DNA of 64,000 nucleotides from Clavelina lepadiformis. Its lineage: Eukaryota > Chordata > Ascidiacea > Aplousobranchia > Clavelinidae. The position numbers were made by a program, and so were the translations under genes. Location of the stretch: NCBI RefSeq assembly GCF_947623445.1, contig NC_135242.1, forward strand, positions 7,936,001-8,000,000. Direction: 5' to 3'. Shown piece after piece: positions 1 to 64,000 of the stretch. Numbering within the stretch: position 1 is the stretch's first letter; the number at the start of each line of letters is the position of its first letter. The notes beneath the pieces were generated by a model. It saw only the letters and a list, made by a program, of their open reading frames with translations, did not search any database and was not told the DNA's origin.

Positions 1-3000
1 TTCTGGTAACATACTTCCCACAATGTACAGCAGCACGTTCGTCTGCAAATGGCAATATTTTTTACTGTATAACCAGTTGATAAATTTCTTAAAACGAACA
101 TTACTTCCTCAAACAAAAGCGCTCAGCCTGTAATTCTTACAGTTCTTGGTTTTATTCACGATAAAACATATGAAGGTAACCTTGATGATTGTTACTCCCA
201 GCTCGCCACTTCCACTTTCCTTCGTCAGTGACGATGTTGTCGTGGTGATTGTTGGATAGATATCGTAATTTCACTTCCGTCATATTAACATGTTGCCTGA
301 GAGATAATATCAAGAATTATATTAATGAAGTGTCTATAATTAAAGATTTTATCTGATAGGCTTTTCCAGTAAAAACACATCAGTTAGATTTTATCAGTTT
401 GGCGATGCAATCATTTTACTGCACATTTGTTCCATTTAACGCCATAAACATCTAACTTCTATATTCCTATGTATGTATAAGCCATAAATCATATATCGGT
501 TTTATAGTTAAAGTTTTATTTCGATGCAATTCTTGAAAATGAAACAATATTTTATACGGTTCTCATAAATACCTATGTGACACACGCAGCTCTGACCAAG
601 TAGTCAAAACTCAAAAATAGTGGTAAACGTTAATTTCAAAGGTTATTCGTTACATTTACAAAATTATACTAAAATTGTAGTCCAAATTAACAAGGGGGAT
701 CAAGCTGTTTACTGGTTTACTGTAAGTCAACCATATAGGCCATAAGGTGATATGTTTTTTATTAAATTCCTTTTGATTACCTCTGGGCTCGCCGAGATCG
801 TCTTGCAGCTTCTAGCTTCCTCCCTATCATATAGATCTTGATGTAAACCGGAAAAATGATGCAGCTCGGAATAAAGAACGACAAAGAGCAGGATAGTATG
901 ATAAACCTGAAAAGAACAATGGGAATTTAAACTAATAACAACTTATAGTTTATATCCTATAGATACCTACATAGATATCTATATGGATATAGATAGATGG
1001 TATCTTATAGTTTAAATCAAGTAAACGTTTTATAACGAAAGTTGATATCGAAAACATACTAAATGCCAACATGCATAAGGTTAATAAATATTTTGACCTT
1101 AATGTTTAAACGATACAAGGCATACAAAAATAGTTTAACGCGTATAGGTTGCATAGCTTACCAGGAGGAATCATTAATAAAGCACTCCTGGTGTGTTTCT
1201 CCGTGAATTATCTCTGTATTTCCAGAAAATGGAAGCAGTGACACTGCGGCTGCGTAAATCCAGACCTACAAAGAAATTTATTTAGTTTTAACTGAAAAAA
1301 CACATCGATTTTGAAATTGAAATCTAGATAATGTATTTCTGTTTGCTTTAATTAAATAAACCCAAGGTAAAAAGGCCATAGCCAGCACCTTGTGCATTTC
1401 GTGCTTCTGTTGTAGCATTCAGAGCACATTATATTGATTTATCGGATAGGCTTTATATGCCAGGTTAACTAAAGCCATAAGCGATTCCAGTTGTACACGG
1501 CAATCCGTACTCAATTTCAGCGGAGCTTTAAAAGACTAACGGTACAAAAGTATTTTGTTGTGTATACGCGTTTTGTATACATTGTTGGAAGATAAGATAG
1601 CGCATATACAGCTCTGTACCCTCGCGAGTAGTGTTGTGGGAATAATCAAACGCATTCTATTCATTGCCGGCGCAAATATGTCACGACTGTCACGTGCATT
1701 TGAAATTAATCAAATTCCGAGTTCTTGTGAAATATGAACAATAGACAGGTGTCATCTTCACAAATGGAGACATATGGCAGCAGCCATTTTAAATTTCATA
1801 TTAGGGCATATACTGTATAAGCAACATAATAGCAATAGGGTCTTGAATCGATTAGAAAGAAAAAAGAATTCGAGCAGAATATATTTCAGAGGAGAATAAT
1901 TGAATTGACGTTGACGCCATTGTGAAACACAAAAGTCAGTCATCGATTTGGGTCTCGTAACTATTATGATGTTGACGAGTAAAAACTATCTTGGTACAAT
2001 TTTGATGTCGCTTTGTAAAGTTCTTTGTTGTAGCACGTGACCAAACAAAGGGAGAAAACGCCGTTGAAACAAAAAATAGTTACAGAAAATCCAGCTCAAA
2101 TCAAAAATCGTGACTCAATCTATCTTTTAAAGCGGAAATTCTATTTTAAAAAGTCGATTAGGCGGGAAACGTGCTTTTCCTCAATGTCTGAATAATCTTC
2201 ATAGGTAAAGAGTATGCTTTATTGGAGGTGTTTTGTTTATATAGAATATAGATGGTACAAAAAATTCGCATAAAAACGGATAAGTATGGTAATGGCTGAT
2301 CATGTAAATTGTAAACGGATGGAATTTTAACCCGGATGGTTTTCTATTCTTTTTAGTACGTTTTAACCTCGGCTCCAATTGGTTTGTTATCCGGTTATCG
2401 TAGGCAATGGTTAGATTTTCCGGTCCCTTGGGCATATAACAATATAGGATACGTAGTTGATAACAGACCCATTCATTATCGCAAAAATCAATTGTGAATA
2501 CAGCCCTTGCTATTTGAGACGGTGTTTTGATAAGATAAATCACTAAATAAGAGTGACGCTGTTCAAAAGTGATATCCAGCATCTTAATTTCACTTCACAA
2601 AGTGTTTGTGCCTGCCGCAAGGAGATTCCTGTCGCGCAGCATGAAAACTTTGAGGGTGGTTTTTTTGTGTTTTTTCCTGGCATTTTTTGGCTTATTCATT
2701 TAATTAAACTACTGGCGTTTTACATAGGTGTTTAAGTACGTTGAGAAAAATGTTGTTACCATGCCCGTCTTCACCTAAAGTACTGTGTATCTTCTAACTC
2801 TAACAATTCGTACGTTGAGATGTCCAAAAACTCCGGTCCGGTCCTATTCTTAGCCGTTTCCGAAAAAGTAGGCTTATTATACTCTTCAATTTGAAAGCTT
2901 GTGACAATGTGCCATTTTGTTCAAATTCAATCAAATTATAATTATCAATAACTTATCCCAGTTGTTGTTCAAAGCACTGAAAGGTAAAGGAAACGGAAGT

Positions 3001-6000
3001 CAAAAAACTTTTAGCGTAATGAATGTGCAATGAACGGACGTAAGTAAAATCAGCCTTCAGTGGTCATTTAAATTGCATTATTATTTACGTCACATGCATA
3101 CAATATTGAATATATCTGGTATATTGTAGTTCTTACCCTTGTGGCTTTTAAATTTGATTAATGAAGACGTTAGGAGAATTGGGATCTTGTTTCAGTTGAC
3201 TACCAAAGTATTCTTTTGTCTACGATCGCAATGCTTCGCTTGCATTGTCTTTTAGTTTTCGTTTGTTTATTTGAGAGAAAATGAAGTACTACAAGGTGAT
3301 TTGGCAGTGGGAAAGTTTGTGGATTCAGAAGACATTAATCATATTTGAACAAAGTTAACTCTGCTAAACTACCGTGTCATTAAAAGCAAAGCAAGAAAGA
3401 TGTAACAAAGCCGAAGTAGATTATCTGATTATGATGCCTTATAGTGCCAACGTTTGGCATGCACTTGATTGACAGGTGGTGCACACCATTACCAAAACAA
3501 GGTATTACAAAGTGTGTGGCGGCTTAAAAAGTGGAAAACCTCCCAAGAGCGACATTTCCCATGGGCCAAATGTCTTGAGCACAATGCACTGAGCTGGACG
3601 CACAGTAGATGACAAATTTCATGTTTGCAAAACCTGCCTGAATCTAGCAATCACGTCTGTTTTGAGTGATCTATACACAGAAGCCTAGTGAGCCAACAAT
3701 TTTTACGTGATGTACATTTTGTATAGTTTACAAGAGATTTCGCTTATAACAGGTAAACATCGAAGATCCCGCCTTGTCTTGTGTCTGCTATGGCTCTAAC
3801 ATGGCCATAATTTTGTACACAGGTTCACAGATATTCACGCCATTAAATCTACGAAAAGAGAAATCAAAAATTTATCAACTGTTTAAAATATTTTCGCACA
3901 GTATTGCTTATAATTTCACTTGGTCAAAAATTCTAAGTGAAATTTTTAACACGATAAATTTTACCAAATATAGACATCGAAAATTGTTTACGAACAGTTA
4001 CAAGTGCTGCAATACTTAAGAGGTATTTCATCAGACGATGCGTTTAACCAAATCCTGTCAAGACAGCTTTCGCGTAATCGAATTAAACGGTGCAACAGCT
4101 TGAACAAAAATGCATTAACACAAGGAAAAAGAACATTATCAATGTACTTTGAAGAAGAAGATCAAATGTCAGTTACTTCACTAATTTGAACTGTTTAAAA
4201 GGTCACGTAGATAACACGACGACCATAGTGGTCAGATAAGGCGTGTTACAATTACATACCAAATTTGCTGTTCTTAAGAAATTTCCACAGTCTGATCAAA
4301 AAACTGCAACAATTACAGCATTTGCATTTACCGACGTATGCAAAAAGGTAATTTTGTTCATTTAGGCATATAATTTTGTGAAAAGATCAATACGAAATTG
4401 CGTATAAAGGCCTTCTCATGTCGCCATGCGTCAACCTTTGCTAAAACTAAAGTAATTTAGATATAAAAGAAAAAAGAAATGGTTTTATGTTAATTGTATT
4501 AGGTATTGATTTTTTAATAAAGCTTCCTTGCATAGTGCGAAAAAGCAATATACACTTCAGAAACACCTCTTTTGATAAACTTGTTATGCAGGGAAATTTA
4601 AATCTACAGTTCGAGTATACGACAGACGATTTTTCATCTATGTGTAAAATTCAGTTTTTGACTTAAAGAATGTGCGAATAAATATGTTTGAAGGACGTGT
4701 CAAAATCTTGTTCATTTTCCGATTTCTATGGGAAATGTTGTAGATCGTCTTTCGCATTAAGACATATTTTCATCACGAACGACAAAAATAACGTCAAAGC
4801 ACAACAAGTTTCCCTCCAATAGCCGATAACGTCGCTTGTAATGTCTTTGTTGATGTCAAAGCATACAAATCGCATTTAAAGATAAGTTCACTGGCATTAA
4901 GCCCCGCTTTATTGGTTTCTATGACATGTTAGCACGGACAACCAAGATTTTCCCAAAGATATATTTTTGCCCTTGTCTATCATCATAAAATTTCTAACTA
5001 GCAATTTTAGCGATTCATTGTTTTTGCTTTATGAAGATATGACACGTGTAAGTGCAACGTTCCCTAACGTCAACCACTTATGCTATGCGCTAATTATATG
5101 AATACGATCATGTAACGTATCATCATCAACTCATTAATCTTCGTTTTTCGCAACCAAGTTGACAGCCATAACAATTTCTTTAAATAAGTCGTTTGGTAAA
5201 CTAATGCACATTCCCGGTGCAAAGTCCGCAGGCTATAAAAGTAATGTTTTTGTAAAACGCATGTTATCCGAAGGTCTTGTGAATGCCGTAATTTCGGGAG
5301 TTGCACTGTGTGCAGAGACGCACCATTTGCGAATTTTTTTGATCTTTCCACGTTTAATTATTAATGAGGGACATTGTTTAACGGACGTTGGGCTGAGTAC
5401 GGTGTAGTGTTTTTCTCCCGTTTTTTAACTTGAAATTATCGGAAATTTTATCGAAATTTTTTGTTCAACTTCATCAATATAAATGATGTTTGCATGCATG
5501 CTGTCATGTTGCGCTATTTCATGATACCAAGGAATTGCTCTTATATATTTTTCCAAATTGGAATTAACCTTCCTACTTCCTTCACACAATTGCGATTACG
5601 AAAAGAACGTAAAACCAATGCAATAACCTAATAATAATTTTTTGAGATTAATTACCATATTTAACTACGACTGACCCAAAGGCCAAGAAAATAAAATTAC
5701 TTACGAACAAAATAGCCAAACGAATCCTCGTCGGTGTCCTAAACTTTCTGTACGTGGTCGGGTACTTGACTGATATGTATCGGTCCAGGCCGATGAAGCA
5801 GATATTACAGATTGAAGCAGTGCATAGCAGGATATCCAAGGAAAGATAAATTCGACAGTAGACGTCACCGAAAGGCCAATAGTCCAAAAGTTCATTAGTT
5901 AATGTAAAGGGAACGACAAGTACCACCAGAAGGGCGTCAGATACAGCTAAAGACATAAGGTACGTGTTTTGGATATGTTTGTTGATGACGTTGTCTTTGA

Positions 6001-6232
6001 GAATGGCTACAACCACCATTACGTTTCCGACCAGCCCCAGAAGACAGAATAAACCGGTCAAAATGCTCAGCACGATTACGCTCGATGTGCTATAAGTTAC
6101 ACCTGCAGATTCCGTGGAATTATTCCCAAGGCATCTGCTCCTATCTTCTTCAAACTCCAGGGCATCAGCAAAATAACCAGTAGTAGCATTGTCAAACCGA
6201 TTTATTGGAAAAGCAGTTGAACTTAAATCCAT
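1..6232 (-). CDS. Biogenic-amine GPCR, alpha-2-adrenergic-like (3' end outside window)
   Basis: Rhodopsin-family receptor, probably Gi-coupled and catecholamine-binding, acting at the plasma membrane. Exons on the minus strand: 6232-5705, 1265-1162, 906-781, 296-181 and 42 to beyond 1; the phases join cleanly. The N-terminus carries NAT and NST glycosylation sites. TM1 contains GNVMVVVAIL, TM2 LAVSD, and TM3 has the amine-binding Asp in LSLDILLCTAS followed by LDRY. The stretch ANE-like TNELLDYWPFG and the TM3 sequence recall alpha-2 adrenergic receptors. TM4 and the ECL2 cysteine lie in exon 2. TM5 in exon 3 reads ILSCSLSFFIPS, with serines at the catechol-contact positions. Exons 4 and 5 would be the third intracellular loop and are less certain. 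TM6-7 are not in the window. Intron 1 is unusually long (4.4 kb). If it were retained, the protein would end 18 codons after exon 1. An octopamine- or dopamine-like identity is possible; the amine-receptor class itself is secure. Confidence 0.85.
1266..5704. other. Long first coding intron of the GPCR, no gene recognised
   Basis: About 4.4 kb of AT-rich DNA between GPCR coding exons 1 and 2. Open frames here are short, lack recognisable domains and have no plausible splice partners. I see no terminal-repeat element. The length is out of line with the other introns in the window. Confidence 0.6.
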
Positions 6233-6742
6233 AGTTTGCTTCAGTTATATTACCACAGCACACAATAATCTGAAAAGAAACGCCCTCTTAACATTCAACA
6301 AATCTTCTTAAAGCTACCAATAAAATCGAGTGTTTACCCAGCCTCGTAAAATAAAGGCAGTCAAAAAGCAATGACACCAAAGCGTATTTTCTATCTTAAA
6401 ATGAATTGGAGCTATGCTTTAAGCAAGATGTTCCTAAGTTTGTATTGACGGAACTATGAGGAAATAGTAGAAAACAAAAAAATGGGGTGTAGCAAAGAAA
6501 TACCCGGGACAATTACATATTTTTTTATTGTACTTGCTTAGTAACATGTCAAGCCCACGGATTTAAACAAGACCTATTTACACTATCCATTAGTGACTAA
6601 AGCATTGCTGCCAATGAAAACTATGTTCCTTACTTACTTTCGCATTCATAGAACAAATGAAATGCTATCCTGACTTCAACCAACCAACCCATCGGCTATC
6701 CTGCGAGAAGCGGTCTGAGCGATTCGAGATGAAGCTGTGTGT

Positions 6743-6760
6743 CTTATAAATGTGACGTCA
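6743..6760 (-). promoter_or_regulatory. Core promoter of the GPCR: CRE plus TATA box
   Basis: On the minus strand a perfect cAMP response element, TGACGTCA (6753-6760), sits two bases upstream of a TATA-like TTTATAAG (6743-6750). Transcription would then start near 6715. A donor (GTAAGT, 6637-6632) and an acceptor just before 6269 define a probable intron in the 5' UTR, so the first exon would be non-coding (about 6715-6638). The CRE suggests CREB/ATF control; this is inferred from sequence only. Confidence 0.6.
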
Positions 6761-9700
6761 CAATGTACTCGGTCGCGTTGTACAAGTAAACATGGCGATC
6801 TTTCGACTTGCCAGTATTTTTACAACCTGTTCATGCGTTTTTGTTTGTTTCTAAATAACGTCAAGTGAGGAAATAATGATGATTACGACTTTTTTAAAAG
6901 TTATATTAGTCTGTAAAATGGTACTCTGAGGTGGCGCAAATAAACCACAGATTTTTTATAAAAAAGCGTTAGAATTTATGGTAAATGCTCCACCAACTGC
7001 GTAAAACTACGTATAGTTACGTTTACGTAGGATAATTTAATTTGTAGATCAAACATACAGTAACGCTGGTACTAAGGTAACGTGTTAGCATGAAGAGATA
7101 AACTTGAGATTCAATTGCATTTTTAGTTGCTAAAGTCATTTCTAGTTATAAAATAGTTTTTTAACATGGTTGTTGCAACATCACATAAAGAAAAGCGAAG
7201 TAGAAAAAATAACAGATCAAACGGCTATTTTTATGCTTTCTTTTCGCGATATTCTTATTCCGTTACTATATTGTATAAAAGATCAAATTTCCAGAAAATA
7301 TTCACTAATCCGATAACTGTTTTCAATTGCTTCTTCTGCTGTAATTCTAGTATGAATCACAAGTTGCAAAGTAGTTTGAGGATGAAGCACGATTTTTGGA
7401 AGAAAATAGAAAACCCTATAAACGATTCCCTTCATAGGAATTAAACTCACGCGTAGTTAAACATTTATATACGCAAGTAGTACCGCTTAATAACGTGCAT
7501 GATCATCCTTGTAAATTTTAACATTTGTAAATTTGAAAAACTTTTAATATAGTGCTAAATATTTGCGAAAGGTTTTGAGCAATTTTAGCTAATGTTAGCT
7601 ACAAGTCCACAACGTTAGATAATGCAGGTCACAAATCATGCACAGCTAAAACTAAACCAAAAGCTGAAGCCGTATCAGAATAAAATGTTACGGAGCTTAA
7701 GTTAACAATCTCAAGCACTTCACTGCTTTAGTAATGAGCCAACAATGTTTCAGAAGTCAAGAAACTTTTAAAGTATCCCGACAGGATTCACTCTTATGCA
7801 CATGCGTTACTAAAATCGATATCCATCGATTTTGTTCTAAATTAGTTGGCTTAACTATCAAAATGGCAATCATTCATGACAACTAAAAAATTAAAAATAT
7901 TAATTTCATTTTATTTGCAGCCAATGTGCTGCTGATAAAAAATTACAGGAGTTAATCTCAATACTCTAGCCAAGTGAGTGAAATGAAATAAATCTGATAC
8001 AAAAAATAATTTACAACGTTACACAATGGAAAGAAACTCAAAGTAGGATATTGGAATAAACTGCTTTGCATGTACAAGGCATGTGAAATTTAGGAAGATA
8101 ACGTGATGAAAATAACCATATAACATCACGAAAAAAACGTTATTATAAATATACTTACAATCAACTTGAAATACACCTCATGAACATAATACATCGCAAA
8201 AAGCTATCATAAGCTAATTGAACTTTTTTGTCATGCCCAGAATGAACGATGAAAAGCTTACCGCACGCGTTTGTTTTCATCCAGTTATTTACTGTAATTC
8301 TTAATTAACACAAATGACCACAAAATCCACTGCAGCTGCATGTATCAGGAAAAAGTTGGCGTGACTTTACGTGTTGGCACGTGAACACAAAGCATCTTCG
8401 TATTTTTAAAGCGGATTTAGCCGAAAACAACTTCAACGCATAAACAATACAGCTAAGGTTAAAGTTCGCTCCCGTTTGACAGCGTAATACCTTACGCAAG
8501 CGGAAACATAACCTTGTATGGAATTTTGAAGTCTATCCACACGTAAAACCTGTCATTCAGTACTTGCACCCAACAATCGTGACAAGTCCACAGTCAGTGA
8601 ACAACTGGCGAAACCGTCACCGTCATGGCTTTTGCTTGTACTTGAAATTACGTCAGAGCATTAGAAGTTAAGCTTGTTTTTCAACAGATATATCTTAGTA
8701 AGCAACGTTGAGTGCTGACTGTTGTTGCTATTCTCCCTACAATAGCAAACTGAGATGAAATTGGGTGAAAAACCGCAATTCAGGATCAAAGCCCAAAGAC
8801 GAGCTATTTGCGGCAACCTGCCATAGATAAATGCCATATTGTCTTTATCCCTTCCGTACTCTTGCATTCTCACCAAATGCTAGCGACTGTTGTCTCGTAC
8901 AATTCTGAACAAGATTTGCAATCGAAAAGGACATGTTCCTTCTGCTACAAAAGTTGCTTTGCGCTATTCAGAAACAGACAAGATCGCGATATGAGACTTT
9001 TTATTTTTCAACCAACGCTGCGTCATACATTCGCGTTTGCCACGATGTTATAGTTGCACAGGGAAAATTAGTTTTTGTTCAAACACACGTTTACCTCTAA
9101 CTAAAGGAGAGATATGCTGTGGATATCGTGCAGGTTTTCAAGATTGCCGTAAAGTGATTTGCTTTGAGCTGGTGCCAAGAATGGTAATAATAACGGGGTA
9201 ATTAACGTATCTTTGTTGCTTATCTCAAAAAACGGCAGACGGGATATGTATAGTTTTTACACGTGAAGGGTTACATGGATTCAGTAAGCGTGCTTCAGGT
9301 ACACTAAAACATTCGGTTCTTCTACGTTTGAACAAATTATAGCATGATTACTCGATGAAGAACAAGAATAAATATTTTGTAACATATGTGAACACTAAAA
9401 TAAATTAAATCGAATACAAGCGTAATCTGAGACAACAGCGCACAAAAATAGGAATGACGCAAGCATTCTACCAAGCCATGAAGGAACAAAAAATAATTTG
9501 TACTCAAATTTGCTATTCAATAAATATGAACTGTATTACACCACAGCGCACAAATAGATTTCTTAGCTCACTGCGGCTACCTAGCGGACAGTTAAAAACA
9601 AAGACATATAGTATCTATATTGTATACAATAAAAACATTGCACTGGGAAGCAAATCACCACGTAACGGTTATACAATTGGAATACAATCAATTAAAAAAA

Positions 9701-10110
9701 TGTGTTGACGTTTTTTATTTGATGATATAAGGGATCTTCATGAAGTATTTTTTTAGTTTGAAGGCGACCGGACATATATTCTTGGCAAAACAAGTCATTG
9801 GCACTCGTAAACAGGCTCAGTGGTAATTTTGAAAATAAAGTTAGCAATAAACAAACGTCTTGTTTAAATTGATAAATTGCCAAGAAGACAATAATGCACG
9901 CGTCGTTCACGCTATGTCACATATGCCCAGTTGCAGTTAAGAAATCATTCAGAGGATTCAGCGACGGACAAACATACGCAACAAATGATAACCATGAACA
10001 ACTCCGCATTCTAACACAATACATATTTTTATCACCGATATAAAAGATGCACAGTGTCGTTAAACTCGCTATCAATTGCATTTAAAAAAGGGTCATCCCC
10101 GAATGTGACG
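6761..10110. other. Gene-free interval upstream of the GPCR
   Basis: Lies between the GPCR promoter and the end of the TBC1D14-like gene. All open frames are under 100 codons and none resembles a known protein. I found no clear transposon ends. It may hold upstream regulatory DNA for the GPCR and the 3' UTR of the Rab-GAP gene at its right end. Confidence 0.5.
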
Positions 10111-13100
10111 TCAAGTGGAGTCTCTCATTAAGGACAGTACGTCCTTCCAGCGACGGTTGCCACGTGAAACCATGGTAACGTCAGTCATATGATCAAAAAG
10201 TTGCTGTTGCGAGAATTCGGCAGCAGGCAACCGGGTTAAAAACTGGGCGGCGTGAATGAATTCCATTTTTAAAAGCGCTTCCTCATGAACTTTTAATATT
10301 GCTGTGGAGCAGGTCAAATCAGGTTATAACCGGTTTGATAAAAACATGTATAAAAGGTTAAAAATGGAAACGTAGGTAAATTTTCTGTGTCCCTAATCTT
10401 AAAGTACAGTAGAGCTTTTTTTAACACTTTTCTACTTCTGCGTGCATGTTTCAAGCAGTTCGTACAATACTGAGGTGATTTCAAATATTTTGAAAAATCT
10501 CCATGCAAGCAGCAATGTTATAGCTTTTGTATAGTCAGACAGAACTGAAGCAACATTGCTAAAGGTATGCAAAAGCTTAAATCAAGCTTAATTCAACTAC
10601 GGTACTTACCTATGGCTGTTTTAAAAAGTAATTCTTCCCCATCCCTGCAGAAGACATCCCACACTCTAGATGCTGTGTCAAGGCTGAGTGATTTACTGAA
10701 CATCGTGAAGATCCTACGAAATAAATAAAATTTTTATATAGTCAATAAAATAGGAAAGTTGCTCCAGCTATCACAATAATACAATGATTCCATATAAAAT
10801 GACTTCAATGTAGTATGTTATTATGATATTCTAAATTCTTCATTAACACATTTCTTATCAGAGGTAACATACACATAGGCACATCATGTGGTTGCTAAAT
10901 ATCCCAGTTGACACCACATTGCAGGAAATTGTAGCGTAGCGAAGACTGCAAATTTGCATCAATACGGGAAAATAGGAGGATATTGATTATATGATATTTA
11001 GTAGTAAATGCTGTAGGAAGTAACATATGGCAGAAAGCCATCATGTGATCAGATGGAGAGAGACAAACAGTAACTGGTCTCTTCAGGGTCAATAATCACT
11101 TTGGCAATTGCAATTAACAGCGTAATATGTACAACTGGCTTGAATTGTATATGAAAATAACATTAATGACAAATGAATGTGTTAATGTCCTCATTTTAAG
11201 TCAATGCATGTTGTTATTGCCATTTCTGCAAAAACATCTGCCTAACAATAGTTTGAGCCCAGACTGCAACCACATTGATTCAGTGTTGTAATACTAACAA
11301 CACTAAAAATTATAGCAACAACCACTTCACAATTGTGAGAAATCCAAAATTCTATACCACTTCTTAGTAAAGGTATATCGAGTTGAACTAAGCTTAGTTA
11401 CTTCTTTAAATCTAAAGCTTACCAGTCAATCAGATACATGTCTGGAGTGAGATTGTGAAGTTTAAAATGTGCGAAGAGTTTTGGAAGATTTTCCTCAAAA
11501 AATACTTCAAAAGTTGCAAAGTAAGATTTCATCTAAATTAAAACATAATTAATATGACAAACTAATACTAATATGCAACTCCGTTTTGATTCACTGCAGA
11601 ACAAATAACTTTGCCACAGTATTTGCAAATAGTTATTAGTTACTGACCATTTCTTCATTAAGTCGAAAAAATGCAACTTGACATGGCTTATTCATGAGGT
11701 TGGCAAACGTTACAAATGCGTCAGCTGGTTCCATGTTCAGTAGCAACATAGCAGCTATAAATGACATGCCTTGAACCTGAGTAAACAATGACTAGGGGTA
11801 AAATATCAACATGTGACAAGTACAATACTGTATATATAGTCGCTTGGTGTAGTGTTACAGTGTGCACATTTTACAGGTACCAGCACAGTTGAAGGAAATT
11901 TCCAACTAGCCTTATTATTAATATCTGTTTCAAAAATCCAATAATTCTAACCCAGTTAACTGATTGACAAAAGGTGTATTTAACTGCATTGGCACATTAT
12001 ACTACTTTTGCGTATTATTATTGAGCACACATGAATACACGTCATTCACACATTTAATATATTTAACCGGAACAATCAGCTACTAGCTGAGAATCAAAAA
12101 GGTTCACGTAAAAACAAATGGACCACTCATACTACATATCAGGAACTAATAAGTCAGATGCGACTATAAGCAATCGTATGACTAATAGGTGTTTTGGTCA
12201 GGAATATTATAAATAACCTTTCGGAAAGAGTTACATAACAAATTCGGTTGGGTACGCATGCTGCATGATATTAAAACTGAACATAAACAAAGGGATTATT
12301 TTTGCAAATAATAAAAATGGGACCTACTTACTTTCCCGATGACAATATCTGGAAGGACAATATCCTAACTACATTTATACTCCCAACCAAAAGTAACGCA
12401 AAAATTTGAGAATTCTGTGCTATTCATGGCTTTTGGGATAGTGTCATCCCTGTCATGCAAGGTATTGTTATTTTCAAAAAAGTATAATTTGTAACAATAA
12501 ACTTACGTATCCGACGTCAGGTCTGTAGCAAACATAGGCACCTAAAATGTCATGCAATACATCATGATAGGGTCCACCCTACAAAAAAACAACAATTGAA
12601 GACTAGCTTTATTTCTCACAATCTATAACTAAAATTGGATATCATTAACTTTTTAAAGTCAATAAATTGTATTGAACTTATGAATATCACACATGAAAAA
12701 TTGCATGTCATACCATACGTACAATTAACTGCAAACATAAGGTTGAAAGCTGTCTAGTTTACTTTTTCTAATAGATTTTGTTGCGAATAGATTTAGGCTA
12801 TCATATCTATTTGTAAACCATGAACAAACAAAGAATTTCTTACAAAACTATGAAAAATGTTTACTGCAAAGAATAAAGAAACTTCTCTTTGAAATATATA
12901 TACATCATAACTATATTTTGCAAGCTAAATGAAAAATAATGACAGTACAGAACATACTTTTTGGAATATACATAAATTTGGAAAGGTTCGAGATATGTCA
13001 AGGCGTATTAGTTCAACTGTACTTTCACGGTCAGCAGCAAGTGATTCTGTATCTGAAGAAAGCAACATGCTAAAAGCCACAAAATAAAACAAAGCCTAAT

Positions 13101-16100
13101 GTGGTTATTAAAAACTAACTTCACAAAAACACTTTTGTTTTCAAAATACAAAAACTAACAAGCCCAAGCTTTATGCTGCACAAGGAATATACATTGGCAA
13201 TTTTTAAACTTTATGATTTGTTGTTGATGAAAAGATTAGGATTTCTTCTCACTCTACGACCTTCACCTATGGAGGTTTGTTAGACTTAAACAATACAACC
13301 AATACCAGTCATACCATGTATATAATCAACCAATTTTTAAAAATTTTATAACCACTAGTCATAGGTTTTGATGGTTTGGATATATGTTGTAGAGCTTCAA
13401 CAAATTTGAAGTTGAAAAAATTTGAATTTTTTAAATATCTCAAGCCGTTTTCGAGTTAATGCGATTTGAAATTTCCACCACCACAGGTTGGTGAGCACTG
13501 GTCACGCTTAGTGGTTTTCTTCAATATCTCTCATTCTGAAGGTAGAATAATGAAACAAATGTCATTTTTACCATTTTTGAGGTCAAGGAACTCATTTCAG
13601 CAGTTGAAAAGTCTCTAAAACGTCTCCTTCACCTAATAAATTAAGGGTATTTGAATGAAGATCACAGGGTAAGTTGCTGACGCAATTACAAAAATAGCAA
13701 TGATCTCCGAAACAAAATTTTTGAATTATTTTGTAGTATGGTTCAAGTATTTTCATCTATCCATAAATTGTGATCTTGTTTTTTGAGCTTAAAGAGAAAA
13801 ACGAGTTTGAACAATTGCACCATTTGTGATACTGTCACACTTGGACCTAATTGATCCAGTGGGGCTAAATACAAAGACACTTCATAAAACTGGAAAATTG
13901 AATTCGTATGCAAGTCGAAAGTAGAAATTGATTCAAGACATAAACTACATAATCTCAACTACCTGCCCACAAGCAATGCTTTATACGCAAATTCTGGTAT
14001 CCTTGTTACTCCCAGGTGATTTAATTGCTAGCTATACTCACTCATGATAGAACATTTAAAGATTTCAGGTAGTCATAATCAGAGTTGGATCAGTTGTAAG
14101 TTGTAATTGAGCTGAATATAATTAATTACATTTTTCATGTAATTGTAATTGCAATTGAAACATTTTTATTTTGTGTAATTGTAATTTGCTAAAATTTTTG
14201 CTTAATTATGCTTTCAATTACATTGGTATTGATCGTGATGATCGTGTTCCTGGTATGGTATTTCCCAACAAAAACCTAGATGCCATCTCAAGTCTATGTT
14301 TTTGTAAATCATCTGAATACAAGAATTCAAATACAATTCCACTCATGTAAGACGAACAGTGTCTAAAAAGTGATTGTGTAGTTGTAATTTGATCATATAC
14401 AGGTCTTTGTAGACTTGCTGTCCTTGCCAAACGTTTGACAGTACCCCCAATTCCGTCACAGGGAGACTTAATGTGACTGGTTGCAAAAAATGTTGTATTG
14501 ATATATGAAACAGGTCTAATGCTTAGCAGATTATCAATTGTAATATGTTAATCATAATATCTATGAAACAAAAGAATATTAATATAGTGATAGGTAAAAT
14601 TAATTTCAAAAAATATCAATTGTATGTGCCGCCATTTGTTATTGTTGAATGATAGTGTCTGTTGATACAAACTTGACATTGTAAAACGTGGTGCAGTTGT
14701 TCAAACTCATTTTTATCCTTAAGCTCAAAAAACAAGTTCACAATTTTAGGATATATGAAAATACTTGAACCATAGTACAAAAAACTTTGTTTCGGAGATC
14801 ATTGCTATTTTTCTAATTGCGTCATCAACTTACCCTGTGATCTTCATTCAAAAACCCTAATTTATTATGTGAAGGAGACGTTTTAGAGACTTTTCAACTG
14901 CTGAAATGAATTCCTTGACCTCAAGAATGGTAAAAACAACATTTGTTTCATTTTTATATAACATTTTACCTTCAGAATTAGAGGTATTGAAGAAAATCAC
15001 TAAGCGTGACTAGTGCTCACCAACCTAATATCCCTCAAGTGGTGGAAATTTCAAATCGCAATAACTCAAAAACGGCTTGAGATTTTCCAAATAAATTTTT
15101 TTTTAATTTCAAATTGTTTGAAGCTTTACAACAGTGGTTTTCAACCTGGGGGTCGTTTGCATTTTCTCTGGGGGTCGCAAAGACGACTGTGGTCGTGACG
15201 ACTGTCGCCAAGATGCAACACCAGCCATCTCACTGATGCTGCCTTGTGCATGAATTCAATAAAAGAGTATTTTTTTCAACAGAGTGGTATCATAATTTAT
15301 GTTATTTTTAATTATATTTTTTTTTGCTATTGCGGATACACAAATGTATGCATATGCCCGAATCAAAATTTTTGGAAGGGGGTCGTTAGTTACACTGGGT
15401 TGTTAAAATGGGTCGCAGTATGAAAAAGGTTGAAAATCACTGCTTTACAACATATATCCAAACTATCAAAATCTATGACTAGTGATTACAGGGCCTGGTT
15501 GATTAATTATACATGGAATGACTCATACAGCATTGAGATCTCAATTTCATTTCATGGCGTAATTATTCAAACTTAAAAATATTTAACTTCCACTCCACTA
15601 ACGACTGATATCTACAATATGTCTGTGGTGGAAATATTTCTGATGTGTTAAGAAACAATCACTAAAATGTTAATACAGCATGGGCAAGAGTGTTCTCATG
15701 CCTTCATCTTGCACAAAGCAAGGCAGCATTTTGCTTTACATTTACCATAGCAGGAGCACTGGAATTAATATTTACTAACTGTCAGTAATACGTGAGGATT
15801 TCATACTTAAAAAGGTGCCTTACAACCAAAATAATGTCATACAAAATAGTCTTTGCATTTCCTGGATTGGTCATGAAAACTGAAATGATAATTCCATATT
15901 TACCTTCACCGCCCATACTCTGTGTTTCGTGCAAAGAACGCAGTTTCTCGTGTGCTCTTGTGATCATTATGTCATACAAATCTGAACACAGAAACTAGTG
16001 AAATAAGATTGTAAATATTTAAGTTCCCACTGTGCCATTGACAAAAAATTAAAATGGCCATGATAAGGTTGAGCAAAATGACATAACAAATCATGTCACT

Positions 16101-19100
16101 GTATGTACGAAAACAACAACAAATTTTTAACAGTGGAATATTTGCAACAAAAAGTAATGTGGTGAAAACGATATAGAACTATTTTTATTCATTAGCCCGC
16201 ATCTCACAATGAATTACACAATTTAGTTGGTAACTGCAAGTTCATGAGCACTGCACTGTTAATACAAACCTTGCGTTAAGTTGAGCTCATTTCCTATAGC
16301 TAACTGCCACACTTTTCCCCTTACGTTGGGGGGTAAACCCTGCCACCAGAGTTGCTTGGTACGATTTGTCTGAGACCTTAAAGTAAAAATACTTTTATAA
16401 GGTTTAAATACACACAAAAAATTTTTATGCTAAGCGATAACATGTAATTTCTTGTTTTAGTCAAGATATATATGTGTTAAGGTGGTAAAATAAAAAAAAA
16501 AATAAAATATTCACAGCAGTTCAAAATGGCGTAATTACTGGACTATCACACAAATAAATATATAGGCAGACAGTTTAAAATACTAACATTGTGCTCCAGT
16601 TGGGCAAGATTTCAGCAGCCCAAACTGTGCTTGCAGATGCAACTGTGTCTTCATGTTTTCGCTGCAACTTGATTAACTTTTTTTGTTTTTGAACATCTCG
16701 ATACTCATGCTTTCTAGCATTTTCAACCATTTTTTCATATTCTTGTTTATGCCTTTCGTATTCTTCAGCAGATTTTGATGGTAGATGGCTCGGCCTATTT
16801 TCCAATATAAGAGCTGTTGTTGATAGTGGCTCTACAAACCGACTTCTCCAAAATCGAGTTTTGCTGGAAAAAGTTGCTTTGAGGGATTTGCCAACAGTTT
16901 TTATTCCTTGGTTCCCCGAAGTGTTAGTATGACCTGCAGCTAGTGGTGGCACATTTACACTATCCAGTTCAGTTACAACATCAACACAATCTGTGATTGA
17001 GGTATTACTCATGTTCAGATCAACTGTAGGTGAATTACCCACTGACCTTATGGAGTTAATTTGACCAGATTCACTTGGAGCTTTTGTGTTGGCAATCCTG
17101 AAAATAGGTGAATATGTTGAAGCCTGTAATACGATATTAATAGACATACAACCTAGATATAAAATAAGAATGTTATTAAACAGCGAATAAGCTAAACATA
17201 TGGTTCAAAAGCAATAATTACATAGAGTTTAATGTTTCATTCGTTGGAGTAATGCTGGCATGCTTTACTTTCAATTTCAATCAAAGAACAAAAAGGAACA
17301 TGACCCATATTAGGTGGGTTGTGATGGTAGTGGTACCCAGTATATAGAAATACATTATACATATACTAATTACTATATAGTATAAACCAAACATCTAGTT
17401 TTTTGTTTTAGTTTAATGTATGTTATTACAGTAGAATCTGCTTAATATGACCACCGGCTTTATATGACCATTTTGGTACGGTACCGAATTTTGCGATATA
17501 AAATTTTTCGCTTACTATGACTAGTCTTCGAAAATTTTGACTAATTTTTCCATTTTTTTCTTTCAATTTTTTTGTGTCACATATGCAACTTGGCAGTGAC
17601 AATTGTGCCAAGTGTATTCTCAATTCAGCTACCCATGTTCCCTTTAATGTTGCTCTTTAAAATTAATGAAATAATGTGGACTTTGATATTTTGTTGTCGT
17701 TTTGTGCCAACTGTATCGATCCTGGTTTGGCTAAACCAGGGATGTCCAACCTGCGGCCCGCGGGCCACAGTGCGGCCCGCCTGAGATTTTTGTGCGGCCC
17801 GCTAGTCATTTTCACTCCAAAAGTATGTACTTTATGTACCCATTTTTCTTGAAATTTAATAGGTTTTGCGGCCCATTCAATTATTTCAAGTGACAATGCG
17901 GCCCACTATAATAAAAGGTTGGACATCCCTGGGCTAAACGGTACTGTAGCAGTTTCAATTATAGAGACCATTTGCATGAAATGACCAAAATGTTCTGGTC
18001 CCAAGGTGGTCATAATAAGTGGGCTCAACTGTAATAAAAAATAAACACTATGCAGTAAACTTTTATAAACTGCAGAATAAAATTTGCAATAGCAAATCAA
18101 AGTTGAATCATTTGTTGTTTTAACAAATCTCTATTATCAGGGACATGATTTATTTAAAAGAAGTTTAAATAAAACTATTTAAATATTTAATCGTAATTGT
18201 ATGTAACTCTACATTGATATATGTTATAAATATATACTAAAATGACAGGTTCCTTATGAAATACATAAAAAAAAATTTTGTATTTAATAGTTCATGATTA
18301 TGCTCATTACATTTCCATTTAAAGTGAGGGTCAAGTCCAAAAACAAGTTGATCTTATATGGAAGAAAACTACTCATCGAATATTCTGGTAAAATAGTTTT
18401 TAAAAAAAATTCTTAGCTAGGTAAACATATATAACTTATATATGCTTACCTTTTTACCATTTTTGCTCGTTCTACCAGCTCACCAATTTAGTTATAGCTT
18501 AAGCAAAAGAAAACCGCAAAATTGGCTTCAATTATGACGTAGATGAAGGCTCTTGTGATGTCATAGGTAATCGCATCAAACATTGCAAATTCATAAATTT
18601 AGCAATACCTACTGTTTATCATGTATGTATCTGTTACAGCAGTATAAATTGCTCCAACAGTTTGATAGGTGACAACTTATAGCCCAACCACGGCAACCAG
18701 TAGGCCTACAGTATCGGTTTGACGGGTAGCCTATGCGGTTCGAGGGATACCGTAACTTCACGGATGCAAATGATTGGGCTACCGGATATTTTATGTTTAA
18801 AACAATCGTAATTTATCCAATTACAATGCTTCACGTTGCTAATTTCTTCACATGACGCTTAATTGATCATAGACTATAATCCTATGACCTAGACTTTTGG
18901 CTTCAGTTGACTACCGCGCAAGGAAAACAACAGCAGCCGCATGTTGTCAAGCAACTTGACTAATCTATGACATAACAAGAGCCTTGATTACCGTCAAAAA
19001 AAGGGCAAAAACTTTTTGCGATTTACTTTTGCCGATAACTACCTAACAACAAATTGTTATTCAAAAATATTTACCAGTATGTTAAGTTCATAGTATTCTT

Positions 19101-20645
19101 TCATGTAAGATCAACTTGTTTTTGGACTTTCAGCAACTTCAGGTTAAACTGTCTCATAGTCATAGCTTAGGGTTTCAATTTTTGAATTTGTGCACAATTA
19201 TATACATATTATATAGTAAAGGTTTCTTACAAAGTTTATCAAGTTATTCTAAAGGATGAATTTTTTCAATTAAGATTACTGAGTTAGTGCTTATTTGATC
19301 AAGTGCAGTAAGAAAATAGTAAGGATAAAGTTCACGTAAAATCTTGAACAAAACTAAGTAGTAAATAATTTCATGCTGGTTAAATTAAAAAACACTATAC
19401 AGTAAGAAACAGCATCATGTTCAAATTTTCTTAAATTTTAGTACAATTAAACTAGAGTTTGCTGGTTTTGCTACTGTTTCTTAAAAAAATGAAGAGTGTT
19501 TTTCTTTATGATTGCACCCTTAGTAAAAATTGTGCATGTATATTTTGTAACTACATTTACAGTGTAAATTTTTTCTCTGTAATATAAAAAATATTTTGGA
19601 ATTTTTTGGGTGTTTTGTGCCACCTTATTACATGGCAACTTATAAAATAACATTAATGAAACGTATGAATGACAATTAACAACAACACTAACTATTAATC
19701 TAGTAGTAAAGGAACATTAATCAAAATTAGACTAAATACATTTCTAATTGGCCCAAAAAATTCTAGTTTTTTTTAAAAAAATGCATACATATGCATCATA
19801 AATGCAGGTAATTTAACATCTCTGAAAGTACCCCATAAACTAAGTATATATATACAAGTATATATGCATACATATACTAACCACCCAAATATTGATCCAA
19901 TGCTTGGTCTGCTTGAATGCTTTGCATTGTTAAGAGATGGCATAGATTCATTGCTATTATGTTCATCTTCAGTAGTTTGTAAATTTATGTCTGTAAACTC
20001 TGACTGCAATTCAACATCAGTTGCTACAGTCTGTTGTTCCAGTGTTTGTTTACAGGATTCGACGACTGAAATGTGGTTATTATTGACAGGAGCTTGCTTC
20101 TTACTTATGGCTACATTCTCGGTCATAGAATGAATCAAATCTGACTGTTTTACACTTTTATTTTTGTCTTTAGAGTCAATATTTAATGATTGTCTTCTCA
20201 ATTTTTCGAATTTAGACATAAAATGTGTAGAGCTTAGCTCCGGGTTATCTACAAATCCATTGCATTGCTGAGCGTCTTGCATATAGTTCGTGTGATCTAG
20301 AGTAAAATCGCTATAAAAAGTATTTAGGTTTTTAAAGTCGTGTGGCTGTTCCGTATGTCCAGATGACCACGTTTCCGATCTTTTTCTTTCCACATCACGA
20401 CAATCATCATTGATTGCAAAATCTGAACCATTCAATGGAGCATGTTTCCATGAGATGTGATCGAGGGTAATTTCTTCAGGGGTTACATCCAACGTCGCAA
20501 TGTTATTGTCATCATTAGTCTTTCTACTAACACTGGATGGTTTTGGAAAGGAACTCAACTCATAATTAAGTGCATTTATATTTTCTGCACTGCTTGTTGG
20601 TGAAACTGTTGGTTCCATTACTGTGTATCCAGTCATCTTGTGCAT
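10111..20645 (-). CDS. TBC1D14: TBC1D12/TBC1D14-type Rab GTPase-activating protein
   Basis: Rab GAP; in vertebrates TBC1D14 acts on Rab11 recycling endosomes and restrains autophagy. Ten coding exons: 20645-19882, 17097-16588, 16376-16270, 15981-15904, 13052-12958, 12578-12507, 11776-11648, 11532-11423, 10713-10610, 10301-10111, giving 719 codons in unbroken phase (human TBC1D14 is about 693 aa). The first exon codes for a long, low-complexity Ser/Asn-rich N-terminus. Exon 2 holds the conserved [18 protein letters not shown] block and a charged coiled-coil stretch ending EILPNW. The TBC domain follows, starting [15 protein letters not shown]. It contains the catalytic arginine finger in [10 protein letters not shown] and the glutamine finger in GYVQGMSF. 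It probably represents the single ancestor-like gene of the vertebrate TBC1D12/14 pair. The exon 1 donor could be either of two GT sites five bases apart-like (both phase 2). The start is the first ATG of the exon 1 frame; a second Met lies three codons on. Confidence 0.93.
13306..15523. mobile_element. Non-autonomous DNA transposon with very long inverted repeats
   Basis: Sits in the TBC1D14 intron between exons 4 and 5. The left arm (13306 to about 13835) is the imperfect reverse complement of the right arm (about 14690-15523, interrupted by a 311-bp hAT insertion). Both ends share AGTCAT(A/T)CCATGTATA and then AATCAACCA and ACTAGTCATAG. A 4-bp ATAC may be the target duplication, but the exact ends are uncertain. 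The interior is AT-rich and contains an unrecognised minus-strand frame at 14218-14430. The superfamily cannot be named from this. A transcript through the intron could fold into a hairpin of roughly 500 bp. Confidence 0.75.
15132..15442. mobile_element. hAT-type MITE nested in the long-TIR element
   Basis: Starts CAGTGGTTTTCAACC and ends GGTTGAAAATCACTG, a Charlie-like terminal inverted repeat. It is flanked by a perfect 8-bp target duplication, CTTTACAA (15124-15131 and 15443-15450), the length used by hAT transposases. The body is 311 bp without coding capacity. It interrupts the right arm of the surrounding element, so it is the younger insertion. Confidence 0.9.
17429..18031. mobile_element. 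Tigger/pogo-like MITE
   Basis: In the TBC1D14 intron between exons 1 and 2. The ends CAGTAGAATCTGCTTAATAT and the reverse complement of ATAATAAGTGGGCTCAACTG match imperfectly and are flanked by TA on both sides, as expected for Tc1/mariner-group pogo/Tigger elements. The subterminal sequence repeats ATGACCACC at each end. No transposase frame is visible. A hAT MITE is inserted inside it. Confidence 0.8.
17737..17931. mobile_element. Short GC-rich hAT MITE inside the Tigger-like element
   Basis: A 195-bp element bounded by CAGGGATGTCCAACC and GGTTGGACATCCCTG, with an exact 8-bp target duplication GGCTAAAC (17729-17736 and 17932-17939). The inner part repeats GCGGCCC blocks, which stand out from the AT-rich surroundings. 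Non-coding. Confidence 0.9.
18333..19129. mobile_element. TIR element (about 0.8 kb), superfamily unknown
   Basis: The left end, from AAGTCCAAAAACAAGTTGAT, recurs in reverse complement at the right end, with about 33 of 36 positions agreeing. No clean target duplication can be fixed. There is no coding frame of note. It lies in the same TBC1D14 intron as the Tigger-like element. Confidence 0.65.
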
Positions 20646-23600
20646 ATACTCATGGCCTTTGAATGAAGGCCATGCTAAAGTACAGATTTAGAAACATTAC
20701 AAAAACCCTACACCTTCTTATGTCATGACACTTAAAAAGAATTTTACAAACACGTTAATTTCATAGACGAGTTTACCATATCACAGTTTGGCACGTATTA
20801 AAGTCTACATTTACCTTAAAACTATATATTCTACATCTGAACAACCTTTGAAAACATAACAGAAAATTATCAGAAGAGTGAAACCAAGTTATAGATTATC
20901 TTCTGAATTTTACTCCATATTAGGGGTACCCCAAAAAAACTGCCAAATTGGATAAAAATGCCTAAATTCGATTTCTGGCAAAAAACAAATATTTAAACTA
21001 CCTATACAGGCACATTTATAAGGTGCACTGAAAGCAAACTTTCTAATAGGGGTCAGTATACTGACAAGAGACAGCAAACAGCCCAACTTTGCTTTCAATG
21101 CGTTGGATAAATGCACCAATAAATGTAGTGCCAAAATTTGCGCCAGGCCGAAGCAATCAAGAAAATTGCAAAATGGTGCAACCAGTGCATTTTGGAAGGC
21201 AAACCGCAGAGTTGGTGGGCTCTGTTTTCGAGAGGTAAATGTGAACGATAAGGTGCAGCAAGCAAAATCTTCACAAACCTCAAGGGTGCAGTTATCAAGC
21301 TTTCCACTATGGAACGTAATACTTAAAACATAGAATATAGATAGCCTAGGGCAGGGTTTCCCAAACTGGGGGTCGCGACCCGTTGCGGGGTCGCGTAACG
21401 AACTTCAAGGGTCGCAGATCGTATACCAATTTTACATGAAGTACAAAATACAATCCAAACAAAATATCGTTCCAGCCTAATCAACATTGAAACCGCCTTG
21501 AGACCAGCAATAACATATATTGAGCCACGGCTGGACTTGCTTTGTAGCAGAAAACAGTCGCACCAATCACACTGAATAAATGTGTGTGCTTTTTTGTTTC
21601 CAGTAGCCTACATATGTGTAAAGTAGTAAGTAGGCTTTGAGTACTGGTTGCTTGAATTCAGTCTTTGCATCTAAATAAATGTCACTAATGACTAATGTGT
21701 ATTTCGCACTGCTAATCAATTTAAACGTGAAGGGTCGCGGAAAACTTCAGAAGTTTGAAAGGGGTCGCGAGCAAAAAAGTTTGGGAAGCCCTGGCCTAGG
21801 GTAAAACTACATTTCTGCCTCAGAAAATGGGCGTGTGAAGGCTAGCCAGTGACAATATTATTCTATTATTTTTTTGATGTTGGCCAATAAACGCGTTTCC
21901 TTTCTCAATCGCTAAGACTCCAGCAAGCTTTAAATCTTATTAATTAAATTGTTCTTGGCATCTTCTCCATTTCTTTGCTGCTTCACATACATTATGACGT
22001 AGACTTATCTATGTTCGGTCATGCATCAACGGATACATAAAATTAGAAACATCGGTGACAACGCGGGGAAACCCTTCCCTATCTACTAACAGTTCCCTGT
22101 AATACTCTCACTACACAAAATATAGCGTTCCACAACGAAGATTTAGCAATAATTTTAATTGATAAATTCTAACAAATTTCCATATTTTTGAAAGTTTGCC
22201 TCTGCTGTACAGTTAAAGCCTCGGGGAACACCGTCTACGATTGAATGCATAAGTTAGCATCATCCTGGTGAGAAAATTTGTTAGTCATCACCCAAAACTA
22301 TCGTAGGGCGAAAAGACGTTGTACCCTAGAGTCTAGACGCTTGAAGCGCTTTTTTCTCAACGTGGTGGTTGATTATACCAGCGTACGCTTAAAACTTTTA
22401 ATGGGATGGTTTTGCAAGGCCACAAAAAATTTAGTCAAATGACAGTTTGTTATTTTGTAAATATTATGAAAAATTCTGACCTCGTTTGATGCCTCTCATC
22501 TCCGAACAGATGTCTCTACTTGCCCTTTCGATCTACGTCTCTGACTTTGACTATTACAAGCCCAAAACCATGAATGCAATTTACCCAAGAGCATTACGAT
22601 GGTATGGTGTCACTGGGTACCAAACCCGAACCATTTATTGCGAGGCCAAGGCACGAACCACTCGGCTTCCGATCTGACTTGCTGTCAATAAAATATTGTT
22701 TTGTCGTAGCCTATATCTGTACTTGAATTCATAAGGTTTGACTTATGCTCGGTTTCGTGTTTTAGCGCTTGGTCATGCTCGTGGTTAACCTCATGCAACT
22801 AATCGCGTTCTTGTGTTATGGGAATTCTTGATTGAATGTTGAGTCTTCACCTGAGACAAGATGTAAGCTAACAGCATTGAGTTGATATTTGTTAGGTTTA
22901 TATAATGCTTAACAACCTGCTGGTAACCCGTGCTTTTCATAGTTTACGGCCTATGTAGGCTTTAAGCTACATACCGTTTTATAGAGGTAGAGAGTTTATT
23001 ATTCGATGACATTAAACTGAAGATAAAATTACATTCCTAAGTAAGTATTAAAGGCTATGTCGGTACCAGTTTGCATTTTTTGTGAGTTTATGTAGCGTAT
23101 GTATTTTAATAATGATTATTATGTACTTTACGCATCTAGGTTACAAGCTCTTATGTTCAATATGTCCGTTGTATTTATTTTTATAATTTGTAGACTTATA
23201 AGCTTTGTTTCTAAAAATGAAATGCTGGCTAGAGGCGCTAGAGCATGGTAATTTAGCGAGTTTATATATCTCTTGCAAAAAACTTATGATGAACTGTGCG
23301 ATTTCTGTTTGTATATGTGCTGTTATGGTTACGTTTGATTTTAATTATCTTAGTTTTGCAGAAAACCATGCAGTTTGTACTCAGGGTTGCAAACTAATCC
23401 TTTTTATTTCTGTATAGCTATGTTCATTATGTTTATAATGACGTTAGGCTTAAGCTAATTTGGTATGCGCACTGCACAATTTAGTTTGCGGTCAGCAGGT
23501 TTCTCGCCTGGGACATATTTACCTTTCATTAATCATACTCTAATATTTTTATATCTTTTTTGACGTGCCATTTAGATATTCGGTAGTTTGTACTGTATTA

Positions 23601-25210
23601 CATAAATCGAGGTTTTTTTTACCTTTATATAAATATTCAAAAGTAAATATTGAAAAATATTTCACCAGCGTCCGTTTACGGAAGTAAAAAATAAAAAATA
23701 CAAATTGCGGGACCGACTTGCCGTTTACCGAAGTAGCCCCTTTTTCAAATTCAGTAACCGGCTAGCCGGTGAAATGGACGTTACCTATAAATATATGTGT
23801 TAAAATTTTTATTGTGTATGTTTTGTTAAATGATAGATGGTTTGGGAGCCCCAATGTTTAGGCTTGGAGGGAACATCAAACCACCTAGCACCGGCACTAT
23901 TGATGCCTTACTTTGTTTCTACTTACTTTGACTTACATACTTTTTCAAGCTTGAAAACAGCTCAATATAAGTGATTAGAAATTAGGACAAGGTGAAAACT
24001 GTCACGAGTTTCAAAAGCTAAATTATAGGTTAATCGAAATAAGTATTGTGTGTAATAGGCCTAACCGTAAGCTTCATCGACTTGCCGGCGAGTAAAAGTT
24101 TTTAATTTTTATACTTGAACACCACCACCCATACATATTGTTTCAACATAGATATATAGGCCTAAGTGATAGTCTGCTTTCGATTTTTTTCAAAGTCGGA
24201 CACATTTAACCAGATAACTGTAAGAAAAGCAAAGAACAACTGTGACAGCCCCAGGCCGCCCTTTACTGTCATCAAGCGTTAATTCTTTTAAAACATTGTC
24301 AAATATCAAAAGGCTTAAACTGCTGCTCGTAGCCTATGTCAAGCTTTATAATTTGTTTCTGAGAGCTCATCCATTTTTAAAAAATATTATTTTAACAAAA
24401 TATAAGAAATGCTAGCGTATTTTATCGTTGTGTTAAAACGTATGGGGATTTTACCGCAGTAGAATAGTGGCTGTTTTCATAACTCAACAGCTTCAAAGAA
24501 AATCTTTTGGTTGTTTTTCTTTGACGGACAAAACGATATTTTGATCCAACGTTATCGTGTCCGGGTTTTTATATTGTGAGCTTTTTGCGGGGTCTGCTGG
24601 GCGCAATTTCGCTTATGGGCTTATGGTTACGAAGAGTTTTGTCGATAAATTTCCACTTACAATCTTTAAGTACTCCCATGTAGTTGGTAAACGACTGTTA
24701 CGCTTGTGCCACTCAAACTGTTGAATTTGTTATTGTGTGAACCAAGCGATATCAATTTTACGTTCTCACAAATAAGTCTTGGTGTATATTTTTATTGGCC
24801 AACCACAGGTAGGTCATTGAAACAAAAGAACTCGTTATAGTTGTTATACTCGAATTCAATTCAGCTTATGGGAAATGTGCGTTGTGGGGATTTTCTTGCG
24901 GCTTCTGCACTAGAAAGTAAATCAAACCAGGGTCAGGGAAATAAATCCAGGTTGTTGAAGTTATTTTTTACAATAGAACCAAAGGGCGTGCAGATGCTGC
25001 TGCAACCGTAAAAAAGTTCGGGCAAACTAGTTGCTGTCCGATAAATTAGAAATTAAATTCACCAGTTTTGTTCACCTTCAGTTGCACCTGCACCTTCAAT
25101 TTGCCCAGTTTCAACTCACCAGATATCTCCGTGTCGTTACAAATTTTTTGTGTAATTAATTGAAGGCATGAATAAGACAACTTAGTTTAGTGAAACAGTT
25201 AAAGATTGTG
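20646..25210. other. Divergent intergenic interval between TBC1D14 and the Rab gene
   Basis: About 4.6 kb separating the starts of two divergently transcribed genes, so it should contain both promoters and perhaps untranslated 5' exons of the Rab-GAP gene. Apart from the hAT MITE at 21352-21793 I recognise no coding exon or repeat with definable ends. No clear TATA box stands out. Confidence 0.5.
21352..21793. mobile_element. hAT-type MITE (442 bp)
   Basis: Bounded by CAGGGTTTCCCAAAC and GTTTGGGAAGCCCTG with an exact 8-bp target duplication GCCTAGGG (21344-21351 and 21794-21801). The subterminal GGGGTCGCG motif occurs near both ends. No transposase frame. It lies upstream of the Rab-GAP gene. 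Confidence 0.9.
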
Positions 25211-26731
25211 ATGGAGGAGAATGGTATCCAGGACAGGTTGTACAAAGTCATTCTAATTGGCGATTCTGGTGTTGGGAAAACGAGCCTACTAATGAGGTTA
25301 TGTAAAAATGAATTCAAAGCTAGCATGACGGCCACCTTAGGTACGTATATGCATGTCCGAGCAATATGTATTTTTATCAAACGCTAACATGTTATCACGT
25401 AACGAACTTCATATAGTTCATCTATCGCAATCATTTTAAAAACAATCGTTTTCAATGTTTTGCATTTTAAAGGTGTTGATTCGCATACGAAAACTGTTGA
25501 CGTAGGAGACCGGCCCGTAACTTTACAGATTTGGGACACTGCAGGACAAGAAAGGTTTAGAAGTATTGCGCGATCGTATTTCAGGTAATTCTCCTTTGAT
25601 ACTGTACTTTTACCCCGTAAAAACACCTACGAAGTATACCGATTTTTTTAAAGTACATGCATAAAATAGATATTCCTTTGGTGAGAATCTTTGAGCGAGC
25701 ACTTTATTGGAATTATACGGCAAAGCCTTATTCCTTTCTATAGCTTATCTTAGGTTGATAGTAAATACAGATACAGAATGCTTTTAAGTATAAATCTGAA
25801 GTATATAGAGACGGAGTAATTGTAAAACAACTTACAGACTGTTATTTGTGTATAGGAGAGCAGACGGAGTATTGTTATTATATGACTGTACTTATGAAAC
25901 CTCCTTCCTCAACGTGAGAGATTGGATGTCTGCTGTAGAGGTAATTAAAACTATCCGTAGATCAGGCAGTCAAATAGCTTATAAAGATACTCTACATTTA
26001 TTAGCATAGAAAAAGTAGTTATCTATTTAATATAAAAGATTCTTACAAACGGTCCCGAAGTTTATCATAGTTAATAATAAAGTAAATAAACAAGATCTAT
26101 CGTATTGGTAGATATGTGAATATTTTTACTAAGTAAAATTCATAATAAATAAATAAATAATGGAATAAAAAACTAATAATAATACTGATTAGACATCAAA
26201 AATCTGAAATGAAATTGTAGGATGGAGCGGGGCGTTTGCTACCTACGATGCTAATAGGCAACAAGTTTGACGTCAGAGAAACCAGCGCCAGATACGGGAA
26301 GAAATGCGTAACAACTGAACAGGGGAAAAAGCTCGCCGCAGTGAGACCATTGACGCTAATCCGTTAAGCCTACTAAGTTACAACTTGTTATCCTTCTTAT
26401 TTTTAAGTGGAACTTTGCAGGAAACCAAATCCCATTTCATCGAAACGAGTGCAAAAATGGGAACAAATGTCAATGAATGCATTTTGGAACTTGGTAAATT
26501 ACTCCTTAAGGCAGAAGACGACGAAAAGAAACAGGTTTTCGCTTTACTTTGCTAATATGTCATGGTTTGTGCGACAAGCATATTACTTTGAGTAACTAAT
26601 TGTGCAATGTATATCCACTGTAATTCGCGTTGTATAAACAAATTTCATAGCTCGCATTTCAACTGACCGGCGTAACTCCGACATCTGAACAGAAGGCCAA
26701 TTCATGCTGCTCGGGATCTAAAGGCACGTGA
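25211..26731 (+). CDS. RASEF: Rab GTPase of the RASEF/Rab44/CRACR2A type, Rab domain only
   Basis: Small GTPase for membrane traffic. Six exons: 25211-25340, 25473-25584, 25856-25940, 26221-26340, 26421-26534, 26651-26731, making 213 residues. All nucleotide-binding motifs are present: GDSGVGKTS (P-loop), the switch I Thr in [22 protein letters not shown] and ETSAK. The segments [29 protein letters not shown] and SFLNVRDW follow human RASEF very closely. Human RASEF and Rab44 carry an N-terminal EF-hand and coiled coil. Here an in-frame stop at 25169 lies 42 bases before the ATG, so as read the protein is a Rab domain alone. The last exon supplies two adjacent cysteines for geranylgeranylation, but six residues follow them, more than is usual. 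Reading through the exon 5 donor would instead give a short tail with one terminal Cys. An upstream exon spliced to an AG at 25190 cannot be excluded. Confidence 0.88.
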
Positions 26732-27879
26732 ATGAGTGACTGAGATTAGCGGTTGGGTAACGGCGGCACGGTCACAACTTTATTCTGCTAGATGAAGCCC
26801 GAAAAGCGTTCCAAGAAAATGCAAACTCTTTGTTAAAGATTGTCGTAGTTCATAAGTTTCTCTAAGCTCTTTTGTACATCTTTATGTGAACTATCAGTGC
26901 TCCAATATACTGCAAATGTATGGTGCGACTTGGTAAACATGTTGTAATCCATTTCTTGCTGGTGTTTAGAACTTTTTTCTTTATGCTTACAAATATTGTT
27001 GCAAATCAGATCAACTTGTTTATACTTTCCTCTCAGAAAATCAAAATAGACATGAAACTAAATGTCTTGACGACATGATTCGGTATTTTAAGAAATGTTT
27101 CACCACCACCAAGAACTACATGCTAAAAAGCGTAACGCTTTTTTGCAAAAAGTTTTACCAAGCCTCTTTTGGCAGATTTTGCAAGGTTACTTATAATTGG
27201 TACTTTATTACTTAGTGCCAAATTTCATGATGATAACGAGCAAACAAAATTAGAAGATGTTCGTATGAATTACACTGGAACTTTTCGACACACTTAAAGA
27301 AAAATTTATTTGGTTATAAATAATGACAACCGTTTCCGTGCAATCGCACCATAATTTTCATTTAAATTTGTCATCTTCGAAAACGATTGCAATATTGCAA
27401 CGTGTGTTCGTACCTGCACTTGAACATTACATAGTAATCATAAAAATTATGTATAGGTAGTTCCAAAAACTGTGCTGAAAAAAGGGAATGATGCAAGCTC
27501 TGATTAATTGTTAGTTACAATTAACCAACAAGAAAGATAACATAATGTACTGTAAAATGAGCGCAGCTATCCAGTTGACAACATTTTTAATGCATAGTAT
27601 ATAATTGTTAAATGGCGAAATTGTTAAATCATGCCTGTTCAGTATTGCAACAACACGTCCTTGTGACAAAATCAATAGCATACACGGCATTTCGTCCACA
27701 ACAATGGGTTTTAAAAAATTACCAAGACGATTCTCTTTCATAAAGGCTGATTGTTCAGAAATAGTTTAAAGAAAAAATCGCAACATTAACCGTGTAACAA
27801 AAATCTCGCAGAATCATAATTAAATATACTTCTCAGATTACGAAAGAATTGCAAAAACTAAAAAGGCTTGATAAAAACC
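26732..27879. other. Convergent intergenic interval (Rab and AGPS 3' ends)
   Basis: About 1.1 kb between the stop codons of two convergent genes; it should hold both 3' UTRs. No open frame with recognisable content, RNA gene or transposon end was found. Confidence 0.5.
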
Positions 27880-33344
<5,465 letters not shown>

Positions 33345-33799
33345 CTCTGAGGAAGCCATTAGCCATGTATAGTAAGTACCGGTTAACAATAACAGAAATC
33401 CTTGTAAAACAATCAACCTGGACCCTTACTTATAGCAGCTGTTTTAAATAGACCCTACTGCCCTAGTAAAAATACAGTCAAAAACATGTTGGGTTAAGTA
33501 TAGCCTACGATATTCGGTCTGAGTTTTAATATCACAATTGAACGCACGATGCACCAGAGCGTAACTATTGCTCCGGCTGCATCTGTGTCCTGGCAAAACC
33601 TAATTCCGAATACGGTTGACTCAGCAGTTAGCAGAAAACGCCGACAGGGTTGTAGTCTTTGAGCCACGATTTTGCAACAGTGGCCCATCTGAGCCGCGGT
33701 TGTGGTGCATCCACGGATATCAAAAACACTGGATAGCGCATCTGGCCTTGTGGCTTCAAGTAATTTGATTGGCCAAGCCTCCATCTTGGTAGTTCCTAC

Positions 33800-34247
33800 C
33801 AGGGTTGCCAGATTTTGCAGAGCAATATATACCAAATATCAAAAAGTTATATATATACCAAATATATACCAAACAGAGGTATACCAACCGCAAGTCGGCA
33901 ACCGATATAATCATGGACATTTGACAATAGTCTGGAACAGAACTGTGAGAACTCAGTAGCTCACACTGTGCGTTATATAATCAGTGTTGCCACTGCCACA
34001 AAAACACATGAAATATAAGTGTAGTTTTGAATCGTCGGTCCTACTTAGCATATGCAAGTGGTTAACATAGATTTGAAACAAATTATTACTTTCAGTTACC
34101 AAAGAATATACCAAAAATATGCCAATATACCAAATGATAATTTCCACCTACCAAATGCTCAAAAATATCCCAAATATATACCAATATACCAAATGAAAAT
34201 TTCAGCTACCAGACATGAAAAAAATATACCAAAATTGTGCAACCCTG
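33800..34247. mobile_element. hAT-type MITE rich in ATACCAAAT repeats
   Basis: A 448-bp element starting CAGGGTTGCCAGATTTTGC and ending GTGCAACCCTG, flanked by an exact 8-bp target duplication GTTCCTAC (33792-33799 and 34248-34255). Between the ends, many degenerate copies of a 10-12-bp unit built on ATATACCAAAT occur, concentrated near both termini, with a more ordinary centre. No transposase is encoded. It lies about 450 bp upstream of the AGPS start. Confidence 0.9.
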
Positions 34248-34983
34248 GTTCCTACTCGCTGTGCGTATTGCATTCAAGTCTAATTGGCAAGGGTGGCTGG
34301 TAACGGACCTTATTGAAGACTGCTACATTATATTATACCTCTGATGTACAGCATTGAAGCAATTTTTATTCATCAGTTGCTTGAACACACCACCTGCTTG
34401 TCTGCTTAATTCTCGCTTTTTCAACTTATGTTTTATGGTTTTAAATAATTATAGGTTTAGTGGCCGTTCTAGTTGTTACCAGAAAATATCAACGTTATTT
34501 CTCTTGAGCACGTTTTAAGCCTTTTCGACTTTGTCACCTTTTCCTGCTCATTGGCACGTGTTAGTAACAACTGGCTTGATTTTTCGTCCCCACCGCGCTT
34601 TTGGCGAAAAATAAAATGATTGATGTTCGTGAAAAAGACTAGTAGATCTTTTTACAATGAAGGTTAGTAATAAAAGCTGATTCTTTTGTAGTATGTGTGA
34701 ATTAATAGGCGGGGTGGCTATCAACAAAATTTTTTTGCAGACATTGGTACGATTTAAAAATTACTATTTATTTGTTGTTTATAGTATTAAATATAGTATT
34801 ATGACAGTTTATTTATTCAGCTCTACAAATGGCAAAGGCAATAGAAAGACCTGGCACAGCTAAACTTTGTTCTCACCTCGTAAATTCTCACCGCTTTATT
34901 TTGGTCTTGCCCAGGTTTGAAACTGTTTGTCAGAACCATTGAGAATAAACAAAAGCAAGCAGAAAAAACGTAGAAACTGAATA
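34248..34983. other. Intergenic DNA without recognised features
   Basis: About 0.7 kb between the hAT MITE and the start of recognisable Gypsy sequence. Nothing coding was seen. Part may be older Gypsy DNA that has lost recognisable coding content. Confidence 0.4.
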
Positions 34984-35186
34984 TTGAAATCAGTTCAGTT
35001 GGCTCTAAAAACACATCATTTCGATCATACACAATGGGAAGCAGTGCTAGATGACGCCTTACACTCGATTCAATGGTTGATTTGTACAGCGACTAATGTG
35101 TCACCTCAAGAACGTTTTTTTAACTTTCAAAGTTGTTCTTGCACAGGAGCAAATCTACCTTCGTGGACGACTACAGCGGAAAAGGT
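34984..35186 (+). mobile_element. Fossil Ty3/Gypsy fragment, integrase region (left piece)
   Basis: A short stretch whose translation, with DALHSIQWLICTATN and SPQERFFNFQ, resembles the C-terminal part of Ty3/Gypsy integrases found in many invertebrates. The 5' body of the element (gag, protease, reverse transcriptase) is absent from the window, so it is a broken relic. It is cut at 35186 by insertion of the smaller LTR element; related sequence resumes at 37133. Confidence 0.75.
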
Positions 35187-35564
35187 TGTGATAAATATAT
35201 CAATTAATGTAATATAAAATTGTGTACTGCATAGAATTCTCATCTATGGAATCAGTGAAGCATAACACTGCGTGACGTAATCGATTGTTCCCTTGTCCGT
35301 GCATTTTGTTTTACTCAGTCTCTTTTCAGTCGTACGTTCAACGCCGCAACATGTCTCTGTGCTGTTGCTGTTATAATGTTCTATCTTGATGTATTCGTTC
35401 AAAGAAGCTTCAAATATAATCAGATTATACAGTAGTCATTCCTGTGTCATTACTGCTGAAGTCTATCAAAGTTCACTGTTAAGATATACACAAGGAAACA
35501 GACTTTGTAGTGTAAGTGGGTAAACCTTTCAGGCAAAGGTACCAATATACCACTTTTCATTACA
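35187..35564 (+). repeat. 5' LTR of the non-autonomous element
   Basis: 378 bp, TG at the start and CA at the end, matching the copy at 36755-37132 with no difference seen by eye. Confidence 0.9.
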
Positions 35565-36754
35565 AAATGATGCAGCCGAGTGAGGACGAATTGACAATAA
35601 AAGAAGACATTTCCATTATAAGTGTGGTGGAGCCGAAATAGCTGAGAACTACGCATTTCTTTGGGGAACAACCTATGAACAATTAAATTTGAGGTTGAGA
35701 GAAGTCTAGTGATCTCAGACTAGAAGATATGTCTCATCCACAACCCATACAACACTCATTGGATCTAGCCGACAGACATCTCGACAATATGATATTCGAA
35801 CAAATCAACTACAACGACGGTGACGAAGAATCGCCTAGACTTCAACCAACTTCGAATGCAACAATGACCGACGAACAAAGCACTCCAGTGAAAACACTTT
35901 GTCGGTATTTGGACATTCAGTAATGATTTTTTGTTTGTTTTTTTCTCTATGTAATATATATTATAGCGTTATTGTGTAGTTTACCTTAAATGATGGTGGC
36001 TTAGTGGCCATAATCTCTAAACGGTTTAAGTCATGCCGTGGAGAAATTTTTCTTTGTGTTATTTTGTTATGCTTTAAAACATAGCGGTTGTTTTCGAAGG
36101 TTAAACAAATGCCCAAGGCTAACACCGATACACTATGTTGAATGTCAATTACAAAACGTATTTGACTAATTTTATATATATGTTTTGCAAAACGCGTATT
36201 TCCAAGTGAAATATTCACGCAGCTACACTGGGAAAACCAGACGCTGTAATATGATTGAATGGTCTTATGTTTGAAAATGCCTAGTGCAAATTTCTCTTAT
36301 GTTGATCAGAACGCGTGAGCATACAAAAATTTCATACCATACGTTGTTTACGGAAACGGCGTGAAGAAACGTGAGATGAAAAATTTGCTGACGATTTCCT
36401 AATTTTGCGAATATGCTCATAGAAGCTAATGCATTGTGTGTCAAATGACATCCTGTGTTCTGTTTTCTATTTAAAGTCGTGACATAAATGTCATCATTGT
36501 TTGTTTTGTATACTAATTTTGCTGTATGACTTACAGAAAACATATTACTATCTTTTTGCGAATGTATTGCCAATATGAATTGTATTGTAACTATGTTTCA
36601 ACGTTTATTGTTATGTGATCTACATTTAACGTGTTATATTGACTTTTGTTATCAACACTATTGTTTTAATTATTGCTTATCGAGAATTGTTTCTATCATG
36701 ATTAGAAAATTGCTTTAAAATTACATTTTAACGCGATTTTCTGGGGGGAGGTTA

Positions 36755-37132
36755 TGTGATAAATATATCAATTAATGTAATATAAAATTGTGTACTGCAT
36801 AGAATTCTCATCTATGGAATCAGTGAAGCATAACACTGCGTGACGTAATCGATTGTTCCCTTGTCCGTGCATTTTGTTTTACTCAGTCTCTTTTCAGTCG
36901 TACGTTCAACGCCGCAACATGTCTCTGTGCTGTTGCTGTTATAATGTTCTATCTTGATGTATTCGTTCAAAGAAGCTTCAAATATAATCAGATTATACAG
37001 TAGTCATTCCTGTGTCATTACTGCTGAAGTCTATCAAAGTTCACTGTTAAGATATACACAAGGAAACAGACTTTGTAGTGTAAGTGGGTAAACCTTTCAG
37101 GCAAAGGTACCAATATACCACTTTTCATTACA
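36755..37132 (+). repeat. 3' LTR of the non-autonomous element
   Basis: 378 bp, the same length and sequence as the 5' LTR by eye, preceded by a polypurine tract. Confidence 0.9.
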
Positions 37133-37700
37133 AGGTATACCTCAGACGGTTTGTGAGAACAAACAAGAACTATCCGCTTGCAGATGAGGTTGAACTAATT
37201 TAATCAGTGTCAATCCGACCTATGCCAATGAACGTTTCCAAATGGGCGCGAAGCCACCGTTTCATTACGTGTCATTGCTACTTACCTGAGAGACAATAGT
37301 CAAAACGATGAAACTAGTGCATATCCTGGTCAAAATGACATGGCTGAAGTCGCTGAGCAATCCAGTTCCGAACTAGTAAACGATCATTTAACGAATGATA
37401 TAGTTCAATATGCTCAAGACAACACTTCATATGTTGAAAGCACTAATTTTTATGACACACCTATAATTAGATGTTCAGTGCGTCATAACAAAGTTGTGCC
37501 TCCGTTAAGATACAGCTATTATGTGTAGGCCTATAATAAGCTGCTTTGTTTGCAAGTAATATAGTAACCTGAGTTGGGTGGTTTTAGCCTTAATATAAAG
37601 TTATTTGTTTGCAATTTACAGTCATTTCTGTGATGTTTTTTTCGTTAACTCTGTTTTGTTACACCCCGTGTTCGTTTTTTTGGGAGGGGAAATGTTATGA
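37133..37700 (+). mobile_element. Fossil Ty3/Gypsy fragment (right piece)
   Basis: Sequence resuming after the inserted LTR element, with a short frame at 37340-37528 that ends in a basic RHNKVVPPLRYSY-type motif typical of Gypsy pol tails. A purine-rich tract near 37680-37692 may mark the start of a former 3' LTR, whose far end I could not find. Broken and incomplete. Confidence 0.55.
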
Positions 37701-38462
37701 GTTTAGTTCCTTTTCTTTCTTATACTCTTGTGTAATTGTGTTGTGTGTAGGTTTTGCCTCCAGTAGGCTACATCATTATTGGGAATTATTACTTCAAGTT
37801 TGTAGCTGAGCTTAAGTTTACTGCGTTTGCTGTTACACTAATTTGCTTTTGAATTAATGTAATTTTTGTATGTTTAACTCCGTAAAAACTTGTTTGAACT
37901 TTAATAAAATCTTTATAGTCATGTTACACTTCACGTTTTATATAGGCCTATGTCAGTTGTGATTCATTATTTTCTTAGTTTAGTAAGTTAAGTTTTCTTT
38001 TGATGGAATTTTAAACTTCTCTTTTGTCGTTAAGAGTTAAGACTTCATTACGTCGCATATAAAATAATTGTGTTTGGTTTTGTTTATTGCGCTGCATGGC
38101 AAAGCTTTCTTTAAAAAAATTGTGCTGTCAGTGTAATATTCATGTTTCCTAAAATAAAAGGAGATCACAGCAGGAGGTCTTATAAGATGCTCCACGCATT
38201 TTTTTTTATAACCCTTAAAATAAATCATAGCGAAGACACTGACAAGCCTGAATGCGTCATTTCTAAATTCCGAGCAAATACTTCAGCAGCAGGCACACCA
38301 CAAGCTTCATTTATTTTTTCATGTACAAAGCAGACTAGCATGATATTGTAATGATAAGGTGCCACCAAGTTTTACAGCTCAGTATACTCAAGCAATATTT
38401 CTACAACTCTCCAACTCAACACGCGCCCTGGTCACGTATGTAAAACTTTTGCAGCACAACGC

Positions 38463-41400
38463 CTAACGTTCGTTTGGGGAGTTTGCTGGTATAACATAGC
38501 TTGAAGTCGGAGAATACGAGTATTTGTGCAGTTTATAATCCATTGGATAGCTTAAAAAGCTCTCCACCGTTTTCCAGATTTCGTTGTTTCGCAGCAGCTG
38601 AACAACTTTCTCAATATCAGGAGATTGCATTCTGTCGCTATCATATGGACTGTAGAAATAAAACTGGTTTTGTTACAAAACTGATAACGTTGAAAGACCA
38701 TTAACGAAATCTGAAATAGCTGGTTTGATATAAATCAGAAAATGAGCATCACGTCGTGATTTGGAAAAGATGCCTTAAATGTATCTTGTGAAGTATACAT
38801 GCTATAAAGCTTATTAGAAAATTCGTTTTACTGTTTTAACAAAAAATTACGGTTTAGCACATACTGGTTGTCAGGTTATATAAGGTTGCAACTCAGCACA
38901 CTGATTAGCTTACTGTACTTACGGAACTACAGATCGTATAAGTGCGTGCACGGCTTCAAGTGCATCTGTGGTCCTCAGTGGACGATGGAACTCTATTCCT
39001 TGACAAGCACAAAGTAATTCGATAGCAATGACATACTCTACATTGCTGACTACCTCTAAAGCCTGTAAAATAGCTTCATGAAGTTAACATGAACAATAAA
39101 CGAAATACTGGTAGATGAAAAAGTCAAATATCAAACAACAAGCTATAAACACCTTTCTTGCTGCCCACCCGCCCATGGAAACATGATCTTCTTGACCAGC
39201 GCTAGTCGACAGTGAATCTACTGAAGATGGGTGACACAAACCTTTGTTTTCTGAAACAAGTGCCGCTGCGGTGCAGTGTGGAATCATAAAACCAGAGTTG
39301 AGGCCACCGTCTTGTACCAGGAAGGCTGGTAAGTCGCTGTAAGCTGTAAAGTATAGAAATGTTTGCAAAAACCACAGTTAATCAAGGGATTACATAAGTA
39401 GAGTAATTTGAAAAGCAGTGGCGAATTATACATGGGTTGCACAATCTTTCAATTCTTCTTTCACTCATAGATGCCAGCTCATGAACTCCAATAGCCAGAT
39501 AGTCGAGCGCTTTCGCAGGATATTCACCATGGAAATTTCCTCCTGAAATTGTTTCTCCACGATCGATTAACACCATCTGTCCATAAAAATTGAAATGAAA
39601 CACAATCTGTCAATATCATTAAAAAACGATAAAATTTCCTATCTTTGAAGTCCAAAGTGACGCAGTTGAAAAACGTTTATACACAGAGAAATATCATCTG
39701 TAAAAAAAGAAAAAGCTGTAAGAAAACAATATTGGATACAGAAGAAATCATACAGGATTGTCGGTTGCACTGTTCAATTCAACATTTAAGATGTTATTAA
39801 CGAATTCCACTGTGTCGTGAGCTATTCCATGGACTTGCGGGCAGCATCTCAAAGTGTATGCATCTTGTACTCTGTCACAGTTACGATGACTTTCTAAAGA
39901 GAACATTTTTTGCAATAAGACTAAAGTCAAGGTATACTGAAAACTACCGCATAATACCAGTTGAGACGCGTATTTGACCGGTCACATTAACCAACTTTTT
40001 ATAATTAGTTGGAGGAACAAATTGCTCTTACAAATAGCCTTGGTCCCGGCTTTAAAGATTGCCTTAACTCACGTGTTATTTCCGAAGGATCGGCCCCATA
40101 TTGCAGCAGAGCTCGCAAACGCTTAGCGACCGCCAGCTGCCCTTTATGAGGACGAGCTTCGTGAATTGCTTCATCAAACGCTCGGCTTGTGCCCTGCAAA
40201 GCTTCCAAAGTTAATGCAGCGGCAACATCAGCCTGTAGGGCGATTTGTTTAGCTCTTTGTACAGCTTCTGACCCAAGTGAGGCAATGAATTGTGTCCCAT
40301 TTATCAACGCAAGCCCTGAAAATATTTCAAAACCTCAATTAAATTTGTGCTGCAAACAGAAAGTAACAGTATTTAAAGCTATATGGTTACAAATGAACTA
40401 CCTTCCTTTGGGCCTAACTTCAGAGTTTCAATGCCATTAGCTTCCATGACATGACTAGCATTTGCCCAACCACTTTTAGGTGACCACATCATACCCTTTC
40501 CCATCAGCCCCACCGCCAAGTGGGACAAAGGAGCTAAATCTCCACTTGCACCGACAGTACCCTTTTCTGGAATCCACGGAAGACATGAAGCTGAAAAAAG
40601 CAAACATATCTGTTTGAGAATAAGCAGTAGTAAAGTTGTAACTTTGTTTGCGATGATGATCGGTTGGATTAGTGTTGCAGTTAAAATATCTGCATTTTGC
40701 GACCAGGGTTCGATATTTGCCGACGCTGTATTGTTGTAATAGCTTTGGGAAAGGAGTTGTAGGCTAGACTGTCACTCTTTCATCGAACAATCGTACGTTA
40801 AAAGAGATTTTTCATCGTATCTTGTTAACTTAATTTAAATGTTACGAAAAAGTAACTTAAGTCCTTCTTCTAATTTAATTTAACTTCAAGTAAACCCTTA
40901 ACAAATTAAATCGACTTTTTGCATACCTATTCTCCTATAACCTATAACCGCTTGTCTTTAACAACGGGCCGCGTGACCTACTTACTGTGAAATAGTCACT
41001 TCGTATAACCATGCTTTTTCCTGTTCATTGCGAGCGTTAAACAGAGCTGTTTGAAATTTCAGAATTCGGGTTAGAGCGCACCAATTGGATAATTCGCACA
41101 GGGGAAAAGCTTTGAGCAGAAAAAAATCATTACCAAGTTTATAAGTTGTGTAAAGGTTTTCCTCAGTTGGAGGGTAAATATTACGATAGCATTTACCATA
41201 ATAAGCGTGTATGACCATAAGCAGCTGTTTATCTAAAAGCGACTGGAGATGTAGCCAACTGCTGTGTATGCTGAATGCAGCAAAGAAAACATTGCTTGAG
41301 TTAGTATACATCATTTCCAACGAAGTGTTGCGTCATCATTGTTACTGACGCTAATAATCATACCATGCTCATCGCATGTGGTCAGGCGACACAGCATTAC

Positions 41401-43184
41401 GTCATAAAAAGATATTTCCGCCCTATTTTTATCAGCTCAGTGACGAAGACGAATCATCAACAACGTGCTTGCAACTGAAAACGTTATCAGTGACCGCGAC
41501 TAACGAAATGAAAACAATTACGAAGTTTTACCATTAAATGCCTTTTGTAGAACCAACAGATTTCGCACAGTTATCCCGCTATATCCCTTGCAAAGAACGT
41601 TAATTCGCAAAGCCAGCATCATTCTTGTCCTTTCTGGAGACAGTGGCTGGCCAACACCGGCACAGTGCGATTCTATAAGATTGACTTGAAGTTGATCCAA
41701 GTCTTCCTTTGCAATAACCACTCGAGCAAATTTACCGAAGCCGGTTGATACGCCATAAACCACTAAAAACATGTTTATATATGTTTAAAGGAATTTGAAT
41801 GCATGATCTTAGTGATATTTTTCGTAGTTTGCATATGTCTTACCTTTATTTTGAGTAACAATGTCATCCAATAATTTTCGTGACTGCTTCACGCGTGAAA
41901 GTGCGTCTTCAGAAATCTGGAAAATTTGTTGACTGAAACGGTTGCATTATTGCAAATTTTTATATATTTCCTACCTTACCTGTACTTTAAAATTTCCTGT
42001 TGACAACTGCCATAAGGTATCAGTAGTTAACGATTGTCCATTCAAAATGACTGTTCCCTGCTCATTTAACTGTATTAGGAAAAGGTCAAGTCAATCAATC
42101 TATTAGTCAATTTATCAACTTGCCTATTGAAATATGTAAACTGTTTACGTTTTGCATACCTTTTGTATTGAGAGGTCATTGAACTTTAAGCTAAAGCATA
42201 CGTGTTAAAGAAATGTTTGAAAATTCGTTTGAACACCACAAAACAACCAACTTTAGAAGATGATTGAAAAAATCTCATGCTTATAATATTCAGTTCATAT
42301 ACATTTGCTCTTTACATATTTCGTTCAGTTATGATAAAAAAGATACTTTTTCTATATGAGTTAGGTTAGTTTAAAAAATGTGCCAAGGTAACGTAGTAAT
42401 GGTACGATATGTACAAAAGATACGTGTCAGCAATCAGCTTGTTTTCTGGAAGGTCTGTAAAAATTGTCTTCTTCAAGGAGTCTTTTTTAGCTGCGTAAGA
42501 AACGTTTTGGTCAATGTTACGCTGATATTTAAAAATATAAAATTTGTTTGTAAAGTTGGAAAATGATTTCATCAACACAGCCGGTGATAATTTTTTTTGC
42601 ATAGCATCATTGATCTAATTGCCCACAAAACGTAGTAATTTTGGTTATATGGGAAAGTGTTAATATTATAGCTTGAAATATGAGTCACAGAGATTGGCAT
42701 TAATTTAGCGAAAAAGATAGGCAAATGTTCCAACAATGCTTTTTGTCAGTAAAAAAACACGCTGCACGTTTAAGATATATCACAGTATACACAAGCTCCT
42801 AAAACTATAACTTTTTGTTTTTATACCTGATTCTTACCCATCTTTTATTACCTAATATTAGAAACTGCTTGTCTTCAAGAACGTCAGCCATATTATCTCT
42901 AGTGTTGTACAATATGTCTTGCTTTGTTGCTTTCAAAATGTAGTCCTTACGAAAACACCAACACAATTTGAACATTTTAATGACTACGCATTATGCAATA
43001 GGCTATATAAGTTATAGGAACCAAACTTTTTATCATACAGCAAAATTACCTCTGATTTTAAAATATCGACTCCAATATCCTTACTTCTTTCTGCCAGCTC
43101 CTGTATCAGCCAAGATATTGGCTTGTTTCCTTCTGCACAGTGCACAGCCATCCAAACATTTTCAACGTTGACATACACTTTCAT
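38463..43184 (-). CDS. HAL: Histidine ammonia-lyase (histidase)
   Basis: Cytosolic enzyme that deaminates L-histidine to trans-urocanate, the first step of histidine breakdown to glutamate. Fourteen exons: 43184-43050, 42945-42852, 42490-42424, 42190-42160, 42069-41980, 41916-41844, 41762-41532, 40590-40402, 40315-40073, 39893-39754, 39576-39432, 39343-39153, 39062-38923, 38649-38463, giving 651 residues (human 657). The Ala-Ser-Gly that forms the MIO electrophile lies in [14 protein letters not shown]. Other family blocks are [71 protein letters not shown] and [12 protein letters not shown]. Exons 3 and 4 (67 and 31 bp) are inferred mainly from splice sites and phase, because this part of the family is poorly conserved. 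The last exon is also weakly conserved but keeps PDIE and an open frame. The C-terminal tail is Ser/Tyr/Pro-rich. Confidence 0.95.
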
Positions 43185-44550
43185 GACTAGATACAACTTA
43201 CAATTCTTTATGAAAAATTCTAAGGTAAGAGACCGGTTGACATTTTAACAACACGGGAACACAACTAACTACCCTTTTTACAATTAAGCAACGCAAACAA
43301 TATGTAATAGTAAGTTTATAATCAGTATATAAGTTTAAGTGTATATAAGCGATGTATGACGATGCTAACAACATTCCCAATGAAGCAAAATTAATTCAGC
43401 CTCCGGTTACAAGCCAAAATATAACGCTGGTTTCAGCAAGAGTAAAAAGACGTGGTAGGCATGCAGCATAGGCACGAACAAAACAAAATTGCAAACCAAA
43501 TTTCATATCCGGTGCTTTTCTATAACTTGAGGTTTTTCACTACAACAAATGCTCCAAATATATTTGCAATTAGAGTTTATGTGATTGTAGACAATAACTA
43601 TACGTACCACTTTCTTCTTATGCTCACTGATACTGCTGAAAACACAACAACAGGGTTAGTAATAAATCATGATTCATGACTGCAGGCGCTGTTCTTAAAC
43701 GCCCTTTGTGTAAACTTTTGGATTCACGCAAACAAGTCTTGAAAACATACAGAAGGTCATTTCCAAAAAAAACTTGTCCTCATTGGTTAATTAGCTATTG
43801 CTGCCTACAGCTACGCCCATCGTTGGCCCAATCACGTTTCTTGTGGCACTTGAATCCGTTCCAATAAGCAGGCATTATAAATACACGCCAAATGAGATTT
43901 GTCACAACAACATTACCGCAAATATCTTAAACATAATTCAAAAATGATTCATACTATCAGTGGAACACAGTGTTTACTGTAGTCCTTCTTGTTTCTGGCG
44001 TAGCTTTCAAGGCAGTAATCAAAGTCTCAAATTGTCAACGCCGATAAATTATTTTGTGTCAGATATTTACCATCAAAATGTCTCATAACCAACTTATAAT
44101 TTGCCCAACTGGCCAAGTATTAATCTACACGCCTGTCCACAAAAGGGCAAAAAATTTATTTAGGCTTTTAGGTTTGTTATGTGAATTAACCTCAACAGAT
44201 CGTGAAATATGCATCGGTTCTTCAGCATTACCATACTGTGCATCATGTAACATTACAACAAAGTCCATCACTTCCGGAAGCTGGCCAAATATGTATTTGT
44301 TTAACTGTCACCAGATTTCACGTTTGGTAATTCTTTGTATATTAACCATGCTGACAGGCGTGCTAATGTAGCACAGCACATTGATATGTATTTAGTTGTA
44401 TAGTTAGATGTATATTCCACGATGTGTTTTTAGATTTATATTAAGATGTACTCCACCCGTATTCTTGTGGCCATAATGTGTGACTGCGTGTTTATGTAGT
44501 ATGAGTAATTGATCGAAATGCCACTTGTGACTTCTTTTATTGTTAGTAAG
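43185..44550. other. Region upstream of HAL, no gene recognised
   Basis: About 1.4 kb. TATA-like minus-strand sequence occurs around 43325-43342, roughly 150 bp upstream of the HAL ATG, and could be its promoter. Open frames up to 105 codons (44054-44371) show no domain. Confidence 0.4.
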
Positions 44551-45149
44551 TTTTCTACACGCGTACACGGTTTACGTCTTTACCCACAATCCCTCCCGAG
44601 GTATGTTACGCTGCCCGCAATTTCTAATCTCACACCCTAATGATACACCGCCCAACAAAAAAAAATTTTTTTGGAGATGCCAGCGATGTTTCAACGGATT
44701 TAGGGTAATTTGAGGTCGTTGATTCCGAATTTGGACTTGGTTTTGCTGAATAAGTTCTAGTTTTCGAGATATGGCTATTTTCTTTATTTCAGCATTTTTC
44801 ACTATTTCTGGCATTAGTGACACTGTTGTAGCTATCATGTTAACGTTTGTGTTTAGGTTGGAACCTCAGAATAGACTCAATTGTGATTCTCATTAATTAA
44901 ACTTGCCTTATTTGTTGATGAACTGACAAAAACGCGCTAATTTTTCCTGATTTCTTGAAATATTTAATGCACTGAAGGCAAGAATCGCTGACCTTGCTAT
45001 CATCAAGTTTGCTTCTTTCGAGTGGTAGGTGTATGAAGCGTTACTCTTCTTGAAACTGGTTAGTTGCATGGGTATGTTTTTGCTTACTTTAACGACTTTT
45101 TTGTGCGGGATATATTCTTGCTATACCTATTAAGTACAATTACTTAAAT

Positions 45150-46050
45150 ATGAGTTCATCACGACGTCGATGTGTAAATAGCTCGGATTCATTTTGCTAC
45201 ATTTGTGGGGAGTATACTGCTGAGATTCAAAGAAAAAACATCACTGATTTTGCCAAGCAAGTATATCTTGCATATTTTGGAGTAAAGCTTGGCGATTAAG
45301 ATAAGCCTTGGGCTCCTCATAAGATTTGTAAAACCTGTATAGAGAGCCTGAGACTATGGAAAAATGGAAAGAAGAAAAGCTTAAAATTCGGAGTGCCTAT
45401 GGCATGGAGAGAGCAGCAAAATCATCACGATGACTGTTATTTTTGTATGGTGAATCTCAGAGGTTTCAATCGCTACAAGAGGAGTACATGGGAGTACCCC
45501 AACTTGGAGCCAGCAAGGCGACCGGTCGAGCACTGCAAAAGCATTCCTGTACCTGTGTTTACATCACTGCCAGATTTGCAAGAAACAGATATTGAGGAAA
45601 AGCATGAAATGAAACATAGTGAAGCAAGTGGTGACAGTTTTAGTGATTACGAAGAAAGCTTTTTCACTCTCGAACAGTACAAAAAAGGAGCTTAATAATC
45701 TTATCACTTATCAGAGACCTTGACTTACCAAAAGAAGCATCTGAGATTTAAGGTTCCAGACTGAAGGAGAAGAACTGTTTAAAGGCGGATGCAAAGATAA
45801 CAGCGTACCGGACTTGGGAAGAGGAACTTCTACTTTTCTTCAGTCAAGATGCAGACCTTGTATATTGTAAAGATATACCTGGACTTCTCCTCAAAATGGA
45901 AGTCCTAGACTACAAACCGGAAGACTGGCGATTGTTATAGACAGCTCTACCAGAAGTTTAAAATGTGTTCTGTTGCACAAAAGCAATCGCTATGCATCTC
46001 TGCCAATTTCTCATTCAACAAAACTGAAAGAAGAGTATGAAAACGTCAGT
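45150..46050 (+). pseudogene. Broken transposon-associated zinc-cluster gene
   Basis: Conceptual sequence starting MSSSRRRCVNSSDSFCYICG, with paired cysteines also in CKTCIESLRLW and DDCYFCMVNL, then RPVEHCKSIPVPVFTSLPDL. I recognise this as a family that occurs in many near-identical copies in invertebrate genomes and behaves like a mobile-element protein; I cannot assign its superfamily with certainty. The copy is a fossil with a few breaks. It ends abruptly where the large inverted-repeat element begins (about 46064). The AT-rich leader from about 44560, with a run of A then T near 44660, probably belongs to the same element. Confidence 0.6.
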
Positions 46051-46087
46051 AGTATAGTACTGCCACCCTAAGACCCCCCCTCCATAT

Positions 46088-46628
46088 GGTAACTCTATGG
46101 TAACCTGCCATATAGTCATGGTTCGTGAGCGGCACCACGCGAAAAGTAAAATCTTGAAAGGGCACCACGCGGAAAGAATATTCTTGAAAGTTGCAGTTAC
46201 CTTTTGTGGCAGAGCAGCACCACGCGGAAAGAAAAATCTTGTGAAATGGAAATAGTCTAAGTCTGTTAGTTGTTGTAATCTAGTTTGCAATAACATTATA
46301 GAAAAGAAAAGTATCAAAACAAAAGATTGCGCGTTTGTTGTAATCTAGTTTGTAATAGAATGCAAAATCTAGTTTGTAATAACATTATAGAAAGAAAAGA
46401 TTAACCATTACAAACAAAACATTGCGCGTTATAATGAAAGTCATGCGAATGCGTTGCACTCGATCAATTCACGTCCAGTTGTTATTCGTTTGTTTCCAAA
46501 ATGTAGATGGTTGAAGCAAAAACAATTAGACTAGCCTTTATTAAGGGAAAGGAGTAATCAGACTATTGCCAAAACGCTTTGAAAGAGTTATTGCGGTTCA
46601 AGTCAGTGCTGAAACTAACGTCTTGCAC
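46088..46628 (+). repeat. Left arm of the 46-48 kb palindrome
   Basis: 541-bp arm, reverse complement of 47329-47869 with very few differences. It translates on the minus strand into a 100-codon frame that reappears on the plus strand in the other arm; this mirror coding is a result of the palindrome and is not a gene. Confidence 0.85.
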
Positions 46629-46922
46629 AATCTTTATGAAAGAAATGTTATAAGGGGACATTTTTGGAAGGGTATATAATCGCTTCCCACCTTAGGTAAA
46701 ATGAATGTTTATCATTTAAATCGGTAAAAAACCATAACAAGATTCAAAAATCTGATTTACGGTGTTTCAATATTGATCAACGATTTTCACTAACCAATTA
46801 AACATGACATTTAAGGTCACCAATAAAGTAGCTTTGAATAAATCCAGTGATGTAGGCCTAAATTTGACTGAAGTTGCATTGGAAGTGTCGACTGAAATCC
46901 AGCTGTGAAGCAGTACAGTAGA

Positions 46923-47340
46923 TTACAACGTGGAAACGGATGTGTCTCGGAAATAACACATTTGGCTTGTCTTGATTTGTTGAAAATTTGGAAATTCTTT
47001 CACCTGTTTGTCTACTTCTTTGGCATGTTCACAAATCTCGTCAGTTAGTTCCACTTTATTGATGCGGGCCAGGAGCTTTGAAACCTTTATTCCTTGTTTA
47101 TCTTTTTTCTTGATGAAAAGCGATCTCGATGATTCTGGGATAATCAACGCGATTAAGCGGAAGGGAAGACCAAGAAGAGTAGAGACAAACTGAAATATAA
47201 AAGAACGGAGTTATTTCCAAAAGCATATTTACAAAGTGGTAAAGCTTGTCTATTTTTAGCCTACAGTTATTTCAGGCCAATCGCTCCAGTTGTAAGCAAT
47301 CCCACCCATAACCATGTATCCAAGTGCAGTGCAAGACGTT
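46923..47340 (-). pseudogene. Two-exon fragment of an SLC22-like organic ion transporter
   Basis: Minus-strand reading: an exon ending ALGYMVMGGIAYNWSDWPEI at 47265, a donor GTAGGC, a 75-bp intron (47264-47190) and an acceptor TTTCAG, then an exon starting at 47189 with LLGLPFRLIALIIPESSRSL. Transmembrane-like stretches followed by the PES-R-L-x5 loop and a charged LLARINKVELTDEICEHAKE stretch match the layout of SLC22 (OCT/OAT) transporters at the start of the large cytoplasmic loop. Only about 110 codons are present. No further transporter exons are seen nearby, so this looks like a captured or stranded gene piece and not a working gene. The family call rests on motif resemblance only. Confidence 0.5.
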
Positions 47341-47869
47341 AGTTTCAGCACTGACTTGAACCGCAATAACTCTTTCAAAGCGTTTTGGCAATAGTCTGAT
47401 TACTCCTTTCCCTTAATAAAGGCTAGTCTAATTGTTTTTGCTTCAACCATCTACATTTTGGAAACAAACGAATAACAACTGGACGTGAATTGATCGAGTG
47501 CAACGCATTCGCATGACTTTCATTATAACGCGCAATGTTTTGTTTGTAATGGTTAATCTTTTCTTTCTATAATGTTATTACAAACTAGATTTTGCATTCT
47601 ATTACAAACTAGATTACAACAAACGCGCAATCTTTTGTTTTGATACTTTTCTTTTCTATAATGTTATTGCAAACTAGATTACAACAACTAACAGACTTAG
47701 ACTATTTCCATTTCACAAGATTTTTCTTTCCGCGTGGTGCCGCTCTGCCACAAAAGGTAACTGCAACTTTCAAGGATATTCTTTCCGCGTGGTGCCCTTT
47801 CAAGATTTTACTTTTCGCGTGGTGCCGCTCACGAACCATGACTATATGGCAGGTTACCATAGAGTTACC
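47329..47869 (-). repeat. Right arm of the 46-48 kb palindrome
   Basis: Reverse complement of the left arm. Its inner end runs directly into the upstream SLC22-like exon, so both arms include a little of that exon's coding frame. Confidence 0.85.
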
Positions 47870-48499
47870 GGGATCACGACATATGACCGTGAACAAACTC
47901 ACCGGCGACAACTGGTAGTGGACAACTGACCGGCAACAAATTGGCCGGCGATCAAATTAACCGTGACGTAAACTAGCCGGCGATGAAATTAACCGGCGAC
48001 AAATTGGCCGTCAAAAGGTCAAAATTCTAATTCACTATCTAGTCGCTATCTAGTCACTATCCAATTTAGTATGTGTATTGCAGTCAAGGTTGCCACTCGT
48101 AGAGTTTTTTGGCCCCTTGTAGGGTGTAGGGTGACCCTACGGGTTTTTCACCTTTATTCATAGATTTCCTATTGTTACATGCATTTTCCCGGTCTAGACG
48201 AGTTGTTTGATGAGATTATGAAACAATGCGTTGTAGCCTATCTCATGTAACAATGGACTCATTGCAATAACAATGGACACTTTAGTTAAGTAAATTGTCA
48301 GATTGAAGCTGTACGTCAGGACTCCCACGGTCAATTTACCTCCCGGTCAATTTTCATTCCGGTAAGTCTGTTCCCGGTTAGTTTGTTCGCGGTCAATTTA
48401 CATCACAGTCAGTTTGTTCGCGGTCAATTTACGTCACGTTCAGTTGTCCCCGGTGAGTTTGTTCGCGTTCATTTTCCCGCGGCCATATGTCGTGGAACC
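47870..48499. mobile_element. Mutator-like non-autonomous element
   Basis: 630 bp with ends GGGATCACGACATATG and CATATGTCGTGGAACC, flanked by an exact 9-bp duplication AGAGTTACC (47861-47869 and 48500-48508); 9 bp is the Mutator signature. Subterminal regions on both sides are built from degenerate 14-17-bp tandem units around ACCGGCGACAAATTG or its complement. It is non-coding. It split the outer part of the right arm of the larger palindromic element and is therefore younger. Confidence 0.85.
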
Positions 48500-48536
48500 A
48501 GAGTTACCATATGAGGGGGGGGAGGTTCTTTGGGTG

Positions 48537-49975
48537 AATTCTTGGACCATATTAGAGAGGTTCTCAGGCAAATTCTAACAAATGATTTCTGAGCTATACT
48601 GGCCGAGAAATATTAATTCACAGTATTAAACCAAAGGTTCACCGTGCGAAAAATATTAATGAGACTGACCATTTCATTGCAAGTACAGTAGATCACGCAA
48701 CCTGTTGTTAAAGATAAGCGGTAGGTTATTCAAAAAGTTTTATTTGAGTTATTTAAGGTTTTATTGGAGTTAGATTAACATTACAAGGTAGATTTAGGTT
48801 AGGTTTAAGTTACATATGTTTATGTTATAACATTTAGGTTATGTTAACATCAAAATGTAAAAATAGCTTTCAACGTATGATTTTTCTGGTGAAATATTGG
48901 TAGCCAATATTAATTGTTTTTTTCACACTATACTCTAAGTTGTAAACAACGACGGTTCACTGTGAAACAACTTTCCGCTGACATCTTCTAACTTGAGCAT
49001 TTACCTGCAGAGATTTTCTGTTAAGCTCGCAAAAAATGAATTTATTGCATTATTTTTGCGTTGTTTCAAGTCAAAAAAAGTTTGCTTTAAATAGTCTATT
49101 TCAGCAGCATGTGTAATCGGCAAACTTACAAATGCTGATCACCTACGGGGTGTCTTTCAGGCTAGCAAGGCCCGAATTTCACACTCCCCTGCATATTAGA
49201 AATTTACACGATTTCTTGAAGTTTTATATTGAACAGGTTGAAAAAGATAATGATATGAATGACTGGTTGAAACTGATACAGAACAGCTAGAAATGTCAGA
49301 AATCAACGTAGTTCGACTTCGTATGTGTGGCACGTCTGATACGTGTGTAACGTATGATACGTGTGTTTACATGTGATTGCTATCGGTACAGAACCCAGGG
49401 TAATATTATTTTATAACCTGAAAACCCAAACAAGGACTAAGTAACGGAAATGACACTACCCTGTGAATCTGTAAGCGATATCAATAATAATTGGCATTAC
49501 TGGTAAATTTGATCTCAATCACGTGACTAACAAATACAGACATTAAAATAGGTTTACTGGCAACTAACGTATCATACTGCATGCAAAAAAAAACAATTAA
49601 ATAAGTCAGAAATTGTCTGGGATTAAAGCTAATGCGAGATTGAATCGAAAAAGAAATAATACCGGTAAATGTGTGAAGCCAGACTCTCAGTAGCTCCTCC
49701 GCAGCTAAAGGAAGGCGTCGTGGGTCCTCGTCAGACTAAGATTGCAGGCCGGCGTGGGTCCTTGATGTCGTTGCAGCAAAGATTGCAGAGCTTTTCTACA
49801 GCTGATTATTATTATTATTAAATAATTATTTATCTACGTGTCAGCTTTAACTCAATGTATCTCCCAACACATTGCTAACACATTGTTTTCCTCGCAGCAC
49901 ATGTTCTGAAATGTTGCGTTTTTCTTGTCGAACATTTTTACTCCCATCGCTTCACGTTTTATAAGCTCGCACTTA
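48537..49975. other. AT-rich interval between mobile elements
   Basis: No coding exon recognised. Contains TTAGGTTA-like stretches near 48790-48850 that are too irregular to be telomeric, and an imperfect pair of GTGGGTCCT-containing segments near 49725-49765. Confidence 0.4.
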
Positions 49976-50559
49976 TGGAACGCCAACGCCGCAAAAATAG
50001 CAAAGTGCTAAATTGTATCGCAACTTTGCAAATTATGTTTTGTTTTCATGATTTGATTTGAGGGTTTTCAAACGTAATTTGATAGATTCCAATCAAGAAA
50101 CAACAAGCCAAACGTCAAAACCGGCATTCAAACGGGCTTTTCTGTGACTGCCGTTGCACGATTCATATGCCAATTATCAAAATGGTTTTGCAACATTTAC
50201 AATTACACCACAGTTTTATAAACTTGATTTTTTTAAATCAAACCACGACATTTTAGGTCAGATTTAACAAATCCAAAGCAAACTGGCTGTTGGCAAGTTA
50301 CAATCCCCAATGGTAAATGGTGTTTTCTTTAATCGGGTTGCAGTTTTGTCAATCAAATGTCCGTTTTTTTATTCATGTAACTTATACCATGAATTATAAA
50401 ATGGCCAAATGATTGGAAATTAGTCTTCGTAAATTAAGAATGGGCTGACCAATTGGCAAAATACATGCGTTATTAGACAAACATACACAAATTGCTGAAC
50501 CAACATCATTCCTAAAAATACTAAATGATTCTATAAAAGTACGTATGAATCGCATAACG

Positions 50560-50830
50560 TCTTCATGAATTGTCAAGTATACATGATTCGTCAAATGTAT
50601 AGATGATTTGCCAAAAGTGCATGATTCGCTAAATGTCCATGATTTGGTAAATGCATGCGTGATTTGCCAAATGTACATGATTCGGTGAATTTAAGCATGA
50701 TTTGAAAAATGCACATGATTTGCCAAATGTACATGTTCGATAAATGTATGTGACTTACCGAATGTATATGGTTCGGTAACTGTACACATGATTTGCCAAA
50801 AGTACATGGTTGATCATATGTACATGGTTC
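50560..50830. repeat. Minisatellite, 18-22-bp unit
   Basis: At least ten degenerate copies built on CATGATT(T/C)G(C/G)(C/T)AAATGTA within the left arm of the 50-52 kb element. An inverted block of about six copies lies at 51590-51722. Confidence 0.8.
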
Positions 50831-51407
50831 GTTGTTAGAGTGCGCCAAGTGTGCAAAAATGTTTTTGACGTCATAAATCGTTTTTCTTTTGGCGGGAAGC
50901 AAGAAGCAAAGGTATTTGACAGAAGACAAAGTTTTGTGACTAACTTATCTTTGGAGACAGGCGGAAAGTTATCCTGTACCGTCAGTGCAAAATACTTTGC
51001 GATCAGAATTAAGCGTAGGTTTACGAAGAATAGAATGTTTCTTTAGAAGTTATTTCAACACTAAACGCGTTAGGTTATGTTCTGTTTGATATGTGACTAT
51101 TAAGCTGAGCCAGATAGGGTACCGGTATGGATGTTAATGATTTGATACCGGTACTGCAATGTTGTGGTAGGCTGGTATATCCTGCAGGCTAGCCTTTCAA
51201 GAGCGCCTAGCGTTTTATTAAGCAGTACATGAGTATGGTGGGGTTAATTCTACTTTTGCAAATTGCTGGCCTGAATAGAAAGGAATTAACAACTGAAGAA
51301 GTGCAGGGCGGTTGAAGGCTAGTTGAAGTATAACACGTTATCAGTAACTATTTTTCTGTAGACGAGTTGATTAAAGTTAAAGTCTGTTCAACGTTTTAAA
51401 CAAACAT

Positions 51408-51440
51408 AAATAAAATACAATAAAATAAAATAAAATAAAA
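51408..51440. repeat. (TAAAA)n simple repeat
   Basis: Six or so TAAAA/TAAAATA units in the centre of the 50-52 kb palindromic element. Confidence 0.85.
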
Positions 51441-52074
51441 CGCTTTCAAGAGTGCCTTTTAGCTTTTTATATTATCTTCTGTCAAATACCTTTGCTTCTT
51501 GCTTCCCACCAAGAGAAAAACGATTTATGACGTCAAAAACATTTTTGCACACTTGGCGCACTCTTACAACGAACCATGTAACCTATATTTGATCAACCAC
51601 GTACTTTTGGCAAATCATGCACACATTCACCGAATCATGTACATTTGGCAAATCACGCATGCATTTACCAAATCATGTACATTTAGCGAATCATGCACTT
51701 TTGGCAAATCATCTATACATTTCACGAAGTTACGTTTGAAAATCCTCAAATCAAATCATGAAAGCAAAACATAATTTGCAAAGTTGCGATACAATTTAAC
51801 ACCTTGCTATTTTTGCGGCGTTTGGCGTTCCATACGCACTTCTACCAGCGAGCAGAGAGACAGATATAGAAAATCACCAAAATGAACAGATAAGCTGTCT
51901 GCGCTAGTCATGGTGATTGCAACTCAATAGACATTTTAAAAGCAGTGGTAGCCTATTACTCTGTTCTTGGTTATGCGTAATATTGAGAAAGTGCACAGCA
52001 CCTACAATGAAAAAATTTGAGGTAAACTATTTCTGTTGTAATATTAAAACCTTTCGGCTGACAAGAGGTTAAAG

Positions 52075-52340
52075 CAGGGGTTCTTAACCTTTTTATAGTC
52101 GTGGCCCACTTTCAATGCTGATCACCTAAGTTTTGGACCTGGACCTGGAGTTTTGGACAACACAAAATCATATAAGTCATTATCACTTAAATCATATAAT
52201 TTGATCAAACAACAATGCTAATTTGGACGTTACAAAATTGTCACCAACTAAATAAAACTAAAATTTTCACCAACTTTATAATTTTCCAAATAGCTCTGTG
52301 ACCCACCAGTGGGGCATGGCTCACCGGTTAAGAACCTATG
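52075..52340. mobile_element. hAT-type MITE (266 bp)
   Basis: Starts CAGGGGTTCTTAACCTTTT and ends GGTTAAGAACCTATG. The flanking octamers GGTTAAAG and GGTTAGAC agree at five of eight positions, so the target duplication has decayed or the copy is old. Subterminal GTGGCCCA and TGACCCACC motifs follow the hAT-Charlie pattern. Confidence 0.75.
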
Positions 52341-52439
52341 GGTTAGACCTAGAGTATTCTAACCGCACGTAACAATAGAGTCAGATAATTCAACAGGTAA
52401 ATTAAGATACTCGTAACATCAGGAAAGACTAGCCTCTGC

Positions 52440-52989
52440 AGGCACATCTCCTCTGTATCCCATTTAAGCTTTTTGAACGCCTTTTACTTGCACGGTTTGA
52501 ACCAATCATTGAACCGATTCTGCCCACAAAGTTAGCAGGTTTCCGACACGGACGAAGAAGTATCGAACGGCGGAAGAAAGAAGGTTTGGTATCAGTTGAT
52601 CTGACCGCTGACCGCTGATCTGACTTACGACACAGTGGATTTATTCAGAAAATGCTTCACATAATCCTTGATCGTCACCTTGTGCGTTTTCTTTGTGAGC
52701 TGATTTCCAATAGGCGATAATACCCATACGTAATAGCTTATTGAGGTGCCTGGCAGCAATTTCGTGGGTGCAGACACATTTACGGTCTGCACCAGCAACT
52801 GTTTACAGCGCTACGGAATATGCAGCCCGGGTGGTGTCGAAGCAAGCAAACACAAACAAATTGGACGTGATCTTCAATAAAATCATGCGCATCATCACTG
52901 TGTTTATACGACCAACTGCAACGGCGTACCTATCCGTCCTCCCAGTATTGACAAGCATACTACCACCCAGCCTACATATAGAGGATTGA
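52440..52989 (+). mobile_element. Decayed LINE (reverse transcriptase gene fragment)
   Basis: Conceptual pieces resemble a non-LTR reverse transcriptase: KLFERLLLARFEPIIEPILP followed by AGFRHGRRS-type and SVDLTA-type motifs around 52460-52620, then a C-terminal region at 52741-52989 with APATVYSATEYA and a MRIITVFIRPTATAYLSVLP stretch. The piece holding the YxDD core is missing, and the remaining parts lie in different frames with stops between them. The order and orientation are those of one truncated copy. The clade (Jockey- or CR1-like) is not certain. Confidence 0.7.
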
Positions 52990-53439
52990 CCGGGTTGACT
53001 TTTTTCTGTTGGGCTAATTTTGAAAATTGCCTGGGTTTGTTCCAAACTTTGCATTTACTGTAGCTTCAATACTCTCATCCTGTTAATCTAACGGTGTATA
53101 GTTAAGCTTTCTTTCAGTAAACTATAATTTAAAACAAGTTTATGGCTACATAAGTTGAGAAACTTTCCATAGGTGACCAGTTGAAAACGAAATGGTAGTG
53201 CAGTAACAACTTCTCAACAGAAAATATATTCCCTTTAGTCGTGTTAGATGTAACAGCAGTCAGACTAAAATACTAAACGGTTATATGACCACAATAAACT
53301 CGATCGCTGTTGTAACAAGCTACAAAAAAGGGAGTTGGCTTCGAAGCTCTGCTTTTCTCGAAACTGACAACAGCAACAGCACTCCTACGCGTTTGGCGAA
53401 TGTTGTTGTTGGCTATACAGCAGTTAGGTTTAGAGAAAT

Positions 53440-55198
53440 ATGTGCCTTTGGATAACTGCACCAGATGAACGAAACAGACATTATCCGGGAGAAACAGCAG
53501 AGCCAGCACCATTTACCTTAAACAAAGCTTATCCGAAAACCAGACCTGCGATACTAAAGATATTTCAAGCTGTAAGTAAGCATGTAGGTTATAGTTTATA
53601 TAGTAATTGTATGAGTATGAGGATTGCAATTTAAGTTTATCACAATTTGGTAACCAGCACGATTGTTTTTTTATTGTCATTTCTACCAATCAAGTAAACG
53701 TACGGTACGCTACTCTTTAACCAACATGTTTATCTTCGTTTTAGTAGCATGCACGCCGCCTTTTGCCATGTAGTATCAACAACAGGAAGATTAAACATCA
53801 TAGCTTTTTGTGTTTGATAGTAGTCTAGTCTGTTTGATAACTCATGAAAAGCTACGCATGGATTAAATTAAGGGCAAGAGTTCTACAGAGGTTAAATTTC
53901 AATACTGGCTACAAGCAATTAGGCCTACACTTTTTGATTATAATTATTGATATAAGCTGGTGTCATCATTAAGAATAACTGAGATTTATACTTATACCAA
54001 CTGCGTGATTTAACCATTACACTAAATTAAACTGAAAAACAAGCAATCAAACGTAATTCAATCTCGTGTTCATTTATTAATGAATGGGCGCTTTATACAT
54101 GCCAGCGTCAAGTGAGCACCTATTGTCCAATGTTCAAACTCGTCGCTTCATAGCCCAACGGAGTAATTTTCATTGATGTAATGGTACAAGCACTTAAAAG
54201 TCCCACTTAATTTTTTTCTTCAACTTCGGTACCTCGAAGAACGACGACACTACGTTTCACTGAGCGAAAAGGCTTATACAGCCGATTTGAATAGTTTGGT
54301 GATGTGAATTTTAATATGCTTACAGATTTTCGGCTTAGTAGCTTTCCTTTGTGCTTTTTTCGCTCCATGGTGGACGGATAGATCGGTACCTGCATTTCGT
54401 TACCTAGAGTTTGTTTGCCAGTGGCATGTGTGGTCAGTGATATTCTTGTACATCTTAGTCCTCCTAAATGTACACTATAGGCTGTCCTGCATCGACTGGG
54501 CACTAACGGTAAGAACACAATTTACCAATTACCATAATACGATGTTATACAAATACTGTATATAATGCAACATCACGGTATAGCCGACGGCATATTTTCA
54601 AACTGTATTATTGAGAAAATCTATCGCTATACAGTACTTTAATCCTATGTCGTTATTAAAGTTAATATGTTATGTACAGTAACTGAAGGCTGATTTTTTT
54701 TAATGTATTTTCATATAGGAACTTATTCATTATGTTTTCGCTGTCATCTTTTTTTTCACCGCTGCTATATCTGCTGCTGTGTTTGCTGCAAATTCTTCTA
54801 TGATTGCTGCAACGGTAAGAAATTTTTGTAGGTATCTTTGGAAATAATACTTGAATGGATTGCATTTCAAAAGTAAGATTGTTTAGAATACAATATTTCA
54901 TAAATTGCCAAATACTACGGAATATATTCCTTTTAAATTATCTTTGGGAGATAAATAGGTCTTTTGCAATTTACTCAATCCACGTCCACATTTAATTTGA
55001 TTTGAACTTGGTTCATTAATTGAACACTAAGCGCTTTGCAAAAAGATTAACTTGAAGTTCGTTATCATGACCTTCGTCATACGTTTAATATTTCGGCAGG
55101 TGTTTGCTTTCTTTGCTTTAGCCTTGTACGGGGCAGGAGCTTACATGGCCTATCAAGAATGGAAAGAGAAAGGTGCTCACAGATCCGCATTTGTGTAA
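53440..55198 (+). CDS. MARVEL-domain four-span membrane protein (MAL/plasmolipin/CMTM-like)
   Basis: Probably a tetraspan protein of vesicle or apical membrane trafficking. Exons 53440-53571, 54326-54508, 54719-54814 and 55100-55198 are all phase 0 and give 169 residues, normal for this superfamily. A hydrophilic Pro-rich N-terminus is followed by TM1 (IFGLVAFLCAFFAPW), TM2 (VWSVIFLYILVLLNVHY), TM3 (HYVFAVIFFFTAAISAAVFA) and TM4 (VFAFFALALYGAGAYMAY), then the short polar tail QEWKEKGAHRSAFV. The small-residue-rich TM3-TM4 pair and the ALYG-A-A motif are typical of MARVEL proteins such as plasmolipin and the CMTMs; the exact subfamily is not settled. The start is the first ATG of the open first exon. 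An AG just before 53421 could be a cis or spliced-leader acceptor. Confidence 0.8.
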
Positions 55199-55690
55199 CT
55201 ACACGGGATTCGACATTGTTGCAAGTCTACGTCATCATGAATTCAATACAACGTCATTCATTTGTAAACAAAAACCGATACGAAAACATGATTCAAATTA
55301 TTTTATTCATGCAGATTTACATAATCTTGTACAAATGACCGCTGTTAGTGTATTCCTGATAAGTTTAAAATACAAGCTTTTTTATAATATTACAGTATTG
55401 TGATTTTTCTGTTTGTTACTATATTCGCTTACGTAATGTACATTGCAAAAGTTTTATATTTGTGAAAACTTAATAAATTGAAAAACATCAATCTGTCTTT
55501 GCAAGTATGTTAGCTATTGGCTTGTTGCGAGCTTGACAAACTAATAGCTAATTGTAAACCGCCTACCTATCTTTATAGCCTATTTGTGTTTTGTTTCACC
55601 TGATACAAAATTTGTAGTTAGCTTTAACAATTGAAATAAGCTAAAAATGCTTCCGAAACACTTTAAAAACTCTTTGCTCTTTCTTACTGC

Positions 55691-55985
55691 AGTATCGGTA
55701 GCCGAGTGGATAGACCGCTGAGGCTCGCAATAATGTGATGTGCGGCCCGTTTTCGACATCCGGTGTTATAGTTGTAATGCCTTGGCAAGGCATTAACCAA
55801 GTGCACTCCTGTTCAGTGGTATTGCTGAACAGTTTTAAATTGGGGCAATACGATATAAAATTTCCAAAATAAAAGTGTTTTCAACATAAAAATGTGACAA
55901 TTGGAGCTGGCACAATGGCTAGCTCTGTAATCGGGGTTCGGACGACGAATCATCGCCGGATTAAGGTATCCAAAGACTATTCCTA
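55691..55985 (+). repeat. tRNA-related SINE candidate
   Basis: TAGCCGAGTGG at about 55700 is a perfect A-box as in tRNA-Ser/Leu, followed about 45 bp later by a B-box-like TTTCGACATCC. A second tRNA-like block near 55910-55975 has TGGCACAATGG and GGTTCGGACG. Neither block folds into a full tRNA with an acceptor stem, so a SINE is more likely than a tRNA gene. Confidence 0.4.
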
Positions 55986-56179
55986 ATCCCAGGATAAAGA
56001 TTATACCATATCGAAATCAGTACTATCAACCCATAAAATTTGTAACGTTTTTGAAGTATCACATTCCTTTTGCTTTGATAAACAGGGCGTTTTATAATGT
56101 ATTGTAAATCTCAAATTACAAAACCGATTTAAACCTTTAATGGCAATGGGGTGAATAAAACGTTGATTATTATTTTTTG

Positions 56180-56416
56180 TATATAGTAAAATAAAAAAGC
56201 AAGATATAAGATGGCACTCTATGGTTTATTTATATTTTTAATTCTTCTCTACATAAGCTTTCGCAAGCATCAGTTTGCTTCATCAGGCAATAATGTGTAT
56301 GAAGCAATACTGATGAAGAAAGCTGATGCTTGCGAAAGCTTGTGTGGAATAATTAGAAAAAAAAATTAAACCTAGTGTACTATCCTACATCCTAATTTTT
56401 TTATTTAACTATATAC
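56180..56416. repeat. Fold-back (palindromic) element
   Basis: About 237 bp in which the left half is the imperfect reverse complement of the right half. The core pairs AAGCTTTCGCAAGCATCAG with CTGATGCTTGCGAAAGCTT. The similarity extends outward to a TATATAGT(A/T)AAATAAAAAA motif at both ends. Probably a fold-back MITE; no target duplication was fixed. Confidence 0.7.
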
Positions 56417-57156
56417 TGGGTTAGCACGGTTCAGCCACCATAAACTTCATTATTTTTAATGATGTTATTGCAAAATTTATGATTTGTCTTCTTTGCGATC
56501 GTTACTAAGCAACATTGTAACGCTTGATTAATTTGTTTATTTTGTGCACGCAATGAGCTCAAGGTGGCGCTTAAATTTTGTTGCAGAATTCTAGGAAAGC
56601 GACCAGGTACGATTTACCATGAAACAAAACTAAAAAAATGTTCTTTATCGCTCCACACTGACGCAGGCCCCAGCAGCAAAGCATAAAGCCACATTTCGAT
56701 ATTAGTACAAGTAACATAGTTTGTTCAAGACATATAGCAACTATTCTAGTATGCTCAGACTTATTCTGTCTGCCAGGCCAGCCGGTGTGTTTCAACACTT
56801 ATTTGTGAATAAAATCCATCGGTGCAGTTTTGTTCTTTTTTGTACGAAAACCTTCATAACTTTTTTGAAGAAGTCTTTTTATTTGCCCAACTGTTGAAGT
56901 GCCTCCATTTCAATCTGTCAATTGTTATTGTCATTGCTAGTTGGGACCGGCCGTAGGCCAACAAGAGAGATACAACTGCATTGAGCCTTGCGCTGAGCTA
57001 CACTGCCTACTTAGCATCAAAACATAAAACCAATTGTTTTAGCTTTACTTTTCGCTAGTCTAAGTGTTATTTCTCAACTTTTTGTCAAAAGGGAATATAT
57101 CACAAAGCAAAGCTACTCTGGCAGCTGACTTGTACCAACATGGTATTTGGTTTAAT

Positions 57157-57176
57157 GATTATTATTATTATTATTA
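57157..57176. repeat. (ATT)n microsatellite
   Basis: Six ATT units about 20 bp upstream of the 57.2 kb hAT element. Confidence 0.85.
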
Positions 57177-57196
57177 CTATACTGTTGGGTCTATAT

Positions 57197-57537
57197 CAGG
57201 GGCGGGCAACTTCTTCGGTCGGCGGGCCTGATATGAGAAAATGAAGTACTTGGCGGGCCGGATTGCTGAATAGATTGGAACGCAGCTTTATCTTATTAAT
57301 GTTCATGGTCGAAAATGTTTGCTCATAAATGTATGTAGACCCGAACAGAACAAGTAGATTCATGGCCATCTTTCTCAGGTTGGCAAACTTGGACTTATTC
57401 AGTGACGCAATACAGGGATTGCGGCAGAATGTGGCCGCAGGCCACATTATCATGTAAGACCGGAAACTGTCTGCGGGCCGCTCAAAATCCCGTCGCGGGC
57501 CGGATCCGGCCCGCGGGCCGTATGTTGCCCACCCCTG
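57197..57537 (-). mobile_element. hAT-Charlie element remnant with transposase C-terminus
   Basis: 341 bp with ends CAGGGGCGGGCAAC and GTTGCCCACCCCTG and an exact 8-bp target duplication GTCTATAT (57189-57196 and 57538-57545). A minus-strand frame (57453-57196) ends with the hAT dimerisation region: LLVLFGSTYIYEQTFSTMNI followed by KIKLRSNL, as in Charlie/GTF2IRD2/EPM2AIP1-type transposases. The rest of the transposase is missing, so this is an internally deleted copy. Both ends are GC-rich with GCGGGCC repeats, like the MITE at 17737-17931. Confidence 0.88.
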
Positions 57538-57889
57538 GTCTATATCAAGTTATTTAAAATCACTACTAAGCCTAGAGTACTAGTTGTTTATAACATGTGT
57601 TAATGTGTGAGGAAAAGGTGTATTCCTTTGGTGAAAAATAAGTATTACCTGTGTGATGTCACATTTGTTGCAGCATGCCTCAAATTGTATGTCATTAAAG
57701 CTTGTTTTAAGGGGAATTAATTTATCCTAAGAAAAAAGGATAAATTATACAGTTTAAGAAACTTTAACTATCTGAAGTTAACACTGTCATAGAGATAGAA
57801 ACAATTTAAGTGCAGTTCGGGCGTAGAAACAAATGATAAGAACAAAGCCAGCATCAGAAAAAAATTTCAGGGAGAGAGGGTAAAGCCAA

Positions 57890-58105
57890 TTAACACTAGA
57901 ACGACGGGGGGTGTCATTTTGACACCTTTTGAAAAATAAAGTTGTACTAACCCAAAGTCGTTTACTGTAGAACCGCTTTTTTGTGAATTTTAATGCTTTA
58001 ATGAGCTCAATGCCGGCTGTAACCATTTTTTGTTTGGAATACAAAAAGTGCCCTAATCTATGTTGATTACCTAGAATGACGGAAGGTGTCATTTTGACAC
58101 CCTAT
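57890..58105 (+). repeat. piggyBac-like terminal and subterminal repeats
   Basis: TTAA at 57890 is followed by CACTAGAACGACGGGGGGTG and TCATTTTGACACC. A second copy, CTAGAATGACGGAAGGTG with TCATTTTGACACC, lies about 175 bp further in the same orientation (58072-58102). TTAA plus CTAGAACGAC with a TGACACC motif is typical of piggyBac termini. No transposase and no clear other end were found. Confidence 0.45.
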
Positions 58106-58572
58106 TGTACGATGCACAAACAGGTCCCACCAAAGCTATGAATCTCAAATATTTTTGTGATATAACAATCAAAAATTCCTCGTCTGTGATACATGCATTG
58201 TTTCATGTATCACAGGTTTTGCAAATAATTATTTATTTGTTTTGCGAAGACCATCTCTTCAAAACTTTAAATTTGCTTACCAGTTTTCGGCAGTGACTCA
58301 CCTATCTCCCGCGACCACACCTCCCTGGCAATAACATTAAATTATAGAGTGAGAAAAGCCACGCTAATTTATCGAACACCAAAACGCAGAGGATTTAGTA
58401 ATTTCAAAACATTGCTAAATTGAGGAATATCATATTTTAACCAATGATACCAAAAAATTCACAGCACTCGCAAAAAGATTGATTTTTGAGTTTATCACCT
58501 TTTTAAAGAGTATAGGCGTATGTACTGTAATAATTTTTGTAACACTTTAATATTATATATAAAATAGAATAA

Positions 58573-58974
58573 ATGGCATCCAAAGTTGGCCGCCAGGTTG
58601 CTGGCTGCAATTACGTAGCAAACGATGAAATATGGAAAAGTCATGTCCACATGGAGTGGTCAGCAGCAAAAAAATGGCCTCAGAATTGGGGTTTTATGAC
58701 TCAAACTTACAAAGAATTAGCTAGTGAGGTCATGCCACCAAAACAAGAAAAACCAAAAGCACAGCTTCCTGAACAACTACGCCTGCCTCCAATTACACCA
58801 ATCGAAAATTACATCAAAATTGGAAAATCACCACAATACCCAGCCACAACAACCGGATTGGTTGGATGGAGATCCACAAAACCTGATTGCAAACTAGAAA
58901 TCTATGGATCATACGCCAAAGGAAAAGGTGGCCTCGTAAAGCAGTTGAAGTGGCCGCAAGAGGGAATCATTTAA
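58573..58974 (+). CDS. CIMIP1: Ciliary microtubule inner protein 1 (C20orf85/LLC1)
   Basis: Small protein of motile cilia; in vertebrates it is found in the lumen of axonemal doublets. A single uninterrupted exon codes for 133 residues (human 137). Diagnostic matches to human C20orf85 are DEIWK near residue 18, KKWPQNWGFMTQTYKEL, then PEQLRLPPITPIENYIK, TTGLVGWRS and the C-terminal LKWPQEGI. There are no membrane segments or enzyme motifs, as expected for a structural microtubule-associated protein. An AG nine bases before the ATG (AAATAG) could be a spliced-leader acceptor, as tunicates use these. The EFCAB12-like gene follows on the same strand 688 bp after the stop. Confidence 0.93.
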   Translation: MASKVGRQVAGCNYVANDEIWKSHVHMEWSAAKKWPQNWGFMTQTYKELASEVMPPKQEKPKAQLPEQLRLPPITPIENYIKIGKSPQYPATTTGLVGWRSTKPDCKLEIYGSYAKGKGGLVKQLKWPQEGII

Positions 58975-59545
58975 ATATAAACTATAGCAAGAATTTTAAT
59001 GCAATTTTTAGTCTTGTGGACTTCCATTCAATTATGTAGTGTGTCTTGAACACTTTGTCAATTTTATATTGTTACATTTACATTGTAAATGTCTATGTTA
59101 TTCTTATTTTTATTATGTTCCCTCATCACTTTATCAGAATATATATCTTAGTTGTTTACAAGCCATTGAACACACACTGAGATTCTACAGAGTATTTTTC
59201 ACAATGTTAGATAACACATTATTTAGTAATGTTACACGCCATTGTCCGTCCTAATTTAGATTGCTGTGAGATTGTTTACTTAAGCCATCTGACCTAGCAG
59301 TATCAAAAATATTGCTTCACTAGCCATAAGCAGAAACTGCTGTTGATATACTTCCTTGTTGTATTTTCCATTGCAAGCTATTTCATAGATTAGAACACTT
59401 GGAACACCAGTACCAAGCTAATTTATCTAATCACTTTGAAACCATCTGTTGATTCAACATAATTTACAAGATTTCATTTTGCATAGTTAATTTTTGTCTT
59501 TGCATTGAAAAATTTCTTCATGCATTAGAAAATATGTATTTACAA

Positions 59546-59551
59546 AATAAA
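59546..59551 (+). terminator. Possible polyadenylation signal (AATAAA) for CIMIP1
   Basis: AATAAA about 570 bp after the CIMIP1 stop and 110 bp before the next start codon. A pyrimidine-rich stretch ending TTTTTTGCAG follows at about 59577-59586, with no matching donor nearby. Confidence 0.35.
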
Positions 59552-59661
59552 AACTACTAAAACTGTTTTGTATTAAGTTTTTTGCAGTTATTTTTTGTTG
59601 GATGTAAGGCAACTCCAATGAAAACTACGTTGATGTGAACCAATTAAGTTTATAAAAGATA

Positions 59662-62600
59662 ATGCCGCCTGCACAATCCAATGAAATACTAGATGTTTTT
59701 CAAGATGGAAATGAACCAGGTGTACAAGATTTATTTGAAAGCTATGAAGAAGCTTTACTTCCAGTACATGAGCAGTTGAAGCGATATAAGAAAAGAGACC
59801 TCTATGCGAGTCACTTTTACCGTACATCATGCAAAGTCTTTGGCCCTAGGAAAAGCATTAGAAGGATTCACTTGGTTGATGGAAATCCGTTGGAGTCTGC
59901 TAAGAAGAATGACTCCAATGTTTTACCTAGAGTTGATCCTGTAATTTTACTGCATCCAAAGCCTCTCCTTTCCACAGATAATAATAAACTACCTGACACA
60001 ACTTGTGAAGATGACGCTGCGAGACAAATTGAATATAAAACCTGGTTAAGAAAAAGACGAAAACTGCGTGAAGATTTAAATGACCTTGGGCTTACAACTT
60101 CTTGGCTTCAGAGAAAGCCAGATAAAACAGTTGTGGAAGAACGTGTCCTTGCTGACCTTCTGCATAATCAAAAAAGCAAATCATCTGTGGTATGTTTTGA
60201 AATGCTATAACATATCAAATGTATACTGGAAAATGTTTGTATTGCATCTAGGATCAGTTGACTTCCACGCTTTCAACATCAACATGCGTGAATCCTCCAC
60301 ACTTTCAACATCAACAACTAGAAATGCAGTTCATTCCTCAACCAGTTGAAGCAACGTTGCATAAGCTTGCAGATTACATCATAAGAAACAAAATCTCATT
60401 GAACAAACTGTTTTCGAATTGTAGAAATGCTGAAAAAATCTTTTACAGTCAGTGCAAAGATGGCTTAATTATGGTAATATTTTGAACTAGCTGTTTCACA
60501 GTGTTATGTTCTCACCTTTTTATGTTGTTTTTTTAGGCTAGACAGTCTTATGGGTTTACAAGCAGTTCTCAGGCTTGCAAATAAAAAGAATTTTATGTTC
60601 TGCTTCTTTATATAACTTGCAAGAGGTTATTGAAGATGACACATCGCCATTTAATTACAATTTTTTATATCACAATTTTTTTTACAGCTTCAAAAGAAGA
60701 TTCCCGTGTCAAGCAAAGACATTACTGAGTTGGTGAATCACTTTTACAAAGACAGTAAATTTAGTGATTCCTTCTACATTGCATTGACAGATCTCCTTGG
60801 CAAGTTGGATCCAAGGTAAAGTGGTCATGTTCATTTAATATCATAATCTGAAGTTGGTGATATGTGTTGTTATTGATTGTTTTTTAACCTACATTTGCAT
60901 TATTAGTGTTTCAAGCACTTCGTTATTAAGCGGCTGCTCAAGTTCGTCTTTTGTAAATTATTCTTCATTAAAGACTCAGGTAACATTAAGTTGAAGCCAA
61001 TTTTGAAACATGTGTGGATAATTTTTGAAACATGTGTGTTTGTTACAGTTGCTTCTCAGTGATAGAAACATCTTGTAGTTGTTTCTATAGACCACAAACT
61101 AATATTTGACGTTTTTCTAGTTCTACTAATTTTGCTTGCAGGCCTTGCAATCATCCTTATCAAAGTCTACACCAGGTGGACTTGATGCCCGAAAAGCCAG
61201 GTGGAGTCTAAAAGAATTCTAAATTACATTGATCAAAGCAGCTTAACTTACAATATGGTCAATACTTTTCTAGGCTTAAGGAATACGAAGCAGCAGTTAA
61301 ACTTTGTGAAAAAAATGGAGTGCCACTAACTAAAGAGCTGCTGCTGAAAGTCCTCTTGCATCCTGGTGATAAAACACTGCCTGAAGACTGTAGAGATTTC
61401 CGCATCCGTCAACCTGGAACAACTTTATCCCAGGATTTCTGGAAAACGAAAGATAAGCAAAAAATACGAAAAAAGGTATCAAACTGCCCTAAACTTTTCA
61501 TATTAAATTAAAATTCATGTTTCCATGGTTTTTAATTAAAAAACGGGAACTTTTTTGTATGAACATTGTCACTGCCAAGCAGTGATATGTTGTGTGTGAC
61601 AGATTCGGAAAGGTCTTAAAGCTAACGAAAACTATAGTAATGAATTCATGAGGCCTAAATTTTGCAATTTGCAACATTTTTCAAAAATCTGGGCTTTTTA
61701 TAATCCATCTCTTACTTCCTTGAAATGGTATTTGAACACGAAGTAACTTTTTCATAGTTTAAACACATCCGCTTTGCCTCAATGTGTCTATATTTCTTTT
61801 CTTGCTAGCGCAAAGATGTATCAAAGGAAAGTACAAGTGATAAGGGTGAAAGCACTACCATTAATTCTGAGGAAAGTGTTAAGCAGGATGCGGCAAGATC
61901 AAAGTTTTCTTCAGAAAAAATAGATTTTCTCGAGCATAATTCTTGCGAAAACGGTTCAGCCTCTGAATTTGGGAGTTCCAACGAAACAACATCTTCAACA
62001 TTGAACAGCATTTATAGCTATTTAAAGAAAACTACAAATTGCATACTTGAAGATAAAATGAGTAGCAGCTATTTAATTAAAGAAATTTTAAAGTTGTCAG
62101 AATCTGAAAATCACACCAATTATCAACGATACCAAATTTCAAAAGCTTTCACCAAAAACAGGAGAAAACAGCCATCAGTTAGTCGCTCACAAGTGAAAAG
62201 AGTTGAGCTTCCATTGCTGGAAAAGGTGTAATTGTGTAATTTTAGCTTTATAATCTTTCTTGTGTTATTACTTTACCAGTTTGAACTTAAGAGTTACAGA
62301 ATAGTACATTCAATAGCAAAGAACATAATTTTGTAAATTTTATCTTTCAAAACAAGTTCAACAGATTACCATAATTGACAAATAGATTCCATGCATTGGA
62401 AGCTCATTAACTTGACTTCGCATAACCTGAAGCAGCTCCAACGCTGCTGACGAATATTTATTAAAATAGATGTAAGGGACGTTATAGCTGATGTCCTTAA
62501 ATTCAACGTATTGGTTAACTTGTAGTGGTTTTTGATCCTCTGGACACAACTAGCACCCACTTTCTCGATATTAGTCAATATATCATACATTGTAACATAA

Positions 62601-63482
62601 ATAACATGTTGATGTTTGTTATTAGTGGATTGTAATAGGCATAAATTACATAACATAAAATACATAAATTGATTGCTATAAATACATCTATTTTCCCCCT
62701 GACAAGTTTTGAGGTGGTTCCACGTCAATTTTTCAAAGTTCGGGAGACTTTGGATCACTCGAAGTGTGGCAAAAGCATAGGGAGCTATCTGAGAAGTGAC
62801 TTGAAAGAGGTTTAACAGACACCGCTTACGGCATCGAGGGAGACCCATATTGATTTTTGCTACGGCATGTTGTTATTTTGATTTTGCTACAACATGTTTA
62901 TATAATGGCTGAATCAGGCAATTTGCGGTAATATGTAAAGAATACAGAGTTTTTTAGGGGAAGCACCAAATTGGCAGTTATCACCAACTGTGTGGCGATA
63001 ACTGTCACATAAGTAGTTTGATGCCTTCAAATCAAGCTAATGAGCTTCCACTAATGTATAGATTTTAGTCTCAATATGGAAAAGGTTTTAATTTTGTGTT
63101 GTACGATCATGGAAGTGAAAAAGGCACCCGAACAATTTTTGTATACATGTATTGCATACTACAAAAAATAAAAATTGATAATAACTGCAGTATCTTGGCA
63201 TGCATAATTTTTAGTGTGTGTTAGCTTTACAAAATTAATGAAACTTAATTATTAATTGGGGAATTATGATTTCAATCTTTGTTACAGGAATGTTGATATA
63301 AAAGTGGATGATAAAATTTCATAATGGTTAAATTATGAAAAAATTTCCACTGTCAATTTTTTTTAGAAAAAAGATGCTGAATTAATGGCAGTGAAAAATA
63401 CTGGTGATAACAAGCACATGAGGAAAAGAAGTGAATCTTTAGTAATCACATTTCCTCGTTTGCGAGAAGTTGCACCAGACAG
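59662..63482 (+). CDS. EFCAB12: EFCAB12-like protein (3' end outside window)
   Basis: Protein of the EF-hand domain-containing 12 type, linked to cilia/testis in vertebrates; its molecular role is not established. Exons: 59662-60189, 60252-60473, 60688-60815, 60907-60979, 61142-61200, 61274-61475, 61809-62225, 63367-63482 (continuing), about 580 codons with consistent phases. Key matches to human EFCAB12 are the basic block WLRKRRKLREDLNDLGLTTS with WLQRKP, and the segment VPLTKELLLKVLLHPGDK followed by IRQPG. The region from residue about 200 to 290, with NKISLNKLFSN and ITELVNHFYKDSKFSDSFY, has the helix spacing of a degenerate EF-hand pair without clear calcium loops. The exon at 61809 is Ser/Glu-rich and probably disordered. 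A likely acceptor upstream of the ATG may be a trans-splice site. The symbol rests on remembered similarity. Confidence 0.72.
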
Positions 63483-63844
63483 GTAGGCATTTTGTGAAAG
63501 GTTACATTTCACTTTCCTGATGAGTTGGTCTTGAAATTTTCTTGTTAACCTTCGGTACATAAACATTTATAAAACAAACAGTTAAACTTTAAGATTTATT
63601 TCATTTGATACATCCAACTATAGTACATAACAATGAACATGCAAAGATTGACAAGCTAATGCATATAAGATTAGAAGGCAGCAATGATGGGGTTCAATTT
63701 TTATCGATGGCTTCACTAAAGCTTAACAATAAATCAAACCGAATTTTAAATAGTGAAAAGAGTTGGATTACTTATATCTCATGTAATTCTACGAATTCGT
63801 GGAACAAAGTCAGCAAACCTTTTTACAATTTGCAAATGGCAAGT

Positions 63845-63876
63845 AGGGCCACCAACATTTTTGAGTTGGTGGCCCT
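63845..63876. repeat. Perfect 12-bp hairpin
   Basis: AGGGCCACCAAC, an 8-base loop, and the exact reverse complement GTTGGTGGCCCT. It is GC-rich within an AT-rich intron of the EFCAB12-like gene. Could be a fold-back remnant; no function is implied. Confidence 0.6.
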
Positions 63877-64000
63877 GGCTTTATACAATAAAGCCCACCA
63901 AAGAATTTATGTTTAGTTGTGTGAGTGTTTATTCTATTTGCACTCTGATTGGCTATGATGTAGAAATGATGGTGAAGTGAGTGAATAATTTCCTTGTATT

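Follow-up and report, generated by a model that had tools for sequence, protein, structure and literature searches.

Transposons with terminal inverted repeats (TIRs) that carry copied host sequence have been described from many animals. A survey of 100 animal genomes, including those of frogs, alligators, and primates, reported 370 such Pack-TIRs (Tan et al., 2021, PMC8277862), and its abstract also names the Pack-MULEs of plants. The initial annotation of the locus described here had considered gene capture of this kind unusual for a chordate, a view that the survey contradicts. Maverick/Polinton elements are the second group of relevance: the ends of vertebrate Mavericks include (AGT)2//(ACT)2 and are accompanied by 6-bp target-site duplications (TSDs) (PMC8097293), and nematode Mavericks can carry host genes (PMC10680173). 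The words Maverick, Polinton, and Ciona are absent from the main text of the Pack-TIR survey.

The window analysed here is a stretch of 64,000 nucleotides from Clavelina lepadiformis (C3:7936001-8000000), and the genome searched comprised 209.06 Mb in 95 contigs, which we refer to by their labels. With a probability of roughly 0.78, the structure listed in Table 1 is a decayed, non-autonomous transposon of the Maverick/Polinton type that carries a piece of an SLC22 gene as cargo and whose inner right side was later mirrored from the left.

Table 1. Features of the element and its surroundings (positions in the window).
Feature	Position	Strand	Basis
Older multi-copy repeat with decayed ORF, insertion host of the element	45300..46047	+	genome matches; fetched copies continue past the junction
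Left Maverick-type terminus AGTAGTATAGTACTGCCACCCTAAGA	46048..46073	+	end motif match; host-repeat junction
Left arm, terminal/subterminal region of the element	46048..46628	+	internal GCACCACGCGG and TAATCTAGTTTGCAAT repeats
Remainder of the element on the left, as far as the gene junction (~46688-46695)	46629..46693	+	C6 homology and junction alignment
Genomic SLC22 fragment, captured; comprises intron, exon 7, intron, and a partial exon 6	46696..47328	-	match to C8 gene A
SLC22-like exon 7, open frame, 3' limit uncertain	46923..47189	-	protein matches; alignment with relatives
75-bp intron, GT..AG	47190..47264	-	by eye; aligned with gene A, A', L035, L038
Truncated SLC22-like exon 6, begins at ALGYM	47265..47328	-	comparison with gene A, L035, L038
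Right arm, repeats the left arm in inverted orientation	47329..47869	-	2/541 mismatches; paralogs have gene sequence there
Target-site duplication of the MITE, AGAGTTACC, left copy	47861..47869	.	comparison of MITE loci
Nested MITE, 630 bp, MULE-like, not part of the element	47870..48499	+	near-full-length copies; 9-bp TSDs
Target-site duplication of the MITE, AGAGTTACC, right copy	48500..48508	.	comparison of MITE loci
What remains, in diverged form, of the outer part of the original right terminus; final ~16 nt absent or not recognisable	48500..48536	-	81% to 46064-46096, 37 columns

An SLC22 fragment between inverted arms

The two arms (46088-46628 and 47329-47869) measure 541 bp each and are separated by a 700-bp spacer. 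They are as close to perfect as first described, since their only two mismatches fall at left-arm positions 46182 and 46216. When the window was compared with itself (24-base seeds, E < 1e-10), this pair was the longest and most similar of the five inverted repeats listed, the runner-up having 459 bp at 85%. This runner-up and a cluster of shorter pairs (108-259 bp, 85-96%) lie at 13385-15133 and 49974-51834. By eye, two minus-strand ORFs elsewhere in the window resemble a rhodopsin-type GPCR (5648-6244) and histidine ammonia-lyase (40379-40771); tRNA genes are absent from the window. Without the nested MITE, the element spans about 1.9 kb, more than half of which is made up by the arms. It contains no ORF of 130 residues or more and is non-autonomous.

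The two SLC22-like exons of the initial annotation withstood closer inspection. Among PDB sequences, their translation matched OCT2 (E 6.6e-7) and SLC22A3 (E 4.8e-5); against Pfam Sugar_tr it reached 18.9 bits and thus remained below the cut-off of 22.3 bits (E 7e-4). The intron between them shows GT..AG borders on the minus strand by eye, and its retention indicates that the cargo was captured from DNA and not from mRNA. Long matches to this central DNA are present at six other places in the genome at 84-89% identity (18 rows in all, including its own). Two of the six form a tandem pair at C8:15.347-15.358 Mb, of which gene A has, by eye, the full exon series of an SLC22 gene and A' is a copy of gene A (83% over 4.0 kb); the arm sequence was found in neither. 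The search for a parental gene, as suggested initially, leads to this cluster: the cargo is 88.4% identical to gene A over 46714-47328 when gaps are counted (91.8% of 599 aligned columns), the two members of the pair stand at 88% and 84%, and the intron aligns with that of both. As in Pack-TIRs, sequence not derived from a transposon lies between terminal repeats and a parental copy exists elsewhere. In exon 7, PESPRWL of gene A reads PESSRSL in the window. Given that this exon is damaged in both C8 genes, by an 8-bp gap in gene A and a stop in A', the true parent may be another, lost, or allelic copy.

The other four relatives (L035, C1:21.09 Mb; L038, C2:13.39 Mb; L039, C7:13.05 Mb; L040, C1:10.97 Mb) are gene fragments that adjoin the element sequence known from the window, which brings the gene-element chimera to five loci on four contigs, the window included. 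The join is identical in the window, L035, and L040, and L038 and L039 have a common version with about 100 bp more of the gene. In a tree of seven rows, the C8 pair stands apart from the five copies linked to the element (100/98); the rows of L039 and L040 cover part of the cargo only, and the order within the five copies is not separated. Beyond element and cargo, no mutual homology of L035, L038, L039, and L040 was detected at E < 1e-6. A single capture, followed by spread, would be the simplest reading of the common junctions. Further copies of the arm sequence exist elsewhere in the genome and, together with the same junction at five loci, the visible left junction, and the SLC22 genes of the C8 cluster, they uphold the initial proposal of gene-fragment capture by a TIR element. 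Neither of the two outcomes named beforehand as speaking against it occurred, namely arms confined to this locus beside a full SLC22 gene, or a central segment without SLC22 similarity.

The locus does not hold a complete, constrained SLC22 gene, but parts of two exons only. Exon 7 carries six nonsynonymous and three synonymous changes private to the window, at a neutral expectation of 74% nonsynonymous, and so displays no sign of constraint in a test whose power is low (gene A itself has 2:0 and A' 5:2). In L035, exon 6 contains a stop. The cargo is most likely a decaying fragment without present function, which would make it passenger DNA in the family.

Maverick-type ends and their family

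On the left, the element ends in AGTAGTATAG at 46048. A pattern built on this end, allowing up to three mismatches, has 83 matches in the genome and a single match when reversed as a control. Inverted partners within 20 kb were found for 22 forward ends; two partners are shared, and the pairs span between 147 bp and 17.1 kb. Ten of these pairs were chosen for examination. The 6-bp target duplication is perfect in nine of them (eight recognised by script, C7:16682887-16695606 read by eye), and the tenth agrees at 5/6 positions. By eye, no TSD surrounds a 456-bp element with both Maverick-type ends (L056, C3:3896930). At C9:11146388-11146534, two inverted ends lie 147 bp apart and possibly represent a minimal element.

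One member of the family bears genes: the element at C4:22273248-22285359 (L108; TSD GACTAT) matches integrase (rve, E 1.1e-13) and chromodomain (Chromo, E 3.7e-10) profiles, and the longest ORF in the 4 kb read has 349 residues. An adenoviral-protease match remained sub-threshold (E 0.072), and Pfam returned no capsid match. The ends, the 6-bp TSDs, the integrase with chromodomain, and the published Maverick ends together place the family under Maverick/Polinton. The window element itself lacks the Maverick gene set (integrase, PolB, protease, capsid) and shows the (AGT)2...(ACT)2 termini at its left end only; as far as compared, the C4 element has nothing but the end motif in common with it. 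The Pack-MULE pattern suggested at the outset is not supported, as the ends are of the Maverick/Polinton type, the TSD of the family is 6 bp, and the sole 9-bp duplication found belongs to the nested MITE.

Outside the locus, arm-like sequence occurs at 34 places, which remain from 51 rows once two rows from the window itself and 15 that are secondary pieces of loci already counted are left out. Measured against all 83 end matches, 11 of the 34 have a Maverick-type end of the same orientation no more than 2 kb outward of them and two have one of the opposite orientation, at a random mean of 0.018. The only direct match of the arm interior to a Maverick-ended element is a 79-bp segment (78%) within the terminal repeat of a C9 element, which has no ORF of more than 145 residues in the 5 kb read. 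The tie between the arm interior and a gene-bearing Maverick is thus an indirect one.

The C9 element (C9:11814094-11825370; L102, L103, L105) is itself a seemingly near-perfect palindrome of 11.3 kb with Maverick-type ends and the 6-bp TSD CCGACG, compared at its outer 1,168 bp (99.9%) and its central 1.7-kb arms (99.8%, about 130 bp apart) only. Another Maverick-ended element, at C2:3889619-3905126 (L107; 15.5 kb, TSD CAAGTC), matches BIR (E 7.9e-5) and RING (E 1.9e-12) profiles and possibly carries IAP-like cargo. For L104, the first 60 residues of two ORFs gave one sub-threshold Pfam match (F_actin_bind, E 0.006).

Three of the five cargo copies (window, L035, and L039) have a Maverick-type terminus in the expected orientation, in L039 about 1 kb farther out than the first arm match, and at each of them AGTAGTATAG stands beside a different flank. 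A right terminus was found neither in L035, with 3.1 kb more included, nor in L039, and L038 and L040 have no element terminus at all as far as read. A loose end pattern (up to seven edits) produced no more than chance-like right-terminus matches in L035, L106, L038, L039, and L040. None of the five copies, as far as read, combines both termini with an intact TSD around the cargo element.

Right arm, insertion site, and nested MITE

C8 gene A, L035, and L038 have EIVG.KW.TFF..FYQTFFALGYM in the homologous exon, of which the window has a match from ALGYM on only, at the inner edge of the right arm. Aligned to the window, L035, L036, L037, and L038 match it as far as 47323-47328; L039 and L040 stop earlier, at 47202 and 47003, and have no bearing on the boundary between arm and gene. 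At the sequence level, this comparison shows the right arm to be a mirror copy of the left end, standing where the relatives have gene. Both arms had initially been thought to extend the reading frame of the exon. An open frame does run on into the arm, but there it consists of transposon sequence that occupies the place of the true exon start, and its continuation is therefore accidental. A gene reading frame through the arms was rejected accordingly, the exon match beginning at ALGYM.

The outer span first reported (46064-48536) is real: positions 48500-48536 resemble the outer end on the left as a diverged copy (81%, 37 columns), and between them and the right arm lies a 630-bp insertion not recognised at first. 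Given that these 37 bp are 81% identical to the left end and the arms differ at 2 of 541 positions, the outermost right end was not overwritten. We infer that the right side was repaired with the left end as template, the end join lying at 47328/47329, which agrees with the gap filling and template switching proposed for animal Pack-TIRs (PMC8277862, section 8). Mirror copying seems to explain the striking inverted repeat, and the long terminal inverted repeats of the element, that is the 541-bp arms, would owe at least their inner part to it.

The element sits in an older repeat which, searched with 45300-46047, has at least 45 genome matches, its own included (40 of 86 candidates scored), and which is without a Pfam match over 45300-45695 at E 0.1. 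All three copies of this repeat that were fetched (L079, L080, L081) continue beyond the point matching 46047. The left junction, 46047/46048, is exact to 1 nt: after ...GAAAACGTC or its equivalent, the window changes to AGTAGTATAG, and the six nucleotides to the left of the element are AACGTC. Towards the gene, C6:18811749-18811822 is homologous to the window at 91% up to 46693, where the match ends. The host repeat has no significant match to the right flank, and the window copy shows no target duplication because its right terminus is lost.

Near-full-length copies of the nested MITE are 630-664 bp long and 83-97% identical (40 of 859 candidates scored). All eight MITE loci examined, including that of the window, have a 9-bp TSD. 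Three of eight compared copies are identical over 630 aligned columns, so that the MITE was probably active recently. The differences between the arms (2/541) and the MITE changes private to the window (3/630, eight copies) are similarly small and do not settle which came first. A MITE clearly older than the arms was considered and rejected, as 5.2 arm differences would be expected and two are seen (P 0.11, not significant).

Origin of the locus and comparison with known systems

The five chimeric loci could be products of segmental duplication, in which an SLC22 copy and an adjoining Maverick-type repeat were multiplied without transposition of the chimera, and the arm arose by a local inverted duplication. 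Such an origin would account for L038 and L040, where no terminus was read, for the lack of a copy with right terminus and TSD, and for the cargo of L035, which extends to exon 1; in addition, L040 (2117-2287) matches the right flank of the window at 71% over 185 columns. However, this last match overlaps a common repeat (1190 candidates), the homology among the four relatives is limited to cargo and element, the flanks beside AGTAGTATAG differ between the window, L035, and L039, and the left junction of the window cuts cleanly into the host repeat, all of which make segmental duplication unlikely. The arms might also be ordinary long TIRs of the Maverick type, kept identical by replication or conversion of both ends, with the cargo between them from the start. 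Long near-identical TIRs do exist in the one large member examined, the C9 element, and pieces of the arm stand in inverted orientation at the right of the C9 copy L008 (73-88%). We nevertheless regard this as quite improbable: the gene continues in L035 and L038 where the window has arm, so that the inner arm is unlikely to be original, and the outermost right 37 bp have diverged although the inner 541 bp match.

Very high arm identity can be a sign of a palindromic read or a mis-join. The arms, however, do not meet as a mirror join but leave 700 bp between them, the MITE in the right arm has duplicated 9 bp of arm sequence on its two sides, and the outer flank differs; moreover, if the assembly is kaClaLepa1.1, it is HiFi-based with a QV of 67.4 (PMC10884593). 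An artefact of library or assembly is hardly credible on these grounds. We attach just as little probability to regulation of SLC22 by a functional hairpin RNA or a chimeric gene. Transcription of the locus would give rise to a 541-bp stem, but this stem would hold element sequence, given that the arms match neither C8 gene and the exons sit in the loop; the hairpin against the parental gene that had been envisaged is therefore not expected. The cargo, too, speaks against such a function, as it bears no sign of constraint in the low-power test.

In the transposon scenario that we prefer, an AGTAGT-ended element would have taken up an intron-bearing piece of an SLC22 gene related to the C8 pair. 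The chimera, recognisable by its common junction, then probably transposed to at least five loci on four contigs, as the common junctions and the differing flanks suggest. The copy in the window would have entered the older repeat at 46047/46048, where its left junction is preserved. Subsequently, its inner right side was presumably overwritten by the inverted copy of the left end that forms the 541-bp arms, most likely through gap repair or gene conversion for which the left end served as template. The insertion of the 630-bp MITE into the right arm and the loss of the right terminus are both evident at the locus and would have come last.

Maverick replication is presumably protein-primed, and symmetric defective adenovirus genomes provide a viral counterpart to a different, more tentative possibility. 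Here, mirror-ended defective Maverick genomes might arise when one end is copied in inverted orientation onto the other at replication, the product integrating and carrying host DNA along. The window element and the 11.3-kb palindrome on C9 might then, just as tentatively, represent successive states of a single process. Against this reading stand the 37 bp at the far right of the window element, which were not copied from the left end, and the term "symmetric recombinants" was not found in the literature searched.

Under the preferred reading, the element obeys the same logic of gene-fragment capture as plant Pack-MULEs, from which it differs in superfamily, TSD length, and end sequence. With animal Pack-TIRs it has in common a TIR element with copied host sequence, multi-copy cases far from the parent, and a proposed origin by gap repair or fork switching with template switching (PMC8277862); unlike those described there, it has Maverick-type ends, one of which is mirrored onto the other. 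Ssk-FB4, a Drosophila Pack-MULE with TIRs of about 700 bp (PMC8277862, section 9), is similar in that a gene fragment lies between long short-repeat arms and several copies exist. However, Ssk-FB4 has TSDs of 9-10 bp and is termed a Pack-MULE, whereas the family of the window element has 6-bp TSDs and (AGT)2 ends. The resemblance to Maverick/Polinton elements (PMC8097293) comprises the (AGT)2 ends and, in the family, the 6-bp TSDs and a member encoding an integrase with chromodomain, but the window element differs in spanning about 1.9 kb without the MITE, in having no Maverick genes, and in the loss of its right terminus. Nematode Mavericks with wosp and krma genes likewise have host genes as cargo (PMC10680173). 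While these move gene families between species, the cargo in the window is a broken gene piece that includes introns, and its carrier is short and defective.

Among the titles and abstract openings listed, in which subscription journals are thinly covered, none dealt with a non-autonomous Maverick that has a mirrored end or holds part of a host gene together with introns. The locus suggests that virus-like elements with Maverick/Polinton ends can capture and spread intron-containing pieces of host genes in a chordate genome, and it preserves an apparent step of terminal-repeat growth, in which the opposite end was copied over the cargo. Together with the C9 palindrome and the IAP-like matches, it offers snapshots for testing how host DNA is captured and terminal repeats expand. 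Gene capture by TIR elements in animals and cargo genes in Mavericks are both known; what is new here is a Pack-TIR of the Maverick type with a mirrored end.
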